A DNA stretch of 64,000 nt, taken from NCBI GenBank assembly GCA_021432635.1, contig MU270056.1:239656-303655 (forward strand), given 5' to 3'. Every line of letters starts with the position of its first letter. Position 1 is the first letter of the stretch. The translations under genes and the position numbers were made by a program. This DNA comes from Thozetella sp. PMI_491 (Eukaryota; Ascomycota; Sordariomycetes; Chaetosphaeriales; Chaetosphaeriaceae). The notes under the pieces are model-generated. The model did no database searches and was not told the origin of the DNA. It saw only the letters and a list, made by a program, of their open reading frames with translations. Shown piece after piece: positions 1 to 64,000 of the stretch.

Positions 1-1601
1 CGGGAGCACCCCGGCGCCGCTCCCACCCCCCCCCCTCCTTCCCTTCGGTGCTGGTCTGGAAGCATGCGCTTGCAGCCGCCTCAGTGGCAGGCGGTGAGAA
101 GGGGAATCCCGTTTCCCACACCCACCCCCTGGCCCCCCTTGAAGGACGCAGACTCTGGAGAACCCATGTAACCGTAGCGTGTCGCGAGTTATTCTTTGCG
201 ACAGTTGAGATGATACTCGAGGCCGTCAATTCTATCTCAATGGGAACGAGTTGCATGGATGGGGGCTTGAGTGTCGCTTGACTGACGTGCTAGCCGAAGA
301 CCCTGCTCGCAAGGTATGCCGGTTGCCATCTGGTGGCGCTAATGTGCTCCAGATAGCAGGCGTGTTCGCGTGTATGCGGGAAAGAGAGAGTGTGCGCTGG
401 CAAGACTGGGTCGGCCCACCATCCACCACCGCATTCCGCTCGCGATCACGCCCAAGCCTGCCCGCCAGCTAGCGGACCAGCCAAGGTTGCTCAGTGCCTC
501 AGTGCAGGTGAGGGGAGGGGGAGGGGAGGGCGGGGAAGTAGGTAGGTAGGTACCACTGGTGTCATCGGCAGTAGGCGCCTGGCTGCAGAACAGGCGATGG
601 CGCTGTCTCGAGACTTGGTGTGCCTCGGCTGCGATCTTCGACTCGCTGACGTACGGTGGCGTGGAGCGAATAAGATTACTTAGCTCCAGTCCGTTGTCAG
701 GATTTCCCAGCTTCACCGCCGTTGAAGCTGTTGGCTGCCGTTAGGCCGCCATGTCCTCGTCTTCCCCGCGGTGGTTTTGCACTGGCGCAATCGCCGCCGG
801 CAAAGCCAACTTTGGCCAAGCCGGAGAGAGGTCGTAGGGGAAAGCTACGGTACCCCTTCCCATCCAGCCCCAGCGTTGATCACCACTATCAACACACAGG
901 GCAGGGGAGGAAACTACCAAACGCGTCTCTGGGAATACCCGCCGACCCGGGTTGCAAGCCTTCCTGCAAGTGAAGCGAAGCCAAACAAAACGGACCTTGA
1001 CAGAGCAGACATAATTTTGGTACAGGTGCGGGAAAGGGGAACCAGGATGAGAAGCGCGCTACGCACGACTCCGCACCCCTCCAACTACCCCCTGTCGCAC
1101 GCTACCGGAGCCCTGGCTGCTGGTGAAACAGGACTGCCCCTGTAATTCCCACATACGGTCTTCCAGAAACAATGGAATTCCAGGGTTTGTCCCAAGGTGC
1201 TACCAGCACTGATTCGAACTATGCCAGCCTAGCAGCACCCAGGCGAGGAAGGCTTGGGCAACACTTGAGGCTGAGAAGAGAGTCCCGACTCTGGGGTCTG
1301 TGGCCAGCACCTGTCACATCGCTTCGCAAAGCAGATAGCCGAGTGCAGACCCGATTTTTTGCTCGTCGCATGTAGCCAATGTGGACTGCGGGACCACGAG
1401 ACAGGTAGGTTGTTGCAGGCTGCTCATGCGCCCGGCACTACCGGGATGGAACTCGCGTCTCTGGCGCCACTCGGGCCGGGATTGGGAGCCGACCAAAAGT
1501 GAAATAAAAGATTAAATGAAATCGTCGGACCTTATAGAGTGGTGTGGGTTGGGGAGGGAGGAAGGAAGGGAGGGACAGAGAGAAGTAAAATGCAGACTCA
1601 C

Positions 1602-3409
1602 CGCATCCGAGCCTGGTTCGTCTTTGACGAACTGACCGGTCGCCTGCCGATGCTGAGCCATTGTCAATCCCATAGATGCTGACTTCGCGGACGACGTCGA
1701 GGTCGATGATGCCTGCACTCAAAATCTATCATTAGCCCATGCATTTTTTGAGAGATACCTCTCTGGAAGTATGGGGGCTGCAGCGCGTCAATGTGCCCCG
1801 GGCGTACAGGCGGTACTGCAATGCACCCAAGCCTCCACTGGCTGATCAGCCCCCGACGCTGTACACCACACGCTACCCAATGCCTCTGAAAATCCCCGCA
1901 GGGGTGAGCATTCCAAACCGGGTTTTCACCACGCGTCCGTGCGTTCGGGGACATCAGGCGGTGCTGCTTGCGAATGCGTGTGGGAGTCGGGAAGACCATG
2001 CGACACTTACCAATGCCTGTCCTTGCTCCAAACGACTCGACCGTTAATCCAGTGCGAGTCTAACTCTGGGCTGTCTGCCTAAGACCGCTTGGCTGCGTCA
2101 GTCACAGTTGTCCAACTTTGGCGTTGTCTGCAAGGTCAATATGAAACAGGGACAGGATCGCGACACATAAGTTTCCTTAAGAAGAGAGGGGGAAAAGGTT
2201 GGCGGTGCAGTTCGCTCTTGTATGCTTCTTTCGTCGCGCGTGCTCCGATATGAGCACTACATTGCTGTTTTGCCCAACCCCATTACAGCCAGAGACGCGT
2301 AACGTTAAAAATAGCAGCACTAACGGCAATCATACAGGGGACATTTGGGCGGAGGTTGATGGCAGGGGGGGAAAGGGGAAGGGGGAGTAAATGCTAGAAA
2401 CGAAAGCTCCAAATTCATGCGCTGATGGGGGAAGTGAACTAGGGTGTAACACTGCCGAGATTGAAACGGAATAGCGGCCGACCTTTGGTCAACCAAGAAA
2501 TGGCGCTTGGGGAGGGAGAGCTGTGCCTCTCTCATAGCTCCTCAAAATTCTCATTGTAATGGTCGCATGATAAATATGCTGGAAAAAAAAATTAAACATA
2601 CCTCGAGTGCAGTGGCAGTCACGGTGCCGTCAAGTTCTAACTTGCGAGAACGATTCTAGAAAACTAGCCATTAGCCAAAGGGTATGGTGGGGAAGAGGGT
2701 TCGACCAGCCGGTCTGGAATAGTCGCGTGCCAGGCTCCAGGGGTGCTACCCAGGCTGCTGGATATCACGCTCCCGATGCCACGTGCGAGAACCCGTTCCG
2801 GCCGGAGTTACAAGGGCGTACCCTCAAAAAAGGGATGTCTCAGGCACGTCCGGCTCTGTAGACTGCGCAAGGGTGACTGTTCCTTCTTGTTAGCACTGTT
2901 GGTTGGGTTGGGAGGGGTGGACCAGGGATGGTAATGGCTGAAAGCTGCTCTTTCTCGACCGAGTCTGCTAGCAACCAGCCCCAAGCGTCCAGCGCATCTT
3001 TCAACTTGGGAGGCGCGGACTGCACGGGCTTTCTGGATAACAGGCACGTTACGATAGGGGTTGGTCTTACCTCGTTGCGCTAATATGGCGTCGTCGACGT
3101 TCAACCTGGATTGGCCCTGCTATTTCATCAATTAGCCCAGGTTCGAGATATGAGTGCCTGGACCAGGCCGTGACATTTGGCGCCGAGTATGACAGAAGAC
3201 ACATGATGCTGCATGACCAGCCGCTTCATCCCAAATCCGAGCCAGCATGAACTTCTGGAGCTAGCGACAGAGACTAGACGCACGCCAATATGGACTGGTG
3301 AGACCAATCAAGTTTGTCTTACCGTGCAGTTTATGGTTTATCCGTTGCAACCCGGCCTTGGCTCATGAACGGCCCTTCTTTTCGGACTAAGGACCTGAGA
3401 AATCTCGCA
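1602..3409 (-). other. Putative multi-exon 5' leader and start exon of a gene leaving the left edge
   Basis: On the minus strand, five tiny exons are bounded by good fungal splice signals: 3409-3323, 3105-3071, 2655-2602, 2078-2011 and 1712-1602. Introns open with GTAAGA, GTAAGA, GTATGT and GTAAGT, contain CTAAT- or CTGAC-like branch points close to the 3' end, and close with CCAG, CTAG, TTAG and GCAG. A fifth donor, GTGAGT, follows at 1601. The first exon is stopped in all three frames and carries an 11-codon upstream ORF whose ATG is at 3366. The last exon holds an ATG at 1661 in strong context (ACAATGGC), starting MAQHRQATG and open for 20 codons to the donor in phase 0. I infer a spliced 5' untranslated leader followed by the first coding codons, with the next exon beyond position 1 or across a long intron. 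I do not recognise the protein. A spliced non-coding RNA is the alternative. Confidence 0.4.
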
Positions 3410-4220
3410 CTGTTGTATGGTGTTAGCGGCAAATTTCCGTCATCATGGACGAGTCAAGCTTGAGCTCTTTGATCGGCGCCGTTGGCTTTGACAATCCAGG
3501 TGACGCCGTCGAGGGTAGCGCAATAGGCAGGGGTGATCGTAGCAAGGAGCCGTGAGCCGTTGCCGCTAGTTTGGTTGCACAGCAGTCAAATACCAGCAGG
3601 CACGCCGGTGCAAGTCGGCTCGGGTCTCCAGGTGGGAGGAATGCGGCACATCCAAGGTATGCTTCCACGCCAGCTCGCACAACCGGGCAGAAGGTGACAG
3701 CTCTCGCAGTACTAATACTTAAAGTGCAGCCCTCGACACCTTCCTTGCTTTTGCGAGGCCAGGACTCTGAAACCAGGGCGCCGGCAGCTGCCCCAGAACC
3801 CAGACAGCTGGCGCGAGGCGGGAGCGGTATGACGCGTGAGGCGCGACTTTGACTCAGACGCCAGTCCAAACGGTGTCGGCAGGGCGAAGGGGGTTCGAGG
3901 CTGGATAAATAGAATAAAATCGAAATGCGCCTACCTTTATCCACGAAATAGATGCGCGACACGATGCAAGGCTCTCAAGGTTGGTCGTGGAGGTCTTTCC
4001 GTGGTTTGACGGAGGCAGGTCTGTTCGCGCGCAGCGTGTTAGGCCTGGAAACTTTGCGGTGAGTTTGGTCGCAAAGCAAGCATACCTAGAGATGTATCGA
4101 GAAGGGACGGGGAAAAGGTAGCCGGAATGCAAAATTGTTCCTTCCTTTTTTAGGCTCAGATGCGAAGTTTGTATGATGCGGCTCAGGTGTCGGAGCTGCG
4201 AGTAAATAAGTAAGCCAAAG

Positions 4221-4238
4221 TTTTTTTTTTTTTTTTTT
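4221..4238. repeat. Poly-T tract, 18 nt
   Basis: An uninterrupted run of 18 T on the plus strand, followed by GC. It is a mononucleotide microsatellite, probably length-variable. Confidence 0.9.
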
Positions 4239-4771
4239 GCAAGTCAAGGTGTAATGTTTTCTGTCCCGGGATGGGAAGTTGCATGGGATGCACGGTCCGG
4301 CAGGGGATGACACGCTCCCACATCGGCACGTGAAGAGACCCATGTCGCCTCTTGAAATGGAGTACTTGGGGGGAATATTTCTCGGTTCCGGCTCACGAAA
4401 CCGGTGGCGATGTCGTACCTTCTAGAATGGAAATTATTTCAAATATACGTCCCAGAGGGCAACAATCGGTGTTTGGTGTCAATCGACCGCGGAAAGGCGC
4501 ACGAGAAAAACACGAATGAAGCTCGGGCGCAAGGCGATCCAGCCCAACCCAGAATGTCGACCCAAGACTGCGACAGTGGCAACGGCACTCGAGGCGGATG
4601 TGCCAATACCGCCACAGCGATTGACGAGAGGAAGCTTCGACGTGAATGCAATACACTAGCAACCGGTGGTCGACGATGCCAATAGCTAGTCAGCACTGTC
4701 GTGGGTGCGCGGGCGATTGATGCCTAGTTTGCTCGAGTCCTGCGACAGAGACAGATAGGGATGGCAACACA

Positions 4772-4789
4772 AGAGAGAGAGAGAGAGAA
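4772..4789. repeat. GA dinucleotide microsatellite
   Basis: A run of about nine GA units in an otherwise featureless spacer. Confidence 0.85.
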
Positions 4790-7700
4790 GGATTGGCACG
4801 GCAGGCACAGACAGTCGAGTAGCGACGGAATCTAGTGCCACGAAGCGATTGACAGGTTCCCAACGAGCGATCCAACACAAGCGCAATCGACACTTTGCTT
4901 GATATCCAGATATTGATGCCGACGTCAATCGATGATGTCCAGAGATGGGGCCAAAAAAAAAAGTTCGAGACAAGGGTTGTTCTGGGCAAGGCGACCGTTG
5001 AGCCGTTGGAACAGGTGGGTGGAGTTTGTGCAGGATGCCAGGAACAGGTGCAGGGATGAAGGGAAGAGGGGGGAGGAGCAAGGCCCCTGGTCACTGTCTA
5101 GGATCCGACGGGAAGAGAGAAGGGGGCAGCACAACGTTTAAAAAAAATTGGGGGGACAGGGGATTATGTGGTAATTGGTGTCAGAGGCTTGGGTGGCTTG
5201 CTCCTTCGCACCTAGGCACACGGACTGGGGTGCTCTAGTAGCTGGGATTTAGAACGGAACCGCTGGGACGGGAGAGCAAGTGACAGGCGAGACAGGACAG
5301 GCCAACCAGCGCGGGCTGACATGGGACGGGCAGAGGGGGGGAGGACAGCAGTAGCGGGAGGGAAAAGCCAGGGGGCGCTGTCGGCGGGATAAATGGGACT
5401 TTAAAGACCGCGGCGGGCGTGGGTTGCTCGTGGACGAGCTGGGAATCTGGGCTGGGACCCGGGGGCATTACGCGAGCATTGGGGCAAACCGGGTGAGCCG
5501 CGGAGCAGGGGGGGGAGGTGAGAGGCCAGTTGAGAAACAGGAGGAGGAGGGGGGAGGGGGAGGCAGGACGATGCCCCGGGACAGATCATGCCATGGCCAG
5601 CAAATCGACGACTAGCACCCCTACGCATTCTAAAGTTGTCACAAGGCGGGCATAGATTCCCCGGGGCGGCTCCGCATCATTGGAGAGAAAGAAGCACACA
5701 AAGCAGCGGGCAAAGCAGTGCTAGACGAGCACCCGCCCCCTCCCTGCCCGGGCGATACACCAGACAAGAGCGAAACACCAGCATTGCGGGCACCGCCTCG
5801 CTTGGAGGGCAGCTCTAGCAGCATTGAGAAGGCGAGCCAGCAAGAGCAACCTCCAGACATGATCACAAACGCGTCTGGGCCACTCAGCTGCAACCCTTAG
5901 CACAGACCTTTGGGGAAAACGGGGGGTGGGGCACGCCCATTTGCGACCCGAGGAGCCAGCCCATCATCACATAGACTGTGGAAATGGCGACGGCACGGGG
6001 CAGCAATTTGCGACGCCTGCAGACACATGCAAAGCGCCTGTGAGGAGGGGGACAAGGTACTCTTCGAGTTCGGAGCGCTGGCCATGCACCGCGTGTACGG
6101 AGCAGTACATGCTACCTCTCGCCTTGTTTCCCTTCTTGTATGCGGGTGCCGAGGGAGCGGGTTTTGAACGAAATTGCTACCGTGCAAATGTCTCCATCTC
6201 CCTCCCACCCCTCCGAGGGCTCGGCGCGAAATGCATCGAAGGATGGGGGAGCAGCGCCCGCCCTGTTCGAGAAGAGAGGGGACCCACACCCTCCCTCTCG
6301 TCCAGTCCCCCCCTTTCCCTTCGCGTTCCCGCCGGGAGAGGAGGGTGTGGAGGAGGTAGTACGGCCTACCAGCATGCGAGTCGATGCGAGGTACATGTCC
6401 ACCAGCACCAGCGAGGCAAAGGCGCCATGCGCCAGACAAGGTTCTCCTCCCGCATTGGACAGAGAGGTATACTCCGTACTGTGGTAGGCGATATCAGGAA
6501 GACGCGGCCCACTGCCAGGCGCCTGTCGATGCAGGTCGAAATTGCCTGCCAACCCACCCAGCCCACAAGCCCACAAGCCGCTACTGCTGAAGGACGGCGG
6601 CGCCTGGCCCACTTTGCCTACCTAGGTAGGTAAAGTAGTGCGTGCCTCTCTGGTCACTTGTTCCGAGACTGTTCTATTGCCCGCTCCATCAATTAATTTT
6701 TTTTTCTTCTTCGTCCTCTTTTCTCCTTCGTAGGAATGGAAGAGAGGGGCAGTGAGTCTGCCTCCCCAGCAGGCGCTCGACTTTGCCTGCCGCATGGGAC
6801 CCAAAAGCTAATGTCCATAAAGCAGCCCCAGGGCAGACCGCGCACCGGCTCTTGGACGACAAACAGCCCGAAGCCGGTATCAAAAGTCACTAGCTCGGCG
6901 CCGGCATCAGCCACGGCGGCCCATAGTGTATGTTTAATCTTCAGCTAGGGGGGGCTTGGGGGATGGTCGGAAAGAATGTAACGTCTTCGCCTGTCCCTGC
7001 CCTGCTAGCGAAGACACGGCTGGCCCGAGGGGATGGCGCCCACGCCGTTGCAAAAGCGCAATCTCGGGTCTGCCGTTAGACACACAGTTTCTTCAACCCG
7101 CAGTAACTGGGATAAGACCTCTCCGCATCATCCCCCCAAATCCTTACCCTTGCTGGCGCGCCTAGCTTGTCCGGTACGCTGAACAATATTCCGTCATGTA
7201 CGCTTTTTTTTTTCTTGCTCCGTCGGGGTTGCCCGATTCGCGCGTCTTGAATTATATGCGCCGAGGACTCAGGAGGAGGAGCGTGTGGGTGAATGCATGT
7301 GTTGGTTGGTGTGTGTCCCCAGATCGGGAACATGGGCGAAATTTGTTTCCCAGCTGCCCAACTCGGCAAGCCTTCGTGGGGAGGTGGGTGTTGGGGGGAG
7401 CGAGGACAGCACCTCCACCAACGGCGCCTGGACAGACACCCGGCGACTGCCGGCTCTGCGCTGCCGCCTCGTACCGTGGCTGCCGCTTGCCAATGCCACT
7501 ACCTGATACCGGCGCGGTGAAGAAGGCCCGATCAACGTCAGGGTTTGCTTGTTTACCGGCCGCCGTGCAGGCGTTCGTGCCAGAGATCCAGCTCTCACGT
7601 CGGCGCGCACGTCCGATAGCTTACCATAGCATAACGGTCCGTGAGGCACGCGGTTGAGGCGCATGACATCGTTTCTCCTCTTCAACAACCCTCAGGCCTG

Positions 7701-8881
7701 TGAGCCCCAAATGCAGGCCTAAGGTGGGACGTTTGGCAGGACGAGCTAGCACGGGCAGGTACGCACTGGGTGGCTTGGGGAGAGCAGGGCACGGGCAGGG
7801 CATGGCAGGTCCTTCCATCCCAACCAATCCTCCTTGCCTCCTCCCTCTAGTGTCTACCCCTCCCAGTAGATCGCTCCGGGATGTACAGTACATAGTACCT
7901 TTGTATAGCGCTGGAAGGTACGTACTCGTAGCCCCGCGGGCCTTCACACATGGGTGACGACAGCACGACAGCACGACAGGACCACCCTAACGGCGCAGTG
8001 GATGGGGTTTCCGCTTCCAAGCTGGCCGCCCCTAAACCCCCTCTCACCCCCCCTTCTCCACTCTGTCGCCTGTCGAACCCAGTGGCTGATCTACAGTCCA
8101 AACCTCCCTGGTCATCTCCCATCGCCGATGCTGTGTGATTACACCATTGATACGCAGCTCTCCTCCCCAAAAGAAACGTGCAGCCGTATCGGAGCCAGAG
8201 GATGCCTTGACGGAAGGTGGCTCTCGCCATGCCGTGCTTGGACGTAGCAGAGCCCCGAATGCATTTTCCTTGGTTGCCCCACGGTCGCTCCAGCGCATCT
8301 TCCGTACCACCCGAGAGCCGGCGCGCAAATGGTGCGTTTCAAGCAGAAGGTTTAGAGTGTCGACTGCATTCTCTTGCATCAAGCCTCAGATGGTCGGTCG
8401 TCATTGCCTTTGAATGGGCCCCGGCCGCCGTGCCGCCGCCCATGCGGTTCAGCGGCATCCCTCGTCACCACAAGTGTTTTCTCCATCCATTGCCAGGGTC
8501 CAGAGTGACCCTCCCCCCCCGATGTCTCACGCACCAGACCAGGCTACAGAATAATGACAGGGTCGTGGCGGCAGCTCCCGCTCCCCTGCTCAGTGCCAGC
8601 ATCACTCGGAAGATTTGCCGACCTTGCTTGCCACAGGCCTTGCGTGCCACACTCTCTGCTAGCAGGCCGTCCCTTGGCGACATGGGAGAAAGCTCAGAGC
8701 AACGACTGCACCAACGAGGCCGGCTTGCAGGCCTGCAGTGGCGCCCTGGCGCCCGGTCGCCCGATCTCTCCCACACATCCCAAGAATCTCACAGGCCCCC
8801 TCCCCCCTCGTGAGCCCAGGAACACAATGATCCCTACCTGTCTTCCATGTCCTCCACATTCTCACGCTGCATCCCTCTCCT

Positions 8882-8908
8882 CCCCCCCCCCCCCCCCCCC
8901 CCCCCCCC
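8882..8908. repeat. Poly-C tract, 27 nt
   Basis: An unbroken run of 27 C on the plus strand. This is unusually long for a G/C homopolymer, and its exact length may be affected by sequencing error. Confidence 0.9.
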
Positions 8909-11900
8909 AGACGCACGCATGGGCGAGGCTCGTCGGTAGCCAAGGCACAGACCGGCATGGTCGCCTCGGCTCCACGAAGACGGATCCTTGCGATCGCGCT
9001 TCTCGCTCACAGGTTCGACCAAGCGATCAATCCTCTCTAGTCGTAGTCTCGGAGATGCCCTACGTGGTAAGTAATCAGCGTTTGCTATAATTACCCAACT
9101 GCTGTGCGCATCAATGGTCAATCTCCAGGGGTTCCATCAAGTCGTCAGCACCTGCAGGCAACAGGAGAGCGAAACGAGAGGGCCAGCGCTCATCCAATGA
9201 GATGGGACTGAAGTCAAGAATTGCCATGGCGGACCAAGCGAATTTGGTCCTAGCTTTGCACCTATCTGTTGCGAGATTGCAGAGAAGGAAACGTTCTTGT
9301 TGCACCTCCAATTTCTCTCCTGCACCCCGAATCCTTCGACTTCCCGCCAATGAACCGGCCCTGTTGCACCCCTGTTACGCCCCGCTCCCAGAAAGAACTT
9401 CGGTCAGGGATTCTGAATTCTTGGGGACGAGACCCCCCTCACACACCAGGTTTTCGACAGACAAGGGTTTGCCACACCCCAGGTCAGCATGTACAGTATT
9501 ATCAGGGATGTGGGCGGCACCGGTCGGGTTCGGGTCGAGAGCTCCCCTTCCGGCCGCCTGCCTTGTCCAATCGACACACGCTCCTGAACCGCGTCCCCCA
9601 GCGCGTCTCTCGGGTGCGACCAGCCGCCCCAGCTCAGAGGCAGCCACGGCGAGTTACATCTGCCCCGAGAGAGGGGAGACCGGAGACGGCGCCATATCCC
9701 ATATCGGTATGAGCGACCTCGCCAGACGCTGGATGCAATGCCGCCACGGAGAATAGAGGAAATGGCCGTTTGTTCATGGAACCTTCAACGGTCGATATCG
9801 GAGAGCCAAGAGGGCCCAGGCCCGGCATCGAGGTGGAGCGGTAGCCTGACTCTGAGACTAGTCCGATGACCGTGCTGAACCTTCACTCACCTCATCCCTC
9901 CACTTGGGACCAAGTCGCGGGAGACGTCCCCTCTCGGAAAGCAGGCTTGTCAGTGTCAAACTACGTAAACCTTCTTCCCACCCTCCGGAACTTCCGCCAA
10001 CAAATAGAGTGGCTCTGACCCACTCGGCTCGGCTCAAATGTCCTGGCACTAACCCATCCGCAGATGGACGACATGGACAGGCCCGATTGCACGGAGCACA
10101 GAGAAACCGAGAGAGCAAGCAATTCGCCAGCCTCTACGCCTGCGTGATTGACTAGTCGCCAGCGCCGTGACATTTCCTTTCTCAGACATCGCCTAGTGGC
10201 TCTGGCCGCAGTGGTCGATAGTCTTGCGTCAAGGACAGAACGGATTCGCCCCGTGTAGACATCCCGGTAGAGCGGGCATTTGGGCACCACATCGACTGGG
10301 TGCAGACTGGGTGGGAGTTTGTACCCCCTCCACGAGCCGGCATAGGCTGAGAGAAACTCAAGGGAAACACCAGGGTCAGTGCGCTGCGTTGCAAGCAGCG
10401 AAGTGCACATCCGACCGTCGCTCGCCATTTCTTGGTTCACATCTCTGCAGCGCGGGAGCAGGTCGCGTCACAGAGAGCAACATGGTCGCGCAGGACCGAC
10501 ATGGAGCAACTAGAGCCCCAGTAAAGCCACTTCTCTGCGGAGTATTGCACAACACACCGGCTGCTGGCTTTCGGGCGGAGTTCTCTGACTCCGAACTTTC
10601 TTAATGGACCCTCTTATAAGGCCCCGTGCTCATCTCTTGGGTGGGAGCATCAGTTACAGTAGAGCTTTCGGCATTGTTTGACCGACAAACAGAGCTCTGA
10701 ACTCGGTCGATCCCCCCTGTTTCAAGCAGAAAGGAAGGGAGGCTTTTCCGGAAATAGCCACTGTACATACGAGCGAGTACGACGAGCCTCGCTGCCCGAG
10801 CTTGCCTGGCTTTCTCTTCCCCGGGAACCAGAAACCCCCAGCGGTGGTCTTTGGGTGTCCCATTAAGCTTCATTGCTCCTCTTGTCGTTGGTTGTGGATA
10901 GACCAGCCATGCCCTTGCTCCTGCCAGCTGCGACAGCGCATCTCCAGCCTTACCACGAGCTAGGTACTCGACATGGCCCGGAGGGCAGCAGACCCCAGTG
11001 TGTCCAGGTTGCACACCCACACCACCACCTTGTGCCGTAGTGCACAGGTTGCGTGACGGGGCGAGCCAGCAGAACAAGGGGGTTGGAGTGGAGAGCACCA
11101 AGATTTGGGCGTGGGATGTACGCAGCATGGTGGAGGTGCAAGAAACCATTCCCAACCCCCATCGGGCTGCCGGGCACCCATGCCGGCATCATATAGCCAG
11201 GGATCTCTGTTAAGCTTCTTCCCTACTGGCCCCACTACATCCCAGAGTAGCCAAGAGTGGCCAGGTTGCGCGAGATCTTGTACTCAGTCCCCAGTCAGTT
11301 GCCAGAGTACGTACCACTGCCCCCCCCCCCAAAGAGTCGACTGGCTACCACTAATTCTTGGTATCTATCTCTAGAACTCTCGAAACACCAAGGGTGTGGT
11401 GTGGGTTCCAAACAACAGGAATACAGCAGAGGAGAGCTAGACGAGCATGGGGCCATCAAAGCCCATGATGAAGCACGCCAGGCAGCATTCAACATGCAAT
11501 ACCAGAACCAGTCAGGCTCAGTATGGGACCGGACACTGGCCGACTTTGGCCATGTCTCGAACCCCGCGGGTCTGAGGAGAAAGAAGCAAACAGCACACCT
11601 ACGCACCCTCACATGATGTCTTCCTACCGAGTCCCACGCACACTCCGCTTCTCCTCCTCCGAAGCGATAGTCCTAATTGTGCTGCATAGTCCCGCGGTAT
11701 TGCTTTTTCCCTCAGCCCCGTTACCAAAGGGGGGCAAGAATCATGGAGCATGAGGCACGCCAGGACCGAGTGTCCCTCATAGCGAGGCATCGCCATCTTC
11801 CAATGAGGTCTCTCCTGTTGCTTAATAGGGGGGCTGGTGAGGACCACCGCTTGCCAGCTGTCCGTCGCTACACCCACTTGCTCGGTCTTGCGGTGTGAAA

Positions 11901-14720
11901 ACGCATCGCGCCAGTGCACATCGGGCAAGTGGCTCTCCGGGTGCTGCACTTGCTTCTTCATCCCTATCCCGACGAGGAGGCGCGGTTAGTTGCCGCAATC
12001 GCCTCAGCGACCATTGAGCCCGCTTGCCCCAAAAAGCAAGCGTCCAAATTTAGCTCCGAGATGGGAGAGGCAAGTTGGCGGCAATGGCCCATCGGGAAGC
12101 CACCTAAACCCGGTGAGACATGGCTGGACTAGGAGGACCAACGCTTCGCAGCCGCCACTGCCAGTTCTTCCGGCTGTGTGGTATCGAGCCTACAAGAGTG
12201 CTCAAAGAGAGAGGTCATGGGGGGCCTAAAAAGCACCGAAGCTTGTGCTCCCTCAGACCGCCTCCTTCATGCCGAAGGTAGTAACCGTGGTCGTCTGTTG
12301 TGTTTGGTTCCCGACCTGGACCAACCTAATAGACCCTAGTAGTCGTCTATGAATATCTACGTGAAACGACGCTGCCAAGCTAGCCACACGACCGAGAGAC
12401 ATTGTCTTGGACGTCGGCCGCGTCCTGTTTGTCATCATGACAACCAAGAGGGCATTCCCGTCGGAGGACCTTGGGTGGCGCGGTCCAACCGGAAGCCCAA
12501 CACGGCGGCGGGCGACGGGGAATCTCGATACATGTCCCGAGATCTCAGGCCGTAAGACCGGCTGTGTTGGTGTCATGTTACGATGCCGTGGCCCAGTTGG
12601 GTTGAAAGATCGTCGCCGTCGCGCCACTGGCTTCCGAGATGCGAGAGAAGAGAAATGACCAGTCAACGCACAGCTGGCCCAGATCCCCTCGCCATGTAAC
12701 TTGTCAGCCGGCCCATCTCAGTTGGCTTTTATGCTTGCTTCTTGATGACTTTGCCGCAAGTAGCGTGCGATGAGGCGTCGGGCAAGGGTTGGTCGATTCG
12801 GCAGGGGGGCCGGTTTCCCATTTCCAGCTCTCTGGACTGGCTACATCCTTCGTCTCTATCCCCCGTCCCCCTTCCCGCACGCCCCACGAAGTGCTCGTAT
12901 ATGGGGGGAGAAAGGGGGGGCTTCTATTTTCGCACTCGCACTCCCCACTACGAAGCAGCTCTCGTGGGTTGAAGAGGACTGTAACACTCTGTCCCACGGT
13001 GAAGGCGGAAGGCGGCAGTTGTCTACGTGAAGTACCCTGCTTCCCCCGTCGCCAGTCACCGGGGCACAGGCGGTCACATCCCGGTACACCGCGTTGAGAC
13101 TCGACGGGGCGCGGGATGTGGGTGTGGGCACGCGCGTTGAAGGACCTCGCCGTGGTACTACGAGACGAGGTGCTAACCCGTTGGTTTCTAATGTGCCTAG
13201 CCGTCTTGGTAATGTCCAATGTCGATTGTCGGCTCATTTTGGGATCTTTGGGGAGCTCGGGCCTCGCAGCGACATTGCTTCCCGCTCCAAATTCTCTACG
13301 GCGTTCATCATATCGGGTCATCCTATGCAGGCTGAAATTTGGGGAAACGCGTCCGTAATCTGCTGGACCAGACAGGCTCGGTCAGCAGCCTGCCCTTCCG
13401 CCCGAACGATGCTGTAGTTGCCATTCCTGCGCGGGAAGGATTCATCCCCACCGCTCCCTGGCTGCTCTGCTGGCCGCCGTAGCCAGCAGCGAACGAGCCC
13501 GAAAGAACTGGGTACGAAGAGCTAGCGATACGGGGCAGGATGAGAGCGGCCGGAAAGTGCTTACACGCGCCGCGACTGCGCATGAATCTAGACGCGGGAG
13601 GAACATCACTACCCTCTTAGCCACTGTACTAGCTGCTACTGTTTTTTTTGTTTTTTTTGCGTTGCAATAACCGAATTCTCACGCTTGAAGTACGTAGGGT
13701 CCCGATATCCGGTTCTGATGTCAGATCTTTCTTCGCCTGGCGGACTCCCACGCCCTAGCAGTAGCTGGCCTTCCGCCCCCGGTCGTCCCTTCCCTTTCCC
13801 CCTCGATTGCATGGCATGATGACCACCGAAGAGATGCGAACCAAATGGGCCATCGATCTGGGCCGTGGCGCTCAGGGGACCGCAGGATGAATGCTCTCGG
13901 CAGACAGGGGAGGTGTGATTCGCAGCCTCAGGGGGTCGTATTGACTGCCCGATTGAGGTGTGCTGCATATCGCGGCCGACGCTGTTAATGCAGGCGAGAG
14001 CGGTGAGAGAGCTACGGGACGGCAACTAGGCATACACTTATTCCCTGCGTGCTGTACAGAGTATTGCATTCACTCAAGGAGAGGTCGATGCGAAGGGCGA
14101 GCCCGCAGGCTTCCGGAGCAGGACCTGCTGTGTTGGTTCTGGCGGCCGCTACGAGGCCTCCTCCCGCTGGCTACGAACCACCGCATGCACTTCAAGACGC
14201 GAGGATCTCGCCATAGTTCACCACAGAGCAAGAGAAAACGATGTGGGGGGGTTGATGTTGTAGGATTCCAGTATCTAGGTACCTATCATCTGAAGCTGGA
14301 GAATCGTCTCCAAGAGCTGCATTCAGGACCGGGTTATCGTTAACCCAGTCCCCAGGCGATGCTATATATACCAAGGTCATAATGGGTATGCTACCATCCA
14401 GAGTCGTAGAGCCACGAGACCGGAGTGCGGACTGTCGTCTTTTCAGGGACAGCCATGGCAGCATTCGTGCGGTCTCGTAGAGCTCAAGCTCCTAGTAGTG
14501 CAACAAGCCGTGGCCACTATATCGCAGCAGCGCGAAGCCGTGCGAGTGTGCCTCGTGTGCAAACCCGAACTCTTAGCAGCCAAGGCCAGGGAGGGAGCCA
14601 TGCAATGGCTCGGGCGAGCCTTGCGTTGGGCCCGGATTGACTTTGGGCCTTGTCATTAGCCTGTTGGACAGCCGTTCAGATCATAGTACGTTCACAGTTT
14701 CTCCATCGGGGGGGGGAAGC

Positions 14721-15125
14721 TTAAGCATCAGGCTTCAGGGCAGGGATGGACTCCTGCTTGATGGTGCCCAGCGACCAGGTTCCCAGCCACTTCTCGCCCG
14801 TCCACGCGTGCAGCTTCACGGTCACGGGGGCAGGCGGGACGTTTGCGGATCCAGTCGAGCTGCGAACGAACAGGGGCAGCTCCGACTGTGGGATCTTGAA
14901 GAAGCGACGGGTTGAGTCCGCCTCGTCGATGGCGATCTCGCGGCTCGTCACCGCATCGACGAAGACTTCCATGTCTCGGGACCTATCCTTGAGTGAGATC
15001 TGCAACCTAGTTGCCGGGTAGATGGGGTCTTGGGGGTCGGAGGGCAACTTGAAGTAGACCGCCAAGAAGGGGTTGGTGGCCGTTGGCGCAACCAGCGAGA
15101 GGGGCTCAAGTTTATAGTTGGGCAT
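14721..15125 (-). CDS. Small conserved-looking fungal protein, function unknown
   Basis: An intronless frame of 134 residues with an ATG at 15125 and a TAA stop at 14721. I do not recognise a named family. The sequence is soluble, with no signal peptide or membrane segment. Alternating hydrophobic stretches (for example LAVYFKLP and VTVKLHAW) suggest an all-beta fold. It starts MPNYKLEPLSLV and ends IPALKPDA. Codon use is GC-biased like the other genes here. Clean length, ATG start and protein-like composition argue that it is real, and it stands out from the non-coding ORFs to its left. Its nearest neighbour is the secreted coiled-coil gene, in the same orientation, about 0.9 kb upstream. 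No function is assigned. Confidence 0.7.
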   Translation of the reverse strand: MPNYKLEPLSLVAPTATNPFLAVYFKLPSDPQDPIYPATRLQISLKDRSRDMEVFVDAVTSREIAIDEADSTRRFFKIPQSELPLFVRSSTGSANVPPAPVTVKLHAWTGEKWLGTWSLGTIKQESIPALKPDA

Positions 15126-16002
15126 GGTGAGAGATGGATATGCGCGTTCAGAGCGTGCGGCAGGAAAGAAGGCTATGAAGAGCTAGAATTCAAGATGAGA
15201 CGCGTGTCGGGAGCGTTGAGGTTGCGCAGCGGGGTAGGACGTCGGAAACGAAGGAGAGCAGTGTTTTGCGGGGAGCAAAAATGGTCAAAAAGGGAAGCGT
15301 CGGGGCCGGCGCTTCTCTATTAAATACTTTTTTTTTTAAACCCCCCTCAGCCTCGTCTTTGTTCCGAGTTAAAAACGCGCGATTCATTGCATAGCCAGGC
15401 AGCGACCTAGCCCTTAGTTTGCAGGGTGGGTTTCTTGACGCGGTGGTGTTGTTGCCTGGGTGACAGACACGCATCTGCCTGTCCCGTCCGAAGAGGGACG
15501 CAATACAGCCGAGAGCACCTTCCGGCTTGAGCAGCGAGGTCCAATCACCAATCAATCAATAGCCTCCCCACGGTGCTTATCTCGCCCTTTCGCCACGGCG
15601 TGCTGGAAAACGAAGCACCATAAGCTACACACTCCGTACATGCTCCGTAGATCTGTGCCGATGCCACGGCCTTGGCCCGCCGAGAGCACCGGTGTCAGGC
15701 TAGCAGGCGTCCTAAACAAAACTGGAGAACCTGATGAGCTCTGAACAGCCCACTACGCTCTACACACAAAGCGCGTCCTCCATGCAAGCAAGATTCTATA
15801 CATGCTTGTTACTGCCCGCTTCTCGTATGCATGGTGCGCGTGAAAGAGACCTCGATTGAAGAACGGCATGGTGCATCAGGGGCATGTAGAGTGATAAACA
15901 GTATCTCTGCGGCAGGCTAGCTGCCCCTGACGCGAGTGAAGGCCGCGCGCATACATCCACCCCAAACTCCCAGTTGCCGGCTTCTCTCCCTGCCCTAAGA
16001 CC
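15126..16002. other. Intergenic spacer
   Basis: Upstream region of the small minus-strand gene and downstream region of the secreted coiled-coil gene. A short T-rich run (TTTTTTTT near 15330) is present. Nothing else was recognised. Confidence 0.6.
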
Positions 16003-16968
16003 CTACCGCCGCCGCCGGCCGCAGTAGCCGGAGCAAAATGGGTTCGGGGGTTCTTCCACCTGCTTGGGCTTGGACTTTGCCTTTTCCTCGAGCTCACGTC
16101 GATAGGCGTCCGCCCAACCGGGCAGCTCGTCCGAGACCTTCAGGCCCATCTCCTTGCTCCTCGTTGCCTGCTGGGCTTGGAGGCTCTCGAGCTTCTCCTT
16201 CTGCGACTTCAGCAGCTCGCTTTTGGCCTCCTTCTGCTTCGCTAGCAAAGCCGTGAACTGCCGCTGCAACTCGACGTCGAGCGGAGCAAGCAGCATTCTG
16301 AGAACATTGTCTTCGGCTAGGGTGTAGTCGTCGAGCTTTTGCTTTCCCTGAGAGGCCATGACCCTGTCGACAGCGGCCTGCTGCTTTGCTCTCAGCTCCA
16401 TGCGTTCCGCTTCCTGCTGGAGCCCAAGCTGCTCGTCTGCCTGGAGGTGGCCGTGCTTGAGGGCCTCGAGTTGCTTTAGATGGATCTTGTTAAGGCTTTG
16501 TGCATGCATCCCGGAGATCGTCCGGTTGTCTGCTTTCCCTTGGCTCGGCTGTGGGTTTTCTTGCTGTCTGTCCTCACTTTGGACTCCCCGAGCAATGGCG
16601 CTCGCCGCCCGGCTCTCGGTACTCTCCTCGATCTCCTCATTCTCTTGACGAGTCTTGTTGTCAACATTTTCCCGCTTTCCTGCTCTCGATAGACCAATCT
16701 GGTTTAGGAAGGCGGCCATGCCCGTTGTCTCCCCAGATTGACTCTGCCGGTATGCCAGTGCCTCGGCATGCGCAATGGCATGAGGACCTATGAGGTCCTT
16801 GCTGGTGACACCGGATTGGCCGGGGTTAGAGGAAACCAGTTCGATTGCTCGGGTGTCTGCTGCGGCGCCTGCTGGATGACCCCGTTGAAACATGCCGGGG
16901 AAGGCGGATACGTTGCTCGGCCCGGCAAGGAGGCCTAGAAGGGCTTGCAATCCCAAGTTCCCCTTCAT
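16003..16968 (-). CDS. Secreted coiled-coil protein, function unknown
   Basis: A single-exon frame of 321 residues. I chose the ATG at 16968 because the codon before it is GTG. Residues 1 to about 22 form a signal peptide: a basic start, a Leu/Gly-rich core (LGLQALLGLLAG) and a small-residue cleavage region ending NVSA. The middle, about 90-150, is polar and probably disordered. From about 155 to 290 the protein is rich in Q, E, K, L and A with heptad-like spacing, so it should form long helices or a coiled coil. The C-terminus is Pro/Arg-rich with two cysteines (FCSGYCGRRRR). No enzyme motif is visible. Fungal secreted proteins of this kind are common but mostly unstudied. Similarity to any family would need a profile search. 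Confidence 0.72.
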   Translation of the reverse strand: MKGNLGLQALLGLLAGPSNVSAFPGMFQRGHPAGAAADTRAIELVSSNPGQSGVTSKDLIGPHAIAHAEALAYRQSQSGETTGMAAFLNQIGLSRAGKRENVDNKTRQENEEIEESTESRAASAIARGVQSEDRQQENPQPSQGKADNRTISGMHAQSLNKIHLKQLEALKHGHLQADEQLGLQQEAERMELRAKQQAAVDRVMASQGKQKLDDYTLAEDNVLRMLLAPLDVELQRQFTALLAKQKEAKSELLKSQKEKLESLQAQQATRSKEMGLKVSDELPGWADAYRRELEEKAKSKPKQVEEPPNPFCSGYCGRRRR

Positions 16969-16971
16969 CAC

Positions 16972-18258
16972 GGCAGAGAGATCGATAATAGCATGGATGA
17001 GGAACTAAGTCGGGAAGGCTACACACGGGGGTCTGCATATGCTCAGCGCTTTTAAAAAAGATGGACCGTTCTCAACTGTTCTAGTGCCAGCACCCAACAC
17101 TATTGTTGAGAACCTGTCGCATGCAAAGGTTAATGCATCATCCAAGTCTCGCTCTTGGCCTGGACTCTATGCTCGACATCCTTTCCCCTCCGGACACCTT
17201 CAACCAAGATTATCAAGTTGCCATATCCCCACGAGATGAACTGGATCAGAGGTAGTATGGGCCACGAACCTATATCCTCATAGGACTAAGGTTCATATGT
17301 ACATTGTGGCAGAACTTGTTCCTCTAGAATGATGACCATCTTGGAACCGGGGGTTCTGAGCACTTCTTAGGACAAAGTTTTAAACGGTGAGTGCTGACCT
17401 TGTACTTCATAACCCAGGAACCACCAGCGCCCGTGTTTCGGCCAACTTTCGGACCCGGCGGTCTCTCTTGGACCACGGTACCAATTCCTGAACCAAATTA
17501 GCCTTCGAAACCGCGCAGTGTCATGGGACGAGGGGAGTGTGAGGAGACAATGTGCCGAGATGGGCCCATTAGTGGCTCTCTAGCACCAAGTTGGCCGCTC
17601 GCCACTTCGGCAGGTCCACGGACCATCAACATTTATTGAACCTAACTTCCCTAGGGGATGGCTAGGAAGACGTTCGTGATAGATCCACCCGGCCAAAGAG
17701 CCGCATGCTCTAGCACTGTGGACTGGCGGTGAGCACTCCACGCTATTCACCGAGCCTATTTAGTTCGCTCCGCTCGAGAAGACGCAGCTGTGGTGTGGGG
17801 GACACTTCCTAGCTGCGTATCTTGACACGAGCATTTCAGGCCCGGCAGGGCGGGAGCTAGGCAAAGTTGGCGGTAAGACCCGAGGTCAACTCGACCCGGA
17901 TGCACGAGTAAGTTGATTCATAGCGTACCAGGACGTAGGTAGACGAACGATCAAATATACGCTTAAATTTTCCCGTCACAAAAGTTCCCTTCATATAAAA
18001 CCGCCCCAGTGTTCTAAGCAAAAAAAAACACTACAGAAAACAAGACAGCTCCGTCTACGCTTGGTCTGGACAGCTCTGATACGAGAGTATACCTAACCCA
18101 AATTGCCAATGAAAAACAAGGGCCCATCGCCTTTTCCTTGTCCCGAGAACCTTCCCTGGCTGCGATATGATGACAACATGAAACATTAATCGTTAAGACA
18201 TGGACCTAAGTCATCCGCTCATAGCCTACTTCTAACATCCTTTTCTTCAGTACATACC
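16972..18258. other. Intergenic spacer
   Basis: About 1.3 kb between the secreted coiled-coil gene and the 3' end of the DUF8035 gene. It is more AT-rich than the coding DNA. I see no gene, only short A-runs near 18020. Confidence 0.6.
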
Positions 18259-21200
18259 TTACTCTACAGAGGCACCGTCACGATCACTTCGGTCGCGGTC
18301 ACGGTCGCGGTCCCTGTCCCTGTGGGATCGGTGGTGGTGGTTGCCGCTGGAGCTGTGGTACTCGCTTCCCCTCTGCCTCGGCTCATCGTCGCCGTCTTCT
18401 TCATCGGAAGAATGCTTATGGCGTCGGTGCCGCCGCTCTCTGTCTCGATCTCGGTCGCCTTCCCGGTCACGGTCTCGGTCCCGATCACGATCGCGGTCTC
18501 GGTCCCTGTCGCGGTCCCGATCCCGATCCCGTCGATCGTCGTCGTGGTCGTCTTTGTCGCGACGGTGTTGCCGCGACCGTCGCTTCCTGTCGTCGTCGTC
18601 CTTGGCCTCTCGTTCGAGTTCCTGGAGGCGCATTTCTGTGGGTTGTCAGCACTTTTCCGTCTCGGACACTTGTTTGATGGGGATATGGTGATTTTCGGCA
18701 AAGAAGGAGAGAAAAGGAGGGCGATAAGAACACGGCCTGGCCGTGTCCTGGCGAAAGCGGGAGAGGACAAGAGTCGAGACGAAAAGAAGATGCTAGAAGG
18801 TGAAGCACGGCGGTCACGGTGCAGCGGGACGGGACGGGACGAGGCCATCACGGGGGACAGGCACGAACGGGCACGGCACGCAGGCGAGACGGTCGAGTCG
18901 TATCACTGGGTCGCAGGTCGAAGGTCGATGCACGGTCGAACGGTCGGGTGTCTGGGCAGGGGAGGTGGGGAGGGCAAACGAGGCAAAGACAGGAAAGACA
19001 CTGCAACCCACCTCTCAATTGTGCCGTGGCGGCAGTATATGCTTCAATCTCCTCCTTGTTCAGGACGCGGAGCACGATCACGAAGTCGTCGCGGACCTCG
19101 AAGCGCTCCTTGCCGATCGTCAGGGCTTCGGGGTTGACTAGGCGCCGGTTGATCTTGGTCCATCGCGCCCCGGCCGGCACGCTGGCTTTCTTCTTATCGT
19201 CCTTGTGTGGGGCGACGCCCTCTCTCACGGGGTTAGGCTCTTCCGGAAATTGGGCCTTGGGCTGCTTGAGGATGCCCTTGATGGGTTTCTTTTCGTCCTT
19301 ATCTCGAGGAGGAGAAACGAGTCGGACCTGCTTTTCGTCGCGTTCCGGAAGAACGAGCTCACGGCCTCTGGAGTCATCCTTGGTTCCCGATAATGCCGTG
19401 TCAGCCTCGCTGGCGGCTTTGCTCTCCGGCGAGGTGTTCCGGTCAGCCCGCTCGGGGGATGGTTCCTTGATAACCGGTATCTTGTTGTCCGGCGCCTTGG
19501 TGTCTGGCGACTTCTCTCGGCTCTCGTTCTCGGCCATCTGGGCCTTCAGAGCCATCAAGCCAGCAGTATCGTTCGGGTTAAACGCGGACGAGGCACGGCG
19601 GCGACGGACGATGCGTGGCTTGGGCTTGCTCTCCTCGACAGAGCCCTGGGAGCTGGGCGTGTCACGCTCAGAGGCCGAAGACACAGGAACCGGGGTGGGC
19701 TCCCCGTTGAGTTTCGCCTCCGCATCCCTCCTGTTGCGTTCCCGAAGGTCAGACTCCGCTTCTGGGAGAGCTTCCCGCCGACGAGGACGCTCGCGTTCCC
19801 TCTGAGGTTCGACGACCTCGAGCTCATGCTCATCTCTATAGGGTCGCCGGTCGTCGTCTTTGCGGTGGACTCGGTACCGCCGCTCTACATCATCGGATCT
19901 CCGCCGGTCATCGACGTCCTCGTCCTTATCCTTATGCCGTCTGGGGGGGGAACGATCCTCCTTCGGTTCGCTCTCGTCCTTGTCCTTGCTCTTCAAGACG
20001 GCCCCAAGGCCGATGGTAGCGGCAGCCATGGAGAGGCCGGTAGCGAGCTTATCCTTGGTGCTATCCTTCTTATCATCGTCCTCGGGCTCCTTAGTCTTGC
20101 TCTCCTTGCGCTCGTGACCATGGTCGCCCTCATGCTTATGAGCACGCGCGGCCTTCCGATCGCGATCGTCGGAATCTCGGCGCTCATCCTTCTTCGCAGG
20201 CTCGAGGTCCTCGTCCGACCTCCGCCGCGGCTCGCGCTCCTCGAGCTCCTTCCGGGCCTCTCGGCGCTCTCTGCGCTCGTCGCGGTGGCGGGTGTCTGGC
20301 GCCCTCCGGGGTTCTTCAGGCTCCTTGGGATCGATACGGAGGCCGAAACCCCGAGCCGCGATGGTATCATCCTTGAAGTAGTCATGATCACGGTCGCGGA
20401 TCTCCCGCTGGACCATTTCGTCTTGACGACCATGGTAGTAGTCGTCCGGGTGACCGTAACGGCCGTCCGAGATCATGGAGACTGGCCGCGAGTGCGAGGA
20501 GGACCGGCGGCGACCGGAGGAGGGGCTTGGAGGGACGACCAGGTGATCAGAGCCTCCCCGGGCGGGCTCGGGAGCGAGTGGCACGACGGGAGGCAGAGGC
20601 ATGCGAATCGACGGTTGGTCGTAGATGCCGGCGGCGGCATTCCGGTTTAGCCTGTCGAGCTGCCTCGAGGTAGGCGGAGGTCCGCGCGGTCGCCTTTCGC
20701 CCTGGTCTAAGGGGCGGCCAATGTCGGTCGTCACGCTGACGCTCGGCCGGTAGTATTGGTCGTAGCTCTCCCGACGCTTGTGGCGAGGGCGAGTGTTGTC
20801 GAGGTCGTGCCGGACTAGCTCGCCGGGGTTTGTGTACTCGTATGAGTCGGGACCATAGTCGATAGACTCGCGTCGCTGCGGCGGACCGTGCTGGTGGTAG
20901 ACCGAGCCGCGCGTTGCAGCGCGATAGGGATCGACGCTCCTCGAGTGCAAGCGATCCTCGCCCGTCCTATCGCGCAATCGTTGCCACTCCTCATTGTCCA
21001 TTGTGGCGCTATACGGGACAGGTGTGCGCGAGGAGGCGCGGGCGCGGGGGATGGACGAGGCAGGCTGGGTGTAGTACGCGCCTTCGTCGCTGGAGCGGTA
21101 AGGGTCGCCGCGCGAGGGGCTCTCGGCTCTGTCGCCGCTCGACGCCTGCGAAGAACCATGGCGAGTGGTGGTTACGATGACGGGCGGTCTCCTAGACTCG

Positions 21201-21508
21201 GAGCCCATGGTGGAGGAGCGACGGGCGCGGGTCTGACTGCTCTCGCGCAAGCTCGTGGTTCTGTGAATCGGATCTTTCCTGACCATATATGTAGTAGTGG
21301 TCGTAGTGATGGGCCCGGCCGCGGAGCGGTATTCGCCGGTAGGCCGCACCAGGGAGTCGTGGCGCGAGGCGGGGAGGACATGGATATCTCCGTATGCAGA
21401 GGTGAAACCGCCCGTGGTGGTGGTGGTAATGGGCAGAGAGGCACGGGCGGGGTTGTGGACAGGGGAGCGCCGCCCAGTGGCGTAATGTCTGTTGGGGTCG
21501 GCCGCCAT
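18259..21508 (-). CDS. DUF8035 family protein with Arg-Asp repeat tail
   Basis: Two exons: 21508-19012 and 18635-18259, giving 957 residues. The intron has donor GTGGGT at 19011, a CTGAC branch site and a CACAG acceptor, and it joins the frame exactly (Gln-Leu-Arg-Glu-Met-Arg-Leu). I start at the internal ATG 21508 (MAADPNRHYATG). Residues 1 to about 600 are low-complexity and highly charged, rich in Arg, Asp, Glu, Ser and Pro, and likely disordered. A compact conserved segment near 770-825 (WTKINRRLVNPEALTIGKER) matches my memory of the DUF8035 domain of fungal proteins. The second exon encodes a tail of about a dozen Arg-Asp repeats plus His-rich stretches, resembling RD/RS-like tails of RNA-associated proteins. 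The molecular role is unknown; an RNA- or nucleus-linked role is inference from the tail only. If the intron is retained, translation stops at 18848 after a different C-terminus. Confidence 0.8.
18330..18600 (-). repeat. Coding tandem repeat (Arg-Asp dipeptides)
   Basis: A hexanucleotide-like tandem array of alternating Arg and Asp codons in exon 2 of the DUF8035 gene. The core block is about 22 residues of RD, with shorter RD blocks on either side. It creates long false ORFs on the opposite strand. Confidence 0.85.
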
Positions 21509-21815
21509 GGCTGACGGCTGGAGCTTCTTCGCCGGGCGCAAGCTCGGGATGTAGAGATATCGCTGTCGAGGTCCTTTCGCCAGTGTGTTTGAGTTGAGCG
21601 GAGAGTCGAGCCGGGTTCAGCGAGCAGCTGATCCGGCGGCGGCGACTCGCAGATGTAGGCCACGTGAGGGACGTCGGAGGGTGGGCGACGAAGAAAAGTG
21701 CACAAATGTGCGTCGCCAGGTATCCAGCCCGGCGAAGGACGGGAGCGGCGGATTGGCGGGGGGGTCAATGCAGGCGTCAGCTCGGGCGAGTCCCCAAGCC
21801 GGTGCTAAAAAAGTG

Positions 21816-21990
21816 TCTGCAGGTCATGGTCAGTGAATGAATGGGTCGACGGCGTGGGAACCGGCAGATCCCTACCGCCCAATTGACGGATGGCAGCTGC
21901 CACCGCAACCCGGTCGTGGGGACGAGGCCGACGGGCTGCTGCTCGGAGAGAGCGGCAAGAGACGTGAAGAAGAGCGAATGTGTATTTACC
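21816..21990 (-). other. Possible 5' UTR intron of the DUF8035 gene
   Basis: Upstream of the ATG at 21508 there is a GTAAAT donor at 21989 and a CTGCAG acceptor ending at 21817, with CACTGACC just before it as a branch point. An intron of about 173 nt in the leader would fit. This is a motif reading only. Confidence 0.35.
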
Positions 21991-24900
21991 AGGCAGAGCT
22001 CGGAAGAGTAAGAGGAGGAGGGGTAAGTGGGTGGCCGCGACGGAGAGGGCGGACGAGATAAAAAAAAAATAAAGGAGGGGGAACCCGTTATCGAGCGGTA
22101 GGGACCCCTCCTTTTTTGGGTGCAACTGCTGCGGGAGAAGGCCGTGCGACCCCCCTCCAAACCAAGCAAATGGCAGTCGACCGCCGTCTGCTCCAGCCGA
22201 ATGGGTTATGATATGACTCTTGGCCTTTGCGTTCCTCCCTAGCTGCGAGAGCAGCACAGGAGTGGCGTTTCTGCCTTGTCGATGGTGCACCTGGCTATCC
22301 GGACCAATGGTCGAAGGTCTCCCCCCCCGCTTGCGCAGCTTCTCTTTCCCGCCTCTTTTGGTTCTCGGGCTTTCCCTCTGAGCGAATAAAGGCGGACGTA
22401 TGGACGAGGCACGATGGGTGATCGCCCGGGGTCTGGCGAGCTGCTTGGGCGGGATCCAATGCAATGCAAGCAAGTGTAGGCTAGGCGTTGTTGGTTGGAC
22501 GAACAAGATTCGGCGCCGTCGGCTTCTCGTAGGGAAGGACAAGACAGCTGCGCGGCGATCGCTCGATTTTTTTCCCTTTCTTTTATATAAAGAAATTGAA
22601 TATAGGAGGGGGGCGGTTTTTGTCGAGTAGTTTGTGCGAGTCCCCCTGGGTGTATCGGCGTTTCTAGAAGGCTGGGAAGTGGGTGCTTATGTGTGGATGT
22701 ATTTGTGTGTGTGGACGCCTTCGTATGTACCAGCTGCTTGGTTGTGGAAACTCTAAAGGGTCTTTCGGCCTTGCCGTCAGGGTCTTGTGTGCGTGTCGTG
22801 TGTCGCTGGCCCGGGAGTTCGGTTCCGAGGCCTTGGTATATAACTAAAAAAGGAGAGGGGCTAAACAATAACCTGCTTTCTCGTCGACTCCTTAAAGGGA
22901 ACAGATAGGGGAGGGCGTAGACCGGGCACGATGAGGCCGCGTGGGGGGGTGGAAGGGGGGTCCTCTCTCTCCCCAAGATCTTTGGGTGTCTTTCTGGCCT
23001 GTCCAAAGGTTGGAACTCAATCCTCACGGGGCTCAGCTCGCCAACCGTGATGCCAGGCCCCGAAGCAGCGTCACTTTCCGGGGTCCGTCACGGGGTCGTT
23101 CCCGATGACGTTGCTAACGGTCCAAAACGGGGACCACCAAATCAAACGACGCCGATCGCCCAATGATGCCCACAGCAGCAAATCGCCCACCCAAAAACGG
23201 AATGGCCCGTTGTTTCGTCTTCTCAGGGCCAGTCCAGTTCTTGACAGCAAACAAGGCCCCCCTCAGCGCCTGTCCCTCTATGGATTCCTCCGCGTGCTAC
23301 CGTCGCTGTGGCTGTATCAGACCCGCACTCTGCATCAAGCAGACAGAATCTTGATCCAGAATCGCGGCCACCAGGCACCCGGCCGACCGCCCGCTGGGGT
23401 TGCCGAGGCTGTCACGCTCTTGCCCCTCGTTGTGTCTTGTCTTCGACAATGTCCCGCGTTTAGTCAAGTGACCGGCGCAGCCCGGACTCGATAGGACCCC
23501 CTTCTGTGGGATGACTGCGGCACCGGTTGGTCACTTGATGAGGCGACGTTGTGCCAAGGTGTAAGCAGACTCGCAGTACTATATGTGCCCTGGCCTGGCT
23601 GGCCACTTCGCCGATAGTTCGGGGAGAGGGGGGAGAGGGACAAAAAAACTTTAAAAAAAACTTGGTCTTATCTGCAACATACCTAAAAGGGTTTGTCTTT
23701 CTTTTCAATGGCCGTGCAACAGATGCATCCTTGTGTCACCGGCCTCTCTGCCGTGGCAACAACGCATCTCGCAACAACCTGTTGTAAATAAGCACGCCAC
23801 CCACCGAGCCGCCAAGGTTGTGGACAAGGCTGTCTTCACACTGCCTTGGACCGTTTAGAGGCTCCGTTTTCCTCAACAGCCCCTTTCCATGCTGTTGTTG
23901 CAGTCAACACGGGGCGGTGGACTCACCTTCGATACGCTGGCGCATGCGATTGGGCCTCTATCGCTTAGCAACCCAACCGGGAACGCATCCAACAGGTATC
24001 AGGCCTGTTGGGCAGGCACGCCAGCCGCCGCAATCTCCTAGAGGCAATGCCGGCGACAAGCAGACTACTGAGCGGCCGGCGGGGAAGGAGGCCATGGGGC
24101 GCTTTCTGCAAGTGCAAATCTAACGCAGCGTCCCTGGCCCCCGTCGCGTTTTCACACACTAAGTTGGCCGGACAAAGGCCCAAGGCGAGCACTACGGTAT
24201 TAGCTCCTGACCCTCTCTCACCGTCTCTTCATCTGACACCTTCAATGCTAGTCGCTTAGTATCGGAGACCACTTTAGCGAACTCGAGGGCTTCTGCACCG
24301 ATGGACGGTCTGGCCGAGCGCTCCAGGAGGAGCCTTGCAGCGAGCCATCTAGTCTCCTCGTCGATCTGTAGTTGACGGCGGGTACTAACGCACCGTCGTC
24401 CGTGAAGCACGAGGGGGAGACGTTTACGGCGGGAAGCCGTGCGCCTTGCATGCGCTAGAGGGTCTCTTGTCCTTCTAGCCCCTTGAAACTCTTTCTTTGA
24501 AAAGCCGCATAAGGCGCAGGAGGGCGAGAGCCATCTGCGGATACGTGCCGGGCAAGACTCATTGCGATGCGTGCCCGAGGCAGGACGAAGCCTAGAGTCT
24601 ATCTTCATGCCCAACAGCGCCTCGCCCCTCGCAACATCGGGTCCTCCTTTGTACCCAAGTGATTCTTCCCGAGAAGAAGAAATGTGAAGGAGGAAGGCCG
24701 GGCCGCAACGACCAAAAAAAGAACAAGCCCCATCGAGGGGGCCTGGGCTCAAAGGGAGGCATAAGTACCATCGCAGTCATGCGTATCGACCCACTTGGTT
24801 GAACGTCGACTGTAAGATAGTTCACTCAGCAGGGACCGGTGTGTGACGTTGCACTGCAAATAAGACGTTCCTACTGTATCGTAGTTCTCGACATGGCCGT

Positions 24901-26193
24901 GTTGTGATGGCCGAGCAAGGAGATCCCCGTCCCGGTAGACGCGGCATTGCGGGGGGTCACAAGAACCAAGGCTCTTGTCTGGACCCTCTCGTTCGTTCAC
25001 CATAGTACTCCCACAGACAACACCTTCTGCTCTGCACGCTTGGCTCGCCTGGAATGGACCTGGATGCCACGTCGAGCGTCTTAGAGGCTAATGTTTCGAC
25101 CGATGTTGCCGTGTCTGAGCTGCCAAACGAGGGGACCCCGGGCTGGGACCGCAGTCATGTGGGTCCGACGGGGAAACAAACAGGAGTCCGCAGAATCGCC
25201 CGAGGGGGGGGTTGTCTCGGCGGCGGGCAGGCCGAGCGCGCGGCAGGTTGTCTTGCTCCCCTCCGAGGCTGCCACGGCGATGGGGCTGGCCCGGAAGTGC
25301 GGAATATCGAGGCAAATAGGATAAAACCCCCCGATCGGGCCACCGTCTCCGCTCAAGGCTCGACAGCCAAAAGGAGGTTGGACGAGCTGCGGGCTGCGCG
25401 AAGTGCATGAGTGGTGGCGCGCACCACGTATCGTTCTCCATCTTCTTCTTACATATGATCCATAACACGCAGATGACTTGTCCGCCTATGCAAGTCGTGG
25501 TTACACCTTCTGTCCGGCTGCCCTCCACTCCGTCAAGAGGCGCACACGGAAGCCTAGAGCCATGCGTGGAGAGCATGAAGTCCGCGTCGCCTTGCAGCGA
25601 TTGCATTATGCCTTGCCGTGGAACTCGGTGAGATGCGAAGGATGTGTGGTCCCAACCTGTGGTATCAACAAACAAGAAGCTGATTCATGAAAGTTGAGTT
25701 ATGACGAGGTGGCTTAATGCCGCTCCAGTCATGCTCCGCTCGATCCGTGAGTAGGAGCAAGTATAGCCAGCCTTAGCGGCGGAGAATGCAGACCTAGACT
25801 CCGTTGTCACCATCAGCAGCTTAGAGCATCCATGGGCCCATGGTTTTCCGTTTGCATGTCTCACACTGAGCTTATAAGCACGTTGACAGATATACGCTAC
25901 GCACTTGAGATCGCATTCCTCGAGTAGGAAAACCTATCCGGCGAACATACATGCTCGGTACACCGCATTGTACTTCCAATATACTCGCGACGACCGGATA
26001 GAACTAGGTTGATAGCCTCACTGCGAGATGATAGTAAGTTTTGGCTCTACACGGTAGCCGTGTGGGCCACACCAGCCAGGGTAGTATAGCACCCTGATCC
26101 CCGTCCTCAGCCCCGGAAGGTAAATGCCCACGAAGGAAAAAAAGTGCTGATCATACTGCCCCTTCATCTTGGGCAGTTCTCAAGGGGTCATAA
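21991..26193. other. Long intergenic region
   Basis: About 4.2 kb between the DUF8035 leader and the end of the bleomycin hydrolase gene. Open frames here are short and mostly lack ATG. A minus-strand stretch at 24192-24390 has protein-like composition (see findings) but no recognisable family. Short A/T runs occur near 22060 and 23640. Nothing else was identified. Confidence 0.5.
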
Positions 26194-28390
26194 TCAAGCC
26201 AGCGAGCCCATTGGGTCCCACAGAGGGAGGACGACTGGCTTCTGTTTGAGCACGTCCCGCACCTCCTTCGAGAGGAAGCGGGGATCAACGACCGCCTGGT
26301 AGACAAACTCATCCATCCAGGCATCGGACATCGAAAACTGAGGGATTGTTAGCCATTTATCCCCCTCTGCCCAGTATTGGGAGCGGAAGTCCTGCGAGAG
26401 GTACTTTTCAAGCATGAAGTCGCCCTCAAAAGCTCTCACAGGAAGGATAAAGAAGGAAATTACTTGCCCAACCCTTGTCCCCAGCTGTCTCACCCCAGCT
26501 ATTCTGTACACGCCAGCGCACCGTCTTCCCGGTCGCCTTGTCAATGTGAACGGCCGTCAAGACCATGGCATGTGTCTATCCAACCTCTGATTAGCATTTA
26601 CTTCATGTAGGGTCTGGCCCCGGAGGTGGGGGGGCGTCTAGAACATGGCTCGAGAGCACTGCCTTCGAGATATAGTAAAGGAGGGAGAGAAGCTACGTAC
26701 CATTGCGCTCTCGCCCGTCCGCAGCCGTGCGGCTTTGTCCATTCCGAATGAGACGTTGAAGCCCAGCTCGTAGTCGATCAACTCAAGGTCCATGATGCCC
26801 GAGTCGCGATCTGAGAACTTGCCCACGTCTGATCCGAAAAAAATGGGCAGGCCAGCACGTAGCATCGCCACGCAAGCCTCTTTCAAGATGTCCATTGTTA
26901 CGCCTATGTATGTGATTCCGCGACCGCCCACGATGTTGCCCAGCCGGTCGACAGTCAACAGCGTAAGCGGGGCATTCCGAGGGTCGTGTACCAGGGAAAC
27001 CATGCTAGAAATAGTGTCCGATGTCAGGCGGAGTTGGCTGCTGTATATGTCCTTTGCGAAGGCAGTCGGGGTGAGTCTGACGATTTGTGCCTTGTTGGTC
27101 TTGTCGAGGAAGTTCCAGGAGAATTCCTTGTCCACGGGCGGCGGCGGGCCGAGGGTGACGCACAAGATGGAGTGAATCTCGCGAACCATCTTGGCTTTGG
27201 CGGCCGATACGGCAGCGATGTCGTGGGACTTGAGCATCTCGCGTAAGATGAGAGCATCTTCGCGGAGCTTGGTAAATATCAGGCTGTTTATAACACTACT
27301 GTTGGAACCTAGGATGTTGTTAGCTGTGAGTATTTCAGAAGTCCCAGAGAGGTTCAAGTCACGTCTCGAGGCAATAATTCGTGCCAGAGGTACGATTGCT
27401 CCCCGGAGTGTACTCGAAAAGGGAATATATAACACGAAAAGTACTTGCTATTGAAGCTCTCCGGGTAGAGAACCTGCCCGAGACACTTTAGCGATAGCCC
27501 TTTGCACTTCTCTGCTAGAGTAGATTATGGTCGAACTTACCTGAGGGACGAGGCCCCATTTCTCGGTTAGATTATAGACCATGTCATATTGGCCTCCGTC
27601 GGAGAGTGGCTCTCGAAGCATATGCTGTATTAGACGGGAATCCAGGTCCTCGTCGGCGGTTGCGATGATCTGTTCGAGGAACCAGTTGCTCCTATCCATG
27701 CCCGAGTGTTAGTAATACCCTAGAATGGAAGTTTCTGTGGCTACCCGGAGCATGTCTCAGGAGCAGGAACTCAAATACTCCCGATAGATGACGAAAATGG
27801 CACAAAGGAGCACGGGGGGACTGACTTTTCCAGTTTATCATAGAAGAAGAGGTAGGCTTGGCTAAGCTCAAACTCCGCGAGGTTATACTTCTGCATCAGG
27901 GCAACGCGAAAAACATTTGTGGCTGCGAAGAGCCAGCACCGTCCGCTAGCCCGCTGATTGGTGATGGGACCGCCCTCGAAGGGGATCTGGACGTTGAAGA
28001 CTTGCTGGTTCTGGATCGTCGCGCGGCGAGACGTGAGCACAGCGCGGGGGTTGGCCGAGGAGAGGGCCGAGAGGGCCAGCCTGGGAGCAGAGGGGCCGTG
28101 TAAGTCGTAAATACGAAACTCGGCTACAAACAAGGAGAGGGAGGAAGAGACCTATTCTTCGGGTCCTCCAGCAGCTTGTCCTGCCAGGCCTGCAGCTGCG
28201 ACACGGACAGAGACTCAGGAGATCGCGCTTTGGCAGCCGCCAGAGCCTTCTCGCCCAAGCCGGCACCGTCGCTTCCGTCTAGGACGTGGACATAATCGTC
28301 GTCGGTGTCGAGCTTCTGCTTTTCCTTCCGCAGGCGCGCAGGAGACGGGTAAGCCCCGTCGGAGCTCATCGTCGACGCAATAACACCCAT
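26194..28390 (-). CDS. Bleomycin hydrolase / cysteine aminopeptidase (peptidase C1B)
   Basis: Seven exons: 28390-28152, 28080-27826, 27691-27541, 27473-27449, 27308-26701, 26575-26468 and 26337-26194, giving 509 residues. This is the family of human BLMH and yeast Lap3: cytosolic, hexameric, papain-fold aminopeptidases with self-compartmentalised active sites that trim peptides and hydrolyse homocysteine thiolactone and bleomycin. The catalytic triad is visible: Cys in ITNQRASGRCWLFA with the oxyanion Gln just before it, His in THAMVLTAVHID, and Asn in VQNSWGETAGDKGW. The C-terminus ends VVLPLWDPMGSLA, the family ending that sits in its own active site. Introns 27448-27309 and 26467-26338 appear to use GC donors (GCAAGT), and exon four is only 25 nt. 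The first exon may be alternative, since yeast has an N-terminal extension. The family call is very secure; two splice sites are inferred from alignment length with human BLMH recalled from memory. Confidence 0.93.
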
Positions 28391-29335
28391 CGCGACAGGG
28401 TTGACAGGTTGCTAAGGTCCGTGTCTGTAATGAAGTTCCCGGCGGGATCGAGTCGACTTGATAGAGGAAGCGGGGATGTCGACAAGTGCAATGGGATAAG
28501 GTGAAGAACACGCGGGGTAGAAGGAAGAGACGCAAAGCAATGGAGCTTGGGGATGTATGGTTTGCTTATAGGAGACACGGTGGGTTAGGATGCCGACTCG
28601 GCCTCAGAGCACATTGGCCGTTTCTCGTTTGAGAAGGTGGTTTCGCTGGCTAAGCTGTCGTAGTGAGGGGATGGCCGACTCTCTTATCGCCAACCAACCC
28701 CGCTGGCGGACGACGAACTAGGGTGGCCGTAGAGGTTCTTGGCCCAATGACGAGCTTCGAGCTGCTGCCGCCCCCGAGCTACACACATCCAGCGTTGCCA
28801 TGTACATACCTGAAAATTGAATCTAACAGATTCGTTCTTGCTGATGTGCATACTAATGGGGATTGCAATCTCAATAGAGGTCTACAGCTTGGCTGTAAAT
28901 TAGCGATCATTGTATTACCAACTCCCCCCCCCTCTTTAACAGCCCCAATGTGAAGGCGTTGCTCTATTACTGGTACGAGATATTGCTACGGCGCCCCAAC
29001 GAGCGCATTTTCCAGCAAGTCATAGGAACAAATGCAGGCAAACACGGAATACTATGAGTCAAGGTGCTTCCATTAAAACCATGTACATGATTGGGGGGGA
29101 AGTACGTCTCCTATCTAACACTGCAGCTATCCGACGGGCTCCTTCGCATTGCCGACCGGCACCTGATATCCTGTCCCAATATCGAATTTTATCCAATCTT
29201 GAAAAATCAACACCTAGAAACATCATGTCCGGGTTCCCCACAACACCTCACAGATGCAGGGGGGCAGAGAGCAAATGCAAGGGGCTTATATCATGGTTCG
29301 TTGCAAGGGCATCATGACCTGAGGGGTCAGGTGCT
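28391..29335. other. Intergenic spacer
   Basis: Promoter side of the bleomycin hydrolase gene and 3' flank of HEX1. No gene or clear motif was seen. Confidence 0.6.
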
Positions 29336-30063
29336 TTAGAGGCGCGAGCCGTGGACAACCTTGAGGTCGACGGCCAGCTCGCGGCCATGGTCGTTGACGA
29401 CCAGGATGCGGACGCTGCCGCGGCCCGAGTCGAAGGCGTTCTGCAGGCGAGACCACAGGTTGGACTGGTCGATGACGGGCAGGTTCTGCTTGACATCGCC
29501 AGACTCGGTCATGGCGACGACGGTGCCATCCTGCAGGTCAAGAACGCGGTACTGCTTGAAGACGGGGCCGAGCATGGTCTGCACGACGACCGACGGGGCC
29601 GGGTTGGAGACGGACGATGACTCCTCGTGCAGCTGCTTGGTGAAGAGGTCGACGCCGAGGTACCGGTGCTGGCCAGTGGCGGCCGAGGTCGAGATGCGGA
29701 TGACCTGGCAGGGGCGGCCCTGAAGCATCAGGATGTCGCCCATGCGGATGTGGTGGCACGGGATGGTGACCGTGTTAGGGGTGTACGAGCCCTCGGCAGG
29801 GTAGCTGGGGCCGCGCGACTCGCGCACCTCAGTCACCTTGACGCTGTCATGGTGGTGGTGGTGGTGGTGGCCTTCGGGGTGCACAAGGCGGTCAGCAAAC
29901 TTGTGCAGGCCGTGGCGGAAGGAGTGGTAGTGGCCTGGGGTAGTAGGCGTTAGCCTAATGCTTGGTCCATGGGTAGGGGGAAGGGTGGTGGTAGACGATT
30001 GGACAGTGGAGGATGAAGAGGAGAGTGATAGGATAGCTTACCGTCCTCGTCGTAGTAACCCAT
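29336..30063 (-). CDS. hex1: Woronin body major protein HEX1
   Basis: Short form in two exons, 30063-30042 and 29934-29336, giving 206 residues. HEX1 self-assembles into the crystalline core of the Woronin body, a peroxisome-derived organelle that plugs septal pores after hyphal injury. The start MGYYDEDG matches the start of the Neurospora protein. A His-rich linker with seven consecutive His follows. Then comes the conserved core from TVTIPCHHIRMGDIL onward, an eIF5A-like fold of two beta domains. The protein ends in SRL, a peroxisomal targeting signal type 1. The intron has donor GTAAGC and acceptor CCCCAG with a GCTAAC branch site, and splits a Gly codon. The ATG at 30063 is the first ATG on this strand for nearly 1.4 kb upstream. 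A longer in-frame extension exists upstream and is entered separately. Confidence 0.97.
29851..29873 (-). repeat. CAC/His-codon repeat in HEX1
   Basis: A GTG trinucleotide repeat on the plus strand (CAC on the coding strand) that encodes seven consecutive His in the linker ahead of the HEX1 core. Confidence 0.85.
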
Positions 30064-31130
30064 CTTGGCTTTCTGGCTGGGGTTCTGGTAACGGGGGAAC
30101 TCAATGGTCTCCTCGACAACCTTGGTCTCTTTGTGGAACTGGGGGCGAGGGACAGAGGCGTCGACGGTGTACTCGTCAACACGAACGCTCTCCTTGAAGA
30201 CGGGGCGCTGGTGGCTTGGGGGATCGACGGTGGTGCCGGTCACGCGAACTTCCTCACGGTAGTTGGGCTGGAAGCGAGCACGGTACTCACGCTCAGCAAC
30301 GTCGATGGGAGTGTCGTAGGGGCGGTGGTTGCGGTCGACCTCAATGCGAGATTCAGAGTAGGTAGTCTGAGGCCTGGAAGGAAGAGAAAGTAAAGTGTCA
30401 GTCGAAGGAAGTTCGGGGGTGTTTTTTTTCTCGTTTCTTGGTCAACAAGGGACCGGGGTAGGAAATTGGGTTATTGGCCCCTGTGTCCAAGCTCCTGTGG
30501 GGGGGATGACCAAAAAAGAAACCCAGGACACGAATTGAATCGCCTGATGGCTAGCAGGCCCTGCAGGGGGGCTTGCTCAGGCGAGACGCGAGAATGAGAC
30601 CGCAGTGGCTTTTCTGTGCGTCGAGAGCCCCGGCCACCGCGCACGTAGACGCCGACGTCCAATGGGTGCCGATCCGAGCTGGAAAAGAGCTCGCAAACGC
30701 GGGGGGAAACAAACACAACAACAAAAACAAAAGAGCACACTGACCTGCGGAACTCTTCGCGGTGGGACGAGTGGTGGGTACCGGGACGGCGGTATCGCTC
30801 CTCTTCACGAGTGATGCGGACCTCTTCTTCGCTGAAGCGTCGCTGCTCTCCTCGAGGAGGAAGACCGGCTTGGGCTTGGAAAGAAGAGTATTGACCTTCC
30901 CGTCCGGCCTTGTTGGGGAGCTTGAATTCGACCTCCTCGTGGGTCTGGGTGGTGGTGGTTGTGGTCTTGTCGGCCTTGTCCTCCTTGTAGGAGGATGGGA
31001 AGACGGAGAAGGGGACCGGGACGCGGGCTTCAAAGTCCAGATTGACGACCTTTGCGGGCGCAGAGAGGCAGTCTTCTCGCGCAACCTTCCGAGTAACGAA
31101 AGGAAGACAAGAAGATCCCTCTTGCTTCTT
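30064..31130 (-). other. ATG-less N-terminal extension / 5' leader of HEX1
   Basis: Two stretches, 31130-30745 and 30373-30064, join through an intron (donor CAG|GTCAGT, acceptor TTCCAG) into one open frame of 232 codons that runs directly into the HEX1 start Met. The frame begins after a TAA at 31133-31131 and contains no Met codon. Translation is protein-like and charged, with segments such as VVNLDFEARVPVPFSVFP, RRFSEEEVRITREEERYR and YSESRIEVDRNHRPYD. An in-frame CTG at 31040 has A at -3 and G at +4, a favourable context for non-AUG initiation. No YAG acceptor lies between 31130 and the conserved-looking start, so an upstream ATG exon would need an unusual acceptor. From the CTG, the long protein would be about 408 residues. 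Long and short HEX1 forms are, to my memory, reported in other moulds. The start codon here is inference. Confidence 0.65.
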
Positions 31131-34100
31131 TTAAAAAGAAGTCGAAAGAAAGAGGAGTGTGGAAGACAGGTCAGCAACCTCGTCTTCTTGAACTCGGGTT
31201 TCTTGTCGATTTCTTAGGGGCAGGAGGGGCACAGGTTTGGATTTGTGGATGGATCTGAGTGGACAGAAAGAAGAGAGGAGGAGAGGGGAGCAGGCCGGAG
31301 CAGAAGCAGGCGCCACCTTCAAATATTGGGCGGCAGCGTTTCCGGGGAGCTCTGGCTTGGTTGTCTGGTTCGACAGGCCTGCCGGTGGGCTGCGGAGGCC
31401 AATGGGGAGTCGCGGTGGACAGCTTGGGTGTCAGGGTTTGAGTGCATCTGACGGCCTGGCTTGCCTGGCTCCGAGCTCTGTTTACATGGGTGGAGACCTC
31501 GTTGTTTATTGCGGTTCAAAGGAGCTTAGCGGGCCCGGTTTTCACCGCCGCAGTCCCCCCTGATTGATCAGCGGCCCGGCGCCAGCCCCCCCATGTCCAC
31601 CCCCGGCCAGCAAAGAACGCGTCCCCTTCCCACTCCACCCCCCGTTTTGGAGCTAGGAGCTGTGCCGACATGAGCTGAAGGCACCGCGTCTCATTCGACG
31701 GCCGACGGGCCTCGACCGCCAGGCCGATAGAGCTTCCAACCTTTCCAACCACCCCAGGAAACGAACGAGCGAGACGGGCGTGCTTGATTGCATGCGAGGC
31801 GAGATGATGGGAGAGTCTAGCAGCAGCACAACAGACCGTCCCAGCCCTCTCTCCGGCCGGGCTTCCTCGGTCCATTGGCATCATCAGCTGGGCTGGGAAA
31901 TTTGGCTTTCTGGGGGTGGGAGCCCCGATCCTGTTTTGTGCTGCCCAGAAACCAGAGAGCACCAGAGTAGCTGCTCCACTTCGTATTGTCACAGGCATAT
32001 GGCTCGACGCCACAACACAGTTTGACAGGCCCTCGCGGCCCTCTCTTGTTAACCTTCCGCTTTGGCGCCGAACACAGAGTGCACGCCGGGAGGCCACCGC
32101 GATTCAGGAAGCAACCTAGCAAGCAAAATGCCTCGTCTGATTCAAAGGCGCGAGAGCCCGGCGGCTTGCGATCGGCCTCTCCCCCATCCAGCATTGCCTT
32201 TTTCTCCAATCAAGGAGGAGGGGGTTGGATTTTTGGTGCATCCTGTCGTACAACCTCGACCGAGGCTGGACTTTGTTTTTATGCTTCATGTTCTGCAGAT
32301 TAAGGCACACCGGAGGGGAGATCAGCACGACCACCACACGTCTCTATTGGTGGCAGCCATGCATAGTCTCCCAGCCTCCCTGCTGCCGGGCCTGCACAAT
32401 TGAGGCATCTTCCATGCTCGTCAGCAACATCGTGGACCCTCGCCATTGGGCTTTCTCCCGCCTTCGGTTGACGCATGCCTAAATGCCCAAGAAACGAGGC
32501 AGGAGCTGGGCCTGCATTTGGGTTCATGGACAGGTATGTAATTGCATCTTCTTGGACCCAGCACGCCATCGCTCGAATAGCTTGCCTTTCCGTAGCATCT
32601 GTACGGAGCAATGTACTCCTTCCTCTCCAGTAGCTTCACCCACTAGGAAACCAGATGCCGAGGATCTCCAACCCAATTGCAGACAGTTGGCATGGCAACC
32701 TTGCCGCTGCGGGCGCTAAATCCCGGCCCGTCCGAGCCCCCCCTCCCCTGTCTCGGTTGTCACATGCCTGCCAAAAGGTCCCACTGCTGTGGGAGGGCCT
32801 CCGAAATAATGGCAGCCCCGATCTGTGCAGCGACGGCCGAGACATTATCTGGGTAGAATGGAAGCAACGAGCTGGTGCTGAGCAAATCTAGAGTGCCAGG
32901 TAATTGAAGCCGCTGCCTAAGTGGCGATATGTTTCCCGGCTGTCCTGCTTGCATGGTTCTCTATATGAATCAGTGCCTAGTGAGACGAGAATTTCGTGGC
33001 ACGGAACAAGGGTGTGCTGGCGTGAGGTGAATGTTCAACAGCAGCAACCACTTATATAGTCCTTGTATGGAGCACCAATGGGCTCTGCTTGGAAGGAGTG
33101 TAGAGGGCACAGCAGGATCACGATACCAAGCCTGATAGCAGCGTATGCCGTCGTATCCTCTTAACTTCCGCGGGACTATATCCGAGAAGGGCATCGCCAT
33201 CTATACGATACAGCTGCTCTCCAGTCGCCCACTCGTCTGTGACTTCATCGCGGTGTTGTTGCTACACTACGGGAATGGTCAATTGGCAGTGGATTTTGGT
33301 GAATTGATTAGCGTCCAAAGTCTGTGATGCCTGCATTGCGTGAACGGCCAACAAACAATGCTCGAGTGCAACAAAGCAACAAAACCGTCGCGACTGCAGC
33401 CATGACTTTTTGCAGATGTCGCAATATGACAGGAGACGCAGCTCTAGCCCTTGCGCAACAGAGCTTGCGACTGAACGCTCAGGAATGCCATTCTAGTTGA
33501 TATCTGACGCAGAGCCCATCGATCCTCAGCAGGTGCTTCATTGGCCTTGGTGAATGTCTCTCATAATGCTATTGTGGTTCGGTGACACGGCTGGCATTCT
33601 GGTTTCACTCAAGTGCTCCGGGTTCGATTCCAGTGGAACTCTTCTGGTTGCTTGCAGGGTAATCACATCTTTGAGACGGAATCAAGGGGACAGCGCATCA
33701 TGGGCAGTCCTGCGCGTTGCTCTTTCCTTTCACAAACAATAGCGCTTTTGTCCCTGTACCGAGACGAAGGCAGGAACCAACAGCCCTCACTTCGCCATTC
33801 GAGCGGGACCGAGCTCCAGACCAAGTTGCCAAACTCAGGGAGTCATCTGGTGTCCTCGACCCTCTCGACTCTCTCGATCCTCTCGACTTCCCAGACCCTC
33901 TCCTCATTACGCAGACACGAGCGAAAGACACGAAGGCAACCCGAAATCAAGGCTTCGCGGCGCAGCATCCATCTGCCTCGGTGTCAGTGCCGATGATGCG
34001 GCTACCACGAGACATCGACGACAGCGCTCCACCAGCCACGGCTAGCGAGATCGCCTTTTCCCTCATCCTCGGCGTCCTCGCTGGCGCCTTAGGATTCTGT

Positions 34101-34457
34101 GTAACTTGGTGTTTGTTTCAGTGGGCAACGCGCTGCATTCAGCCACTCTTGGGCAACCACAGAAGCCCTCGTTGAGGTTGCGTCGACAAGGCCATATATC
34201 ACGGTCCGAGGTGAGTTATGCAATTACATAGGAGCTCCTCCTTGCAGCTGTTAGTTAGAGCTACCTGGTAATTAATAGCTGTGGGCGAAAACGGACCCCG
34301 GGCTGACATAATAGGTCGCTTCGCTGCGCTTCGAGAAGCACCCCGCCATACCCCGCGACAAAGGACATCGGACCTGTTGGAAGCCCTTCTAGTTCAATCA
34401 GTGACTGCCCATAAAATCCGACACTGTTCTGCGAGGTGAAAGGAGAAGAAAGCCAAA
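31131..34457. other. Divergent intergenic region between HEX1 and Rqc2
   Basis: About 3.3 kb that should hold the promoters of both divergent genes. It is pyrimidine-rich near the HEX1 leader. No ATG occurs on the minus strand between 30063 and about 31445. No complete gene was recognised apart from a doubtful 60-residue membrane ORF at 33993-34175. Confidence 0.55.
33993..34175 (+). CDS. Doubtful small membrane ORF
   Basis: An ATG-led frame of 60 residues beginning MMRLPRDIDDS. It contains one strongly hydrophobic segment (IAFSLILGVLAGALGFCVTW), which would be a single transmembrane helix, and ends in a short basic tail. It lies about 280 bases upstream of Rqc2 on the same strand, so it could also be part of that gene's leader. 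No family is recognised. Hydrophobic runs in small ORFs arise by chance, so this is only a candidate. Confidence 0.2.
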   Translation: MMRLPRDIDDSAPPATASEIAFSLILGVLAGALGFCVTWCLFQWATRCIQPLLGNHRSPR

Positions 34458-37400
34458 ATGAAGCAGCGATTTTCCTCTTTGGATGTCAAGGTGAGCATCT
34501 CTAGGGTCCCTCCTGCTGACGGGAAGTGGTGTCTGACAGGGAGCTGTAGGTCATTGTCCACGAGCTCTCGGAAGCTTTGGTTTCGCTGCGTGTAGCCAAT
34601 ATCTACGACCTCAGCTCGAAGATCCTCTTGCTCAAATTCGCCAAGCCGAACAGCAAGCAACAGCTCATCATCGACTCGGGGTTCCGCTGCCATCTTACCG
34701 ACTTTGCGCGAGCCACGGCCGCCGCACCGAGTGCCTTCGTTATTCGCCTCCGAAAGTTCCTCAAGACCCGAAGAGTCACATCCGTCGCACAGATCGGCAC
34801 CGATCGTATTATCGAATTTCAGTTTAGCGATGGCGCGTATCGGCTCTACCTCGAGTTCTTCGCGAGCGGAAACGTCATCCTGACCGACGCCGAGCTCAAG
34901 ATACAGACCCTGCTGCGCAACGTCCCAGAAGGCGAGGGACAAGAGCCTCAGCGCGTTGGCTTGACTTACAATCTACAGAACAGGCAGAATTTCGGCGGCG
35001 TGCCACCCCTTACAAAAGAAAGACTACGCGATGCTCTCACTACCACTGTCGAAAAAGCAGCAGCGTCGGGGGCGGCCGGGGCAAAGACCAAGAGGAAGGG
35101 CGGCGCCGATCTGCGCAGAGGCCTGGCGACAACCATCACGGAGGTCCCCCCGGTGCTTATGGACCACGCCTTCCGGGCCACCAGCTTCGACTCCAAGGTG
35201 AAGCCCGCTGAGGTCTTGGCGAACGCAGAGCTGTTTGACGCTCTCTTTCTTTCCCTCGGACAGGCCAGAGATGTTATTGAAAAGCTTACCAGCTCGGCTA
35301 CCACGAAAGGCTACATTATCGCAAAACCGAAGCCAGGAGCCAAGCCAGGGGGAGAGAACCCGGACGCGGCCCAGGAGGAGACGGGCAAGGGTCTGCTCTA
35401 CGAAGACTTCCATCCCTTCCTACCCAAGCAGTTCGAAGATGACGCTGCGTACCGCATCGTAGCCTTCGACGGCTTCAACAAAACGGTGGATGAGTTCTTC
35501 TCTTCGGTGGAGGGCCAAAAACTCGAGTCTCGGCTGAGCGAGCGGGAAGCGGCAGCGAGGCGGAAATTGGATGCCGCTCGAAAAGACCAGGAGAAGCGGA
35601 TAGAGGGCCTCCAGGGAGTGCAGCTTTTGAACCTCCGAAAAGCGGCAGCCATCGAAGCCAACATTGAACGCGTACAGGAAGCCATGGACGCTGTAAACGG
35701 CCTTCTTGAGCAGGGAATGGACTGGGTCGACGTTACTCGACTGATCGAGCGAGAAAAGAAGCGACAGAACCCCGTGGCCGAGGTCATCAAACTACCACTG
35801 AAGCTGGACGAGAACACCATCACGCTGTTGCTCGGAGAGGAAGAGGAGCAGGCTGAGGAAGACCTGGACTTTGACTACGAGACGGACGAAGAGGTAGAAG
35901 ATGAGGCAGAAGATAAGCAGAAACTAACAGACAAGCAGCTCGCAGTTGACATAAAGCTTAACCTCAGCCCCTGGGTCAACGCTCGGGAGTACTACGGCGA
36001 GAAGCGCTCGGCTGCTGACAAGGCGCAAAAGACGATCCAGCAATCGGCGCTCGCGCTAGAAAATGCCGAGCGTAAGATCGCTGAAGATCTCAAGAAGGGA
36101 CTCAAGCAGGAGAAGCCTGTCCTTCAGCTGATACGCAAGGCGATGTGGTTCGAGAAGTTTATCTGGTTCATCTCTTCTGATGGATATCTTGTTCTCGGCG
36201 GTCGGGATGTTCAGCAGAACGAAATGCTCTATAAACGATATCTGCGAAAGGGCGACGTATATGTGCACGCCGATCTCCACGGGGCTTCGAGCGTCATCAT
36301 CAAGAACAACCCCAAAACACCAGATGCTCCGATCCCTCCTTCAACGCTGACGCAAGCCGGCCACCTCTCGGTCTGCTCGTCGACGGCATGGGATTCCAAG
36401 GCAGGCATGTCGGCTTGGTGGGTCAACGCCGACCAGGTGTCGAAGTCTGCTCCAACTGGCGAGTTTCTACCTGCCGGCAGCTTCATGGTCCGAGGGAAGA
36501 AAAACTTCCTACCCCCGGCTCAGCTCATGCTTGGCTTTGGACTCATGTTCAAGGTGAGCGAGGAGAGCAAAGCCAAGCACTTCAAGAACAGGCTGTACGA
36601 TCACGAGGCTGTGAGCAGCAGCGCAACCCCCTCTGTGGCCGCCAATGAGACGGAGCCCACTGCTGAAGATGTTCTCGAACCGGGTGATGCAAGCGACAGC
36701 GGTGATGATATAGCCGAAGAAGATGCTGATCACTCTAGGCCAACAAATCCTCTACAAGCTAATGGTCCCCAAGGGACCAACACGGCTCATGACAACGATG
36801 AGCCCGAGGAGAGCCTAGAACCACCTAGTGCGCAGTTAGCAGCTACCAGCATCACCAGCAGCAACCCGGCCGCTGAAGAGGACCTAGCAGATGAAGAGAC
36901 AGGAGTGCCCGAGGACCCCGAAGAGCCCGAGGAGCCCGAGGAGGACGACCAAGATGAAGAAACCGAGGCACCATCTGGTGTAGTCACCCCTGCTACCGCT
37001 GCCACCTCTCAAGTATCGTCCAAGAAAGGCCCTGTCAAGCGTGGTCAGCGCAGCAAGACCAAAAAAGCCGCCAAATATAAGGACCAGGACGAAGAGGACC
37101 GCCAAATCATGGAGTCCCTCACCGGTGTTGCCAAGGCCCGTGAGCGAGCTCAAGCCGAGGCAGTCTTGAAGGCACAAAAGGAAGCCGAAGCAGCAGCCGC
37201 GCAAGAGCGGCGACGCCAACGACAAGAGCGTGCCAAGAAAGAGATCGCCGACCATGAGGAGATCCGACGCGTTATGCTAGAAGAAGGCGTCGAGTACTTG
37301 GATCCCGCCGAATCCCTTGAGGCTACGCCTCTTGACTCGCTTGTGGGCACGCCGCTTGTTGGTGACGAAATCCTCGAAGCCATCCCCATCTGCGCGCCTT

Positions 37401-37735
37401 GGCTTGCCATGGCCAAAATCAAGTACAAGGCCAAGCTGCAGCCAGGAAACACTAAGAAGGGCAAGGCGGTAAAGGAGATTATTGAACGCTGGCGCCTAGC
37501 GGCAAGCAAAAAGGGCGTCGTAGATGAGTCCGCCGCGGACAACGAGAAGATGTGGCCCAGAGAGGTGGAGCTTATCAAAAGCCTCAAAGCTGAGGAAGCC
37601 TTCAATTGTGTTCCTGTTGGCAAAGTCACGGTCATGGCGGCGGGTGGTAACACTACCGGCGGCGGTGCGTCGTCGAAGGGCGGGCAAGGCAAAGGCAAAG
37701 GCGGAAGAGGAGGGAAAGGTTCTAAGCGAAAATGA
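34458..37735 (+). CDS. Ribosome quality control protein Rqc2/Tae2 (NEMF homologue)
   Basis: Two exons, 34458-34490 and 34550-37735, giving 1072 residues. The first exon is only 11 codons (MKQRFSSLDVK), and the 59-nt intron runs from GTGAGC to CTGTAG. Rqc2 binds 60S subunits carrying stalled nascent chains, recruits the Listerin ligase and directs Ala/Thr (CAT) tailing. Asp9 and the Asp96-Arg97 pair correspond to the yeast Asp9 and Asp98-Arg99 that I recall as needed for tailing. Domains in order: NFACT-N (about 1-250); a helical coiled-coil segment (about 325-400); an acidic block (about 435-460); the NFACT-R core (about 540-665) with FEKFIWFISSDGYLVLGGRD and HADLHGASSVIIKNN; a long acidic linker; a basic helix; an NFACT-C segment (about 950-1045); and a Gly/Lys-rich tail. 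The call is secure. Confidence 0.96.
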
Positions 37736-38438
37736 CCGCTGGCGCGAGCAAGTTCGTGAATATGTTGGGCTACTTCTATCCTTGTAAAAGCGTACCCTCG
37801 CCCTTGATTGTGCCTCTATTGCCTCTTCTCCTTTCCAATCTAAATGGAAGCAGCGAAAAACATGCTCAAGAATACCACTTGGACTATTATAGCTACTTTG
37901 ATGGCCAATTACTGAAGCTTTAGAGCCCTGTCAACGCAGTAGTGGTAGGATAGAAACCTAAGTCCTTTGGTGCCTGATGCATTGCAGAGAACGAGCAACA
38001 CCTCCTCCCTTTCGTAATTGGCACCAGGCCATCGTAGGCGTGCGTTAGATTTTTTTTTTAGTATGGAGTACCTAGAGTCCGTAGGGTAGAAAGTCGCCAT
38101 TGCTATAGCTACGGACTGTGGTGGCTCGTCAGACAGGCTGCTGTGATTATGCGAGGGGAGGGGCTTCGCTGCGAAAGCTACATTTGCTATCTGAAGACAG
38201 AGTTTATGAGAGATATGAACACAGAGCAATGGTAATGCCTCAAGTACATAGCAGCTGTTTCTCCGCTCCCGGAACGCCAGGCCAAAGCACCCCATGACGA
38301 TAGGGGTGGTGGTATCATAGATTCATGCCACCTGTCTCTCTAACCCCCTCAGGTTCAAAACGCAGTGTCAATGTTATTCTGTTCTGAGATCGGCCATCTC
38401 TGTAGAATAGCAAGTTGATATCTGTCAGGCCGATCTCT
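37736..38438. other. Convergent intergenic spacer
   Basis: Shared 3' flank between Rqc2 (plus) and the RecA-like gene (minus). It is AT-richer, with a T9 run near 38050. No gene was recognised. Confidence 0.6.
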
Positions 38439-39914
38439 TTAGGCAGCTGTCAGGTTATAAACTAATGGTTCCTTTGTGCCCGGCATCCTTGGGGCGGCTC
38501 TCTGGCGCGGCAGTGAGGATGCAGAGCTGTCAAGCCGGTTGTTCTTGACGGAGATGATGCCGAAACCAAGCTCGCGGCTGTCCAGCGGAAGGGAATGAAA
38601 GGTCTCGGGGTCTACGGGGGGGTCGCCTTTCCAAACACCGACTCGGTCCTCGACAACCGTGACTAGCCACTGGGAGGCGGCTTGCTCGGCCGAGTCTCCA
38701 GAAGAGACGGCCGTCGCCGTGGGCTGGTGAGGCTGTAGGGATAGGAATAGAAGCGAGACATCCACCAACGAGTGAAGGAAGTCCTCATACTGAGGTCTGA
38801 GATTCGTCGGCCGTAGGGGGGCTTGGGTGTGGGCATCTCTCTTGGTGGACGTGCTTGTCCCCTTTGCATCGTAGGGCTGGGAGACGCCGTTAAGAAGCAC
38901 GACAAGCGGGGTGCCAGCCTCAGCGCCATGAGCCATGTCTCTCATACTGGCACCAAGTCTCTTCAGTGTCTGGTGGAACCCTTCTTTGGAGGAGTACTTG
39001 TTGTACTCCTTTAGGATCAGATTGTGGGTGTTGAGGACGATGAGAAGATCAGTCTTGAGGGTTCCCCGGATGGTGCATTCTTCCTCTATTTTGATAGGCT
39101 GGACCGGTGGTTTGATATTAGGTGTGGGCAGCATGCCATGCTGAGCATGACTAACATCAAGAGGATCCGGGGAAGATGGAGCATGAACTCCTTCATCTGG
39201 GCCTTGCTGCGTAGGCTCGCCGGCTTGGTTCTGGAGAAAAGCGAGTATGCGGGGCCCGGGGAGTGGCTCAATTTTGATAGTGGCTGTTTCCTCGTTTTTC
39301 ACAGCCCGCGGGGTTACCTCGACTGTCTTATGGGCCTGGACAAGTTTCAGGAGGTCGGCAAGGTCGACTACCTGGGTGATGATGACGCGCCCGAGGAAGA
39401 CGGCAGCTCTTGCCTTTGCGGCCTCAAGGTCGCCGTCAAAGGCTACACGGAGCTCTCTGACCATGAAGCTAGCCAGGCTCGTCGCAAAGGAGCCCGGGGC
39501 CATGGCAGTGGCAACGTGCACCTGGGGCAGCGGGGCGTCGGAAGCCCCCTGTTGGTCCATCATTAACTTGGTAATCATTTGGATCACTATCTGTTCATGT
39601 GTCAGGAAGAGAGACAGACGATAGGCAGACTGGGAAAGCTTGAATCAGAGAGAAAAGAAACGGTCGGCAGGGAGGGAAGGGGTCGGAAAGAGAGACCTAG
39701 AGAGCCGTGAACTCACAAGCGGACCGACCGAGCTTGGGGTCTGGATACTGACGCCCACGATGGAGCCACGCTCAAAGCCCCCGCGCATTACATCCTCGTC
39801 GAGAACTGGACAGCCCGTCCAAAGATTTCCGCGCCGCCATGCCGCATCTCGTCGCCGCACTTCGTCGGCCAGGGCCGCAAAGTAGGGACGGAGTGGCGAT
39901 GCTCTGGTGGACAT
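38439..39914 (-). CDS. RecA/Rad51-fold-like protein with degenerate nucleotide site (tentative)
   Basis: Two exons, 39914-39717 and 39590-38439, giving 449 residues. The intron has donor GTGAGT, a CTGAC branch site and a GAACAG acceptor, and is in phase 0. The N-terminus has the pattern LWTGCPVLDEDVMRGGFERG followed by SIVGVSIQ, which resembles the region just before the P-loop in Rad51-paralogue and KaiC-like proteins (target name, Leu-Asp, GG-hydrophobic, then a beta strand). The expected GxxGxGKT is absent: the loop reads TPSSVGPL. A later strand, LLIVLNTHNLI, sits where Walker B would be but has Asn for Asp. A Ser/Thr-rich region with a short hydrophobic strand closes the protein. It may be a non-catalytic recombination-type ATPase homologue or an unrelated fungal protein. 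A structure-aware search would decide. Confidence 0.6.
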
Positions 39915-40818
39915 TTGGGAGGGCTATGGATGCTCTCGCAGGGAAATCGTGACTGGTAAAGTGGGAGAAAGTGGAGGAAGGCGGCGGCGGACTCTGATTT
40001 AGTACAGAATCCATTTGTGTGTGCGTAGGTACAGAGGGAAGGATACGCAGTCAGCGATAAGAGAAGTTATTCGGGGAGGTCTGGCATCGGGCCCATTCTA
40101 CTGTACTGTAGTTCTTGTGATCGCTATTGCTCGTTCTCTCTCTGTAGGGTGGGGCTAAGTCGCAGCAACCACCACCGGAAGGAACAGCACCAATCACGAA
40201 GCGCGCCGTCGAGTGTTCTGGTTCCTACTCAACGTCGGCCAAGGTACTTTACCAGGATCTTTTATCTTGAACCCCCCGTTCGCTCTTTTTCGTCTCCTCT
40301 TTTTGCTTGTTCTTCAGGCCTGAACTCGCGCACCCTCCAGGCGCCTTTGGCCATCCTCCAGGCCCGGACACATGTTTGACTTAAACTCCAACTACAGGTA
40401 CGAATCTCACAGGCTCCATGTAGGATGGGGTGCATTTCCCAAGAATGTCTCATTAAAAAGCTACCGAAAAGCCCTTCGGGAAGGATTGTAGGTATCAGCT
40501 AGTCGGTTACGGTATCGTGCATTGGGTAATCCATCCCTCGGCCCATATTGATTAGCTCTTCTAACCCAACGAGTAGCCCTTTGCAATGGGCTCGTAGTCC
40601 TTCAAATGCGCGCGTCGCCATCGCCCCGATCGACTCAAATATCAAACGCCAAAAAAAACCACAGGCCTCCTTCATCCTTCCGCCGAAGCGCAGTGTCTAG
40701 TACGAGCAAAAGAAGGGGCAGTGGAATGGGAGCCCGTCCCCTTTTAGAATAGCCACGGCTTGGTAAAGAAGCTCCTGGTGCGCTGCAGACCGCCTGCTCT
40801 CCGAGTGCTTTCCTGTTC
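39915..40818. other. Intergenic spacer
   Basis: Upstream region of the RecA-like gene and 3' flank of the Pal1 gene. No gene or strong motif was recognised. Confidence 0.6.
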
Positions 40819-42961
40819 CTACACGGCAGTACCAGGAACGGCGCCTGCAGGCGGAGATGGGAGCTCTCCAGCAGGCGGGGGTGGCGGGGCCGGCTTCGTG
40901 CGTCGTCCTCCCTTCAGACTCTTTACGCGGGCCAGCAGACCACTGGGCTGCTTTGGCTCATCCGCCACGCCCGACGTGCCATCCGATGTTGCCCGTCGTT
41001 CAAGAGCAAAGTTGAGCTTGGGGCTCGTCGGAGAGGTCACACCGCTGCCACTTCCGTCTGCCTTCCGCACCGAAATGACATCCTCGCCCTTCTTGCCCGT
41101 CTCGAACTCGGAGAAGAAGGGGTTGCGCTCGCCCGAGCTGCCTTGTGAGCCCATGGAGGTCGCCTCGGGAGGGGATCGCGGGGACCGCAAGGAACCGTCG
41201 GGGTTCATCATGCGGCCGGATGGCGGGTACTCGCGCGGGCCGCGGTTGATGTTACGGATGCGTTGTGCCAGGGACTTCTTGCGCTGCAGGCCGTCGGTCG
41301 CGATCGCCTGGGCACGCTCCTCGTCTCGCTTCTGGATAGCCGTGCGCGCTGCCGGGGTTCCCTCGAGGAAGGTGGTGGATCCCAATCCCATCGTCTGATC
41401 GCCATGGAGAACGCTGCGGCTGAGGGGATCGAAGAAAGTGCTGTCGTTGCCCCGGGGTGCCGCTCCAGGGAAGTTCTTTCCCTCCTTGGCAGATGTGGAG
41501 AAATCCTTGAATGCCTCATCGTCGTGGTGGTGACCCATCAGGGTGGAGTGGTCAGGCCGTGCATTTAGAGGGCCAGCGCCACCGAGCACGTTGTTGAGCG
41601 AGTCCTTGGGATATGCCTGCATAGGCGCCCGGCGACTGCCCTGCCGGTTGCGATGCGGGTTGAGCGCATCGTAGGGTCCGTCGTGGTGGAACACTATGGG
41701 CAATGTCAGTAGGCTGAACGGCCATCATGAAGAGGAGAGGGGCTACCAACAGCCAGTGCCATAAATACTCGTGGCATCGAGTTGATCGATAATGTCCAAT
41801 TTCCGGTTGGTGGGCTTCTTGTCCTTGTGCTCCCGATGCCTGCGCTCCCGCTCACGTCGTCGTTGCTCGCGCGCCTTCTTCTCCTCCTCGGTCAGGGGCT
41901 TGTCTGGATCGGCAACAGAAGACTCCGAGTTCCTACGAGGCCGGCGGGGGTCTGGACGTCGGGATGGAGACCGGTTATCGTCCTGGGGGCGACCGCCTTG
42001 CAGTCGGCGGGCGCGAAGAGCCTCTTCCTGAGAGCGAGTCGGACGGTGGTGGGGGCCCGGAGGCGGTCCACGGCGACCAGGTGGCGGCATGTTCTCCCGG
42101 CCAGGAGGAGGCCGCCGCGGAGGGGGGCGCGAGCCATCCTTGGGAGGCCCAGGGCGTGGCGGGGGAGGCCCTTTCTTCTCTTCGATCGTGAGAGAGTCCT
42201 ATTGAGCCATGTCAGCTATATTGTACACCGGCGTACAAGGTAGCCCAACTGCCAGGGAATGCAACAATCGCGTGGGTGCGTCGTCGTCGTCGTCGTCGAA
42301 ATGGTCCGCAGCGGACCCCCGACGCCGACCGTCCGCGATTCCAAGTTGGCGCCCTCAGACGCGCACCCAGCGAGAAAACACTCCGGGGAACACAGGCGGC
42401 CGCGCATGCCAGAGTTGTAGTGAAGAGAACGTACGAAGAGCTCCTCTGCGGTGGGCGAGGCCTTGGTCTCGGTGGATGTCATGTTTTCAGATGCTGTTTT
42501 TAAATTCTGGGCGCTGGACTTGCTGGTGAGGTTAGGGTCAAGAAATGGATTGCGCGAGACAGGCCGCCCAGAAGGAGGGTCGTCGAAGGGCGAGGCCGGA
42601 CTCTGGGGTAGACTAGGCGACGCTGCACGGTTACGGAAGGGGTTGTTTGATGAGAGGTTGAGCGTCAATCCGGCAGAAGCTGGTTGATCTGGCAAAGGGG
42701 AGCGCACCAAAGCGTCAGCGGCCGAGCACACGCACTGCCAAAGGCTTCTTGTGTCATGTAAAAGAGATTTGCTGTTTCAAGATGGGGAGATAGTCGTCAT
42801 TGGCATGCACGGAGCCGCGACAGAAACTGGGCACAGCGCGGTCGCCTGGGCGGAGGGGCCCTGCCTTCGGGAAAGGGGGAGGGGGGCGGCTAGGGGAAGG
42901 GAGTGGGCGAAAAAGTCGTCATCGAGCGCTCACCTGGCAGATCCGGTTGGGCAGCGGCCAT
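40819..42961 (-). CDS. Pal1 family cell morphology protein
   Basis: Four exons, 42961-42934, 42688-42435, 42198-41751 and 41693-40819, giving 534 residues. The Pal1 family acts at cortical growth sites and endocytic patches and helps keep cylindrical cell shape. The first exon encodes only MAAAQPDLP. Early repeated Asn-Pro-Phe motifs (SSNNPFRNR, SRNPFLDP, also ERNPFF later) are typical EH-domain ligands of endocytic proteins. The hallmark core spans the exon 3/4 junction: a Lys/Arg/Glu-rich helix, then KLDIIDQLDATSIYGTGL, then FHHDGPYDALNPHRNR. The third intron needs the GTTGGT donor at 41750 to give Leu at the junction, as in the family consensus I recall. The C-terminal third is Ser/Pro-rich, likely disordered and phosphorylated, and ends in a proline run. 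The call is secure. Confidence 0.92.
42280..42300. repeat. CGT trinucleotide microsatellite in a Pal1 intron
   Basis: About six tandem CGT units inside the second intron of the Pal1 gene (42434-42199). It is not in coding sequence if the intron is spliced. Confidence 0.75.
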
Positions 42962-44795
42962 GCTGGGCAAATAGGATGAATCGACTCCAGAAGAGCGGCA
43001 GTGCACGTTGGGATTGCTACTCAAGACCCGCCGACGCGAGACAGGCGGCGCGCGGGGGGAAGGGGGAAAGGGGGGGCTATGGATGGATCGGTTGGGCCAG
43101 AGACGCAAATCCCCGGGCGAGGTTCGCAGATGAGAGAGAGTTGTTGCGGGCAGAAGGGGGGAGGGGATGGAGAACAAGAAAAGGCAGAAAGTAGAAGTAG
43201 CGCCTAGAGTGACGAGTGCAGGGAAAGCAGAACGAGAGGCGAAAGAGAGGGTGAGCCTCGGGCCGTGCGATTTCCCCCTCCAGAGGGAATGCGAACACAC
43301 GCACTGTTAGAATAACGCCACGCACAAATGGGCTGCTAAAGTTGGCTCCCCCCCTGAGGGCCCCTGGGTGCGGGACAGGGGCGGGCCTGGCACCTCCGTT
43401 ATTTCTACCGTGACTATGTCATTACCGCCCCGTCGCCTCTCCTTTTTGTTCGTTTTCCCGCTCTCGTTTCCTCGCCCCCCCCATCTCGCTGGTTCCCTGC
43501 ACTGCATGCACCCTCCCCACTCCCAATCGGGAATCAATGATGAAAAGGTGAACGGAGCCGACCTGGAAGGGTGGCCACATTGTCTGGGAAGAGGGAGCCT
43601 CTGCTCCGAGCAAACTGCCAATGGCCCCAGTGATAGGCAAAGGTTGCCCTCGTCTGCGGCCTCTCCCTTTGCGCATCCGGCCCAATCTTGAGCACACCCA
43701 CAAGTGTCAGACCAAGACAAAACCTCGTGTTCCGCCGATCTTGCTGTGCATCACTTTTTATGGTGTGGAAAAGAGGACAGTCCTTCTCCGCTACTCTCCA
43801 TAGGCCTTGGGCCATTTACCTCGCTCCTTTTATTACCGTACCTCCCTACTCATCCCCTTCCCCTAGCACGCCCCCTTTTTTTTTCCAGTCTCTCTCTTCT
43901 GGCGGTCTGCATCCCTGGCAACTGGTACTGAGGTGGCTCGGGTGGATAGCGGAGCGAAGGGGGTGGGGGAAGGGTTTGCTCAGCACCACCACCACTACCA
44001 CTCCCAAGCCACCGTGGGCCGGCTAGCCGTCGCGTCGTGTGGTGCCCTGGTAGAGGAAACTGCTAAATTAGTGGGACCGCCTTTGCTGAGTGTGAGACGT
44101 AATTAGGTATCCCCGTATCTCCTCTTTACATTTGAGATGTGCAACATGGTCGAACTTCGGGCTCCTGAGCCTTCCAAAGGCTCCGTATTGCCTCGTTACC
44201 TGAGGTAGTTTTCTGCTGCCTGCCTAGGTCCGCCGCTGGCCGGTCGACGGAAGGCACAACAATCACAGTCGTCAAGGTCGATCGTCGTCGTAGTGCACGC
44301 TACGGAGTACAACAGCTTGACGCCCCTAAATGGGCAGGACCCCTATCTCGCTAGGCCACTGGGAGGATACCTGGCCCCTGCCTTACTCCTTCCCGCTACT
44401 CCGTAGCTGCAGCGCTCTTTGTGGGGTAGCCGCCTGGTAGAACTACTTCCTTGCACGTGTGCTCAGAAGTTCCAATCCTACCGAGATAACACTGGGGGGG
44501 CATGCGACCATGTTCATCGGACAACACTAGTAGTACCTAGCCATCTAAGCTCCTGGTCTGCCACTACATACGATCCGACAATCGCCAATTTCCCATCCCA
44601 TTAGCCGCGAAAGCTCTGTGGTGAACCGCGCACTCCTTACCAGGCCGCGGACGCGTCTGGTCTTCATGCAGCCCGGCTCGCTGAGGCTCTGAACCGCAAT
44701 GGGCATCTTCGTCCCGTTTGATCGCCGAGCCCGGCTTATCTTCCCCACAGCTTCTATCAGGAATACAACCCAATCAGTTGAACCCCCCGAATCTC
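42962..44795. other. Intergenic region
   Basis: Pal1 promoter region and 3' flank of the SDR gene, about 1.8 kb. It contains purine/pyrimidine-biased tracts near 43050-43200 and 43440-43520. No gene was recognised. Confidence 0.55.
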
Positions 44796-45833
44796 TCACC
44801 ATGGAAGCTGAAGCGGTGTGGGCAGGTTGGTACCAAGCACAGGCTCAGCTGTGCCAATGCTACCACACGGAGTCAGTAATTGCCTGAAGTCGAAAGGGGT
44901 GGCTTTTTGACTCTGGAACACGTACTCCCTCGGCCCTCGGGGCGCCCAGTATTGGCCTGTTTTGGACATGTCGAGTTTCTCGGCCCAGTCGACAAGGCTT
45001 TCAGCAGCCTGTCCCGGGGTGACAGCTGGCGTAGGTCAGCATATCATGTCACATATATATGCCTGCACTTCCTGGGGAACTCACCGCCGCCGTCGTCCCA
45101 GTATTTATCGAAGCCAACGCCGGCCGTCATCTCCGTGCGCATGAAACCCGGGTGGATTATGGAGACGATAATACCTTTCTCCTTTAGATCCAGGCTTAAC
45201 AGCTTCCCAACCATGTTCAGCGCTGCCTTGCTAGCATCTTGGGGGAAGAAATTAGCGACGGGCTGGCCTAGCAAGGGCAGGAACAGAAAGCCCCTAGGTT
45301 CTTACGATGTGCATAGTTGCCGCCGCCTTCTTTTTCGTGTCGCAACGCTATGCTGCCCGACTCCGAAGACACGAGCACGATCTTGGATCCCTCTGCCAGG
45401 AAACCGCCTTGATAAAGGCGATGGACAACAAAAACGGGGGCGATCGAGCTAGTCGTGTACATCAGTACTTCCTCGTCCCAGTTGGGGCCTTTGTCTTCAA
45501 AATCTTCGGTTGTGAAGTGACCCGCCGATATAATCTTGGCAGCTGATATCAGCTCTGTAGTGATGGGAGGTGGGGTTGTACGTGGTGGTGCACGGCACAT
45601 ACCACAGTATCGAACCTCACCGAGGGGCCGACTCCCTGCGCAATGGTGTCCCCAACGTCTGGCTTGGTCAGGTCGACACCGGAAAGCCATTTTACGCCCT
45701 CGGGGAAGTCTCCCGAGCTGGGAGCGCCCGGCGATCGAACGGTGCCATAGACGGTATCCCCTCTGGCAGCATATTGTTTGGTCAGTTCTCCGCCAAGTCC
45801 CCGATTCGCTCCGATTATTAGCACCGAAACCAT
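44796..45833 (-). CDS. Short-chain dehydrogenase/reductase (C-factor-like)
   Basis: Five exons, 45833-45603, 45534-45306, 45237-45085, 45025-44926 and 44859-44796, giving 258 residues, near the usual 250 for classical SDRs. Introns are 59-68 nt with GT donors, and all junctions keep frame. The N-terminus SVLIIGANRGLGGEL is the Gly-rich dinucleotide-binding loop. The IISAG stretch replaces NNAG. The Ser of LVSSESGSI matches the catalytic Ser. At the Tyr-x-x-x-Lys position the protein reads NYAHHASKAALNM, so His sits four residues before Lys and Tyr six before. The C-terminus reads WAPRGPRDIGTAEPVLG and ends PTPLQLPW, typical of a fungal subgroup I recall. Substrate unknown; the altered Tyr suggests a shifted or lost oxidoreductase activity. 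Confidence 0.88.
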
Positions 45834-46610
45834 TGTGTGAGAGTGTCTCGTTGCCCCGTCCAGGTCTCAGGGCTACGGAAAGCTCGGTTGGTGAATGCGG
45901 ACAGGTGAGCAAATCTTGGATACTCGCTTTTGTCTTATGTCTCATCGCCCCTCTGCAGGCATGCAGTGGCGGGAACATCTCATGGTGATGTAATGCCCGA
46001 TAACGGGATTGTACCATCGCTAGCCGTGGCCACAGTGCCAGATGGCACCAGCTGCATTCTTCTGCCTCCTCCCCCCCAGGACCCCTGAAGCAATCGATGT
46101 TTACCTAGCTTCCGTTTGCGTCTCTACCCTACCATTGCCAAGCACCGCATCAGACTACAATCTCGTCGAAAATCCATTTGGCTCCGTCGATCATGAAACG
46201 AAGCAAAAAGGCGTTGGTGCTAATTTCGAAACGCCACCAATGGCCAATCGCGTCTTGGAACGAGCCACACCAGACGCCGATGCACTTGCCCATCCCAACT
46301 TGATTCGGAGAATTATCAGAAGGAAGCGCCATCGGCGCATATTTGACGACCCTGGCGGACGGATGGGATCAGCTCTCGTGACTGTCTTCACCTCTGTGTT
46401 TTCACGTTAGGGTCCGAACGACTTCGTGTCCATCTCCAGGAGGGAACATTTTTTATATTTACAAGGCTATGGTATCGACAGCTGGTGGGTTTGATGATGA
46501 GGCTAGAATACAGGCGCTAAGTGGAAAGGAGGGCGTCAAGCCCGTTGGAACCAGAAGAATGGAAACGATGCCCACCGACCCGTCGGGAGACCAGCGATTT
46601 TTGTCGGCAT
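45834..46610. other. Intergenic spacer
   Basis: Upstream of the SDR gene and downstream of the HsbA-like gene. A plus-strand ATG frame at 46042-46410 has no recognisable features and was not called. Confidence 0.55.
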
Positions 46611-47231
46611 TTAAGCGGCCAGCTTGACAGGCAAGGACTTGCCCCAGGTGGACCGCCTCTTGGCCGGCGCGGCCGTGCCGTTGCCGCCGGCTGCCGGGGT
46701 GCCAGTCATCAGCGTCGTGATGCCTGCGTCGATGGCCGTGTTGATCTGGTCGATGCTCTGCTGGGCGATGCTCTGGCCGATGGCGGGCACCTTGGAGACG
46801 ATGGCCTTGCCGAGGGCGGCCGAGTCGGTCTTCTGCTGCTGCAGGGTCTGGACCGCGACTGAGGTGACGCCGAGCTGGTCAAGAATGGCCTTCTTGCCCG
46901 TCAAGTCACCGGTGACGGTCTTGACGGTATCAGTCAGGCCAGTGGCGGTTTTCTGGAGCGACAAGGCGTCGGTCAGGGAGAGCATTTGCGACGCCGAAAT
47001 GTCAGCGGTGGCCTGCTTGATGGCGCTCTGCACGCCGGTCGAGGAGGTCAGGATCGGGGCCGCCGTATTGGGGTCCGTGGACAGGCCCTTGATGGCGGTG
47101 TCAAGGCCGCCCAGGGCAGTCTGAACCGTGCCGATGGCCTTCTGGATCGTGGCGAGGTCGCGCTTGCTGACTGACGAGGTCGGCAGGGCCAGGGCCGTGC
47201 TGACGAGGACGAGGATGGAGGTGATCTGCAT
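46611..47231 (-). CDS. HsbA-type secreted hydrophobic surface-binding / cell wall protein
   Basis: A single exon of 206 residues with an ATG at 47231. Residues 1-16 (MQITSILVLVSTALAL) form a signal peptide, followed by PTSS and a Lys-Arg dipeptide at about residues 23-24 that could be a Kex2 processing site. The mature part is Ala/Thr/Ser/Leu/Gln-rich and predicted all-helical, with repeated patterns such as LGGLDTAIKGL and QSIAQQSIDQINTAI. This fits the HsbA/Mp1-type galactomannoprotein family (PF12296) of moulds, whose members bind hydrophobic surfaces or the cell wall and can recruit lytic enzymes. The C-terminus is Gly/Pro/Lys-rich with no GPI-anchor signal. The single exon and a TATA-like box about 155 bases upstream suggest strong regulated expression. 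The family call is good; the exact role is inference. Confidence 0.82.
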   Translation of the reverse strand: MQITSILVLVSTALALPTSSVSKRDLATIQKAIGTVQTALGGLDTAIKGLSTDPNTAAPILTSSTGVQSAIKQATADISASQMLSLTDALSLQKTATGLTDTVKTVTGDLTGKKAILDQLGVTSVAVQTLQQQKTDSAALGKAIVSKVPAIGQSIAQQSIDQINTAIDAGITTLMTGTPAAGGNGTAAPAKRRSTWGKSLPVKLAA

Positions 47232-47381
47232 CTTGGCTGGGAGTGGTTTCGAATATTAAGAGGGAAATATGGAGGATGATTAAGTGTTGTAAGCTAGTTG
47301 CTGTGGGAGTAGTGGCGAAGGAGATGTGGATGAGGCTGTTTGGTGCTGCTGTCATCTCCATGATGCCAGGAAGCCATCTGC

Positions 47382-47393
47382 CCTTTATATATT
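47382..47393 (-). promoter_or_regulatory. TATA-like box of the HsbA-type gene
   Basis: The minus strand reads ATATATAAAGGG about 155 bases before the ATG at 47231. Position and sequence fit a fungal TATA element of a strongly expressed gene. Confidence 0.5.
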
Positions 47394-50082
47394 GTCGACA
47401 ACTCTTGCCACCTTCACCATCATGTGCTACTATTATCTATCTACTTGGTCTGCATACTGGCCTCGGCTCCTCTACAGCACTGCGAGATGCACTCAGTTCG
47501 CTTGACTAACAGAATGCGCGATAGCGCGCCTTGTCTCCCGTGAACTGGTCTCAAAAGGCCGGGTACAAAGATCAGATGAAACGATGGAGTGCCACCGCGA
47601 TGTTTTTCCAGCCTGCGTGCAGGCGGTAGTTACCCATCTCCACGAGGGCAGAGTCTGTCGACTCGAATAACAATCCGTCCCTGCCGTCGCCCCTCACAAG
47701 CGACCGTGCCTCCTTCCCCACCCGCCAGAGTTCTCGAAGCGAACCCACGGCCAAAGTTCGACATCAGTCACACCGCTATGCCCGAAATGGAAGACGATGC
47801 TCGTCCCGTCTTTTTTCAAAGTTCCGGCTCGCGAGGTAGACTCGAATGGAGAATTGGGGGTTCAGAATGGGCAGGCGTGTCCCGGTTTTCGGCAGTGTCC
47901 CCGACAGCGCCTAGGCTTGGCTGCGCCCACCGGTAGGGCGGCACCTGCCAGTAAGGACAGCTGCCAATACTGTGTTTCCAACCAACGGCTGGCCTTGAGG
48001 CGTGGAACCGCGTGGCTGTGCCTTGTTGTCTTTCGCATCGGATCCCTTTTCGTCAACTCGACCCTATAGGGTGTCGCTGAGTCGTGCTCCTGGTTCTTGG
48101 CCCGAGCTTGGCCCGCTATTCTATAAGCTTTACGCATTGGTTCCCCTTTTGGGTTCCCGGAAGATGTGTCAACGAAGTTGCTGCAACGTGCATTTTCCTT
48201 TTCTACAGCACCATTGGGGAGCACGCCCTGAGACTCGCCTCCCATGCCCTTTTCGACCCCGAGAAAACTGTATCGGAGATGTGGGGAGCTTCCGCGCCGC
48301 AACTTAAGCCCCTTACCAACCTCATGGCTAATTGTTGAAACTCTTCCTCTAGGCATCGTACGACCGTGACCGTATTCCTTCGCGGATAACCAACGAGGGC
48401 GCGACTGTTCCCTAGATGGGGTTAGCCATGCTAGTGATCCCGGGGGACCGCGACACTCCCAAGGTTGTATACCTCTATTTGTCTTGTCTTTAGTTCTTGG
48501 CTTCGTGCACCTGCGACAAGTGGTCGGTGTCAAATCATTACCTTGATAGGATGCTCAGCGAGCCCAGCGTGGCCCAGACATTTAGGAGGTCGCATCGCGC
48601 AATCCCCTTCCGAGTCCGCATCAGCCAAGGCTGACTTCCATCCGCGTAGATATGGAGAGGCATCTATGTCGACGTCCATCTTGTGAACAGAACGGTCTGG
48701 ATCCGGGAACGTATGGGGAAAATGGGGGCACAGGGGGAGGAGCTGTCAGTATGCTTTTGGCTCGCTATCTTAGGCGATAGTAAGGGTTTGCATATGGGCC
48801 ACAAGCCCGATTTACGGTGAGCCCTGGGAAGTGTGCCCTCTCCCCCCCTCCCCTCCTTCGCTCCTGCACTCCTTCATTTTGCTATTTCATTTGCGTCACG
48901 TGTGGGACGAAGGGCAACGGTTGACAACTGTGGGGGAGGTGAGGACCGGAGTGCGCACGTGTAGGCACCCGGCGCCCGTCACCGCCGACTAGGGGATCTT
49001 TGACTGAAGCATGTGGCTGGAATCGTGGCCCCCTTTCCTCAGTGAAGTAGCCGAGACTTGGCGAGGTCTCGAGGACTTTAGCACTCGACATGCCCTGACT
49101 ATTCCTACGTCATTCGCTAGGCCGGGACGGAGAAAGCGCAAGGTTCTTCATTTTTGTCCCTTGTTGGTGGTGGTAGACGTGAGCAAGCCGCCGTCGACGG
49201 CTGAGAAGGAAGAGCTGGGGTCTGGACTTTAGGGAAATATGGGCGATGGCTTCGCTGAGGAGGGCGGCATGGCTTTCGTCCAGACAAGGAATTTGGTACT
49301 GAGCTGGCGGGCCGAAGGATCAGAACGACGCAATAGTGATTTATTTTTCTCTCTCCACAGGATAGTGCCCTTAATCCTCTTATCCGATTCGGGCAGTAAG
49401 TAAACAATATCGCCCCTCCCTCCTCCCCCCACTCTGGCGGCTCTGCTCTACGATACAAAGAAAAAGAGGCCCGCATCTCAGCACTAGGCAGTGGCTGCGG
49501 GCGGGAAGGTATAGGGCTTAGCCTGTACTCGCATGGCAGAGTTCCACCCAGTTTACCCCTATACTAGTATTTGCGTATACTGCGCCGCACCCCGAGTGAC
49601 GCGTTGATTTGAGGCGGGGGGTTCCTGATAGGGTCTCGAATCTTACCTAAGCACACCAGAACCTTGATTGACAGGCGGCACTGCATGGGAGGCATTGCAG
49701 GGGTGACATCACCGGTGCCGCGCCCCGTTGGCCCGTCCACCTAACTTTACGTAGCGCTTCGCTTCGCACCCAGAGAGGCCTAGTTTTAAATGGCCCCCCC
49801 AAAGCGAAGTGGGACCCTGTGACCCTGACCCAGCAGCAAGTGGCCATCGTGACGAGAAGCGAAAATCGCATGTCCATTCTCGCCCCTACATATCACCCAC
49901 GCATTGTTTGACTTTGCTTCCTCCCCTTTTCCCACGCCGTCTCCCTCCGCTTCATTCATGCGGTGCACTTTGGCAAACTAGTCATTCTGCCTCCCCATCT
50001 TGGTTTCACTCGCTCCATCTGTTCAATTCCATCGATTCCTTCCGCCTCCTCCTCTCCCTCCCCGTCGCCACACTCCCTCCGA
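47394..50082. other. Intergenic region
   Basis: About 2.7 kb between the HsbA-type gene and the DUF2434 gene, which are divergent, so it should contain both promoters. The region just upstream of 50083 is very C/T-rich, as in many fungal promoters. No gene was recognised. Confidence 0.55.
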
Positions 50083-51271
50083 ATGGACGGGACGGAGTCG
50101 TTCGGAAATGGGTACCACTTCCCGCCCAAGTACCCGTGGTACCAGGCCACGCGCCAGTTCCTCGTGTCCTTCTGGAAGTTCTTCATTACCATCAAGGGCT
50201 TCTTGATCACCCTGTACGGGCTCAACGTCGTCGCATGGGGCGGCATGTTGTTCTTGGTACGTAAAGCCAGACCCCTTTCCTCGCTGGTTGCGTTGTCGAA
50301 CGCTGGCGCTGACTTGGACCGCCTCGGGTGGAAAACAGCTTCTTTGCAATGCCTCGCCTGCCATGTGCTGGGGTTACAACGAAAAGGGCGAGTATATCTA
50401 CGACTGCGACAACATCGAAGGGCCGCGCCGGAAATGGGTCGAGTGGGATTCGCAGATCCTCAACGCGCTCTTCTGCGTGACCGGGTTTGGCCTGGCGCCG
50501 TGGAGGTTTCGTGACCTCTATTATCTGATGCAGTACCGCGCCCTCGGGAAGTACGAGGGCCTGCAGCATCTTGCCGGAATCCACCGCGGCTGGATCCGCC
50601 TCCCGGGGTCCCAGGAGCTTCCACTCGATGTGGTGCGTGTTGCCACCTCTGCCCGCCTCGGGCGCCTTCCCCTCAGATCCCATCGCTAATGCTGGATACG
50701 GTAGACTCGTGACCACATCCCCGCGGATGCCCCGATGAACGCCATCCCGATACCCCCGACCAAGATACCGAGTACGTGCACCTGTTCTACCCTCTCTGGG
50801 CCGCATAGCCTATTTCCTCGCACTGGCTGTGGAACGAAGGAAAAGTGCTGACAATAGGAAACAGAAGCACCACGCACCGGTGTGCGCGCCCCCCCTACAA
50901 AGTTGTGGAAGCTTGACTTCGTCATTTGGTGCATGGTTTGGAACACTTTCGCCCAGGGTGCTCTGTCTGGCGTCATGTGGGGCCTTAACCGATACGACCG
51001 CCCCAGCTGGACGACGGGATTCTTGGTCGCCATCGCATGCATCATCGCCATCGTGGGCGGCATCGCTATGTCCATCGAGGGCAACCACGTGAAGGCGATC
51101 GAAGGTGTCAAGGTCACAGAGCAGGATCTGAGGAAGCTCGAGCAGGACAAGGAGCTCGGCATCCCGCACTACAACAACATCAAGGACAAGAAGCCAAAGG
51201 AGCTGGCGGAGGTGGGCCCGACCCGAGAGACGAAGACGAGCACACCGAGCTCCAACAGCAATGAGGTATAG
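50083..51271 (+). CDS. DUF2434 family multi-pass membrane protein
   Basis: Four exons, 50083-50256, 50339-50632, 50705-50771 and 50865-51271, giving 313 residues. I start at the ATG at 50083 (MDGTESFGNGYHFPPKYPW). Introns have GTACGT, GTGCGT and GTACGT donors and CAG/TAG acceptors, and all phases fit. Four hydrophobic segments are visible: FFITIKGFLITLYGLNVVAW near residues 34-58, one around ILNALFCVTGFGLAPW, one at LDFVIWCMVWNTFAQGAL, and one at GFLVAIACIIAIVGGIAM. The last is followed by a cytosolic-type charged helix (VTEQDLRKLEQDKELG) and a Ser/Thr/Lys-rich tail. I recall this pattern as DUF2434, a family of fungal membrane proteins of unknown function. A signal peptide is absent. The gene is convergent with the FAD oxidase. 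Confidence 0.82.
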
Positions 51272-51955
51272 ACTGCGCGAAAGGATCTTTTTTATTATAT
51301 CAAGCATACGGGGTTACGGAGTTTTACTGGTTCTACAGTACTTACAAAGCAACGCGGTAGCAGGAGTGCAATCCGAGAGGGGGAGAGGGAGAGGGGCAAA
51401 TCTGGCCTGTCAAAGGGATCCGGCGCGCGCGTTCGTTGCTGTGGCATCCGTAAATGTCGATACCAACCAAAATATTGATACCCACCGGCTTTTAAAAATC
51501 TTCACCGCTAGGATACCTCTGGTATGCGCTTGCTAAGTGATGATTCCAGCATCCTTTTGGTGCCAGGACGCCAGATGCTGCGAATCGCAGCAGCACCCTT
51601 ACCATATCGATATAACACTTCCTAGAAGCCCATTCCAGGTGGCCGAAGCCTCTCTCTTGGCTACTTCGTCAATGTCTTGGCACCTCCGAGCAAAATTCGC
51701 AAGCCAAGGTGTCTACGCCTACGCAGCAGAGACGCCGACGACGATGCCACACAAGCAAAATATCACTGCCGGGGGGCATGTACACTGTATTGCAGCTTAT
51801 CTATGCCGGAACGGCGTAAAGTTATGTACACGAATGGGAATAAAATGCCAATATGGCGGCCCGGATGAGGCGGCCAGGTAAGACAAGCTCCCTCAACAGT
51901 TGCTGGGCCAGCTCGCCCCGGTGCTCCTTTCCAACGGGGATGGCGCGTGCCTCGC
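51272..51955. other. Convergent intergenic spacer
   Basis: Shared 3' flank of the DUF2434 and FAD oxidase genes. No gene was recognised. Confidence 0.6.
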
Positions 51956-54106
51956 CTAGGCATCGTAGAAGCCCAGGATCTCTCCGACAACGCTCCTGAA
52001 CATGCCGCTGGGATCAAAGTCCTTGCGGACCTCGTTGAAACGACGGAGGTGCTGCAGCACGGTTAGCTCATCTGGTCCAACTGTCGCTTCGATCTTGAGG
52101 GAGAGGTTGTAGTGCACTTACGTCCGGGTCAAGGTTCTTCTTGGCACGCGTAAACACGTCCCTGGTATTCTTGGTCCAGTGCGGACGGCAGGGAAACTCG
52201 TCAATCAGGGTGTGGGCGAGGTTGATGTCTGCTAGGAGTCAGCGGGATGCTAGTTGCGAGGACGAAAGTGACGACTCACAGAAGTCTTCGTTGAACCTCT
52301 TCCTGTCTCCCCAAGTCGGTTTGCTACGCGCATCTCGAGTTAGTACCTGCCTTGCGCGAGTTTGAAACACTCTGAATACGTCGAGTTGGGAAAGGGGAAG
52401 TTTTGACTTCGAAATACGTACAAGGAAGGGAAGTCAAACATGATGGCGCCCTTGCTCCAGTCGGCGCCATCAGAAGTGTTATATGTCCCTTGGCCAAGGA
52501 GGTCATCTAATTCAAATTTGTCAGCTATTATCGGCATTTCAAGCGTGTTCTGCTTCGGGCATGGTGTTTCTTCCAAGGCTCCTAGAGGTTTAGAAAAGGA
52601 TATGCAAGTACTTACAGTGCGCCTTTCCAAACTTGATGTTGATGCCTGATCGATAGGTGGCCGTCATGACGATACCTTTGGCCAGCTCAGCATCGAACAA
52701 GGCCCGCACACGCTTGAGCATCTGGTTCGCAATAGTGACGGGGAAGGCAAGTTCGAGCGTCATGCCGTGGAGGTTATAGTCCCACTCAGGCAGCTGGTTG
52801 GGGTAAAGACCACCGATGAGGACGTCGTATGCATAGCCGTAGACAGGCCACGTCGTAATCGCGGCGTCGGTGGTCTTCTCATGGAAGTTGGGCGACGACC
52901 ACAATCCGAAGAAGATGGTCTCAGCTAGCATATTGGAGGTGGGCAGGATCTTGCCGCTGTCGAGCAGGACCCGTGCTGTGTTTCCCTCAAGCTCCGTCAC
53001 CGAGAAGGTGTTCTGGAAACCCTGCTGGTCCGAAGTGTTGGCCGGGACTACGTCGTAATATCGGTCTATACGCATCTAAAGTTAGCAACTGCCTTAAGAA
53101 TAGTGTAGCTGAAGTCCTCAGATTGGACACTGATCGTTTGCGACTGTCCATTCGTGGTTCAACCAACTGTATAGCTGAAAGGGGAAACTTGCGATGGAAT
53201 TTCTTTAGGTAAGGCCACCACTTCGCACATGTTAACGGTATTGCTCAGGGGGACTAGAGAAAACCCGGGGGGGGGGAGAAACTAGGGGACTAACCCAGAA
53301 GTTGGCAGTAGCATATGGCGCAATCAGGCCGTAGATATCTCCATTCAACACATCGGCCTCCTCTAGGCTAAAGGGGGGAACAGGCGAGTCAGCAAACTAT
53401 ACGATTCCCAACTAGTGGAGGGCACGAGAGAGATGTTGGTTCCAGCTCACATGTCTTGCTTGGCGTAGACCTTGGTATCCGGGTAGATCTTCAGCTTTAT
53501 GCGCGCAATGACGCCCAGCAGGCCGAGAGAGGTCGAAGCAGCAAGCCAAGTGTCATCGGTCTCGTCTCGCTCCAGGTGCCGGATGTTGCCCTGAGCATCG
53601 ACTATGTCGAGAGCGAGGGCACCGGCAGCGACCATGGAGGGCTCGCGGATCGACGAGCGATGGGCGCCCATAGCCACGCTGCCGCCGAAGCTGATGTTCC
53701 AGTTGGTCAGGGTGAAGCCCACCGAGGCGCCGCGCTCGTGCAGGTACTCGGCCAGCTGGAAGAAGGTGACGCCGCCCTCGACAACAACCGAGCCGGAATC
53801 GGCGCCGGCCGGGAGCGAGAAGTCCGAGATGCCGTTGACCTCCTCGGTGCGGATCAGGACCGTCCACTGGTCCGAGCATTGCGTGTCATACCACATATGG
53901 CCTTTGCCGGCGGCGCGGACATGCGAGCCGTTCTGCGCTGCCTCCTTGACGATGGAGACGATGTCGTCGACCGAGGTGGCGTTGTGCACCGCCGACACGT
54001 TGTAGCACGAGGGAAACCCCTCACCGTCGAACGTGTTATACACAAAGCCCAGGGCCGGACCGGCCGAGAGCGCCAGTAGCGCAAGGCCGCCGAGCTGGAA
54101 ATGCAT
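51956..54106 (-). CDS. Secreted FAD-linked oxidase (aldonolactone oxidase-like)
   Basis: Seven exons, 54106-53451, 53367-53295, 53075-52616, 52506-52422, 52323-52280, 52231-52122 and 52051-51956, giving 507 residues. A signal peptide (MHFQLGGLALLALSAGPALG) points to secretion. The PCMH-type FAD domain follows: VRAAGKGHMW carries the His of the GxGH motif that often binds FAD covalently, and TNWNISFGGSVAMGAH is the second FAD-contact loop. The C-terminal half resembles the D-arabinono-1,4-lactone oxidase domain, with PCRPHWTKNT close to its conserved His-Trp-x-Lys, then FNEVRKDFDPSGMF. Likely reaction: oxidation of a sugar lactone or alcohol with release of H2O2, substrate unknown. The sixth exon has two adjacent acceptors (TAGCAG), so it could start at 52228 instead. 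The 219-nt intron 53294-53076 is longer than the others. Confidence 0.88.
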
Positions 54107-54518
54107 CGTGGGCTCGGGAGGGCGGATACAAAGCGGCTTGGCTAGCTAACGGGCAACAGCGGATACCAGGCAAGGCGACAGGCAGACAGAGAACTCAGAG
54201 ACCTGAAGGGGGCGAGAAGACATGCGCCAGGCTCCGGTGGTCCGTCCTTCCTTGGCCCCCCTGGGGACGCGGGCAGGAGAGGATCGTGGCCGATATATAA
54301 GCTGCGTTAGCACCGGAGCCGGGCACCGAAGGCAACGTGCTGGTCGGCATGGGGTGGGCGTCCTGTGGTCCCTCTCATCCCCCCCCGCTGGGCGCGCGAC
54401 CAATGACCCGTCCAGGTCCGCTGGCCAATTTCGAAGACATTCACGAGCATCGGCGGCGCATGTGATGCCGTGAGCATCGATTGGAGGTTGCACTCGGCCC
54501 AGCCCCAAGGCTTGGCAA

Positions 54519-54562
54519 AGGAAGGCACCACCAAGGCACCTCAAGGCACCACCAAGGGCACC
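54519..54562. repeat. AAGGCACC minisatellite
   Basis: Four to five imperfect copies of AAGGCACC with ACC or T spacers, in the spacer upstream of the FAD oxidase. Confidence 0.75.
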
Positions 54563-55204
54563 ATGAAGTCATGCCTGTCATGCTGGGCTAAGATGTGCTG
54601 CAGGCGACTAAAGGGGGGGCGCGAGGGCGGCGCGCGACAGGGAAGGGTTAGATTGGGCCGTCCCAGATACCGGCTGATCTGGGGCAGGGCGACCTCGCGG
54701 TTGGTGAAAACAGGAAGGCCGGCCATTGCCAAGACGGCGAGGGCCCGATTAAGGGGGCGACCGCCGAGTGGGTGGACGCCGAGGGGTCGGCCACTTGCAG
54801 AGCGTTCTTGGGGGTTTTGGGCATTTGTAGCGTCCTCGCAGGCGCCCTTGGACCGGTTGGGGGAGGTAGCGCCGCAAGCCTTGTGCCTCCCCCGCGACTG
54901 CCCCGACTGCCCCGGATTTCTCGCCCGAAGGCCCCGCAGCCAGCGTTGCATTGGTGGTAACTACCCCTCAGCAGCCCTTGAGCAAACCCGGGGGAGCTGC
55001 CTGCCATACCCCTGGCGACGCCTGCCCTCTGCATGCAGAGGCCGCTGATACTGCAGCATGCCGACCGCCGGCCGTCGTAGCGAGCATCTGGCTCGTCATC
55101 ATGTGCACCCACCTTTGCGCCCCTTGCTTCTTCCTCCTTGGTAGCATTTCGGCCTCTTGTCCGCGGACGCCGGTTCGCCGGCGGGGAGAAGAAGGGATTT
55201 TTTA

Positions 55205-55224
55205 TAAATAATAATAATAATAAT
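55205..55224. repeat. ATA trinucleotide microsatellite
   Basis: About six ATA/AAT units downstream of the metallophosphoesterase gene. Confidence 0.85.
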
Positions 55225-55256
55225 TCAATACGTAGGTAGATACTTTGTAGACATAC

Positions 55257-55281
55257 ACGCGCGCGCGCACACACACACACA
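55257..55281. repeat. Compound CG/CA dinucleotide microsatellite
   Basis: A (CG)n run passes directly into (CA)n, a compound alternating purine-pyrimidine tract that can adopt Z-DNA. Confidence 0.85.
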
Positions 55282-55581
55282 TAATAGCTTGCCCCTACTA
55301 AAGCTCTAGCACGTAGTCGGTTGCACGCCTGCTGAAATAAACGTCATGTTTGTGTGCAGCTTTCAGTATCTATCTCTGTGCACCTGCCTGTGAAAATCTG
55401 TTGACAGCGCGGGGCTCATCCTGAGTAGTCCCTGTGTATAATCTCCCCTCCGCTGCTGTACAGGACCTAAAGCAAGTAGTTCCTGGAACGCCGCCCATGC
55501 CAGATTGTGCCTGCCTAGTAAATCAGGAACCTATATTAAACTATACCAAACAAATGCAGGTTACCCAAAAAAGACAGCCCC

Positions 55582-57417
55582 TCATTTCTTGCAGTTGCCA
55601 GCCCAGTTCTTCTTGATCCAGCCAGCCATCAGCTCCGTGAAGGTTCCGTTCGCATAAGTCTTGACATCCTTCGTGCTGTAGTCCCCGCCGCTAAACTGCA
55701 GCGCGAGCAGGACCCACTCCTGGATGAAGTCCATGAACACGACGTCGACCGTCTCGGGCTCACCCTCGGCGGGGAATCCCACCTCAGACTGGATGCAGTT
55801 CGGGACGGTGTAGAAGTTGATCGGCGAATGCTCGGCGTCGTCGCCGTCCTTACCGACGTCGTCCTTTGTCGTATACCCACCGACGAGATTGGGCTTTTCT
55901 TCGACACTACCTCCTCCGAGCGGCTTCTGGGAGCCACCGCTGCCGTCGAGCCGGCTTGGTGTGACGTCGGGAGCTTCGTAAATAATGTCCTCGTGGATGG
56001 ACCACTGCTCTGGGATCGTGAGGAACCGCGAGTCTAGGCCTGAAGCCTCCAGAATGGGCCCGCCTTTGTTGAGAAGCAAGATCACCTTGCGGGCGACCTG
56101 ATAGGGCACATCCGGGACATAGTTTAAGCCGCTCAAGAACGGCGAAACGATGTACGTCGAATCGTGGGTGAAGCCCCCCTTGAAGATGTCGAACCGGATG
56201 GCGCCCGTATTCATGATGGCTAGGCGTGGAACTTCGTTCCGATCCTTGCTCGTCACCACATCAGGGAGGACCTCCTTCTCTAGCCAGCTGAAGATGCTGT
56301 CGTCGCCAGGGTAGGGCGCGCGGCTCATCCAATAGTCTTGAGGAGCACAGCCGTACGTGTAGTCCAGGTCGAGCTCTTTCCGAGCCTGTGTAATCCTCTT
56401 GCTGACGTTGCGGCCGCGCTCGGTCGGGAAGGTAGTCTCGTTGAGACCGGTGTGATGGTAGAGACCGAGCAGGTTGTTGTCGATGTATCTGCGATTGAAC
56501 GACACCGCCTGGGTCGACACGTCGGTGCTCTTTTTGGTGATGCCATTGATCGACATGAAGCCAATCGTCTCAAAGTAGCGGCCGCTCGCCATGGCAAAGG
56601 ATTTGGAGTCGTAGGTGGTCGCATCGCGCACGTGGACGTGACCGCCAAAGAAGGCCACCGGTGTGAACCAGTTCCGTTTTCGGATGGCGTCGAAGATGAT
56701 CTTGAACTCTTCCATGCGCACGCCGACGTGGCCGATGACGACGAAGAGGTCGGCCTTCTCCCGGATCGCCTCCTGAAACCAGTCCTCCTTGATGGTGTCC
56801 TCTACCGGCTGGACTACCGTGTTGTTCGCGTTGCCCTTGAAGTTGAACAGGAAGCCAAAGGCGACAACGTTGATCTTCTGGTTCTTGGTCTGGAACTTGC
56901 GATAACGCTGGGCCATAGGGATCCTTGTGTTGGTGTCGGCATCGACGTAGTCGAGATTGGAGGCAATGTAGTTGTACTTGAAGTTGGGCACTGTCCGCCG
57001 GTGCTCCTCGTCCGCCGTCGAGGCCTGGTACAGCTCGTGGTTGCCGGTGCAGATGATGTCGATGTCCTGCTCCCGGTAGATGTCGTAGTAGTACTTTCCC
57101 TTGGGATCTGAGGCGTCGTAGAGCCCGTTGCCCTCGACCCGGTCCCCCGTATCGACCAGTAGGAGGTCGGACCCGTCGTCGTCGGCGCGCTTGCGGAGGT
57201 GCTCGGCGAACGAGATATAGTCGCCCCAGTCCGCAGAGTACTGGGACTCCTGCAGGTGGCCCCCGTGCCAGCCGTGGGTGTCGGTGGTGTGCAGGAAGTT
57301 CAGTTGGCCCCATTGCAAGTCCCGCATCGGCGCGGCCACCGGCTTTGCCGCGCTAGGTTGCGCCGCCCTCGCGACGGAAGCGAAGGCGGCGCCGAGAATG
57401 GTTGCCCTGAAGGCCAT
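55582..57417 (-). CDS. Secreted metallophosphoesterase, 5'-nucleotidase-like
   Basis: A single exon of 611 residues, starting at the ATG at 57417 because the frame upstream has only a TTG. Residues 1 to about 19 (MAFRATILGAAFASVARAA) form a signal peptide. The dimetal calcineurin-type motifs are all present in order: LHTTDTHGW (Asp-x-His), LLVDTGDRVEG (Gly-Asp), CTGNHELY (Gly-Asn-His-Glu), VVIGHVG (Gly-His) and FFGGHVHVRD (Gly-His-x-His). The C-terminal half has a second domain like the substrate-binding domain of 5'-nucleotidases, with AIMNTGAIRFDIFKG, where Asn and Arg fit nucleotide-binding positions. Several Asn-x-Ser/Thr sites are present. Likely role: extracellular or vacuolar phosphate release from nucleotides or related esters. 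Substrate is not shown. No membrane anchor is visible. Confidence 0.9.
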   Translation of the reverse strand: MAFRATILGAAFASVARAAQPSAAKPVAAPMRDLQWGQLNFLHTTDTHGWHGGHLQESQYSADWGDYISFAEHLRKRADDDGSDLLLVDTGDRVEGNGLYDASDPKGKYYYDIYREQDIDIICTGNHELYQASTADEEHRRTVPNFKYNYIASNLDYVDADTNTRIPMAQRYRKFQTKNQKINVVAFGFLFNFKGNANNTVVQPVEDTIKEDWFQEAIREKADLFVVIGHVGVRMEEFKIIFDAIRKRNWFTPVAFFGGHVHVRDATTYDSKSFAMASGRYFETIGFMSINGITKKSTDVSTQAVSFNRRYIDNNLLGLYHHTGLNETTFPTERGRNVSKRITQARKELDLDYTYGCAPQDYWMSRAPYPGDDSIFSWLEKEVLPDVVTSKDRNEVPRLAIMNTGAIRFDIFKGGFTHDSTYIVSPFLSGLNYVPDVPYQVARKVILLLNKGGPILEASGLDSRFLTIPEQWSIHEDIIYEAPDVTPSRLDGSGGSQKPLGGGSVEEKPNLVGGYTTKDDVGKDGDDAEHSPINFYTVPNCIQSEVGFPAEGEPETVDVVFMDFIQEWVLLALQFSGGDYSTKDVKTYANGTFTELMAGWIKKNWAGNCKK

Positions 57418-58236
57418 AGTGCGGAAGGCTGCTGTTGGTTTTCCTCCCAGATCGGACGTTGGCAACGAACGGGGCGGGTACGTTGAAAGGGGGGAAGAGT
57501 GACGAGAGCTTCGGTGAGCTGCCGCCGCTATGAACCGTAAGCTGCCTGGAGCTTATGACGCAGGTACGATGACACGGACCAACAGCTTCCATTGGGTTTG
57601 GCGGGTGGCTGGGCGGTGGCATGCAGCGGGCTTGTGACGTGCACGCCGCCTTATGTAAGCCAAACCTCCTGACCCCGCGAAGCCCCCTTGCCTCGGCTGT
57701 ATCCTTAGTTACTCTAGGTAGTTATTGGGTAATTAGTTAGTATGGGCGGACAAAGCTTCAGGGCGTGGTAAGCCCTGTAAATACTCCGTAACGCGTAGAA
57801 CATCGCTGGTTCAAACGGATACGGAGGCAGCATCCGCCGCATTCTTTGCAGCGGGCCAAAGTGCAATGGGTGGATATTGGAACCAGCGATTCAAAGCTAT
57901 CACTATGCATAACTGTTTGGTCTGTAGCTCCTGAAAAAGCATCCTTTTCGGATCCTCGATGTGCGGCGCACACGGCCCGCTCCCATCTATGGTGAAGGAC
58001 CTCGCCCAGTCTGAAGGCCGCCCAGGTATATATTTCATAGGGCTGTACAGGGCCATCCGAGACAAGGGCAAACAAGGTCCAGTATGAGCAAACCACCATA
58101 TCCAAACGCCATTCCCATATCTATAAGTCCACTGCGGTCGGTGTGCTGCATTGGGCAGAGCACACTCGCGCTTGGTCACCTGGCCGACGCTCATATACAA
58201 TCTAACAACCTAAAAAGTCGCGCCTGTCGCTTTAGT
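57418..58236. other. Intergenic spacer
   Basis: Promoter side of the phosphoesterase and 3' flank of the thioesterase. No gene was recognised. Confidence 0.6.
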
Positions 58237-59490
58237 CTAAATCTTGGCCTTTCCACGATCCTTAACATGGTCCTTATTCTTGAGACGCACGATGCCCTAT
58301 GCCAGTTAGTGCCGGAGCGCAAGGCCGCACGCGACAGAAGAACTAGACCGCTCCCAAAAGGGATGAAAGGAGAGACGAAGGGGGTGAAAAGGGCTGCAGA
58401 ATCAAAACTCACCTCTTGGACACAGGTTGCCAGCAGAGTGCCGTCTTTGGCAAAGATACGTTGCGTCACGACACCGCGCCCTTCGCCGGACCAGGGGCTC
58501 TCCATCTCGGTGAACATCCACTCGTCGGCCTGCACACGCTTGGGCTCATGGAAGTAGATAGAGTGGTCCAGGCTGACCATCATGCCCACCTCGGGCCGCC
58601 CCCGGAGTTCGTTCGGGTCGCTGCCCATGCCCTCCCATTCGTTGAGGCGGCGGATGTACTCCCGCACCTCGGGCTCGAGCTTATCGATCTCGTCGACACC
58701 GAACTGGAATCGCCACAGCCGGTGGATCCGCGCGATGGTGCCGATGAAGTAGCTGTCCGAGACGTAGGCCAGCGCGTTCAAGTGCGCCTGGTGGCCGCCC
58801 GTGATCTTGCCACGCGCCCGCAGCCACTGCCGCGCCTTCTTGTCGTACGGGTGCGGGCTGTTCTTGTTGAGCACCTCGATGCGGAAGTTCTGGAACGGGC
58901 CGCTCTGGCCGGGCACCCCCGGCTCCTCGTCAAAGTCCTCGGGCGGCGGCTGGAGCGGCTGGCCGTCCTGGCCCAGGGGCATCGGCGCCGCATGCCGCAC
59001 GACGTTGTCGGCCGCGCCGCCGGACCCCTCGCGCACGAACGAGATGGTTGTGGTGAAGATGGCCCGGCCCTTCTGGCGCGCCTGCACCGTACGCGTGGCG
59101 AACGACCGCCCGTCGCGCACCCGCTCGACGTGGAAGAGGATGGGCATCTCGTCCGAGCCGGCGAGCAGGAAGTAGCAGTGGCAGCTGTGCACGATGAAGT
59201 CGTCCGGGATGGTCTTTTGCGCCGACGCCACGCACATGGCGATGACGGCGCCGCCGTAGATTCCGCGCGCCCCGGGAGGCTGCCATGGCTGGCGCGTGTT
59301 GGTGAAGATGTCCTATGCGTGTGTCAGCGGGGCCCGGCCCCGAAACTTGGGTGCATGGGCGAGGGGAATGGGACGGAGGGTTACGCACTTTGCCAAGGAC
59401 CGCCAGCTCCGTCACCTCTAGGACATTCTCAATGGGCGCCTTGTTTGGGTCCGGCGGCGGCGGCCGAAGGAGTGTTGTCCGTTCGCTCAT
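58237..59490 (-). CDS. Peroxisomal acyl-CoA thioesterase II (TesB/ACOT8 family)
   Basis: Three exons, 59490-59389, 59312-58413 and 58296-58237, giving 353 residues. The enzyme hydrolyses acyl-CoA to free fatty acid and CoA, and in fungi works with peroxisomal beta-oxidation. Two hot-dog domains are seen: the first with DIFTNTRQPWQPPG and VHSCHCYFLLAGS, then RDGRSFATRTVQARQKGRAI; the second with MMVSLDHSIYFHEP, where Asp of LDHS matches the TesB catalytic Asp, and ATCVQEGIVR, where Gln fits the catalytic Gln. The third exon is only 19 codons and supplies the end GKAKI. Ala-Lys-Ile is a known fungal variant of the peroxisomal targeting signal type 1, so the last intron decides targeting: without it the protein would end elsewhere. 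Introns open GTGCGT and GTGAGT and close CATAG in both cases, with CTGAC and CTAAC branch sites. Confidence 0.93.
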
Positions 59491-60889
59491 GATTGATTGA
59501 GAAGTTGCAATTGCAGTTGCAGTTGCGTCGGGGAGTGCAGACTCGGCCCGTCGGGGGCTCCTGGCCTAGTCGAGTCGAGATCTGGGCGGATCGCGTTTCT
59601 TGCAACGTCAGAGCGCGACCCCAGGTGCCGTCCACGAACGACTGGATGCTGGCAAACTTGAGGAGAGAAAATGTATACGGCAGCGGGCGAGGTTTTATCT
59701 GTCGGGGCGCCGGGACGACGTCGTCTTTTTGGCCTCTAATATACGCCCTTATGTAAATGGAGTCGGTTGACTCGAATTGCCGAGGCTCGGCCAGCTTTGG
59801 CCAAGAGCTCTCTCTGGCTCCCTTATGCGGTGGAGCCATCTGCTGAGAGTCCATGTGGTAAAGTGGTGGAGCCCTCCCGTACCCTTGGACCTAGGATCGA
59901 CCCCTTTGGTCCACCGCTCAGCCAATCAGTCGCATGGGCTCCGCCGCAGCGCTGGTCAGCACCCAAATCCTAAAAGGCGGATCCGTCTCTATAGGAAATC
60001 ACTGAGCTGGCTGCTGGTCCACCATTGCTTCCCGTTCCTGGCACAACATCGGGTGCTGATGCTCTCTACTCGCCAATCTAAACTATCTTCATGCAACGGA
60101 GTCTGCCCACCCAAAAGCTCGACATTTCTGGCGTCCCTTACTGACAGACTCGTCAGTCAGCTCCTACTTTAGGTCCCACCACCTGTAAGCCCGGGTTGCG
60201 AGCTCTACAGAGTACCTATCATGCACCGGCCATAAGGTCCCAATGGTATGCTGGAAGCCGGCAAGCTAAAAGAGACCGATTAAGTGAAGGGATTCGTCCG
60301 CCAAGCTGCTGTGCTTGATTTGGCCGGCCTTGAGCGAAGTGATGTCTACTTCGCACATAGCAGAGCTTCGTCACGTCCTATGACGCAATTATGAACAGAG
60401 CATATGGGATGAGATGTCGCGGCTGGCAACAGCACTGCCGACCCAGGCATTCCGGCTGAACCCGTTGTTGGTCTAGTAGTCGCTTGTGATTGTCTGACTA
60501 ACCCTCTGAGCGGCAGTAGCGCCGTTCCTGCGGACCGCCACGATGGCCTGGTCGGTGTGTCCGCAGGGAGCAAGTCGTCCATAGGCAATCTCACGTGTTA
60601 TAGTTGTGTATATACCTTACCTCGGCGCTGTCTGGCATCGAGTGTTGGGTCGTGCTCACCCGAGTTCAGGTGGATAGATTCTCTAGAGTTTAATATGGAG
60701 CTGGGCTAGCTAATAGGTAGGGCGAGGGAAGCGAAAAGGGCGCACATCTTGTGTCTGTACGCACTGTGAAACACCTATGCAAGTAGTAGGTCTAGTGTCA
60801 ACACATCACAGGTTTTGTCTCGAGGGGGCTCGTAGGGCCTGCGCCCACAAACCCCTCATCCTCCCCCACGTTCTCTCTTCTTCGCCTCT
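59491..60889. other. Intergenic spacer
   Basis: About 1.4 kb of thioesterase promoter and 3' flank of the oxysterol-binding protein gene. A short TTGCAG/TTGCAA repeat lies just upstream of the thioesterase ATG. No gene was recognised. Confidence 0.55.
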
Positions 60890-63800
60890 TTATTCTTCTC
60901 CCGAATTCGAGAAAATCGGCTCCAGCCCGTCCCACCGATGCGGGTCGCCTTCCGGCCCGCCCTTGGCCCTCTGGGTCCAGTACTTGCCGTTGAACTTCCA
61001 GTACGACTCGCCCGTAATCGGGCACTTGGCCTTGCTGAACCATGCCGGCACAAACTCGTCGCCCCGGGCCTCGCGGTCCCGACGCCGGGCGCGCTGCTCC
61101 TGCTCCAGCCTGTTCTTCTCTGTTGCGGCGAGGTCGTACTCGCCCTCCTCCATCGCCCGCTGGTCGGGCCGCAGTCGCGAGTCGGTCGGGGCGATCCACT
61201 GTCGCAGGTTGTCATCGATGTGGTTGAAGGTCACCACGAACGGCGTCAGGTTGAAAGGAATACCCGCCGGTCGCGGGTTCGCCTGCCAGATCAGGAACGC
61301 CCGGTTCTGGTCCGTGATGCTGCCGCGGTGCACCGACTCGTTGTCCGCAGGTTCCTCGACCGTGGCCTCGTAGCCCGGTGTGAGGCGAGCGTAGAGCTTG
61401 GAGTTCCACCGGCCGCCCATGCTCACACGCACGCGGCCTTCGGCGTCGACGATCTTGCCGGTGATTTGGTACGCACTCGACGCCTTCCAGCCGCGCGGCT
61501 TGAATTCGATGTGGCACACCTCGCCCGTCGTCCAGTTCTTGATCACCATGGGGCCGTAGTTGTCGACAACTGGGTTGCCCGTTATGATGCCCACGACTGA
61601 CGATGTGACCTTCTTCCACGTGTAAAAGTCCTCCTTGCCGCCGGCGGTAGGCCTGAGCTTGAGGAACCACGTCCCGAGCGGGTTGATGTCAAAGGATCTC
61701 CCATAAAACTTTGATTTGACAGCCGATTCTCCATAGTACGTCCACTTCGGCGAATCAGCCCACGCCGCACCGACCGGCGGGTGGTGGCTAACTTGCTCCA
61801 CGAAGAAGCGATAGTTCTTATCCGGCCGGACGTACTCGAACGTCTCGCCCAACAAGGGGTTGAAGGGCTTGGCGACACGTCCAATTGTTGAGGCGTACTC
61901 GCTAGCAGCGAACGCTGCGACGTAGACCAACCGTTCTATCGAGTCCGTCCGGTCTGCCGCAAGGTCCAGTAGATCTGCATACTCCATGTCTTCTCCGCAT
62001 CGGTAGAGGAGCGATGTCGGCTCGTTGAAAGATACTGGTAGCGTCATCTTGGTCATGTCTTTTCCTATCATAGATTTCAAGATGCCCTAAATTTATTAGC
62101 CTAAGAAGGGAGGAAGGGCAGGTCCTAGTGCTTACCCAGAGTGAGATCTTGGGCCGGTCGTCAGCGTCCATCTTCAGCCTCTTGCGGATGCCGTTCTCGT
62201 AGCCATGGAACGAGCTGCTGATGTCGTAGGCGTCTGAAACCACCAAGGCCTTGCCGCCCTGGGATGCGGCGATATCCGACGGGGGCATAGGAGCCACTTC
62301 GACCTCGCCGGCGTCAACGGCGTCGAAGAATTCCTCCTCGTCCGATTCTGAATCTGACAAGTCGGCGGCCTTCGCCAGGGCGGTTTGCCGGCGCGTGGAG
62401 CTTGCCGCACCCGGCGACTTCGGTCCCTCAGCGAACTCGTCGGCCGCGGATGCTGCAGCAGTCGCCGCGGCGGCGGCGACGTAGCTGCTCCCCGGCCGAC
62501 TATCATCGACAATGCCACCTTCAATTACGTCCTTCAAAATGCGCTTCGCCGCTCTCCGCTTCTCCTCGGCCTCGCCGACGCGTGCCTCAAGCGCTTCGTG
62601 CTCCTTTGCGACCTGAGCCATGCTCTCCTCCCACATCCTCCGCATATCGCTTTCTCGGTCGAGCCGATATTGCCAGTAGGCATCGCGGTCCTTAGAGATG
62701 CGCAAGAGATCTCCGATGAGACCTGTGAGAGACCGGACGGCCGAGTCGTATGTCCCGAGGGCTTGCGACACTTTCTGGTCCGACAGGGTCAGACTCGGGT
62801 TCCTCGTGGCCTCGAGGATCAGGGCCGAGTTGACGTGGGCGATAGTGTCGAGCTGCAGCTTGGCCGACTGCGCCGTGATATTGAAGGCGTCCTTACCCGC
62901 CGCCGGCGCCTCGTGGCCGCTCGACCCGTCGCCGTACTCCTCATCGTCGTCATCCAATGCAACGCCGTTCGCGCCGGCGTCAGTGCCCGCGTCGACGAAC
63001 TCGTCGTCCTCGACGCTCCCGGTGGTGCTAGCCCCAGCAAGGGAGGCTTTGTTGGTACTCTTGGCTGAGGAATGCATACGGGAGAGCTGGAAGCTGCTTC
63101 GCTTGGGTTCGGCGAGGCTGGCGTTCTCGCTCCCGGGCTCCGAGTGGCCCTGCGAGTGCTCTACGATGGCCTGCTTCAGCAGCTCGGCGCTCCGGGCCCG
63201 CTGCTTATCCTCCTCCTTGGCCTGATCCTTGGTCCACTGGATCGAGTTGTTCAGGGCCCAGAACCATCGCTTCGCTTCGACCTCGTGGTTGGCCTTGAGG
63301 GTGTATTTGACTGACGACTTGCCGATAATCTCGAACTTGGTCTTCTCGTCAGCACTCATGTGAAGCTTAGCGATGCGCATGTTAATGGCGCCGCGGCAGG
63401 CTGATCCCGAGTCGTCCTGGTGTTTGTAGTAGCTAAGGACCCCGTCTTCCAGGACGAACCAACGGAGCTGGTAGCCCTTCCTGTAGTTGGTCCACTTTTT
63501 AAGGTAGCCTTTCATCTCGCGGGCTTCCTTGCCGGCAAGGGGGTCGCCAGGTGTGGACGAGGTTGCGCCCTGCAGAGTGGAACCTAGAACGGCCTTCTCC
63601 TGAATGCCTCTCTGCGCTGCCACAGCGGCGGGCGACCTCTTGAGCATGGCCCTAGTGACGTCGTCCTTCGTCACATCCTGCGGCAGCTTTCCCTTACGAT
63701 CACGGTGGAATGGATCCGCGCCATGGAGCAGGAGGACCTGGATAAGCTTGGTGTTCTTGCGGCGGGCGGCTTCGTGGAGTAGGGTGCCTCCGGACTCCAC

Positions 63801-63998
63801 CGTGACCGGCTCCGAGGCGAACTCGGTGCTGTTGATGTCCAGGATGGTCTTGAAGCGCGGCTCCTCCAGAACCTGCTCTAGGGTCTTGAAATCGCCGCGT
63901 AGAATGAGCTCCTGCACCTGCCGGACTTTGTCGTCGGTGAAGAGGGACCGCGAGAGCTGCAGCTGCTGGAAGATGTCCGGGTTGCGGGCGAGATCGAT
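60890..63998 (-). CDS. Oxysterol-binding protein (Osh1/Swh1 type), N-terminus cut by window edge
   Basis: Two exons lie inside the window: 63998-62136, open to the right edge, and 62086-60890. The 49-nt intron runs from GTAAGC to TTTAG. About 1019 residues are visible; the start is beyond 64000. Osh1-type proteins carry sterol or PI4P between ER contact sites and other membranes. Domains in order: ankyrin repeats (GGTLLHEAARRKN, LLLHGADP), a PH domain starting EMKGYLKKWTNYRKGYQLRW, a long disordered linker, a coiled-coil region, an acidic FFAT motif (DEEEFFDAVD) that would bind ER VAP proteins, and the ORD sterol domain with the signature EQVSHHPPV. The ORD also shows PFNPLLGETFEY. The C-terminus carries a basic helix and the ending WDGLEPIFSN. 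The family call is very secure. The gene runs off the right end, so its promoter and start are not seen. Confidence 0.95.
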
Positions 63999-64000
63999 GG

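Follow-up and report, generated by a model that had tools for sequence, protein, structure and literature searches.

The HEX1 gene of Thozetella sp. PMI_491 raises the question of how translation could begin in a reading frame that extends HEX1 at its N terminus within a leader containing no ATG. We addressed this question in a window of 64,000 nt (the whole stretch of DNA analyzed), where HEX1 lies on the minus strand. The 206-residue product matches a solved HEX1 structure (PDB chain 8qlw_A, 3.1e-110, residues 1-206), contains IF5A-like_N and eIF-5a domains above the Pfam cut-off, and carries the C-terminal peroxisomal signal SRL. HEX1 genes have a conserved N-terminal hexapeptide of the MGYYDD type and an intron near the start (PMC7762394); here the protein opens with MGYYDE, followed by an intron at 30041-29935. 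The first AUG (30061-30063), with A at -3 and G at +4, starts a coding exon (30042-30063) that specifies MGYYDED and ends one base into the following codon. After the 107-nt intron (29935-30041), located at the end of MGYYDEDG, the body of the gene (29339-29934) encodes the eIF5A-like domains and the SRL end (codons 29347-29339), and the stop codon occupies 29338-29336.

A second HEX1 copy in the genome (C57:437315-437665, 83% over 351 nt) was considered as a guide to the extension and rejected. This copy is fragmentary and interrupted by a stop, and when 29001-33500 of the window was compared by blastn with 5.8 kb around it, the HEX1 fragment was the sole match, which leaves it uninformative on the extension. 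The extension had no significant match in its own genome beyond its own two exons and none in Pfam or PDB. Neither HEX1 nor its extension had a relative in two of eight scans of viral contigs, in plasmids, or in one of two scans of bacterial and archaeal genomes, a set that holds no fungi as such and is uninformative on conservation.

From 31447 to the HEX1 ATG at 30063, the minus strand contains no ATG over 1384 nt, intron included, as the first-pass annotation had reported from about 31445. An equally ATG-free 1381-nt leader arose in 3 of 2000 dinucleotide shuffles. Within the leader, an in-frame TAA (31131-31133) is followed by 232 open codons (696 nt) that run across an intron at 30744-30374 and enter HEX1 in frame at ATG 30063, again as first described. 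This putative ATG-free intron (30374-30744, 371 nt, GTCAGT...CTTCCAG) has GT-AG ends, and its splicing is predicted from these signals; taken by itself, it was ATG-free in 192 of 2000 shuffles. By eye, a branch-like ACTGAC motif lies close to its 3′ end. Upstream of the TAA, we presume a core promoter and the start of the 5′ leader (31134-31330), where transcription would begin in pyrimidine-rich sequence (C+T is 65% over 31330-31131).

When the 696-nt frame was shuffled 5000 times, 27 shuffles were open, 494 were ATG-free, and none was both. The absence of Met from the extension (chance of 0.037) and the absence of ATGs in its other frames (shared by 802 of 5000 synonymous recodings) were each unremarkable alone. 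All 1472 overlapping 606-nt coding windows contained an ATG. We rejected the ATG-free leader alone as proof of special initiation because the window has two more such runs on the same strand, of 1508 nt (23335-21827, containing frames that stay open for 282 and 293 codons) and 979 nt (5322-4343). Both look like long leaders, and no strong coding segment was found in either. It is the combination of being ATG-free and coding that distinguishes the HEX1 leader.

To score coding potential, we trained a codon-usage model on eight open reading frames of the window, with HEX1 omitted; these eight, scored on their own training data, ranged from 0.059 to 0.264 log units per codon. Read in the spliced frame, extension exon A (30745-31040) scored 0.164 and exon B (30064-30373) scored 0.205 log units per codon, while the remaining two forward frames of the extension were negative. 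Against 2000 dinucleotide shuffles each, z was 5.0 for exon A, 6.7 for exon B, and 8.2 for both together, with no shuffle scoring as high. Open frames in the 23335-21827 leader, used as controls, scored -0.247 and -0.145. In blocks of 30 codons, the signal was -2.6 log units before an in-frame CTG at 31040 and +6.6 directly after it, and the six blocks after the CTG ranged from 3.0 to 10.4. Retraining on only the five Pfam-supported frames with four background sets gave -1.9 to -5.5 for the block before the CTG and 0.2 to 10.5 for the six after it; the whole extension scored +31 to +58 and its other frames -59 to -90. A test for peptide repeats was weak, a point against the coding reading: its value was reached by 13 of 1000 shuffles in frame 0 and by 212 and 55 in the remaining two.

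We also surveyed nine ATG-free runs of at least 600 nt, drawn from the window and 200 kb of the same genome, without two runs of L017, a stretch in which 7243 of 10000 letters were masked. Strong coding segments occurred in one of the nine, HEX1 (30.8 and 20.9, versus no more than 9.7 elsewhere), when two control leaders served as background; these belong to the nine runs, and having trained that background they scored lower by construction. A repeat with a leader-free background, built from each run's own base composition, gave 21.2 and 20.8 for HEX1 and at most 8.7 elsewhere. Because codon usage is frame specific in both exons and begins near the CTG, we read the extension as real coding sequence, a conclusion that is well supported and that bears out its earlier description as protein-like in composition.

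Where does this coding sequence begin? The 12 best change points for coding onset span 31100 to 30986, and the CTG lies 1.5 log units under the best of them; the point of onset is not sharp. The 30 open codons 5′ of the CTG (31041-31130) lack a coding signal. The CTG (31038-31040) does have A at -3 and G at +4, as first noted, and is the only in-frame CTG, GTG, TTG, ACG, ATA, ATT, or ATC before an ATC at 30815, the other near-cognates being just AAG codons. Such a CTG occurred in frame in 140 of 5000 shuffles of 31133-30984, and 577 of 5000 gave one or another of seven near-cognate codons with this context. No RNA hairpin was marked near the CTG (z of -0.97). A near-cognate codon in good context coincides with the onset of the coding signal, broad as that onset is (31100-30986), and dual initiation in which the long form starts at CTG is the most economical reading of the leader.

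The main rival gives the long form an ordinary ATG from an upstream exon that is spliced in at a non-YAG acceptor, for instance the AAG preceding 31127, in which case no unusual initiation would be needed. There is some likeness to a 3′ splice site here: CTGAC at 31174 precedes a pyrimidine-rich tract, and the first AG after these belongs to AAAAG, which would place the exon start at 31127. Moreover, if every GT is accepted as a donor and every AG within 31140-30940 as an acceptor, 948 in-frame combinations result, for example ATG 31884 or 31671 with donor GTGAAA at 31545 and acceptor 31127. Annotation programs normally want an ATG. GenBank models of HEX1 with 405 to 534 aa are common (235 of 460; PMC7559983), which also favors an upstream ATG. 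Against this, the 2.2 kb upstream holds a single donor matching three of four consensus bases (32643), and after the stop at 31133 there is no YAG acceptor until a CAG with exon start 30944, which upholds the first-pass claim that none lies ahead of the proposed start. The absence of coding signal from 31130 to 31041 likewise argues against an exon joined at 31127. Scores for upstream exons (best, 10.1) are inflated, ATG being rare in the background set, and are not decisive. Two enumerations found no good donor paired with a YAG acceptor, but a non-YAG pair such as one ending at 31127 may be used. Overall, we regard an upstream ATG exon as unlikely, if the most serious competitor.

Alternatively, the extension could once have had an ATG start that was lost or misread in this strain or assembly, for example by ATG changing to CTG at 31040, making the long form a decaying one or the CTG an error. 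The CTG is one base from ATG and coincides with the start of the coding signal. However, both exons are open with zero stops, and we consider this explanation doubtful. Least probable is that the extension is an untranslated leader kept AUG-free by selection for scanning, with a frame open by accident of composition: the two other long ATG-free runs show that such leaders and frames occur, but the frames of 282 and 293 codons lack coding signal, whereas the HEX1 extension is coding in both exons and in the spliced frame only.

The proposed dual initiation from the CTG has parallels in fungi. For CPC1 of Neurospora crassa, near-cognate starts were observed in extracts, consistent with in vivo data, and CPC1 of N. 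crassa and other Pezizomycotina resembles what we propose for HEX1 in its long, ATG-less, in-frame N-terminal extension 5′ of the main AUG, its well-placed near-cognate codons, and its alternative isoforms (PMC5487733). Unlike HEX1, CPC1 acts as a transcription factor, and its gene has regulatory uORFs (PMC5487733). The CPC1 homologue in the present genome has 231 open codons without an in-frame ATG and two upstream ATGs. Since this layout is the one with published non-AUG starts, it provides a precedent for our reading of HEX1. Its extension has an out-of-frame ATG and a weak codon signal, in contrast to the HEX1 leader with zero ATGs and a strong one. A second parallel is 6-phosphogluconate dehydrogenase of Ustilago maydis, a peroxisome-linked protein with a non-AUG start and an N-terminally extended form (PMC7214817). 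There the extension carries a targeting signal, PTS2 (PMC7214817), whereas both predicted HEX1 forms end in SRL, followed by the stop, as the first-pass annotation had stated, so the contribution of the extension is not targeting.

HEX1 isoforms have been described before, through alternative splicing in Verticillium dahliae (209 and 188 aa) and Magnaporthe oryzae (transcripts for 439 and 417 aa) (PMC7762394, PMC8475275). As reported there, each pair shares a start and differs by 21-22 residues, while the forms predicted here would have separate starts and a length difference of 202 residues. A splice difference of that size implies an AG at 63-66 nt, and the HEX1 intron here lacks one at that distance, its extra AGs lying 102, 26, and 20 nt 5′ of its 3′ end. 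Among GenBank models of HEX1, 112 of 460 have 405-469 aa and 123 of 460 have 470-534 aa, and the Metarhizium robertsii protein has 392 aa (PMC7559983); a 408-residue form would fall in this size class, a comparison by length alone. Annotation error has been suspected behind such extensions (PMC7762394). The long HEX1 form itself is not new; a non-AUG start would be. Among the matches listed for Woronin body or Hex1 with start codons, a search whose scope left subscription papers mostly outside, we found no report of one.

We therefore return to the proposal that one HEX1 mRNA yields two proteins, by a CTG start for 408 residues (202 + 206) and leaky scanning to the AUG for 206, which the sequence leads us to think somewhat probable. 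The extension reads as coding, and our enumerations gave no good ATG exon upstream, which partly supports dual initiation as first proposed; the CTG as its start is what we infer. The predicted masses are near 47 kDa for the long form and 23 kDa for the short one. Ribosomes would scan the AUG-free leader, and some would initiate at CTG 31040 and produce the long form, with a charged, probably disordered arm of 202 residues. The remaining ribosomes would pass about 600 more AUG-free nucleotides and start at the strong-context AUG at 30063. Because SRL ends both forms, we would expect each to reach the Woronin body, and the long chains might decorate its HEX1 lattice.

More tentatively, and with less than even confidence, we suggest that many filamentous ascomycetes make two HEX1 forms by start-codon choice, using a near-cognate codon for the long one; that the extensions of about 200-330 residues in about half of GenBank models are real; and that a minority of long chains forms a disordered coat or tether on the Woronin body lattice, at a dose set by start stringency. 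The length of HEX1 has been a source of confusion, with 176 residues in N. crassa versus 405-534 in 235 of 460 GenBank models (PMC7559983). A coding extension without an ATG offers a simple cause of this confusion. If true, the stringency of start-codon selection would determine what fraction of HEX1 is long in the organelle responsible for plugging septal pores.

The HEX1 gene lies at 30063-29336 on the minus strand of the window, in a source genome of 72.3 Mb and 157 contigs. Its 206-residue product contains eIF5A-like domains and matched, along its full length, a Woronin body protein of known structure (8qlw_A, E = 3.1e-110). The product begins with MGYYDEDG, where an intron is placed, and ends in SRL. 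A run of seven histidines is found near its N terminus (window 29934-29339, minus strand); a histidine motif is reportedly required for septal targeting in A. fumigatus, while N. crassa is described as being without it (PMC7762394). The genome also holds a second, broken HEX1 fragment near a contig end (C57:437315-437665; positions 4316-4666 of locus L003), with 83% identity over 351 nt and one internal stop. Third codon positions account for 39 of the 61 differences, and the commonest changes from HEX1 to the fragment are C to T (21), C to G (10), and G to A (9).

The coordinates that the first-pass annotation assigned to an ATG-free leader were borne out when we re-examined the window. The minus strand is without ATG from 31447 to 30063. 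Following a TAA stop at 31133, 232 open codons run in frame into HEX1 across a GT-AG intron (30744-30374) that is predicted from splice signals only. At 31040 lies a CTG whose context (A at -3, G at +4) is shared by the AUG at 30063; this CTG is the sole in-frame CTG, GTG, TTG, ACG, ATA, ATT, or ATC between the stop and an ATC at 30815. The long product would have 408 residues (202 + 206), as first proposed, with SRL common to both forms.

This extension is very probably coding sequence. We trained a codon-usage model on eight long open reading frames (ORFs) of the window, excluding HEX1; a Pfam scan matched five of them and returned no match for two, with one unscanned. In the spliced frame, the two exons of the extension scored 0.164 (31040-30745) and 0.205 (30373-30064) per codon, compared with 0.059 to 0.264 for the training ORFs, which were scored on their own training data. 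The 30 codons preceding the CTG scored -0.065, and two open frames in the leader at 23335-21827, used as a control, scored -0.247 and -0.145. None of 2,000 dinucleotide shuffles scored as high as the extension from the CTG (z = 8.2). Retraining on the five Pfam-matched ORFs with four background sets gave the same picture, although single blocks of the extension dropped to as little as 0.2.

Shuffles of the HEX1 leader were rarely ATG-free (3 of 2,000). Lacking ATG is not in itself special, because the same strand has two further long runs, at 23335-21827 (1,508 nt) and 5322-4343 (979 nt), which look like ordinary long leaders. Rather, it is the combination of an ATG-free leader and a coding signal that is special. 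To survey such runs, we took the window together with 20 further 10-kb loci, sited at fixed positions on 20 contigs. In these 264 kb (7,403 letters masked), both strands were covered and nine ATG-free runs of 600 nt or longer were scored, two masked runs having been set aside; four of the nine come from one locus with AT-rich stretches (L018). Strong coding segments occurred only in the HEX1 run (30.8 and 20.9 log units versus no more than 9.7 in the other eight). Since the first background drew on two of the nine runs, we repeated the survey with each run's own base composition, which gave 21.2 and 20.8 log units for HEX1 and at most 8.7 elsewhere.

The 1,508-nt run lies upstream of an 885-codon ORF (21508-18854) with no Pfam match, its open frames had no coding signal by codon score, and the ATG at 21827 opens a short ORF. 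The 979-nt run is pyrimidine-rich and is probably a further long leader. At L018 (C12:200001-210000; 44% GC), the four runs span 724 to 2,203 nt at 21 to 29% GC, which resembles genomes with AT-rich, repeat-mutated blocks. Locus L017 (C11:200001-210000) is masked at 7,243 of 10,000 letters, with 61% GC in the known letters.

A coding extension without ATG implies a non-AUG start, which we consider reasonably likely, with the CTG at 31040 as the clear candidate. In 30-codon blocks, the signal changed from -2.6 before the CTG to +6.6 after it. With a composition background, the best coding segment started at 31052, four codons ahead of the CTG. In a single-codon test, the 12 best change points spanned 31100 to 30986, with the CTG 1.5 log units below the best; the CTG thus sits within the likely range, yet the test alone does not single it out. 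Between 31133 and 30984, 140 of 5,000 shuffles contained an in-frame CTG with this -3 A and +4 G, and the count rose to 577 of 5,000 when any of the seven near-cognate codons was allowed in the same context. We looked for a special RNA hairpin at the CTG and saw none.

Alternatively, an ordinary upstream exon could supply an ATG and be spliced into the extension, chiefly via an AAG acceptor before 31127. Weak splice combinations exist (948 in frame if any GT and any AG are allowed). In the most serious of them, this acceptor follows a CTGAC at 31174 and a pyrimidine tract, and the intervening stretch is free of AG. However, fungal leaders are typically pyrimidine-rich, so such a stretch also fits a leader. 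Moreover, the only donor with a 3-of-4 consensus match within 2.2 kb upstream of 31100 lies at 32643, codons 31130-31041 have no coding signal, and the first YAG acceptor after the stop is only at 30944, in line with the initial reading. We regard such an exon as unlikely.

For non-AUG initiation, the most economical model is a CTG start combined with leaky scanning. A share of scanning ribosomes would initiate at the CTG, and the remainder would reach the AUG at 30063 by leaky scanning. The 606 nt from CTG to AUG are ATG-free in all frames, as expected if a coding stretch must also be scanned. No overlapping 606-nt window of the training ORFs was ATG-free (0 of 1,472), but this figure is weaker than it appears, because the chance of no Met in 202 residues is 0.037 and 802 of 5,000 synonymous recodings had no out-of-frame ATG.

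The source genome also has a CPC1 homologue (C34:463904-464062, which with its flanks makes up locus L027; 74% to a typed bZIP query) that shares the architecture published for a non-AUG extension in Pezizomycotina. It has a short first uORF and then another upstream ATG, and 231 codons are open ahead of the first in-frame Met. For N. crassa CPC1, initiation at four near-cognate codons was reported in vitro, and in vivo data agreed (PMC5487733). The coding signal is stronger in the HEX1 extension than in that of CPC1, where blocks scored only -6.2 to +1.7; the score can therefore miss real extensions.

Long HEX1 forms are not new in databases. A GenBank survey gives 235 of 460 HEX1 models as 405 to 534 residues, against a 176-residue N. 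crassa entry (PMC7559983), and M. oryzae transcripts are reported to encode 439 and 417 residues (PMC8475275). For variable N-terminal extensions, the authors of a V. dahliae study suspect errors of annotation (PMC7762394). In the literature that we searched on the Woronin body and HEX1 starts, we found no HEX1 coding extension without ATG and no non-AUG start. As translated, 36 of the arm's 202 residues are acidic and 35 are basic; Met, Cys, and Trp are absent, and the arm is probably disordered. Since SRL is common to both forms, the arm would be expected to confer some property on or within the Woronin body, not a different destination.
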